This document shows positions 1 to 32,152 of a stretch of DNA of 32,152 nt, in pieces. This DNA comes from Perkinsus chesapeaki. Taxonomy: Eukaryota; Perkinsozoa; Perkinsida; Perkinsidae. The notes beneath the pieces are model-generated. The model had not been told where the DNA came from, did no database searches, and saw nothing but the letters and a program-made list of their open reading frames with translations. Location: positions 1 to 32,152 of the forward strand of contig JAAPAO010000408.1 in assembly GCA_013115145.1 (NCBI GenBank). Reading direction: 5' to 3'. The position numbers and the translations under genes are program-made. The first letter of the stretch is position 1, and the number at the start of each line of letters is the position of its first letter.

Positions 1-890
1 TAAGGGTACTACTGCACACTAGAACCGGGCTGGGCCACACAATGGTGCCGGGTAGTGCCGGGGATCTTGGAGGCCGCCCGGCTATCGCCGGGTAGCGCCG
101 GGTAGGGCGCCGGGCCGCCCGGCGGCTGCCGGGTTGCCGGGTGGGTTGCGGCGCCTCTGGTAGGCGCCAAAGCGGCGAAATTATAAACGAATATAAGGCA
201 GCAAGTTCCCGAAAAATTTTGTATTTTTTTCTGAAAGATTTTTTCGCGATGCAGTATTTGGCAGAAATACATTCCTACGGTTAGTCACTGAGTCACCGCG
301 ATCCATCCCAGGTGTGGAGTCGTAGAGAAACGTCCGCGGTTCCCATAAGGATTGCATTTCAAATCTCCTTTCGGCCATGGAACCTTTTTGTTCGACCGCA
401 TTAGGCACTGGTTTTTGCCCTCTGTGGAACACATTCCTGAGGCTAGATGAACCCTGATGCCAGATATATAACGTTGTCTTTATTCAGGGAACTTACTACT
501 ACTAGTGATCTGTAGCGACGGCAACTTATCATTTATCCAATATCGATGGATATAGATGAGTAATTTTTGTGACACGAAAATTATCGAAAATGAGTTGCAC
601 ATATGTCGGCATCGAGGCGTTAGATAGTCGTGATGCCTGGCTCGGGAAGCACAGAAACTCAATGCACTTTTGTATGTGTATTTTGGCTTCAACTTTATTC
701 TTCATTCCAGTTCACTATAGTGAAGCTCAACAGGCCCGGAGATCCATCGCCCTGGTGATGAGGAGCTCACCCCAGCGGCTTCGAATTTTCTCAGGAATTT
801 TCCGATCTTTAGGCCCTTGAGATGGGAGAATAATTGGGCACGTTCGACTAAAGTTCAGACAAGGGTTTAGAGCATGCCAACGTGCTACAG
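1..890. other. Upstream region of the prolidase gene; 5' exons not resolved
   Basis: No confident gene. Positions 40-175 are very GC-rich and built from degenerate copies of a GCCGGGTAG-like unit. The prolidase that starts to be readable at 891 lacks roughly its first 100 residues, so 5' exons should lie here or before the window. The only hint is around 610-670 (+), where a short open stretch reads DAWLGKHRNSMHF, reminiscent of the family's WMGK segment. I could not join it to 891 in frame with canonical splice sites. Confidence 0.4.
40..175. repeat. GC-rich degenerate direct repeat
   Basis: Repeated GCCGGGTAG, GCCGGGTAGC and GCCGGGTTGCC-like units follow one another with variable spacers, flanked by sequence of ordinary composition. 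No coding signal is seen. It may be a minisatellite or a structured promoter-proximal GC island. Confidence 0.6.
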
Positions 891-3800
891 GAGGAATCTT
901 GCATGGCTCGTAGGTACCTGGTAGATGATGTTCGCTATGTCGACGAAATAGATCTATCTGGTGCGAAGGCTACGATGGAGGTACCGGGGATCGAACTCGG
1001 GTCTTTCGGTTATTAGTGCGGCTCAGATTGAAGGCGTTAATCGTGATTCGGGCACTGACCATTCAGTTGTGAATAAGGACGGTGTTGCCCTCCCTAATAA
1101 GCTGGACGGCAGCGCTCTGTGGGACTTGCTTAATGAGATGAGAAGTGTTAAAGACGAGGAGGAGATCAAGATAATGGAGTAAGAAAAATGCACCTGGCGG
1201 GGATCGAACCCGGGTGTTAGGTATGCCTGTCATGTCTCCTCTGCTGCACATTTATCGACTATGCGGGCTTGCTATGCCGACCAGGACAACAGCCATCGGA
1301 TGGAGTATAATGCCGTGGCTAATTTCCGATATGAAGGGGCAATGAGGGGATGTCAACGTAAGCAGGGAGCTCGGGTACGCCTTGGCCAGAATTTCGGAAA
1401 AGAACGGAGATAAAGTTATACGTAACGATGTACTTTTTCAACATTAAATACTGCGATTCTCACCGTTTGCCGTTTGCTGGATATGACTTTATCATTCCAA
1501 CATATAACTGTCGTGATTTTCGAGCTTCGTTTCCTTCTTTGGGAAGCGTCCGGCTAATTAACTAATCGTTGTTGGAGCAGATGGTCCTACAAGGTGTACA
1601 CTTCACGCCTTCGTTTGGTTTCGAGCACATTCGGCATTTCCGTGGCGAATTCGTTGCTTTCAAGTGCTATCAAGCTTCGTTCCCTTCTTTGGGGTATGTC
1701 GGGCTTATTATTAGTGGCAAACGTACACTGGGAACTATCGAACTTCGCTAACCGAAGAACTTCTAAGTGTAGTACTTCTACAGTAGTAGGGTCATTTACC
1801 CTTGAGAGCAGGGAACCCCTCTGGGCATGGGCTCATTCTTTGCGCTTTGGTGATTCCCACGAAAAATCGGGTTTGGGATTTTCTGGATTGTAGTCGGGTT
1901 ATCTGGATCCGGGTTTCAGGTGTCGGTTACGGTTGCATTGGTTGTTCTGGTACCTCCAATGCTTCTCTACATTATGGTCATCCAGCCGAGCCTAATGATA
2001 AGAGTGTGCACAAGTCAGATTTGAGGCTGCTAGATATGGGAGCTGAGTAATACAGAAGGGACAGCAGGGATCTGGACATTTATTGTTGAATCATTCAACA
2101 ACCAATTGAACCATTCAACTTGGATGGTTTATCGTTAAAAGGGTGGGATGGGTAGATTACTGGCAGTAGCTCCTCTATCGCTGCTGCTGCTGCTCGGAGC
2201 CATATTTGACATCGGTTACTCCTGCAGCGATTAACATTTCGATGTGCCAAACTCGCTGTAAACAATTAGTAGAGTAATGATATATAATAGAGCAAACCTA
2301 AATTCGAAGAAGATCTTCGTCATCAATCTCGGGCCACAATAGTTCACTAAGTTAGTCTTACTTTTCACCGGAGGAACTCGGAGATATACTCGTTGTTGTA
2401 AATATGGTAGAGGATAGGGTGGATCCTTCTTAAGGTACCACTGTTATACAGCTGATGTGACCTGTACGTTCCCTACAAGTGGCCAGTTCTCCGACCTTCA
2501 AAAGGCTGCCTACGAGTCAGTATTGGCAGCAGTTCACGCAATAGAGGGGATATTGAAGCCTGGTCTGGATTATAGAGATATGCATAGGAAGGCTACTAGA
2601 GTCATTGCTGAGTAATACGGGGGAGAGTTGAGCTTCAGGGAATCTTTCATGCTTGACCTGGCAAGAATCTTCTCTGTTTCGACTTTCGAAGGATTTCTTT
2701 ATTTGACTTGCCACAATATTTTGGTTTCGAGCTCAGAAGGAATTGCTTCGTGTCGAGCTTCGAAGAATCTCCCCTCTTCCAACCTTGAAGGATATTTCTT
2801 ATTTCGACCTTGAAGTTCAAGGTTTGAATGGATATTTCTTGCCTTGGGCTCGGGAGGATCTTTCTAAGTTTGACCTTGGAGAATCTTTCACATTTGAACC
2901 TTGAAAGAATCTTACTGTTTTCGAGCTTGGACTTATTCCCGGCATGTCTTTTCAGAGAGCTCACTCGCCGTCTCGGTCTCTTCACTGCCACTATTGATGA
3001 TGTCTGTAATGAGGCATTGGTTGCAAGATATCTCATGCCACATGGGCTGGGACATATGCTTGGATTGGACTGTCACGATGTTGGAGGGTAGTACTACCGC
3101 GCGCCACGAAAATGGTGGATTCGGCCCAACAGTGTGGATGTGATTCGCATACCACGCATAGCAACGTTTTGAATCCGCGCGTTCTGGATCGTCATGCGAA
3201 TTTTCTCGGTCAAATATCCTGGGGTCCTGGGATCTTTGTGAGAATGTGCCGAAATGTTCCTGGGAGAAATGCTATAGTTTTTTGCTAGTAAACCGTGTTT
3301 GTTTCGACTAGATACGAGCCTGGTCATTACAAAGATGCGGAAGATGTGTCTCTTACTGGATTGAGGTTGGGCAGGCCTATTAAGGAGGGTTATATCTTGA
3401 CGGTGGAGCCAGGATGGTAATAAGATTACCAACACGGTCTGGTGTATTGTTAACAATTTGGAATACGTGCCGAAGGGAGGCTTCCCTCGGTACGTAAAAC
3501 GATGTAAACAATGTTAAAGGGAAGTCCCCTGGGAAGGTCGTAGAATGGGCAGCATTGGCTGAGTCTATACAGGTGAATATACTTGTATATTATACGCTAA
3601 GTAGCGTACTCATATCGATTGCCTATATTATAGAGTAATGATTGATCCTCGTCGGGTTAAGGTATGAAATTTATAACAGATATCATTGATTATTATGAAG
3701 CTTAGTTGCAATGGGAGTGGACCTCTGATAGCAAGTATTCATTTGTTTAGTTACTTTAACCCGTATTTAATCGACAAGTGGTGTGCTGATCCAGTCCACT

Positions 3801-4326
3801 CTAAGATGGTTAATGAATCAGTATTGAAGTCTCTTATACCAGTAGGTGGTATTAGGATTGAGGATGATGTGTTGATTACTAAGGATGGTTGCAGAGTACT
3901 TAATGATGTAAGTGTCGGGTGGGGGGATCGAACCTGTGTGTATTGATAGCGGCGCAAGATATCGTTCCTGGTGGTTCTGATACGTAGAATACCAATCGGA
4001 AGGGTGGGTTTTGAAAAAGGAGTCTTGCTTCAGGGTGGTAACAGAATTTAATAGTCCGGAAAGAGGAATGATTCCCGTTGGTTGTATAATTTCTAATTAT
4101 CAAGTAAAATAGAGGAAAATAAAGTACAATATCAAAAATTATTGATTAGTGATTTATTATTTTATTACCTGAATGATAATGCAATTCGTACCACTAAAGC
4201 ACAATATTTACAGTTGCCGAGAATCTTGTGGGTGAGCAGGTACCCCGCACTGTGAAGGATATCGAAGACTTCATGCAGGGTAAGATAGACTGGGTCCCTG
4301 GTAAAGGCAAAGTGAATAAGGCTTAA
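891..4326 (+). CDS. PEPD: Xaa-Pro dipeptidase (prolidase), 9 exons, 5' end missing
   Basis: Prolidase is a cytosolic metallopeptidase of family M24B that cleaves X-Pro dipeptides. Proposed exons: 891-980, 1027-1178, 1221-1357, 1920-2046, 2435-2611, 2956-3087, 3312-3416, 3751-3907, 4240-4326. Phases agree throughout and 387 residues are visible; the family is near 490, so the N-terminus is incomplete. All five metal ligands are recognisable: Asp in LLDMGAE, Asp eleven residues later in TADVTC (across the exon 4/5 junction, with the family spacing), His in PHGLGH, Glu in TVEPG and Glu in RIEDD. The C-terminus matches the VPRTVxxIE family motif and then KVNKA-stop. Introns 1 and 2 are only 46 and 42 bases and carry tRNA-like sequence, and intron 8 begins with another such module. 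Intron 5 is a minisatellite. The alternative acceptor at 4213 would add nine residues but breaks the family length. Confidence 0.9.
981..1026 (-). repeat. tRNA T-arm-like module forming prolidase intron 1
   Basis: The 46-base GT-AG intron carries, on the minus strand, AGTTCGATCCC, a near-match to the Pol III B-box/T-loop consensus GGTTCGANTCC. The flanking five-base arms CCGAG and CCCGG pair at 4 of 5 positions. The T-arm lies right against the 5' splice site. No D-arm, 5' acceptor strand or convincing anticodon stem is present, so this is not a tRNA gene. Confidence 0.65.
1179..1220 (-). repeat. tRNA 3'-end-like module forming prolidase intron 2
   Basis: The complete intron is 42 bases. Its reverse complement reads CCGGG, loop TTCGATC, CCCGC (4 of 5 stem pairs), then CAGGTGC in the place of a 3' acceptor strand, a discriminator-like A and TTTTT. 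That is the order of a tRNA gene's 3' end with its Pol III terminator. The T-run, read on the plus strand, supplies the A-rich segment just after GTAAG. The 5' half of a tRNA is absent. Confidence 0.7.
1521..1720. repeat. Dispersed direct duplication in prolidase intron 3
   Basis: About 40 bases starting at 1521 (GAGCTTCGTTTCCTTCTTTG) recur in diverged form at about 1671 (AAGCTTCGTTCCCTTCTTTG), 150 bases downstream. Both continue into similar GTCxGGCTxATT sequence. The intron (1358-1919) otherwise shows nothing recognisable. Confidence 0.55.
2083..2101. repeat. Perfect hairpin, 9-bp arms, one-base centre
   Basis: TTGTTGAAT and ATTCAACAA flank a single c inside prolidase intron 4. It belongs to the class of odd-length perfect inverted repeats seen across the window. 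Confidence 0.8.
2638..2940. repeat. Intronic minisatellite, about 11 degenerate ~25-base units
   Basis: Prolidase intron 5 (2612-2955) is almost wholly made of degenerate copies of a unit like GAATCTTTCTTATTTCGACC followed by TTGAAG. Starts are recognisable near 2640, 2664, 2691, 2740, 2765, 2791, 2827, 2855, 2881 and 2908. Spacing is about 24-27 bases, with indels. The array ends just before the 3' splice site at 2955. Confidence 0.7.
3908..3949 (-). repeat. tRNA T-arm-like module at the 5' end of prolidase intron 8
   Basis: It begins exactly at the 5' splice site (GTAAGT) and ends in GATAG after 42 bases, so it has the size and both ends of a self-contained short intron within a 332-base intron. 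The minus strand has GGTTCGATCCCCCC, a B-box match, but the adjacent arm ACAGG pairs at only two positions. The acceptor and T-run are not recognisable. Confidence 0.55.
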
Positions 4327-4738
4327 GTATGGATTATAATACTAAGCAGTTCTGGTTTCTCAAACTGGTCTGAGTTGAAGTTGAGTGTTGAATTGGGGGA
4401 CGGTTAGCATGGAGTGGTTGGTAATGACCAATCACTGTTGGAATTAAGTCTGCAAGTAGTAGTGTAACATAGGCTCAGGGACTGATGTGAGTGTACTGTA
4501 GCAAACGGGGTTGATTTTTGACCGTATGGACAGGCAAACCTTATATGTTGGATATATTATTATACTCTATTATAATATTTAATAACTTTATTTATTATAT
4601 TACTGTATATTGTTGGATTTCTATGTTTAGTGTTGTTTAGAGTTTTTCGGGGGAAAGATTATAGAATTGATGGCAGATAGCGGACCTCTATAAGATGCCT
4701 TTCGCACTCCCCAAACGTCTGTCTTCCTTGTAGTATTA
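4327..4738. other. Prolidase-SLC37 intergenic spacer
   Basis: No gene is seen. The part around 4550-4620 is AT-rich (runs of TATTATA type). No recognisable polyadenylation or promoter element could be assigned. Confidence 0.5.
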
Positions 4739-7700
4739 ATGGTTGACAATGTGTCTGCCCACAACAGACTACCTCTTATATCGTCACTCCATCACTCTCG
4801 TGTGAGAGTGCTCATCATTACCTTCTGCAGTTATGCAGCTCTGCATGCAGCCAGGAAGGCATTTTCTAATTCTAAGGCTGTAATAAAGGAGGGCAGAGGA
4901 CGTCGTATTCAACGGAATGGTCTATTGTAATTCTAGATAGCTTCATTCGAGTTTATACGTCTGTTGTAAGTCCTCGTACGGTCTTTGACGTTTTTCATGG
5001 TACGGTTTGCAAGTACCAGTGAATTCACGCACTCAGCGGGGATTCAGCCTATATGGAAGGTGTCTTCTTTTCAGTGTTGATAATTCCTCTCGTTGGTGGA
5101 ATTCCGATGCTTCTGGGCTATCGAAATGTACCTGCCTAATTGTGGCATAGTTGCGCAGTATACAGCCCAACGCAATGAAATAGAATACTTCGTGCTCTAT
5201 GGATTTCTCACTCTTGAGTGTTAACGAGTGAAACTCCAAACATGAGTACTACAACAAGTGTGATCGTAGTGTTCAATCGTCGAGTCGCTACTACGGGAAG
5301 ACCTGAGGGGGGGGGGGGAGTTGCCTGCTTTTGTTCAGGCATTGCAGGACGCCCGTCCTAGTACGTTCCCTACCTCCACCCTTGCTGTTCTGGATACTCT
5401 CTTCATGATAGCTTACTCATCGGGGCTATTACTAGCAGGCCGCCTCGGGGACGTCTTCTCGGCGTCAAGGGTTCTTGCCATTGGTTTATGTCTGACAACT
5501 GTGATCCAGACTATTTTTGCAGTGTTATGTGTCTTGAGGTCACCTGTGACGTGGGAATTCACTTTGGGCCTCTACGTTATGTGGATGATGAATGGATTGG
5601 TAATACTAAGGTCACAGGAAAGGTTTTGGTGAAATTCAACGGGTTGAATTTCAGCGTATTTTTCCCACGAGTTGCATACTAATCGGTATAAATCGTATTG
5701 AAGCTTCATTACATTAATCACATTAGTACTTGTTGTTTTTGCATTGTATGAGTTGTGGGAGCGATGCGTGTTGCTCACCGAGGCAGACTTACCGACGACG
5801 ATAGACTTGCCCTTTCTTGGTCCACATTACGATGATAGCGAATCGCTATCGCTATTCGCTTGATCGCTATCTTGTGAAAAGCCACATTCACACACATATG
5901 GGGGACCTCGCATTCGGCTCTCGTGGCATAAAGCAGCTCAACATATATCCTGGAGATTGCCGTCGATGAGCCGTATAAAGCAATCAATTTGAAGAGTTCA
6001 CTAATTGAAATACAATGTCATACAGTATTAGTATCCCCAATAGTATTAGAAAGTATCGGGTACATAGTGTGTAGACCTGCCTGCCAATGCGAGGACCTGC
6101 GGCTTCATATTGAGCGACAACAAGGCTACTACTCATTCGAAGAACACATCCTGACGTTCAATTTCATCGCTGGTCTGAGCAAACTGCGCTATGAGATCGC
6201 TCTGCCGCGTTTGAAGGTCTTGACTCGTGGATAGTCTCTACAGGAAATGGTCGAGCTTGAATTACAACGAGCGTGCCTAGAGTCTTCTAGACAACCACCA
6301 GCGGTTCGGAGTGAATTTTAATTCTCCCGACGTCATGTGACATGATTCATGTCAGGCGGTTACTTTGCATATTCCCGGCAAAGCTCATTTTTCTTATCAA
6401 GAACTAGTATACAAGTTAGACATCTCCATTTCACCACCTTGCCAACCGTTTATAATCCTCCACTGAAGAGCTAATATTACATGCCATAGTTCTCCTCGGT
6501 TACCTCGTGACAGGGACTCTTTGCTACGCCCTTGTAGTGGAAAAATATCATGTCCGAGTGGAGCAATTAAACTGACCTCAGGTTCAATCACTATGTTGGC
6601 CTGCTTGTGTGAAATTGGTGGGCAACTGGCTCGCTCCCGTTCATCATCTTATTGGTGACCCGGAAGATACTTCCTCATCATCCGAAGATTCCGAGACCAC
6701 CAGCCTAGCTGATAATGACATGGGCGTTGTCAATCCGGCCCACTCTGGCATGCTGTTTGGTCTTTGGTCATCGAATGCGAGTGTTGGTAACATCGTCGGA
6801 GCATTGATGGCAGCGGGTGCGCTGGGCATTGCGGGGGCCTTATCGGGTCCCAAGGAGATAGGGGTAGGCACTGGGCAAGACTGGTCCTTTGAACCTCAGA
6901 GCTGCTCTCAGGTTCTTATGGTGTTCATCGGGCCATCGGCATTGATGCTGCTGTTTGCTTACCTATCCTTTGGGTTGACAGACTATCCACCTACCACTGA
7001 TAATGCTCGAGAGCTAGAGGAGGTAAGCTCTGGTAAGCTTGTTAACGCTCTTCATCAGAGCTACATCAGTGTTATTCTCAACGGATACTGCTGCTAGGAC
7101 TCTAACCAGTGAGTGCCAAACTGTGCTGCGATACGTGATGAACGTGTCACTTTTCGCCTAACTCCTTGACTACTATTAAGACGAGATCGGAATTGTGCGA
7201 GCGATAAAGTTCCGGTTATTGGCGATATAATTGACATCGGCAATCGTATGGCTAATATTTACATCATGTAGATATGAGCCATACGCTTTGTAGGTTAAGT
7301 TTTGGAGTAGTTCCCGGCGGGAACTACAGTGGTACGGGAACTTCCCGCACCAGTTCACGTACAAGTGCGATTCGCTGTGAGCTCTTCCGTGTCAGATTTC
7401 CTTCCAGGTGCCTCCAGCGCCGCCACGTACCCCAGAAATGCCAACCTTCGAAGCGATGCTGGGCGGCCTACGCGAGATCTGGCATGCATTCTGGCTGCCA
7501 TTCGTGGCGCGCTACTCCCTAGTGTACGCCTGTACAAAAGGTGTCAACTACGCAATGTTCTTCTGGCTTCCGTTTTACCTCAGCGAGGTAACTCCGGAAT
7601 CACCAGTATTTGCCGAAGCCGGAGAAGCGCTCGCCCTGGCAGGTATGCCACTTGGACCCTGGTCACGCCGATGGGCTATCTACGTTCTACGATATGGGTC

Positions 7701-9316
7701 AGTGTATCGGCGGTGTGCTGGCTGGCTCTATCGTGGACAAGTTCGCTAAAGGAAGGAAGTCGATTGTGAGTCCGGTTTTGGTTGGAATCTCTGGGAGGGT
7801 GAACGAAGCTTGACTGAGGAGAGCGTGATTGACACAACACTTTTGTGCACTTCAAAAATCTATGTCTCACAGCCGATGACTGACCGAGTTTTTTCCTCGA
7901 TCAATCCCTGGTTATTAAAACACAAAAACGTACTTAATATGGCTCTATGGTACCATGGAGGTCAGCCGTTGGGTCTTTTGACCATTGAGGTTGAGTTTTT
8001 TCTAAACGTCTTAGCCGGGATTCGTACCTGTGACCCTCGTTTTTAAAGTGCTATATTTTTGGGCGCACCCATCCCAGACGGTAAGCTCTACAGTTTTGAG
8101 CTCCTGAGGCATTAAAGTTTGGAAGTTCATTCAAATCCGTCGGAAAAATCTTGGTGCACTAAATCCGATGTCAGCCCCGTCTCCGGTCACCTGTGGCTCG
8201 CTTCGATCGATTCCTCCTACCTGGTCAGGTCATCACCGTCTTCCTAGTGTTGGCTATCATCCCCACCTTGGCGCTAAGTATGAAATATGAGTCTGTTATC
8301 CCTATCACAATAATTATATTCGTTGCTGGGCTTCTGGTAAGGGCCGTCATCGCAGGATTTTCCACCGGTTCCGACAACGCGGTTTGCGTGGCCGCCGGCT
8401 CGGGAGCCCTGTACGTTCTGTAATGAGCTCCACACATACTGCGGGACCAATGTAGCGTTCCTCCTATAAGCTTTAAAAACACTGCATGAGCATACTCCGT
8501 ATTGAAAGGGTTAATCACCTCTGTCAAGAGAGGTATTTCTGGGCTGTTATCACCATCGTCATCGATAACCTATCACATTTGTCATTCTCTACAACCGTCT
8601 TGTATTGCTTTTTGTGAACCCGTACTTGTCATTATCGTTCTATCCTGGAGAGTCAGCGATGAAATTTACTTTCATCAACATAGCTAGATTCTTTCTCACT
8701 TCATAAGTATACATATACTTCCGTCTTGTACTAGGTCGGTGGCCCAGCCAATCTCATCTCCGCGGCAGTTTGCGCGGATCTAGGCAGCCAGGCCGAGTCT
8801 GATGTGACGGCATCCGTCAGTGGCTTGGTGGATGGTGTAGCATCGATCGGAGCAGCTCTCACTCAGCTGGCCATTCCCCTGCTAACCAACGGCACTAGCT
8901 GGCTATGGCTGTTCGTTGCATTTACAGGTTAGTAAAATGCCCCAGCTGGGATTCGACCCCGGGACTTGTCTAATAGCCGTTTCATTATTATATATCGGAT
9001 TTGTATGTGCTCGCTCAACTCTAGACCTGGCAAAGTTCGGGCCAATTCTAAGCCCTAGAGAACTTCTTTACCTCAGTGAGTGAATTCCAGAGACAAACTC
9101 AGGCCGGCGAGCTAAAGCGTTTACTGCCTTGGGGTCGCCTTGCTTGCACAGTACTTTGTGACTTCTAAAAATGCTGCCTGTGGGAATCGAACCTGTGCCT
9201 CCATCGCAGGTATGCTTTTGCTGGCAGCACTCCTTCTACTCCCCGTTGTTAAGAAGGAGCTTACATCATTGAGTATGCCGAGAGAGGGAGCGCCACATGC
9301 TCACGTGCGAGAATGA
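4739..9316 (+). CDS. SLC37-like sugar-phosphate/phosphate antiporter (MFS), 8 exons
   Basis: Proposed exons: 4739-4879, 5321-5599, 6582-7022, 7408-7587, 7643-7765, 8229-8336, 8735-8927, 9210-9316, giving 523 residues with consistent phase, in the range of the SLC37 family. Family landmarks: SYAALHAARKAFSN in the first membrane helix, LDTLFMIAYSSGLLLAGRLG, the WPACVKLVGNWL helix, GLWSSNASVGNIVG, FYDMGQCIGGVLAGSIVDK, and GGPANLISAAVCADLG with GLVDGVASIGAAL near the C-terminus. A Ser/Glu-rich loop (SSSSEDSETTS) follows NWL. Known relatives exchange glucose-6-phosphate or glycerol-3-phosphate for phosphate across ER or plasma membranes; the substrate here is unknown. The end of exon 1 is the least certain junction: a GTAATA donor at 4880 was chosen because it keeps phase. 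A 12-base G run (5307-5318) adjoins the exon 2 acceptor. Introns are 441, 982, 385, 55, 463, 398 and 282 bases. Confidence 0.85.
5834..5850. repeat. Perfect hairpin, 8-bp arms, one-base centre
   Basis: GATAGCGA, a, TCGCTATC inside SLC37 intron 2. It is followed at once by further GCTATTCGC and GATCGCTATC echoes of the same arm. Confidence 0.8.
6333..6352. repeat. Zig-zag repeat: arm, reverse complement, arm
   Basis: TCATGT, one g, ACATGA, one t, TCATGT. Three consecutive perfect 6-base arms of alternating orientation, each separated by one base, in SLC37 intron 2. Confidence 0.8.
7307..7347. repeat. Perfect 10-bp hairpin followed by a related 6-bp hairpin
   Basis: GTAGTTCCCG, g, CGGGAACTAC (7307-7327), then eight bases later CGGGAA, c, TTCCCG (7335-7347), which reuses the same arm. 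It lies in SLC37 intron 3. Confidence 0.8.
8015..8035 (-). repeat. Decayed tRNA T-loop-like motif in SLC37 intron 5
   Basis: Minus strand: CACAGGTACGAATCCCGGC. It differs from the B-box consensus at one key T-loop position (GTACGAATCCC). The CACAGG arm is shared with the modules at 3908-3949 and 9158-9209. Confidence 0.35.
8928..8976 (-). repeat. tRNA 3'-end-like module at the 5' end of SLC37 intron 7
   Basis: It begins at the 5' splice site (GTTAGT) and ends in TAATAG after 49 bases. The minus strand reads CCGGG, loop GTCGAAT, CCCAG (4 of 5 pairs), acceptor-like CTGGGGC, discriminator A, TTTT. The order is the same as in prolidase intron 2. Confidence 0.65.
9158..9209 (-). repeat. tRNA 3'-end-like module at the 3' end of SLC37 intron 7
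   Basis: It ends exactly at the CAG acceptor of the last exon. The minus strand has a perfect B-box GGTTCGATTCC, then CACAGGCAGC, A, TTTTT, i.e. acceptor-like strand, discriminator and terminator-like T-run. The T-stem itself is poor (2 of 5 pairs). Together with 8928-8976, intron 7 therefore has a tRNA-like module at each end around 181 bases of unrelated sequence. Confidence 0.6.
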
Positions 9317-9764
9317 GCACCAACGCCAATTAGTATACTGCAACATTAGTTGAATTTTCCAAGTTATTTGAAGCTGTGTCGGTTGCGTTTGCCTCGAGAA
9401 TCTTCCCACTTGATATATATGAAATAAACCCCGTTACAAAATGATAGAACATCACATAATTTCCGAATATTTCCTTCAATTTGAGGAGTTTGTTGATGTT
9501 TCTTTGTATGGTCTTAATACATACATCTTAATACATAATCTTTTCTTTTATATGGTCTTAAGTGCATATATCTTTCAATAACTATTACTACACACTAGAC
9601 ATATAAATGATAGAACTATTCTAATAGATGTATAATTAAGTCTATAAGTATCACTATAGTGAGATCGAAACCGCCAGTCCCGAGCGCGCGCGGGAAAGCG
9701 TACAGATTTAATATCTATAGGGCTGAGTATACATTGCCTCGAGGGGCGTATGAGGCTCCGAGGG

Positions 9765-9844
9765 CGGGTCGAATACCGATGTGTAAAGGTTAACTGCTTA
9801 TACGGTATAATCAGTTAACCTTTACACATCGGTATTCGATCCGC
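9765..9844. repeat. Long inverted repeat, about 32-bp arms with one mismatch
   Basis: Arms at 9765-9796 and 9812-9843 are reverse complements apart from one G/A difference and enclose a 15-base loop. Each arm carries GG(G/A)TCGAATACC, itself close to the B-box-like core of the intronic modules, so the element looks like a head-to-head pair of such motifs. It lies about 290 bases before the helicase start. Confidence 0.85.
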
Positions 9845-10109
9845 GTGTTATGATTTATAACACTCGCAAAGATGGGCTCTGGTATGTCTATTTTAATGAT
9901 GTGTTTCATGGTTCATCGTCAAAGTTTGGATCGTGCCTACGAGAAATGGCAGCAAATTCAATAACAGTTACTCGACTCGAGTATGATATTCGTGAAGACG
10001 GACTAGCTCATCATGAGCTCTATGACATCTATGAGCATGCTTATGCATGGTGAAATGTGCTGTGTCACACTGTGGCGAATATTTCCAATGTTGGTATCGT
10101 ACTGTGTCG

Positions 10110-10129
10110 TGGCCCAGTTGGGATTTGAC
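10110..10129 (-). repeat. Diverged tRNA-like motif abutting the helicase start codon
   Basis: TGGCCCAGTTGGGATTTGAC parallels TGCCCCAGCTGGGATTCGAC of the SLC37 intron 7 module with only three differences. The ATG at 10130 follows immediately. Confidence 0.45.
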
Positions 10130-13100
10130 ATGTCGTTTCTCCCACCTGGAGCTCTTTCTGGCACATCTCGTTCCTTTCTCTTGGACTCTGCCAGCCCCGA
10201 TGAAGCCGATGGCATCTCAATCGGGCTCAGAGGTCGCGGACGAGCGCGTCTGCCGATTTACTCCAAGAAGAATGGTACGTACTTGGTAGAATGGAAACAT
10301 AACGCCTATATGCTCAAACTCTTTTTATTCATTTCCACGCTAGCTTTTCAGAGCTCCTGTACGGTATCTACCGACATCGAGTATCAATCGTGGTTGGATC
10401 TACTGGCTGCGGTAAGAGCACTCAGGTCCCTCAGTGGCTCGATGAAGCCGGATATACTCGAGATGGCTACAAAGTGATGCTGGTAAGTCCCCAGTAATCT
10501 CCGATCACGCAGGCGCTGTTTTCGGCTCTTAAAACCTGCAACCAGCATGCAAGGGCATTTAGGGAGACTGATGAGCTTTGTAGGAATGTCGTTGTTTGAT
10601 GCATTTACTCCTATATCTAACTGGTTGAGATTGCGCCATATGCTGGAGTTTCCGGGGTGTCTAAACTGACTGACTTGATGTGTGCTACACGTTTACCTTT
10701 CTTCGAGTTGACGGACCTCTGTCCTATTCTGCCGTGTAGATATATTAGGTCTGTATAGGAGAACAAATACCTCAAAACTATCACTTTTGAAGAAGTTACG
10801 GCTGCCCATCGATTCTCCCCCTCCAGATGACCAGTACTGTAGGAATCAGAACAATTCAGCTTCCCTGAATAAAACCTGTACAAAAGGTCCCATTGTATCT
10901 CCGTATACTGAGAGTTAATTATACCTGTTTAACGCATGATGCGTTACACATCTTTGTCAGCCCAGACGTATCCCTGTGATCATATCCTTTCATTTGCATG
11001 CATGGCTGTGAACTCTGAGACATATTCATCTTTGAGTAATACAGTTGTGTGAGGCTAACTGCCTGTGTGGCTCAGTATTCATATCCTTCCATTTGCCTCG
11101 GGCTCTCAACTTCACCGTATTAGTTTCTAGATTGTGCCCCGTCGCATCACCTGCGTGTCGGTCGCATCTCGTATACAGCAGGAAATGGGTAAGAATGCCT
11201 CCCAAAAGCGGTGCACTACGACAGTCCTTATCAGGTTCCCCAGGAGCGGTCGGATGGCAGATCCGTTTCGAGCGCAACGTGGATGAAGCCCGGAATCGTA
11301 TCATGGTGGTTACGGACGGCATGGCGCTCGCCTACATGCTGGGGGACCCACTGTTCACAGAGTAAGCCCAGGCTGGTATCATTCCGATCGATTTAATATT
11401 CCACGCGTTAGACTGCTCACTGTATTAATGCCTGTTGCACGTCAAAGTGTGATATATATACAACCGTAGTTCAATAAGATTCATGAACTGACAGTAGTTG
11501 TCTCTCTTGTTATATAAATTGCAGAATCTTGGTGATGTCTAGGGAGAATCAGAGAGGTCCATCAAGCTTAGATTTTCTTTTCCATTAAATCTTCATAGTG
11601 CGGCGTACTCCGCTAGGCTCTCTTGAACAACCTAGAATATTCCATCTCCAACAACTTGAGACTTACATATTTCTTCTCAACAAACTCTTGCGAACATAGT
11701 CTTCTTCTACGTCCCAGAAAAGCGTTCAGTTGCATTTTCTCAGGTACAGTGTGATCATGCTTGATGACTTTCACGAGAGATCGACTCAGCTCGATCTCCT
11801 TCTGAGCCTCCTCGTCACAAGAGTGATGCCGAAGCGGCCCAAGCTGAGGTCAGTGTTCCGTATGACTTCGTGAATCCGAAATAACCCATTCTGTATGAGG
11901 TCTTCCAATCCTCAGTTGTCCCTTGCCGTCCGTTTTCTAGTATGTCACGCCTATGTGTTACCTTCCTGACTTCCATACCTCAGCCTATGTTTGTATACAT
12001 TCCGGGCAATTTCAGTGGCGTTAATGTCAAATCTACATTGTAGATGGATGACGCTATAAGAATACCTGAATACGAAAAATATGGTCGGAAGGAACTCTCC
12101 AATAACTTTTTGATGAGATATACAAATTCGCTTGTTTATCTCTCGGACTTTCGTTAAACTCACCAACGGCAGCCCGTGCCGGGCGCTCAGTAGTTGGAAG
12201 TCATCCCAAGCCTCAAAGGTTATATGTATTGTGAGCCAGAGGAAGCAAAAGTTCCCAAGTAGCGACTGGGATAGGTTGACTCGTGCAACTAAGCAGTTTA
12301 CGGTATGAGACCTTCCTGGACTTCAAATTTCTTCCAGACATTTCTTTGACATGACTTTTGTGTTTTCCAGGCTGATCGTTTCGAGTGCCACCTTGGACGC
12401 GCTAGGCGTCCAGAAATTCGTAACGAAGCACTTGGGGAAAAAGCAGAAGGCCGATGAGCAGCCGGAGAGGAAGAAGCCAAGGAGGAAGTCAAAGTGGGAT
12501 TTCGAAATCCCTTCCGACAAGGATGAGGTTCTGGATCTAACCGACCTTGGTGATGGCGATAAGCTCGAAACGGTAGGGAGTTTACCTCTGACAACTTGAT
12601 TTGGAGCTCCGCGAAGCCTAGAGTCAGGCGCGTTGTATATTTCGATATGGTCTCAGCAGGATTTTACGACTTGTCTCCCTTACGTATGGGCAAGTGATGC
12701 CCATATGGTCGGATATGTTTGGACTTGTTTAATAACCGACATATGTTTCTCTAGTTTTTGATCGGTTCTTTGAAACATAACAATGATTTTCTTCATTCTC
12801 GGTGCAACTGTGTAATTCTCCAAGACTACTTCCGTTTGCTGCATATCGATCCCGACCTGCTGCCCCCTCGTATTTCCTAGCGTTTCTCGGTAATACGAAG
12901 AAGCATTGTATCAGGTTATTATGATGTCGGTGGAAGGGCAATGTTATCCAGTGACGACGCACTACTTAAACGAGGCATGTGCGAATTACGTGGCGACTGC
13001 GGTCGAGACGGTCCTCAGGATACATACTACGGGAGAAAGTAAGGAACATATCATCTGGATGGTTGATACTGAATAATGCAGTTCCACACTTCGGCGCTGA

Positions 13101-16100
13101 TATTCTGGTATTCCTCACGGGCCAGGAGGAGATAGATGTCGCAGTAAAGTTGACTAAGGAAAGGATCACCGATCAAAAGTGAGAAACTGGTCAGAATGTA
13201 TTCAATATTATTTCTCTGTATTATTTCGCGTTCGCCATGGGAAAGCATCTGGCCTCTGCCTTTAAGCGTTCGGAAGTTTGCTGAACCAATAGCAATAGCC
13301 GCACTACAGCGTTTCTCTGTCGTGTTCTCACTTCTGCGCCGGTGCGCACCGAGTTCCCGGAAGAATACTGAATTATCCTAGCCGTATTCGACCACGTCGG
13401 AGTCGATTTGTATCCAGTACCACTTATGCGAAGATCCTAAAGACTGCTACCCAATCTCCGGATGCACGCACTCTTTTATCCGACGCCTGACAGGCGCATC
13501 TAAATTATCCTCCGACCATGATTCAAACATCCGTAACTTCGCTCTCCAATATGACCGGGAAATGGCATAGTCGAGAGCTCGTGCTTCTGACAAACTGCAC
13601 ACTGCGCCTCGGTTTTTTTACACTGTGATTCCGAAAATAGTTTATAACTTTATTAGATAATTTTCTTACAAACCCGAGAATGTGTTCACATTCTTCGCAA
13701 TTGTGCGGTTCATTTTGCTCCCTCGTTGGTATTTGCTCTGTTCTTGCTCACGATCAAGCTTGGGTTAGGCTATGACGCCTCCTTTTCAGTCGGCCCGTCG
13801 GGGGAGGTCCTCTGGTAGCATTCGCGCTCCATTCCGGGTTGCCCGTCGGTTTACAACTGGAAGCTTTGAAACCGGTGGCTCGAGGTAGCCGCAAAGTTGT
13901 CTATTCCACCAACGTGGCTGAAAGCGGTGTGACTATCCCTAACATTGGCTTCGTGATCGATACGGGGTTTGTTAAACAAGCAGTTGCAGCGGCGCCAAAC
14001 CATCATGCACTACTGGTAAGTCTAATCGGAAAATTGATATTCGTCAATTGCCCGTTTTTTATCGAACTGTAAGTTGCCGCATAATTTTCTGTATGGAAAT
14101 GTGCACTCCCCATATGATAGAATTCTTGAGAGAGTGGCATCGGTCCTAAGCTAAAGGGACGGTCTTTCTACCGCCGTGTGAATCACTCCGATCTTCAAAC
14201 TAGGCTCGGAATTACGGCTGGGCAGGAGAATCGCTATTTACAGAAATCTGCAACCGGATCTGCAGCCACCTGAGCGATATGTAACGTTGTTCCGTTATTT
14301 GTCTACGGTAGACAGGGTAGACAGTCCACCCGACCACAGACCCTCTTTTGTGCAGGGATCCTGAATTCTGAGCTCCTGTGCCTTTTTGAAGGGATACTCC
14401 TACCAAGGTCAAACTCAAGGGCTCTTTTGCAGCACCCTGTATTTTTACAGGAAGTCGAATCCGGACTGCATTAGGCTCCACGACATGAATAACCTTCATC
14501 GTGACGGTCACATATCCAAATGGAACCCTGGCCGCGCGCTGCCGAATATAACAACCATGGAACGGTGGATGATGAAACGGTTGATCGATATCTCCTCGTA
14601 TCCGCCTGGTGAAAATAGGTATACCTCTTTAGGCTTTCGGCGTACAAAGCCGCTCTACGGTGGGAAATAACGATAACTTGCTCATTTGAATAACAAATTG
14701 GAATACTCTGTACTGCAGCGCCATGTGACCGACATGTAGGATACAGGGCCTGTAGGCTACATGTCGGTCACGCACGCAGGCGCACCGCTGCCGGTGTCGC
14801 GTTTACCGGAAGCATCTCACCGAGAGTTGATGATGCCGGCGATCTGCCAGGGCTTTGCTTATCGCCATTCGTGGCCCGCCGTATACTAACCCCTGAGCAG
14901 ATTGTTGAATGAGGGCGAAGGGGCTCGTCAGACGATTATTAATATCGAGTTAATATTGCCTGGACGACCGGCCAGGATTCCATCCACTTGCTTAATCTTA
15001 TCTAAAATTATGCTTATACTTCTCTCAATCGTTCAGTGTGGCTCGGCGCCTCAGGCTTCTCGTTGGAACTGTTACATCTTTCCTTCCCTTCAGATCACTC
15101 CTTGCAGCAAGGAGCAACTTGTGCAGCGAGCCGGTCGCGCTGGTCGCGTCTGTCCCGGCACTTGCTACCGACTTTTCCCCAAATCATCGCTTGGAATATT
15201 CCCCGATCAGTCCCTGCCAGAGATAACTCGTACCCCCTCACTATCATCGGTGCTGCTGCAGCTAATATCTCTTGGAGTCCGTAATGTTTGCTCACTACAG
15301 TGGTTGACGCCTCCCTCCGCGCGCGCGATGGAAGCATCACTGGAGGAATTGCGCATGCTGGGTTTCATAGACGACAACGGCGTCGTAGCGGACAAGCGTG
15401 CTGCCGAGCTCCTCCCTCTCAGCCCCGCCCAGGCCAGACTTCTGCTCCTATCGGTTGAATACGGATGTTCTTTGGAGGCAGTACAGCTGGCGGCGCTCAT
15501 GAGCATCGATTCTGTTTGGGTGAAACCGCACAACAGGAACGGTCGGGAACGACTAGCCGCCTGCAAACGGTCGCTTGGAGTTCACGAGGGCGACATGCTT
15601 ACTATGATAAATGTCTACCGGGAGTGGCGAGAAAATGAGCTCTCATCTGACGGCGATAAAGACTGGGCGCACCGTCACATGGTCCACGTCGGGTCGATGT
15701 CTCGAGCATCGCGGATAGCCAACACTGTTCGACGCCAACTCTGTCAAGTTCTGATAGATTCTGGAACGGATGTCAGCAAGGCACAGTCGCAAGTAGACGA
15801 ATCTGCTGGTGGCGATATTGAACCTCTTTGTCGGTGCATCTGTGGGGCCTTTGCTGCTAATGCGGCTTCCCAGGTCAACAACAGTGGACGGTATGTGTCA
15901 ATGCGTGACAAATCACGACATTTACTGATAGGCCAACAGAGCGTGCTGTATGGAGTTCAGAGACCTCCGAATTATGTTGTCTACAGTCACGGTATAGATA
16001 CTGGTGGTCATGCTGGTGCGTACGAGATGATTCACATAAGCCAGATAGAGAGCCAGTGGCTGGTGGACGTCGCCCCATCGTTGTATCGTCGAGGAAAACG

Positions 16101-16107
16101 TAGATGA
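10130..16107 (+). CDS. DHX35: DEAH/RHA-type RNA helicase, DHX35-like, 10 exons
   Basis: Exons: 10130-10274, 10352-10482, 11131-11188, 11244-11361, 11744-11848, 12371-12572, 12915-13038, 13082-13178, 13790-14015, 15094-16107; phases close, 739 residues (human DHX35 about 703). Helicase motifs in order: GSTGCGKST (I), PRRITC (Ia), VTDGM (Ib), DDFH in place of DEAH (II), SSAT (III), FLTGQEE (IV), STNVAESGVTI (V), QRAGRAGR (VI), then the HA2 and OB-type C-terminal domains ending YRRGKRR. DHX35 is a nuclear, spliceosome-associated ATPase in other eukaryotes; that role is by homology. A charged, basic insertion (KKxxKADEQPERKKPRRKSK) follows motif III in exon 6 and could be a nuclear localisation signal. 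Introns are 77, 648, 55, 382, 522, 342, 43, 611 and 1078 bases. The start is the ATG nearest the conserved RLPIYSKKN; in-frame ATGs upstream exist. The 1078-base intron 9 holds an inverted repeat (14725-14771) and no recognised gene. Confidence 0.9.
12673..12710. repeat. Hairpin in helicase intron 6
   Basis: TATGGGCA and TGCCCATA, separated by five bases. The intron also holds TTTTACGACTTGTCT (about 12661), which echoes part of the SLC37 intron 7 module; this is too diverged to call. Confidence 0.5.
14725..14771. repeat. Inverted repeat in helicase intron 9
   Basis: GTGACCGACATGTA near 14725 and TACATGTCGGTCAC ending at 14771 form perfect 14-base arms with a loop of about 19 bases. Confidence 0.75.
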
Positions 16108-16168
16108 AGTTTCGACATTCTCGTCAGTTGTTGCGTATGAATTTATTGCGATTATTTGTTAAACGCTG

Positions 16169-16595
16169 ATGTCAGTTAATCGGGTTAATACGCTCCCCCT
16201 CTGCACTCGATTCCTGCTAGTGTTCATGATGCTAATCTCGTCCAGTGGTGTGGCTCCCACCGGTACCTTCGTCAAGTACAATTCCGAGTATTGTCTAGAG
16301 GTCACTTTGTCACATTAGAAAGCCACCTAGTTATTATAGTTAATAGGGCTGAGGATCAAATACGGTCTGCTGCTCTCAAGTTTGTTAAAGAAGCACAAGC
16401 TAATGCGTACCAGATGCCTAAAGAACCGGTTGTACGCAGGTTCTACGAGGCATTGTCAAGTCTTGTAAGGAAGGAGTCGGGCTTAAGCTCGTCGATGGAG
16501 ACTTATCAACATTTGCCTACGATAACAGTGGGAAGGCAATGAAGACTAAACTCCTAGGAGAACAAGCAACATTTCGCCTTGGCCAATGTTCTTGA
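16169..16595 (+). pseudogene. Frameshifted copy of the small secreted protein at 18950
   Basis: The start at 16169 is followed by a plausible signal peptide (RFLLVFMMLISSSG) and a YCLEV segment as in the intact paralogue, then reads into TAG at 16316. Aligned with the copy at 18950-19381, two single-base deletions are needed, one between 16296 and 16318 and one near 16451. Beyond each the original frame resumes with strong similarity (EDQIRSAALKF, then MKTKLL and QCS-stop). The 3' flanks of the two copies are also similar for about 150 bases, so a duplicated segment is likely. Assembly error or +1 decoding are less likely explanations. Confidence 0.75.
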
Positions 16596-16633
16596 CTTGG
16601 GCGATCCAGCGTTGGCGATGCCCCGTAATCGTC

Positions 16634-16652
16634 TAGACACAAATTGTGTCTA
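16634..16652. repeat. Perfect hairpin, 9-bp arms, one-base centre
   Basis: TAGACACAA, a, TTGTGTCTA, just 3' of the pseudogene. Confidence 0.85.
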
Positions 16653-17331
16653 CTATATAACTCATAATCATTCAGTCGGTCACTTGCAACCTTAGTTCTC
16701 ATGAAAAAGCTACAGACTAGCCACAGACTCTGTAGTACACACGATGTCGGTGCTTAGTTCGCATATGTCCTACCTATCATATGGTCCTTTTCACTTCGTA
16801 ATGGTGTTGCTTTGCTGATCAGTGTCACAGTACCATTGCACTGGCGCTGCTAGTCTAGCAGTGTTGGACGGGGGTATAAGTCAGCCAACAGCCTTGAATG
16901 CTCTCGAATATTTAAGTGGACCTCGTGCATCAACTGGAACAGATGCCGGCAAATCGGCAGTCGATTCGTTGAATTCTCGATGCATCTGTGCGTTACGACA
17001 GCATCTCGACAATGTATTTTCTGAGCAAGCGAAGGGGGGGCTTTCTAACGTCGGGGCACCAACAGTCTGCTGAGTAGATGATGACCCCATCATGGCGTCA
17101 AAATACTTCAAGTCTTATGTGTGTTACGGGGAATGATGCCCTATGACACGCACATAAGCTTATTTCTCGATTCCCCGGGAATCTAAGTTGTTGTCACCCT
17201 TACGATTTTCCCTCAAATTTTCCGTCGGCCTGAAGCCATTTGGACTGATAAAAGCTAAGTCTAGCTGCACCGGAGCGTGACCGGGAGAGGTGCTCGTAAA
17301 ATCTCATGCTGATCTCCATGCTGGCTGGACT

Positions 17332-17392
17332 GTCACAGACTGTGACTCACAGTTCAACTGTGACTGGCGATTACCTGACGCCGTCAGGTAAT
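17332..17392. repeat. Chain of perfect one-base-centre hairpins
   Basis: At 17332-17346 GTCACAG, a, CTGTGAC; directly abutting at 17347-17363 TCACAGTT, c, AACTGTGA; then at 17370-17392 ATTACCTGACG, c, CGTCAGGTAAT. The first two share an arm (CTGTGA, c, TCACAG), so four arms alternate in orientation. Confidence 0.9.
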
Positions 17393-17569
17393 AGTACAAG
17401 TAGAGCTGCTATCTCCCAAAGCAGCCAGGGTCATCTCAGACGACCCTTACGATTTTCCCTCAAAATGGGTTGTCCCCACGTTTTCGGGCCTCCTGATTCT
17501 CGTGGCGGTGCCACGGTGGCGCCATTCGTTTTTCTTCTTAAAGTACGACGGCTTTCACAAACCTAGGAG

Positions 17570-17584
17570 ACTCTTAGTAAGAGT
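17570..17584. repeat. Perfect hairpin, 7-bp arms
   Basis: ACTCTTA, g, TAAGAGT. Confidence 0.8.
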
Positions 17585-17867
17585 AGCCTTATCACTAACG
17601 AAGACGAAATCCCGGTCTGAAAACAAGCTCTCCCAAGAGCATCTCCAAGTCGATTGTTGTTTTGCATTCTGATGGGCACCGGTTTGAAGGCATTCAGGCC
17701 TCAAGAATGTTCACTGCTGGCGAATCCACCTGTGAAATACCGGCTAGCGTTCGCCTGGCGTTGGGTCGATGGAGAACAAAGCTGTCGATCATGCCCATAT
17801 GTGCTGTGTTGATTATGTTCTTGTCAAGACCGCTACTAATGGATACCTTGGCCATTGGTAGATAAGG

Positions 17868-17884
17868 AGTTCTTACTAAGAACT
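17868..17884. repeat. Perfect hairpin, 8-bp arms
   Basis: AGTTCTTA, c, TAAGAACT, followed by a partial third copy (CTTCTTAG). Confidence 0.8.
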
Positions 17885-18004
17885 TCTTAGAGAAAAGTGC
17901 AAACCTGTGAGTAATCCTCACTGAGAATATAAACGTCTGAAGCCTACACGGGATACCTTATACCGTATGAGCCGTGTGCTGAAGCTGAAATGATATGATC
18001 ATTA

Positions 18005-18027
18005 CATTTGATTCAAATGATTTGAAT
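18005..18027. repeat. Zig-zag repeat
   Basis: CATTTGA, t, TCAAATG (18005-18019) overlaps ATTCAAAT, g, ATTTGAAT (18011-18027): arm, reverse complement, arm. Confidence 0.85.
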
Positions 18028-18949
18028 GAATAATGAAGTAAACTTTCCCGAAAATCTGCGGACAATTTCAATCGGAACCCCCTAAATAAGATTATGCGGA
18101 TCTTGACGAAATCCGTGAAACAAATCAGCCCGCAACAAGCTCATAGGAAGGCAGTCTCCCTATCAGCTCACTAACAGTATCAGACACTGCTCGTGCCTCC
18201 TTGCACTAGATTAGTAATAGCGCCAAATGCCTTTCGAATGTGGCTCGTTTTTCTTCCCTGATCGCGCCTGCTACGAGCCTAGTGGAGAGGCTCGCGATGC
18301 GTACGTATGCAGCTTTCCAGCTTGCATTGTAGGCCGATCAATCTCATGGTGAGACATAAAACTTTTCGGCCCTACTTCACTCGCTCCTCCACAATATGCC
18401 AGGCTTGCAGCGCAACTTCATCAGAATATAGCATGTTTGACCAGGTATGATCTTGTAGACAGTATGCTCTCCATTGCAGGTCTCTGGGGAAGGACTTAGA
18501 ATCGTCTCCGCAGTGAAATAGTCTTACGAAGCTCAACTGGTAGGCAACCACTGAGACTTAAGCCATGCCTGTGAGAGGCTCATCCTAGCATGGTGCGTAT
18601 TCAGTTTGTTGGGAGCTTCGAGGGGCTTCGAGAAACAATCCTCCGCTGAATATTCCTCATCTTTCGCGGCGTGGTGGCGCACTACGAAGTCAGGCGTTCG
18701 GTGTCCCTAACATGCACACACATACACATCATCGCACATACACACGAACAACTCCGCAAACTCGTATCTCTACAATTCGCGCCTCAACTTATACCCACAC
18801 AGCTTCAACAGCTCCAAGCGATTCTCAATTTTCTTTTCACAGTGGGCAGGTCGGCGCCTGTAACATAACTGTTCTGCGCCGCCCAGGGGCTTCCATTCCC
18901 TAGCGCGTCACTTAGCCCCAACGACAGAGATTCGAGCTTTCGGGAAAAC

Positions 18950-19381
18950 ATGTTCCCCAACACCAAGATGTTCTCATATCGTACCCTATTCGTGTTGATG
19001 CTGATGACGGTAACCTTGTCAAGCGGTGTGCCTCCCCATGGTTCCTTCTATAAGAATTCCAAGGACTCCAAGTATTGTCTAGAAGTCGCCTGGGTACCAT
19101 TACAAAGCGATCTACTTATTATAGTTGATCGGGGTGAGGATCAAGTACGCTCTGCTGCTCTCAACTTTCTTGAAGGACCTGGAGCTGATGTGTACCGGGT
19201 TTCTGGAGAGAAGATTGTACACAAGCTCTACGAGGCATTTCTCAAGTCTTGTAAAGAACGAGTCGGACTCAAGCTCGCCGATGGCGATTTATCAACATTT
19301 GCATATGCTAGAAGTAATGGAACAATGAAGACTAAACTCCTAGGAAAACAAGCAACGTTTCGTTCCGGCCAGTGTCCTTGA
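18950..19381 (+). CDS. Small secreted protein of unknown function, 143 residues
   Basis: A single open frame with an N-terminal hydrophobic stretch (TLFVLMLMTVTLSSG) that fits a cleavable signal peptide. The mature part has YCLEV, LLIIVDRGEDQVRSAALNF and a C-terminal GQCP, with three Cys in the mature part. I recognise no family. The start could also be the Met at 18968. A frameshifted paralogue lies 2.8 kb upstream and the conserved positions are shared between them, which supports coding. The charged middle resembles no catalytic motif known to me. Confidence 0.7.
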   Translation: MFPNTKMFSYRTLFVLMLMTVTLSSGVPPHGSFYKNSKDSKYCLEVAWVPLQSDLLIIVDRGEDQVRSAALNFLEGPGADVYRVSGEKIVHKLYEAFLKSCKERVGLKLADGDLSTFAYARSNGTMKTKLLGKQATFRSGQCP

Positions 19382-20776
19382 CTTGGACGAGGTAGCAACG
19401 ACGATATGATCATCTCGACACAGATGTACAACTTATCCTCAGTTATTCGGTCTCATCTGGCAACCTCAGTATCGACTCAGCTACAAAGGATGCCGGTCCG
19501 TAGTTCACATAAATCTTACCTTTTTTATTGTAAGTATTCATTTTATCTCCATTACGACTAATGCTCAGTCGAGTTCGAAGTGTGGCCAGTCCGGAAACAC
19601 TATAAATTGACCTAACACAATTGATACATTCCTCAACTGAATCAAAGTAAGCTAGCGATATAGCATGATACTCTAGATTAGACTGAGATAGCTATCGTAG
19701 ACACGATAGCTTGTCAAAACGGCTCAGTGCAATGTGAAACGTGCATCGCACTGGTGCTTCGCACTGCACCACGCAACTCCATGCATTCTCGAATTTTCCC
19801 GTCGAGTTGAGATAGTACTGTATTGTGATACTCAACGGTAGTACCGCTGAAGTTTAGTGATTGAAGAGTGGAGTCAGTGCGATGTTGAGAGTTAGTCATC
19901 CCGAGTCACGGCCGCAACCATGCAATTTGGAAGAGCCAAAATTCACGAAATAGGGTCTACGGAGTGAAAGATAATTATTTGCTGAATTAATCGTCTCCTC
20001 GTTTTCCCACTTTTCTCTTATACCCCCGAAAACTCGGAATTGCATGAAATTTCAAATTTCGCGAAATTTCACGCTTGAAATTTTTCCCGCTAGATTTTAC
20101 GAAATTTTCGAACCCTGGTCACAGACGATGTTGAGATCGAAAGTTTCATCAGACAGCTCGACGGTTCAATTCCAGGCAGTGATCTGAGGTATCTACACTA
20201 CGATGGCAAAAATATAGGGGGAAGCCTGGCTTTCGCCTGACGAAAGACGCTTGCGGTCCTCACGGTTTCGAAAACAAGTGAAGATTACCAATACTCCTCA
20301 CCCGTTCCGTGGAAGAGCGAAAGAGTTCCTGTGACTCATAGGACTCACAGGCTGTGAGAGAAGCGATGAGCACATCCTTCAAAGTTTTCTTCATATTGCC
20401 CAGTTAACGCTTTACCGCATGATCAAAGAACGTATCTTATGGTTCTTGCCTAGTCGGCTGTGATTTCATCAATGATCTTCGCCCTAAGGTCAGCGTTGTT
20501 GAGTTTGACGAGTATCGAATATGCACCAATGAGTCAATGGCAATGACTTTAGTAAACTTTAGTGAGTAAATTAGGGCAGTCTCCCACAAACTGCCCGCAT
20601 TATGGACGCGATGCGCGGTAGAATAAGTTGTAGACCTACGCGACAGTTCTGAGGTGATTCATTAGCACACGTGAGGTCCGTATGGCCCAGACTGGGCCGC
20701 CAAGTTTCTCGGCATACTAAGAACGCAAATCATCCACAGAGGACATGCTAGTTCATGCACTGCTAGTAGCATTATG
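19382..20776. other. Spacer between the secreted-protein gene and the phospholipase gene
   Basis: No gene is recognised. It contains an inverted repeat at 19690-19711 (AGCTATCGT / ACGATAGCT), a palindrome-rich AT segment at 20040-20110 built of GAAATTTC/GAAATTTCG units, and hairpins around 20222 and 20344. Confidence 0.5.
20344..20358. repeat. Perfect hairpin, 7-bp arms
   Basis: CTCACAG, g, CTGTGAG. The preceding GACTCATAGGACTCA is a direct repeat of one arm. Confidence 0.8.
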
Positions 20777-23700
20777 CTATTCCGTCTCAAGACATAAGTA
20801 TCCACACTGAGAGCCTACCACTGACGTCGCCTCGTCCTCGCTTCCGGGCTCAGGGAGATCTCTAGGATTCACTTCCAAATTTGGCGGGCATTCTTGTGAA
20901 ATACACATACGGTGGTCCTCCGGCACGAATAGCACCAAAGGGAACTCCCAGCTCATATAAATTCTGTCCTGACCGAAGAATCTCGCCATTTCTCGTTCAA
21001 CATATTCATTTCTATTCTGGCGTGCTTCCGGACCATACCCTGACATCCGCGGTGGCCCGCTGTATGCCCATGTACCACCCTTTTCTTTCATAGTAGCTAG
21101 ACTAGTAATCTTAACATCAGCTCCCCCATCCGCTGAGTTCAATGGAGCAATACTTCCTCTATTGCCTGGTTCATTAAACTGCATCACCGAATACATCGTC
21201 GCAACGCTATTAACTTTGTGTGCGAGTTGCTGGAAAGTCTCAGCGCGTTTATCCTGCGGATAAGAGCGCTCGTAACCGAGATGCGTACGGCTACTGGAGA
21301 GCATCGCCTCGTTGAAACCAGGGAAGTATCCCTTCTCATTGATAAGCTTCGAAATATCTTCAGATGCATAAAAGCCGTATTCATCCTCGCCGGCGCCCGG
21401 CGCCGTCTCGAGAACCAACGCAGTGCCAGAGGGAAGATCCGGAAGCCCCTGGTCGACAGCCTCTTTCACTTTCTCGTAATCAACGACTATCCACTGCGAG
21501 TTGTACGTGCCACTCGGCACGTCGCACGTCTCCATTAAGTCCTTCCACGACGGTGTGTCGTGTGCCAATGAAACGGCTATCATAACTCTGATGAAGTCTG
21601 GAGTAGATTCAGGCGTCCCGAATCGGCCTGGTTTGAGGATATTAGTAGTCGTCTCAAATGACACCAACCATGTTGAAGGACGCACTACCCAATCATCCGT
21701 ACCTGATAAATTTGGAAGAAATCATTGGAGGCCACTCACAATACTGTACAATGTAACAGCAACAGTGCACATCACAGCATGCAAGAGGGGTTTCTGGTAC
21801 AACATCTGTACAATGTAACAGCAACAGTGCACATCACAGCATGCAAGAGGGGTTTCTGGTACAACCTCTGTCACAAGTTGTGGACCACAATGATTATTCT
21901 GAGGACAGATCCGTCCACCGAATAAAAGCAAAAATGAATCTACTCAGCTCTAATGGAGAATAGTAGAATTCCTAACCTTCGCTGAAATCGGGCCTCTCTC
22001 TAACAATACCGAGAGTTCCTCTCTGAAAACTCTTTACTGCTCAGATTGCTCGTCTGATATCTTTATGATGAAATAAGCTGAGCCTTTAGGGTAGTGTATA
22101 GTGAGTCACCATTGGTGACCATACCATGGTCCAAGCAAGATACTTACTGCTTATGCATCCGGGATAGCTGGAGAACTGCACGGTTGCATCCGACCTCTCC
22201 TGCATGACCATCGGAGCTGAGATGTCTTTCATCACTCGAACCATTTCGGGAAAGCTTTCCCATGTGGTACTTGAAGAAGGATTATAGCGGATGAGAAGCC
22301 TCTATCGAATCCACGATCGTCGAGGAAAGATTTGAGTGTCACTTATCGCAGTAAGTCCTCTATTTTGCTCTTGAATACGCGTGGGCCACGCGGCTTGGGT
22401 GTGCGCCTCACACCCACGTGGCGTAGCGTGGCGTGGCGCATCACTCTGTGAGGTCTTATTCCAAAACCCAAAATGGTTCAGTTGGACTATCCATTCTATC
22501 TGCAACTTCCAGCAAGGGTCGGTACCGACAATCTATCTCGAAATATTGTCGTACGGAGCAAGTTCGTTGAGCCTCTGCCCTTGAGGCCCTCACGTCTCAC
22601 AAAGTGCATCACACAGAAGTAGCAAAGCCGCTGTACGGTAGCATAGTTAAGAAAGTCTCCGCCTTACTGAGCCGAGATAACATCGGTAACGACGCCTTGT
22701 TGGTTACGAACCAGTCTGGTTAGAGCGCTGCATCTCTGGGGGACAGAGGGCACAAACTGAGAGCTGCCAGACCGATGAAGACGTATTTCCCGAACTGAAG
22801 GATGTTCTACGCCTGAAGGCTAAACCCTGAAATTGGCCATGAGGGGGCTGCTCACTGATTTGCTCCAGTTCTGGCAACTGACCGTCTGCATTCAGCGCTA
22901 ATATGTCCAAAAAAGATAAAGCTGCCTTCGGAGATGACGAAGTGTACTGAAAGGAAAATATCATTCTCTAGAAAAATATTGGGCCTTCAAACACAGTGCA
23001 GTTGCTTTGTTGCATTTCTCTGATGTATTCTCACAAACGCCCGACACAGTGAGCTTGCGAGAATTCTGACATTTCTCCGGTTTGGAGTCATTGCGTACGG
23101 ACTGGAATCCGATACACCTTCTCAGACTGAGATGACTTGATGCACATGTTCTCGAAATGACTAATGGAAATTTAGACAGAAGGCTATTAGCCTAATTAGG
23201 CTAATAGACTATAGCTATCAGGCTAATGTGCTGTGAATACTTCGATCCAAGTCGCGAGGCTGAGGAGCCCCACCTTGGCTCCTGCGTTTTGTTCCACAAC
23301 TGCATTGTAGCCATCCATTATACCGAGTAATTGGCAATAGTATCCATGAGCGAGATCAAAGTACTCCGCTTCGAGGTGGCACCCCCGATGGTTGTGATCA
23401 CGCTCCATGAAATTATCCAAGATAGGCCCGAAATATCTAAGACGACAGATATTTAATGAAGGAATTATTTCTGAGTCCAACAAACTCTGTCGGTACTAAT
23501 GGGTAGAGCGGAACTGCTCCAATTGAGTGAGCGAAGCTCACTAAAGTTATGCCTATGCTGTTCCTTCGGCTCTCACTGTTCTTTCATCCATATTGCGGTA
23601 GTAGTCCGTTCCTCTCTTCTGCCGATCATTTTCTCCGTGTTAAGATGATAGAATAGCCACATGTACTCCGCCGATAGGAGGCCTTCTAGTGTTCCCATAG

Positions 23701-24278
23701 CATACCTCATACGGAGCAAAACTCATACCGAGCTAGTTCGCTGAAATATTCCGGTAATCAACTACATTCTGTGATAGCGGTCCTCGTTTGTTGCGGGTGT
23801 ATCGAATCCTCCACTAAAAACGCTCCATCCAATATTCTCCCAGTAAGGCGAAAAGGTTGCATTTGCCAACACCTAGCCAAACATGTGGCATCCCGTATCT
23901 ATAGAGTTCCTAACCGGCAGTACTCGCTTGGTTGCATTGCCTGTCGTAACCCGTTCGTCTGACGTGTAGTGCAACTTGTGGGGCTTCGTAGCTGCGAGTT
24001 TGTATATTATTGGAGAAGTTTGGTATCGGCTTGGATTTGTTCTCACCTACAGGCTCTTCAGAATGAGCTAGGATTTGTAAAACATCATCGCCAATCTGAG
24101 GGAATCCTGCCATGCAGTTGTGCCGGAGGTAATCCTGAAATCGTATCCACTGGCGGTTTATATCCAGCCGCTGGCCTACCACAAACTTGGGGAAGTCAGC
24201 ATCTGGTTCCGAATACAAGGATATGCAATATGCAAGCTGTATAATGAAGACGTATAAAGCGAGCCACACCTCGGACAT
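20777..24278 (-). CDS. Phospholipase B-like (PLBD/lamina ancestor) hydrolase, 8 exons
   Basis: Exons in gene order: 24278-24180, 23872-23766, 23705-23577, 23436-23274, 22946-22856, 22812-22712, 22301-22148, 21702-20777. Phases close exactly and give 589 residues, the length of mammalian PLBD2. The N-terminus (WLALYVFIIQLAYCISL) fits a signal peptide, consistent with a lysosomal or vacuolar location. Landmarks: NIGWSVFSGG, YAMGTLEGLLSAEYMWLFYHLN, YYCQLLGIMDGYN, SFLDILALNADGQLPELEQ, RCSALTRL carrying the Cys that in this Ntn-hydrolase family becomes the N-terminal nucleophile after self-cleavage, TTWESFPEMVRV, QFSSYPGCISS, PSGTYNSQWIVVDYEK, and GGADVKITS near the end. The canonical WDQxPPF is replaced by WAYSGPP and an acidic, unfamiliar tail follows. 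In relatives the substrate is uncertain (amide or phospholipid). Introns are 307, 60, 140, 327, 43, 410 and 445 bases. Confidence 0.9.
21744..21867. repeat. 62-base tandem duplication
   Basis: Two adjacent 62-base copies (21744-21805 and 21806-21867), differing only at the penultimate base, inside intron 7 of the phospholipase B-like gene. The near-identity implies a recent duplication. Confidence 0.95.
23184..23207. repeat. 24-base perfect palindrome
   Basis: CTATTAGCCTAA followed by its reverse complement TTAGGCTAATAG with no spacer, in intron 4 of the phospholipase gene. Further GGCTA / TAGCC echoes flank it. Confidence 0.9.
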
Positions 24279-24966
24279 TTGGTATGGTGATTAATTAAGC
24301 TACAATCCACAGACCTTGGGCAGTCCGCACCGTGGTGGCTAATGGAGACCATGGCCGGCTCCATCCTTCATATCAGGAAATCTGATCTACTTCGTTTTCA
24401 AATAGACGGAATATCAGCGTGTGGAGCGAGTTCGGAACTTTGTCAGATGTCGCCTTCAAGTTCGCGTGGTACTATCAAACGCACGTTTGACGATACACAC
24501 TGAAGTTTAACAGAAGTTCTGCTCACTCATCGCAAAGGAGTGATAAGGCCTCTCTACTAGACTCTAGTTGCTAGAGTTGCTAGAGTTGCTAGTTGCTCTC
24601 TACTAGTCTTCTGTTCTCTAGTAACTAGAGAGTCTCTAATTGCGATCGCTACTTCCTTTTTTTTCAATCCGGGTCTCTATTGGCCCCATTGACCGTCTCA
24701 TATCAATGGCTTCACTCCTCGGGACTCCCAAGTCGGGAGCTTACATCCCCGGCTGCGTATGACCATCCCCGCACTCCGGAATTAGGACTAGAGGTCTTCC
24801 TACTATGTGAGTTCTACTAGAAATTTTGTATTATCTGTTTTGTGCCACGGTGACATCGGCACCTCAGTGGATAGCGGGCTAGTAAATCCAAAATTACAGT
24901 CATATTGACGGACGTGGGGTATCATTTTATCCGTGCAAGTAGCCGCAGATAGTGTGGGAAAGAGAT

Positions 24967-24988
24967 AGAGTAAGTTACTCTGAGTAAC
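24967..24988. repeat. Zig-zag repeat
   Basis: AGAGTAA, g, TTACTCT (24967-24981) overlapping GTTACTC, t, GAGTAAC (24974-24988). Confidence 0.85.
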
Positions 24989-25237
24989 AGACCCGTGTAC
25001 GGAAATCAGGCTTTTAAAAACGCAACCATTCTCGCAAGATAAGTCAGCAGTAGGCGTGTCAGAGTAACAGTGAACCACTAAAAATGCCTTGTCACAACTT
25101 CAAACTACATTATCAGTACTACTAGCCTCACAGCGTAACACAACGAATTGCCTCCACAGTTGCACGCATGCACAAAAGTAGCCTTCTTTCAGAAATAAGG
25201 ATACACTCAGAGCAGATATCAAATGAGGTAGGGCGCG

Positions 25238-25332
25238 ACTCGCGCCGCGCGAGTGACCATAGACTCTATGACCACTATATGACTCATAGAGCTCCCTGCC
25301 GCGCCTAGTGAGACACGGCGTGTCTGACACGC
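25238..25332. repeat. Cluster of perfect hairpins
   Basis: ACTCGCGC, c, GCGCGAGT (25238-25254); CATAGA, c, TCTATG (25258-25270) with a further CATAGAG echo; AGACACG, g, CGTGTCT (25311-25325) overlapping GCGTGTC, t, GACACGC (25318-25332) as a zig-zag. Confidence 0.85.
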
Positions 25333-25485
25333 TGTGAGAAGGACGTCTACTAAACTCGGGTCTTGAACGATACCCCGACAACTGGGTCGCGTGTCGCGGT
25401 ATCAGTTGATGAATTCCTAAGAATAACACAACAAAGGAGCTTGAGCCAGAATACCAATACTACGACCCTGGGACAATAGATATAA

Positions 25486-25500
25486 CTTATATCATATAAG
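25486..25500. repeat. Perfect hairpin, 7-bp arms
   Basis: CTTATAT, c, ATATAAG. Confidence 0.8.
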
Positions 25501-25706
25501 CGCACTACCTGCGCTTAAGTTGTGCACCAATCTATGTGTACGCAAACACAATTACTCTGCCCAATTAATCGATATTGAGCTCGACACCTATAAAGGGAAT
25601 GGCGAAGGTTTATTCCATCAGACAACCCTCCAGGATATAGTTGTGAGGAGTTGATAACAAGTTGTGGGGAGATCAGCAATATAGCAAGATGGGGATCAAT
25701 CTGGAC

Positions 25707-25721
25707 GGTCCAGACTGGACC
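25707..25721. repeat. Perfect hairpin, 7-bp arms
   Basis: GGTCCAG, a, CTGGACC. Confidence 0.8.
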
Positions 25722-26135
25722 CACAACACGCAAGGCATGCGTGCGACCATAGCTACCTACAACGGCGCCTAAGGAAATGCAAACTGACAGAGGTTCGGCC
25801 AGAACCTCCAGAGAGAATCGGCAAAGAATAAGGAATGCTGGACATGAGAGTCTCATGATGAGACCTTAAGGTCCTCCCTTTAAGTTTTCGGTATCTTAAT
25901 ATCTAATCCACCGCCTGTCCATACCGCACCTACTTTGTCGGTTTAGCACTTTTCCTTAGGTTTTTGACGTTACCCGGCGAGAGACGCTCCGGGTTCGGGG
26001 GAATCTTCATAGTGCGCAGGCTGCACAGCGCGTCAGGATTCACCAGGTCACTCCCACTGCTGTTTTACGCGCGTCGAATCCTACGGATTTAACTCGGAAG
26101 TAACAACTTGTTACTAACAAGGACCTTGTTGTATA

Positions 26136-27589
26136 ATGAGGATCGCTCCTGGTTTATGTCTCGTCCGATTAGCATCTGCCGTGATAACTATCGAAGAGCT
26201 TCTCGACTCCAAGAGCTTCTCGGCAAGGTACAGAACCTGTACTGCACGTTGTGCGGCCACATTGATCACCGCTGGCTATACCGCACAACCAGCGGCGATC
26301 GACTTGGCTGCTCAGAATTAGTTGTCTTCGAACATTTGTTAAGGTATGACAAAGCCTACAGCTCACCTGTAGAGTCCATGGTTGCCCTGAACGAGTCAGC
26401 TGAAGGACTGCAAGAGGTGGAGCACCTTGAAGCGAACGGTAGGCTGGCGTTCCGTCACCCATGGACTGCGACCACACGGTGGTTTATTCCCTCAGTTCGG
26501 CAGACCGCTGACAAGGTTCGTGCTCCCCCACCACCCGCAGTCGATTGGGCCGCCGCCGGTGCCGTCGGTCCAGTGAGGAATCAGGATACTCTGTTCCGTA
26601 AATGCGACAGCTGCTACGCTATAGCAGCCATCAGTAATCGGATTACTGTAATCCGATTCGAGTCGTGACTTCCACATTTCTTTCAGTCGTGTTGGAGAGC
26701 AGATTCCAAATACAGACTAAAATACCAAATGTGATACCATTTTCAGTTCAACAAATCGTTGACTGCAGCCAGCAATGGGGCAATGAGTAGTCAAATTATT
26801 CCAATCAGCTTACCGCCATACTTTTATTTGACAACTGGGTAGGGTTCTGTTCTTCCAGAGGGTGCAACCGTGGAACGGACTACTATTCGTACCTTTATGT
26901 CAAGGCCAAGGGTATGGTTAATGAATCGAGCTATCCGTACAAGGCAAAGGTGTCTGAGTGCAGAACTTCTATAACTGATAATCCTGCACTGCAGTGTCTG
27001 AAGGTGATCGGTTGAACTCCTCACGGAGTGTGAGTCAGTGCTGGAATTCATGGAAAGGAGGGGGATATCCGCGATATAAGAGCACTAGAGAAAGGAAATG
27101 ATTACAGTCTAATGAGCGCTGTCGCGGAAGGACCCGTAGCTGTACCAATAAACGGTGAATCCAGGGCATTCAACAAATACAAGTCGGGAATCATAACTGG
27201 TAGAGAAATATACGATTGTGGCATAAACTTGGTTTATCTTTTCAGCTGAAGCATGCGGTAAAGGACCCGTAAGTTACGGGCCGTAACTCACACTGTCGTA
27301 ATCGTCGGCTACGGTGTTTCTTCCGAGGGAATGCCGTAAGTCCTTTTTCTATTCCAAGGTATAATATTATGTCAGATACTGGAAGATTATGAACAGTTGG
27401 GGAAAGTCGTGGGGGATCGGAGGCTTCGCATACATCGAAAGGACTGGAACCAAAGTTCCAGAGGGTGAAACACGCCTGCCTGTGGTCGTTGAGCTCTTGC
27501 TAGCCTTTGTTTTGCTAGGCGCATGCAGCATTATGTCAGTGGATCCTATATATCCTGTATTCAAGCTCGGCTTAGCCAGTAGCTGCTGA
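26136..27589 (+). CDS. Papain-family (C1A) cysteine protease with hydrophobic C-terminal tail, 7 exons
   Basis: Exons: 26136-26227, 26293-26633, 26687-26786, 26859-27003, 27058-27231, 27274-27335, 27376-27589; 375 residues. A moderately hydrophobic N-terminus may be a signal peptide. An I29-like propeptide follows (VVFEHLLRYDKAYSSPVE). The mature enzyme starts near PPPPAVDWAAAGAVGPVRNQ (oxyanion Gln). The catalytic Cys is in KCDSCYAIAA (usual CGSCWAF; a few residues, DTLFRK, are inserted before it), His in THTVVIVGYG and Asn in MNSWGKSWGIGG. FSVQQIVDCSQQWGNEGCNRG matches the family's Cys-rich loop. After the catalytic domain there is an extension containing LPVVVELLLAFVLLGACSIM, long enough for a membrane segment, which ordinary cathepsins lack. 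Introns are 65, 53, 72, 54, 42 and 40 bases. The junction at 27231/27274 is ambiguous, and exon 1 is less certain than the rest. Confidence 0.85.
26634..26658. repeat. Zig-zag repeat starting at a 5' splice site
   Basis: It occupies the first 25 bases of the 53-base protease intron 2: GTAATC, g, GATTAC, t, GTAATC, c, GATT. Read as one hairpin, it has 11-bp arms 26636-26646 and 26648-26658 with a one-base centre. The donor GT is part of the first arm. Confidence 0.9.
27266..27287. repeat. Zig-zag repeat across a 3' splice site near the catalytic His
   Basis: CCCGTAA, g, TTACGGG (27266-27280) overlaps GTTACGG, g, CCGTAAC (27273-27287). The proposed intron ends at 27273, the centre base of the first hairpin, so part of the zig-zag is coding. 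Confidence 0.8.
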
Positions 27590-28191
27590 TCTAGTAATGA
27601 TGACATCTTCAAGTGACCATTTGTGTTAGCTTAGCTAGCTTTGCTGCGACGATGAGGAGTCTCAGATGTCCGTCTTCATCATTCAACGTCTTCCACCGTC
27701 GTGTCGAGTCATCATCTATGAACGCTCAACAGTAAATGGCGGGCCGTTACTAGCGGCCGGAACACTAATTGCGATGTAACCAATATTGCTGGCAGTTATA
27801 AGTTACATTTTTACTTGGCAAGTTCACGTGAGAAAAGACTTAGTCCAAAAGTCGTCGTTCACTGTAGGCGGGGCAGTAGGCTTTCACTTTATAACTTAGT
27901 TTTCAATCATTTTGAAGAGTTTTGCGTAAATTGTGATGAGATGTACCATTTACACCCTTAGGAGGTCCTCCTAGATGTTTTAGGGGACACAATCGAACAG
28001 TGTGGCAAAACCGTTGGGCTGGTCTAATCGGCGGTCGAACCCTCTCGTCGCACAATTAGGGATAGTTGAGTTGGGGCCAGCTAACGCAGGTGTTTTCTTA
28101 CATATTCTATTGCAGTTGGCTATAAACACGATGGGAAACACGTACTAAAGCTAATCACGGTGAATCTTCTAAGACAAAACGATATGATAAA
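27590..28191. other. Spacer between protease and SHIPPO-like genes
   Basis: No gene is seen. Two plus-strand TCGAAC motifs at 27983-28005 and 28029-28047 resemble the antisense T-loop cores of the intronic modules. The second is followed by CACAATTAG. A 5' non-coding exon or intron of the downstream gene could lie here. Confidence 0.4.
28029..28060 (-). repeat. Possible decayed tRNA-like module
   Basis: The minus strand has AGGGTTCGACCGCCG, close to the B-box (GGTTCGANTCC, mismatched after the A), and the plus-strand unit ends in AATTAG like an intron end. A weaker sister lies at 27983-28005. No terminator-like T-run is seen. Confidence 0.35.
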
Positions 28192-29031
28192 ATGTTTTGT
28201 TTCTCCGTTGCGTTGCCGTGCCAGTCACAAGCGGCGCATCCGCCAGAAAGAGGCCTAGAAACGGGAGTGTATCAGCCCGATGAGGCTTCATGCGTAGGTG
28301 CGGAGAAGTTCACTTTGCTGAATGAGTTTCCTGTTGACGGCGCCTCATTCCGTTAGCATGCTCCTCACCAGGTGGGGAGCATGTTCCAAGCAGGTCCTGC
28401 TTACACTGTTAGATCGCGTTTTCCAACCAGAGCAGTCGGGAGCGGGAAGTGGTCTACTGTCAGTGGAGCTACCCCTTACAGACAAGGCGCCACCGAACTG
28501 CATGAGGCCGTAGACCGGTCCGTGAAACTGAGCTTAGGAACGGCTAGCATCGGAGTCGAACATGAGATACTCTGCAAGAGCATCGATAGAGTGAAGGACT
28601 TAGTGAGAAACCGCAGTTAGAGCGCAGTCGGAGCGAGTCGCTCGCAGCGAGTCGGGCCAATAGTCTATACCAGGTCCTGGCTCTGGTCCCAACGGAGACG
28701 TGGTACATCACAGAACACCTCTACGTCAAGTTTGCGCCGTGAGAATCTCCCCAACTATGGTTGGTTTTCGTGAGTTACTAAAACAGGCACAGCTTGTAAG
28801 GATCAGGTAGAATTCAAATCTCTAACAATCCGTTTGCGACGTGCAGCATCCAAAAACCGGCAAACTCGCGAAACACCGGGTTGTAATCCTACTTCAAATA
28901 TGGAGACAGCCATGCGGGGTGACGTACTTCTTCAAGAGTTCAAGAGGCTCGACGTGCCTGCGTACGACTTGCCGTGCCCTTCATCGGTTTTAGGTGGCTC
29001 TTCTGCGTTTGAAACGCAGCGTTTCATTTAA
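28192..29031 (+). CDS. Probable SHIPPO/STPGR-repeat protein (ODF3/CIMAP-like), 4 exons
   Basis: Proposed exons 28192-28351, 28391-28602, 28664-28769, 28847-29031, phases consistent, 220 residues. Repeated Pro-Gly-Pro type motifs appear across the junctions: TGVYQP, PGPAYTV (completed by splicing at 28351/28391), SIPGPGSGP, ETPGCNPT and VPAYDLPCPSSVLGGSSAF. These resemble SHIPPO repeats of ODF3/CIMAP proteins, which bind microtubules inside flagellar doublets; a flagellar role is inference. Codons are open upstream of the ATG at 28192 for about 65 bases, so the start is uncertain. Intron 1 (39 bases) is mostly a hairpin, and intron 2 (61 bases) contains GCGAG, tcg, CTCGC, a, GCGAG. The last codons lie in a zig-zag repeat (29004-29026), so the C-terminus may be recently altered. 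Confidence 0.55.
28352..28390 (+). repeat. 39-base intron formed largely by a hairpin
   Basis: Arms 28357-28369 and 28371-28383 pair over 13 positions (one T-G pair, otherwise complementary: CATGCTCC / GGAGCATG and CACC / GGTG) around a single A. GTTAG precedes and TTCCAAG follows, so the hairpin takes up 27 of 39 bases. Confidence 0.75.
29004..29026. repeat. Zig-zag repeat in the SHIPPO-like last exon
   Basis: TGCGTTT, g, AAACGCA (29004-29018) overlaps TGAAACGC, a, GCGTTTCA (29010-29026), just before the stop. Confidence 0.85.
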
Positions 29032-29421
29032 CCTCAGCAACCGTAAATTTGTATATCGTGGTGTTGCACCTACAGATTGGCGCCGAAAGTTCCCGCTCGA
29101 ACCAACTCTTCGAGGAATCGTATTGTTGCTGGTAGTCCATTATGTTTTTCCTGGCAATTTTGTGGGGAACATTGTAGATTCTACAGTACTTCTGGAGTAC
29201 GTAGCAACTCATCAGATGAGTCTCATCTGGGAATAGTGTATTTGCCTCCTTGTAATGTCTACATAACGGCATGACATTACATGACACGAAATTACGCCGG
29301 CTTGCTTGTCTGCTTGCTTCCAATACTTGGAATTGAATGTTTGAGAGCTCGAGTCTTAAGTGAACAACATTCGCAAAGTGCTTGATTCTCAGGAGCCTTG
29401 AGCAGCGGTTGTTGTTTCCCG
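29032..29421. other. Spacer with hairpins
   Basis: No gene is recognised. Zig-zag at 29207-29229 (ACTCATC, a, GATGAGT; CAGATGAG, t, CTCATCTG). An inverted repeat near 29253-29281 (GTAATGTC / GACATTAC). Confidence 0.55.
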
Positions 29422-30255
29422 ATGGTCACGCGAGAACCGTGCAGCTTTACGGGACACATACGTGCCCGGGGTTCCCCCAAAGTGCCGGTTTACTTCACAG
29501 CTGGCTCACTGGCGTTTGAGCGACCGTGTCCTGTGGCACTCGGCTTATCACCGAAATCTGAGAAATACCTTCACCGAACCCTTATATGTCTGCTCAGCAT
29601 GTTCACTTTCTACTTGGTCTTCAACTTCTTACTTTTCTTATTCAAATATTACATAGCATTTCATTATCTTGCGAACTGGAAGTTGGAAGTTACGAACTTT
29701 GATCACGGACCTGTGCCGCCGGTTACCCCTTGGCGAGATTTCCGTAACCTACCGCGAGGTGCTGATGAGTATGTCAACTTCACTTTCACTCTATCGGTCC
29801 GGAATAACCCGCCATGGCTCAATGTGCATGTTCGGTACGTACACTTGTATTATTCGTTTGGAGATATCGTACGAATCCCGAATGCTCACATAACGTTCTC
29901 GGGCGATTACAGTATAACACTACACCCGCGAAATTATCTAGGTAATGCTTATATAGTTGCCCTCCGTTGCCTTGACTACATCCTCTCCCTTGAAGATCCG
30001 GTGCCTGTGAAGCTGGAGGTTGAATTTGAGCCTTCTTTTTTTGGACAAGGCGTGGGTTTGCTGTCAACGAGCACTTTGATGTATTTTGATATTCCGGTAA
30101 GAGATGCCGCCTTTTCTCGAGAAATGCAAGAGACATGTAAGAAACTGCATCCTAAAGGTTCTTCAGAAATGGGATTGTTCCTGTCCAATAATACGAAGGT
30201 TCACACCAAGGTGACTTGGGCGGCGGACGCAGAGTCCCACGCGCTACCAACTTAG
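29422..30255 (+). CDS. Single-pass membrane protein with a beta-rich outer domain, unknown function
   Basis: A single open frame of 277 residues from the ATG at 29422 (the frame is open further upstream). About 45 polar residues precede a long hydrophobic segment (TLICLLSMFTFYLVFNFLLFLFKYYIAF), then a roughly 190-residue domain with alternating hydrophobic strands: WKLEVTNFDHGPVPP, VNFTFTLSVRNNPPWLNVHV and HITFSGDYSITLHP. The arrangement recalls membrane-anchored LEA-2/WHy domains (TM helix then NxxP-type beta sandwich), but that is only an impression. NFTFT is a potential glycosylation site if the domain is lumenal. A decayed paralogue lies 1.9 kb downstream, which supports the reading frame and the start (FPMxTRxP is shared). 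Confidence 0.65.
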   Translation: MVTREPCSFTGHIRARGSPKVPVYFTAGSLAFERPCPVALGLSPKSEKYLHRTLICLLSMFTFYLVFNFLLFLFKYYIAFHYLANWKLEVTNFDHGPVPPVTPWRDFRNLPRGADEYVNFTFTLSVRNNPPWLNVHVRYVHLYYSFGDIVRIPNAHITFSGDYSITLHPRNYLGNAYIVALRCLDYILSLEDPVPVKLEVEFEPSFFGQGVGLLSTSTLMYFDIPVRDAAFSREMQETCKKLHPKGSSEMGLFLSNNTKVHTKVTWAADAESHALPT

Positions 30256-31259
30256 CACCAAGGCAGTCTTGGCAAGACAAGTAAATGCCGACTTGATGGA
30301 ACCTAATATGTTCAAAGTATAAAACTTATTCCATCCTTTGCCGGTATCATGACGATCTATCTCGAGCTATTAATAGGGCCATCATCAGTGGCCTATTAGT
30401 CGTGCTGATACCAACTCAGCAGTGTTCGAGACTATTACGTTAGGTCGATTAGCGATTATATTGTATACCTTCCCGCAACTTCTATTTTCTGATAGTATTG
30501 TACGCTTTGTGTTATCCTATAGTGCGTCATGCTTCATAACAGTCATAGGCGCATTTCTGACAACCCATCGATCGGATCTCACGCTCAAAAAGGATAACTG
30601 AGCACAGTGCTTCGCGCTAGTAATGGTAATCCAGCATCGCGTTGTTCACTGAGTGAACTTCACTCTTATAGCTACGCTCTTGCACTGTGTGCATGAATGT
30701 TAACAGCAATCTCCCGAGAGACTTTGCTCGCACTGATCCCAGCGTTATTGGTAACCTGCAAGATCAATTGGCAACTTGCCAAGACGATTTCTCAAGTTGA
30801 CTGCGACCTTGGGAACCTCGCATCCACCATACGACTTGAAAGTGCCCCACAAAAATACAATAGGCCATCGCGCGTTGTGGCGCGCGTTAGTCGCTTATAG
30901 TGGCCCGATGGTACGACAAACGAGAACTCGCGTTGAGCAGACAAAGTACAAAATCTGAGCTTTCAGCTGCCGTAGTTACCGTGTATTAGCCCAGCTGTTG
31001 AAGGACCAGTTGAATGTGGGCGCAGTAACGTGACGTGACGTACTTCTCGAAAACGCATCTCATGTCTATCACGTTGGAATTTGGCATTCATGCACGCAGT
31101 ATGTCAGCAACGAGCCTTTGAGATATCGTCCCTTGAGGCTTTGAATCTCTTCTATCTGACAGGATATGCGTAGGGTGCCCCGATTCACATTGAGCTCCTA
31201 CTCCCCTCCTTGGACCCTCTTTAAATCTCGATTAGACGGGCTCAGGTATTCCGAGTTTA
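30256..31259. other. Spacer between the membrane-protein gene and its decayed copy
   Basis: No gene is seen. A near-perfect inverted repeat around 30368-30398 (TAATAGGGCC / GGCCTATTA), a zig-zag at 30644-30664 and a GCGCG/CGCGC hairpin around 30868-30887. Confidence 0.5.
30644..30664. repeat. Zig-zag repeat
   Basis: GTTCACT, g, AGTGAAC (30644-30658) overlapping AGTGAA, c, TTCACT (30652-30664). Confidence 0.85.
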
Positions 31260-31935
31260 CTATGCAACTAGTATCAGCCTCGAGAAGAAATCGCTACTTT
31301 CCGATGGCTACTCGACAGCCCCGCAGTTCTCCGGGACACGTACGTCCTCAGGGTTAGTATTATATTTCGAATAGTGGAGGTTGAGAACTTTGACTCTGGA
31401 CCTGTGCCTCATGGTTAAAGACTTTTCCGCGAGGTTCAGATCGCCTCTCTTAAGGCGCCGATCAATACGTCAACTTTACATTAACCTCACCGATCATGAA
31501 TAATCCATCATGGCTTCATGTACGGCTTCACAATGTAGGCTTGCATTACGAGCTTGGGGATATTGTACGCCTTCCAAATGCTGGTATAAATTATACCTTA
31601 TAATGTTTCTCGGTGATGTTAGTATTACTGTCCACCCGCGACCTGCCAATATCAATGAAATTGGAAACCCTTGCCTAAATCATCTACTATCGAATGGAGG
31701 TTCGATTCTGCTCGGCGTGGAGCTTAAAATTGAGCCTCTTTTTGACGTTTTGTAGGCTTACTGGGAACAGACAGCTTCGTGTCGTTCAACAACAGTCGTT
31801 GAGTACGTTGAGAGAGAATGTGTCCTTTTCATGGGAAATGAATGACCGATGCAAGACCCTTCACTCCAAAGAGAAGGAATGGCTTTCGTCATTCAATTTG
31901 GAGGTTCTTACGACCATTAACTTAACTCATTAAGC
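31260..31935 (+). pseudogene. Decayed paralogue of the membrane protein at 29422
   Basis: Nucleotide similarity to the upstream gene runs from YFPMATRQPRSSPGH (31300-31340) through segments matching EVxNFDSGPVP, the NNPPWLxVxxRxVxLxYxxGDIVRxPNA region and the C-terminal FSxEMxxxCKxLHxK region (31827-31870). Several frameshifts and in-frame stops occur in each forward frame. The whole transmembrane segment is absent: PQG at about 31352 is followed within 30 bases by the sequence matching the start of the outer domain, a deletion of about 150 bases relative to the intact gene. Confidence 0.7.
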
Positions 31936-32152
31936 CTCCTTAACGGCGTTAAGGAAGCTTAAGATACGATGCCTAACGAAAACCAACGTAGTTCGCCGAG
32001 CGAACGATGTATGGCTTCGCGAACAGGATAGCCGAGTTACCAAAACTCGTTACGAGTTACGTAGCTTCAGTACTCAGGGTATGCTTCACACAACTTGCTT
32101 GTGTGTGCGTACACTTACGGGGTCACGCACGCATGCGTCGCCCTGCTCTGAT
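31936..32152. repeat. Hairpin-dense end of window
   Basis: Within 220 bases: CCTTAACG, g, CGTTAAGG (31938-31954); GTTCGC, cga, GCGAAC near 31991; AACTCGT, t, ACGAGTT (32044-32058); CACACAA / TTGTGTG (32089-32107, five-base loop); and a GCATGC-centred palindrome near 32130. No coding sequence is seen. Confidence 0.75.

Follow-up and report, generated by a model that had tools for sequence, protein, structure and literature searches.

How did introns of two unrelated genes in a contig of the clam parasite Perkinsus chesapeaki come to carry, on the strand opposite the gene, a likeness to the 3' end of a tRNA gene? The question arose from a first-pass annotation of the window (the whole stretch analysed, 32,152 nucleotides), which had read five introns or intron ends as tRNA 3' fragments inserted antisense. 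The T-loop/B-box match described there was present on the minus strand in all five segments (at 987, 1200, 3924, 8949 and 9183, with 0-2 mismatches), and a seven-base acceptor-like strand, an A and TTTT were found as described at 1179, 8928 and 9158. Judged by eye, the T-stem paired at four of five positions in three segments (972/981, 1179 and 8934), at two of five at 9168, and had lost its three outer pairs at 3909. The B-box alone, allowing up to 2 mismatches, was a weak signal in the window (36 matches against 24.94 expected; 4 of 100 shuffles reached that count). After training on other contigs, with the window excluded, a 36-position profile identified seven window copies at a score of at least 18, all of them antisense, compared to none for two control profiles in the 119 kb searched, in which some loci overlap; loci L023 and L028 were among the training loci and their two profile matches are therefore not independent. 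A tRNA scan and an Rfam scan of the window gave no match.

Three element-bearing introns lie in a prolidase (Xaa-Pro dipeptidase; M24 peptidase) gene, the located part of which spans 885..4326 on the plus strand, with 71% identity between the spliced query and the P. olseni homologue P0057; this part runs from about residue 130 of P0057 onward, and the N-terminal part was not located. The 42-base intron at 1179..1220 (plus strand), across which P0057 is continuous, contains an antisense element core at 1185-1220 (profile score 27.9). In the 46-base intron at 981..1026 (plus strand; from the P0057 alignment) the antisense core at 972-1007 (score 21.4) overlaps the last 9 exon bases, and because the core extends into the exon, the score falls to 2.6 when the intron is taken with just 5 bases added. 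A 332-base intron at 3908..4239 (plus strand), placed by the VLND/IPRS junction in P0057, carries an antisense element at its donor end (3909-3944; score 21.5, with 0 of 200 shuffles as high). A further three element-bearing introns lie in the MFS transporter gene FOL47_007090, deposited at 6750..9313 (plus strand), whose deposited model P0184 was aligned to the window. P0184 joins FVAFTG to MLLL across a single 282-base intron (8928..9209, plus strand), which holds two antisense elements, at 8934-8969 near its 5' end and at 9168-9203 near its 3' end (scores 35.7 and 33.8). Antisense copies were also located on the minus strand at 7082..7117 (a weaker copy, score 18.1) and 8003..8038 (score 26.2), in introns of about 380 and 460 bases respectively, the boundaries of which, taken from P0184, are approximate. 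Of the five segments, 981-1026 and 1179-1220 are predicted to be whole introns, while 3908-3949, 8928-8976 and 9158-9209 are the ends of two longer ones; the protein comparison supports splicing of the segments.

The genome-wide excess that the first-pass annotation had proposed as a check was observed. There were 751 exact matches to the B-box GGTTCGANTCC in the P. chesapeaki genome compared to 88 for the reversed pattern, far more than the 62 tRNA genes above cut-off in the same genome, and the longer pattern GGTTCGAWTCCCAG-N4-GGCATTTT gave 538 matches with at most 3 mismatches, against 0. The gap of four is nearly strict (538 matches for N4, 41 for N5 and 32 for N3), and many of the N5 and N3 matches were N4 loci read in a shifted register. 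The genome contains a family of hundreds of dispersed short repeats that resemble the tail of a tRNA gene. In 74 copies with an exact B-box, drawn from the first 100 places listed and from exact matches met in other loci, the conserved positions correspond to tRNA positions 42-77 only, a span that begins in the variable loop and stops at the Pol III terminator, with nothing conserved beyond. The unit is about 36 bases long, with the consensus AGGTCGYRGGTTCGAWTCCCAG-N4-GGCATTTT, and has the B-box, seven-base acceptor spacing, discriminator A and T-run of a tRNA gene; T is the most common base at positions 74-77 (48, 50, 48 and 44 of 74 copies). The consensus had two exact matches in a collection of prokaryote genomes, one of which is a tRNA gene called by ARAGORN and the other of which had no ARAGORN call and was tRNA-like by eye, and none in viral contigs. 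Density is uneven, as the 32-kb window has its seven copies at a score of at least 18 and only two non-tRNA matches at that score (L133 and L148) were found in 105 kb around protein-kinase genes. A longer repeat of the B-box is also present (L078, L110 and L148).

Introns were read from a set of 93 copies, comprising 66 copies, 20 selected for nearness to the consensus (L149-L168) and the 7 window copies; eight of the 74 exact copies, which score below 16 on the profile and may be chance matches, were left out. Twenty-six of the 93 were read as whole GT-AG introns of 42-64 bases (10 from the 20 selected for nearness to the consensus, 14 from the 66 and 2 from the 7), in which the unit, together with a few bases to its left and right, would make up the entire intron; other copies lie in longer introns or between genes. 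These compact introns share the profile, their identified hosts encode unrelated proteins and the similarity reaches near both intron boundaries. Antisense insertion, proposed as the rule, was not upheld: 14 of the 26 are sense and 12 antisense, the flanks of the 66 copies outside the window were coding on the motif strand in 19, on the opposite strand in 11 and unclear in 36, and the strand bias (7 of 7) is local to the window. In the 14 sense introns the donor lies 6-25 bases before the B-box and the acceptor from -1 to 14 bases after the T-run block, and the T-run falls just ahead of the acceptor (TTTTAG, TTTCAG). In the 12 antisense introns the donor lies from -9 to 6 bases before the A-run block and the acceptor 10-33 bases after the B-box, and the T-run turns into the intron's opening sequence (GTAAAA, GTRAGAAAAA). 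The suggestion that the T-run supplies sequence beside the splice site agrees with this, the donor being 2-6 bases before the A-run block in 10 of the 12.

The whole-intron reading is backed by protein relatives or a deposited model in 11 of the 26 compact introns, which were themselves picked by reading. ValRS, NADK, DEAD-box, Cdc37, histidine kinase and gamma-tubulin junctions were ungapped against PDB chains, RPC3 (L064) was continuous in a P. olseni protein and L096 in both P. olseni and P. marinus proteins, L114 is backed by one deposited model, and P0057 backs the two prolidase introns. Under a fixed splice rule, set after examples had been seen, 39 of the 93 copies kept an open frame, where 4000 random anchors predict 14.9, as did 12 of the 20 near the consensus (3.2 expected); the rule passed 22 of the 26 compact introns and 17 copies outside them, including two window copies in long introns, and missed both whole prolidase introns. 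A looser splice test gave no separation (19 of 74 copies compared to 70 of 356 controls scoring above 4), and over all 74 copies neither YAG after the T-run (27 compared to 26-35) nor a weak donor GTR at the antisense edge (31-33 compared to 23-33) was enriched. Neither of two weak coding-score tests gave a result, the looser splice test being one of them; Pfam found nothing above the curated cut-off in 10 spliced translations, and 5 of 9 spliced pieces found no protein in a protein search.

No general target-site duplication (TSD) was observed, as junction similarity in the 26 compact introns was not significant (P = 0.16) and a long flanking repeat was seen in only 2 of 93 copies (L002, 12 bases; L095, 9 bases), neither of them a compact intron. 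On these TSD tests the family differs from most DNA-type introner families, which have a TSD or terminal inverted repeat (TIR). This is not decisive for membership, because ascomycete introner families with neither TSD nor TIR are described in PMC9860276. The 5' half of the tRNA, which the first-pass annotation had reported as never present, was likewise not detected as a general feature: A-box-like matches were not enriched (5 of 74 copies compared to 3-6 in three control stretches) and there was no excess of a complementary acceptor strand. By eye, about four copies (L007, L028, L056 and L095) seem to keep a D-arm-like stretch, and the word never was nearly right. The A box, B box and TSD of a tRNA-derived SINE are not found together in the family, with L095 as a possible exception.

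Twelve different N4 sequences occur among the 13 exact copies, whose other 22 positions show no mismatch. The T-stem pairs showed no covariation, the outer pairs being no more frequent than in shuffles in 74 copies or in 97 copies (the latter found with a pattern that requires CAG at 63-65, limiting that test), whereas all three outer pairs were kept in 25 of 25 real tRNAs; a T-arm with a paired stem is thus not a general feature of the family. The variable positions matched 20 tRNA 3' ends of this genome at 9.92 of 19 positions, compared to 9.98 of 19 for column-shuffled copies, and the proposals that the copies represent different tRNAs and resemble specific tRNA genes of the species were not borne out. 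The columns are close to independent; similarity between nearest neighbours was 12.3 of 19 compared to 11.7 of 19 for column shuffles. CpG decay (CA, CG and TG at 50-51 and 63-64) may account for part of the lost pairing; the common G-G state at 49-65 is left unaccounted for by it. If the copies had simply decayed from a single ancestor, neither a T-stem without covariation nor a free N4 would be expected. As a direct repeat of the flanks, N4 matched in 49 cases (38.9 expected, P = 0.01) and G+N4 in 17 (11.7 expected, P = 0.045), while other words and inverted repeats were not significant and no clear fixed offset was seen.

What stands of the original proposal is a tRNA 3'-end-like unit with a terminator, present far beyond chance in introns of unrelated genes; the antisense rule and the specific tRNAs do not. 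We consider it probable, at roughly two in three, that this is an introner-like family built around a core that resembles a tRNA 3' end, and that many of its units act as introners. Such units would descend from a tRNA or tRNA-like gene, would have created introns by insertion as a unit rather than by capture into old introns, and may have moved by retroposition or DNA transposition. More tentatively, and with the balance against it, hundreds of spliceosomal introns could have been made from a pool of tRNA-like Pol III units whose 3' ends were inserted in either orientation. If the units of this pool shared the T-arm and terminator and differed at acceptor positions 66-69, the hypervariable tetranucleotide would be accounted for; the terminator would have become a splice site on the strand that happened to be transcribed.

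An unlikely alternative is that the unit is a functional DNA site, such as an extended B-box bound by TFIIIC, kept by selection anywhere, with introns holding units as they fill much of the genome. Extra-TFIIIC (ETC) sites are B-boxes without a tRNA gene and in this resemble the unit, and independent columns, an N4 that varies amid 22 perfect positions, near-strict spacing, both orientations and copies outside compact introns are all in keeping with such a site. The unit, however, also carries GGCA and a T-run, spaced as in a tRNA, and makes up whole introns; an edge-to-edge span of 42-64 base introns in unrelated genes is not predicted of a binding site, nor are nearest neighbours closer than those of column shuffles, and the GGCA at positions 70-73 is not known to contribute to TFIIIC binding. 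Slightly less likely again is that the copies are debris of old tRNA pseudogenes or SINEs which landed in existing introns and intergenic DNA and had no part in making introns. Copies inside long introns (3909, 7082, 8003, 8934 and 9168), the tRNA-like L095 with its A-box-like stretch and terminal repeat, the repeat at L002 and the longer B-box repeat would fit debris; about 36 bases added to a 45-base intron would, however, give about 80 bases rather than 42-64, and A-box-like sequence is not enriched. tRNA-derived SINEs share with the unit a Pol III B-box, a terminator-like T-run and dispersed copies. SINEs retain an A box as well as a B box, and usually have a body, in contrast to the unit, in which the A-box is not enriched and conservation ends at the terminator.

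Two further explanations are very improbable. Chance or compositional likeness to tRNA could draw on the bare B-box being only slightly above expectation in the window and on the low-scoring exact copies, and is ruled out by the genome-wide counts (538 against 0; 751 against 88). The primer-binding site of an LTR retrotransposon is antisense tRNA 3' sequence and copies the CCA end; relics of such sites are rejected as T, not CCA, is commonest at 74-77 and 14 of the 26 compact introns are sense.

The favoured introner-like family agrees with introners as described in PMC9860276 and PMC7789003 in having similar introns in unrelated genes of an aquatic protist, with similarity towards both splice sites and both orientations allowed for. 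It differs in a unit of only about 36 bases that is strongly degenerate, and in the general lack of TSDs, with no TIRs seen either. PMC9860276 reads introners mostly as DNA transposons and reports a survey by BLAST at E 1e-5, which may miss most copies here because the units are short and degenerate; the words tRNA, SINE and Perkinsus do not occur in its main text. Any mechanism is also constrained by the puzzling arrangement around N4, a variable stretch between fixed ones. Where spliceosomal introns come from has long been asked, and a repeat that forms nearly the entire intron in several genes suggests an undescribed source of new introns. If this is true, a 36-base introner resembling a tRNA tail and working both ways would mean that intron-making elements are undercounted by BLAST-based surveys, and would name Pol III transcription units as a testable source of introns.

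The P. chesapeaki assembly (35.4 Mb in 884 contigs) was searched for the exact B-box GGTTCGANTCC, which was found 387 + 364 times (751), compared to 46 + 42 (88) for the reversed pattern, while at least 62 tRNA genes scored above the cut-off of the Rfam tRNA model. Among 100 distinct exact matches in fetched loci, 25 belonged to tRNAs called by ARAGORN and 75 did not, and a profile was built from the 74 non-tRNA matches with enough flanking sequence. Conservation in this profile was limited to positions -10 to +25 around the B-box, corresponding to tRNA positions 42-77, and was near flat beyond; the conserved blocks follow the order AGGTC, G/C-C/T-R, B-box, CAG, four free positions, GGC, A and TTTT. 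The resulting consensus, GGTTCGAWTCCCAG-N4-GGCATTTT, gave 538 matches with up to 3 mismatches and none for its reverse; a consensus lengthened to 34 bases gave 105 matches compared to 0. A gap one base longer or shorter than N4 gave 41 and 32 matches, respectively, many of which were loci already counted with N4, read out of register. The occurrence of the motif is not due to chance. Copies are unevenly distributed, with 7 in the 32 kb window and 2 non-tRNA matches in 105 kb around the kinase genes at an equal score threshold.

It was observed that N4 (positions 66-69) is free to vary genome-wide while its flanking positions are perfectly conserved; 13 exact consensus copies carried 12 different N4 sequences, which showed no clear relation to their own flanks apart from a weak bare 4-base match.

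The likeness to tRNA lies in both spacing and content, from the variable loop through to the terminator. In a collection of prokaryote genomes the exact consensus matched twice, one match overlapping a tRNA-Arg gene called by ARAGORN and the other, without an ARAGORN call, looking like a tRNA by eye; viral contigs gave no match. All three outer T-stem pairs were kept in 25 of 25 real tRNAs, whereas in the 74 copies the three pairs occurred 35, 32 and 27 times, no more often than in shuffles (31.6, 29.0 and 29.1), with no excess either in the 97 words from the 34-base search. Positions 50-51 occur as CA, CG or TG, the pattern expected of CpG decay, which may explain part of the lost T-stem pairing. 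The earlier proposal that the copies derive from particular, different tRNAs was not upheld, as their resemblance to 20 real tRNA 3' ends did not exceed that of column-shuffled sequences (9.92 compared to 9.98 of 19 positions). Its observation that the tRNA 5' half is absent largely applied, since a complementary 5' acceptor strand was not found in the copies and A-box-like matches were not in excess beside them. The core is best read as tRNA 3'-end-like and probably tRNA-derived, but from no identified tRNA. A longer dispersed repeat at three loci (L078, L110 and L148; 250-303 bases aligned, 84-92% identical) bears a B-box, a paired T-stem (GTGGG/CCCAC) and a T-run, and may represent a distinct family of tRNA-like or SINE type; similar matches to the 34-base consensus, which may belong to this repeat, were on C156, C269, C312 and C661.

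The unit forms whole introns, in both orientations. Twenty-six compact introns of 42-64 bases (mean 49.7) were identified; the unit lies in sense in 14 of them and in antisense in the other 12, and the reading frame stays open over every junction. Further support was available for 11: the valyl-tRNA synthetase (locus L055), NAD kinase (L111), DEAD-box helicase (L155), Cdc37 (L154), histidine kinase (L149) and gamma-tubulin (L152) introns were ungapped at the junction against PDB chains, the P. olseni protein was continuous across the RPC3 intron (L064), P. olseni and P. marinus proteins were continuous across the intron at L096, a deposited P. chesapeaki model included that at L114, and P. olseni prolidase supported two prolidase introns (window 981-1026 and 1179-1220). 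The other 15 have open reading frames as their evidence, among them L073, L087, L092 and L100, which, with L056, had no protein match when searched within one chimeric query. A fixed rule, composed after examples had been seen and requiring a donor and an acceptor at the unit edges with an open frame of 60 bases on either side, was passed by 39 of 93 copies (26 sense, 13 antisense), where 4000 random anchors predict 14.9 (10.0 and 5.4, respectively). It admits two window copies in long introns and fails on both whole prolidase introns. Near-consensus copies passed in 12 of 20 cases (3.2 expected; sense 9 compared to 2.2, antisense 3 compared to 1.2, the latter not significant).

The end of the acceptor falls -1 to 14 bases past the T-run block in sense compact introns, and in 10 of 12 antisense ones the donor lies 2-6 bases ahead of the A-run block. 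Across the 74 copies, strong donor motifs were in excess: GTRAG was enriched upstream of sense copies (14 compared to 4-9 in six control stretches) and at the antisense edge (8 compared to 0-3), as were GTAAAA-type donors (5 compared to 0-1). Neither YAG after the T-run (27 compared to 26-35) nor the weak donor GTR at the antisense edge was in excess over all 74, and therefore only some of the copies are introns. The antisense placement described in the first-pass annotation applied within the window, where 7 of 7 copies with a profile score of at least 18 were antisense, but did not extend to the genome, where the coding strand flanking 66 copies was that of the motif in 19, opposite in 11 and unclear in 36 (calibration calls: 62 right, 3 wrong, 23 unclear).

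In the window, whose 5' part carries plus-strand genes for a prolidase and an MFS transporter, the unit was present in 6 of 20 introns placed via homology or deposited models, several long ones having approximate boundaries. These start at 981, 1179, 3908, ~7023, ~7767 and 8928, the last holding two units; the intron at 981 was counted by its core at 972-1007, because the tested stretch of the intron itself scores only 2.6. Between the MFS gene and a helicase gene at 15 kb (99% match to a P. chesapeaki protein), a near-perfect inverted repeat was seen by eye at 9766-9842, with arms of ~31 bases and a short AT-rich loop. ORFs at 16172-16550 and 18930-19380 are related (38% identity over 50 residues), and the deposited helicase model (P0001) extends into the former and may therefore fuse two genes. 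Also noted by eye, at ~21745-21868, was a direct tandem duplication (period ~62 bases) adjoining a minus-strand ORF (20777-21721).

Literature on introners, intron gain, tRNA-like elements/SINEs, Perkinsus and TFIIIC contained no description of such introns in the titles and abstract openings of the matches listed, and the main text of PMC9860276 mentions neither Perkinsus nor tRNA. Flanking repeats at compact introns did not exceed chance (P = 0.16). Long flanking direct repeats were found only at L002, where ATTTTTTGAATT (12 bases) stands at either end of a ~58-base unit around 1501, and at L095, where the unit around 316 is tRNA-like, includes an A-box-like stretch and has a 9-base flanking repeat; these two copies hint at retroposition more than any others in the family. 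Retroposition, DNA transposition and an RNA-based route are all possible means by which the unit may have moved.
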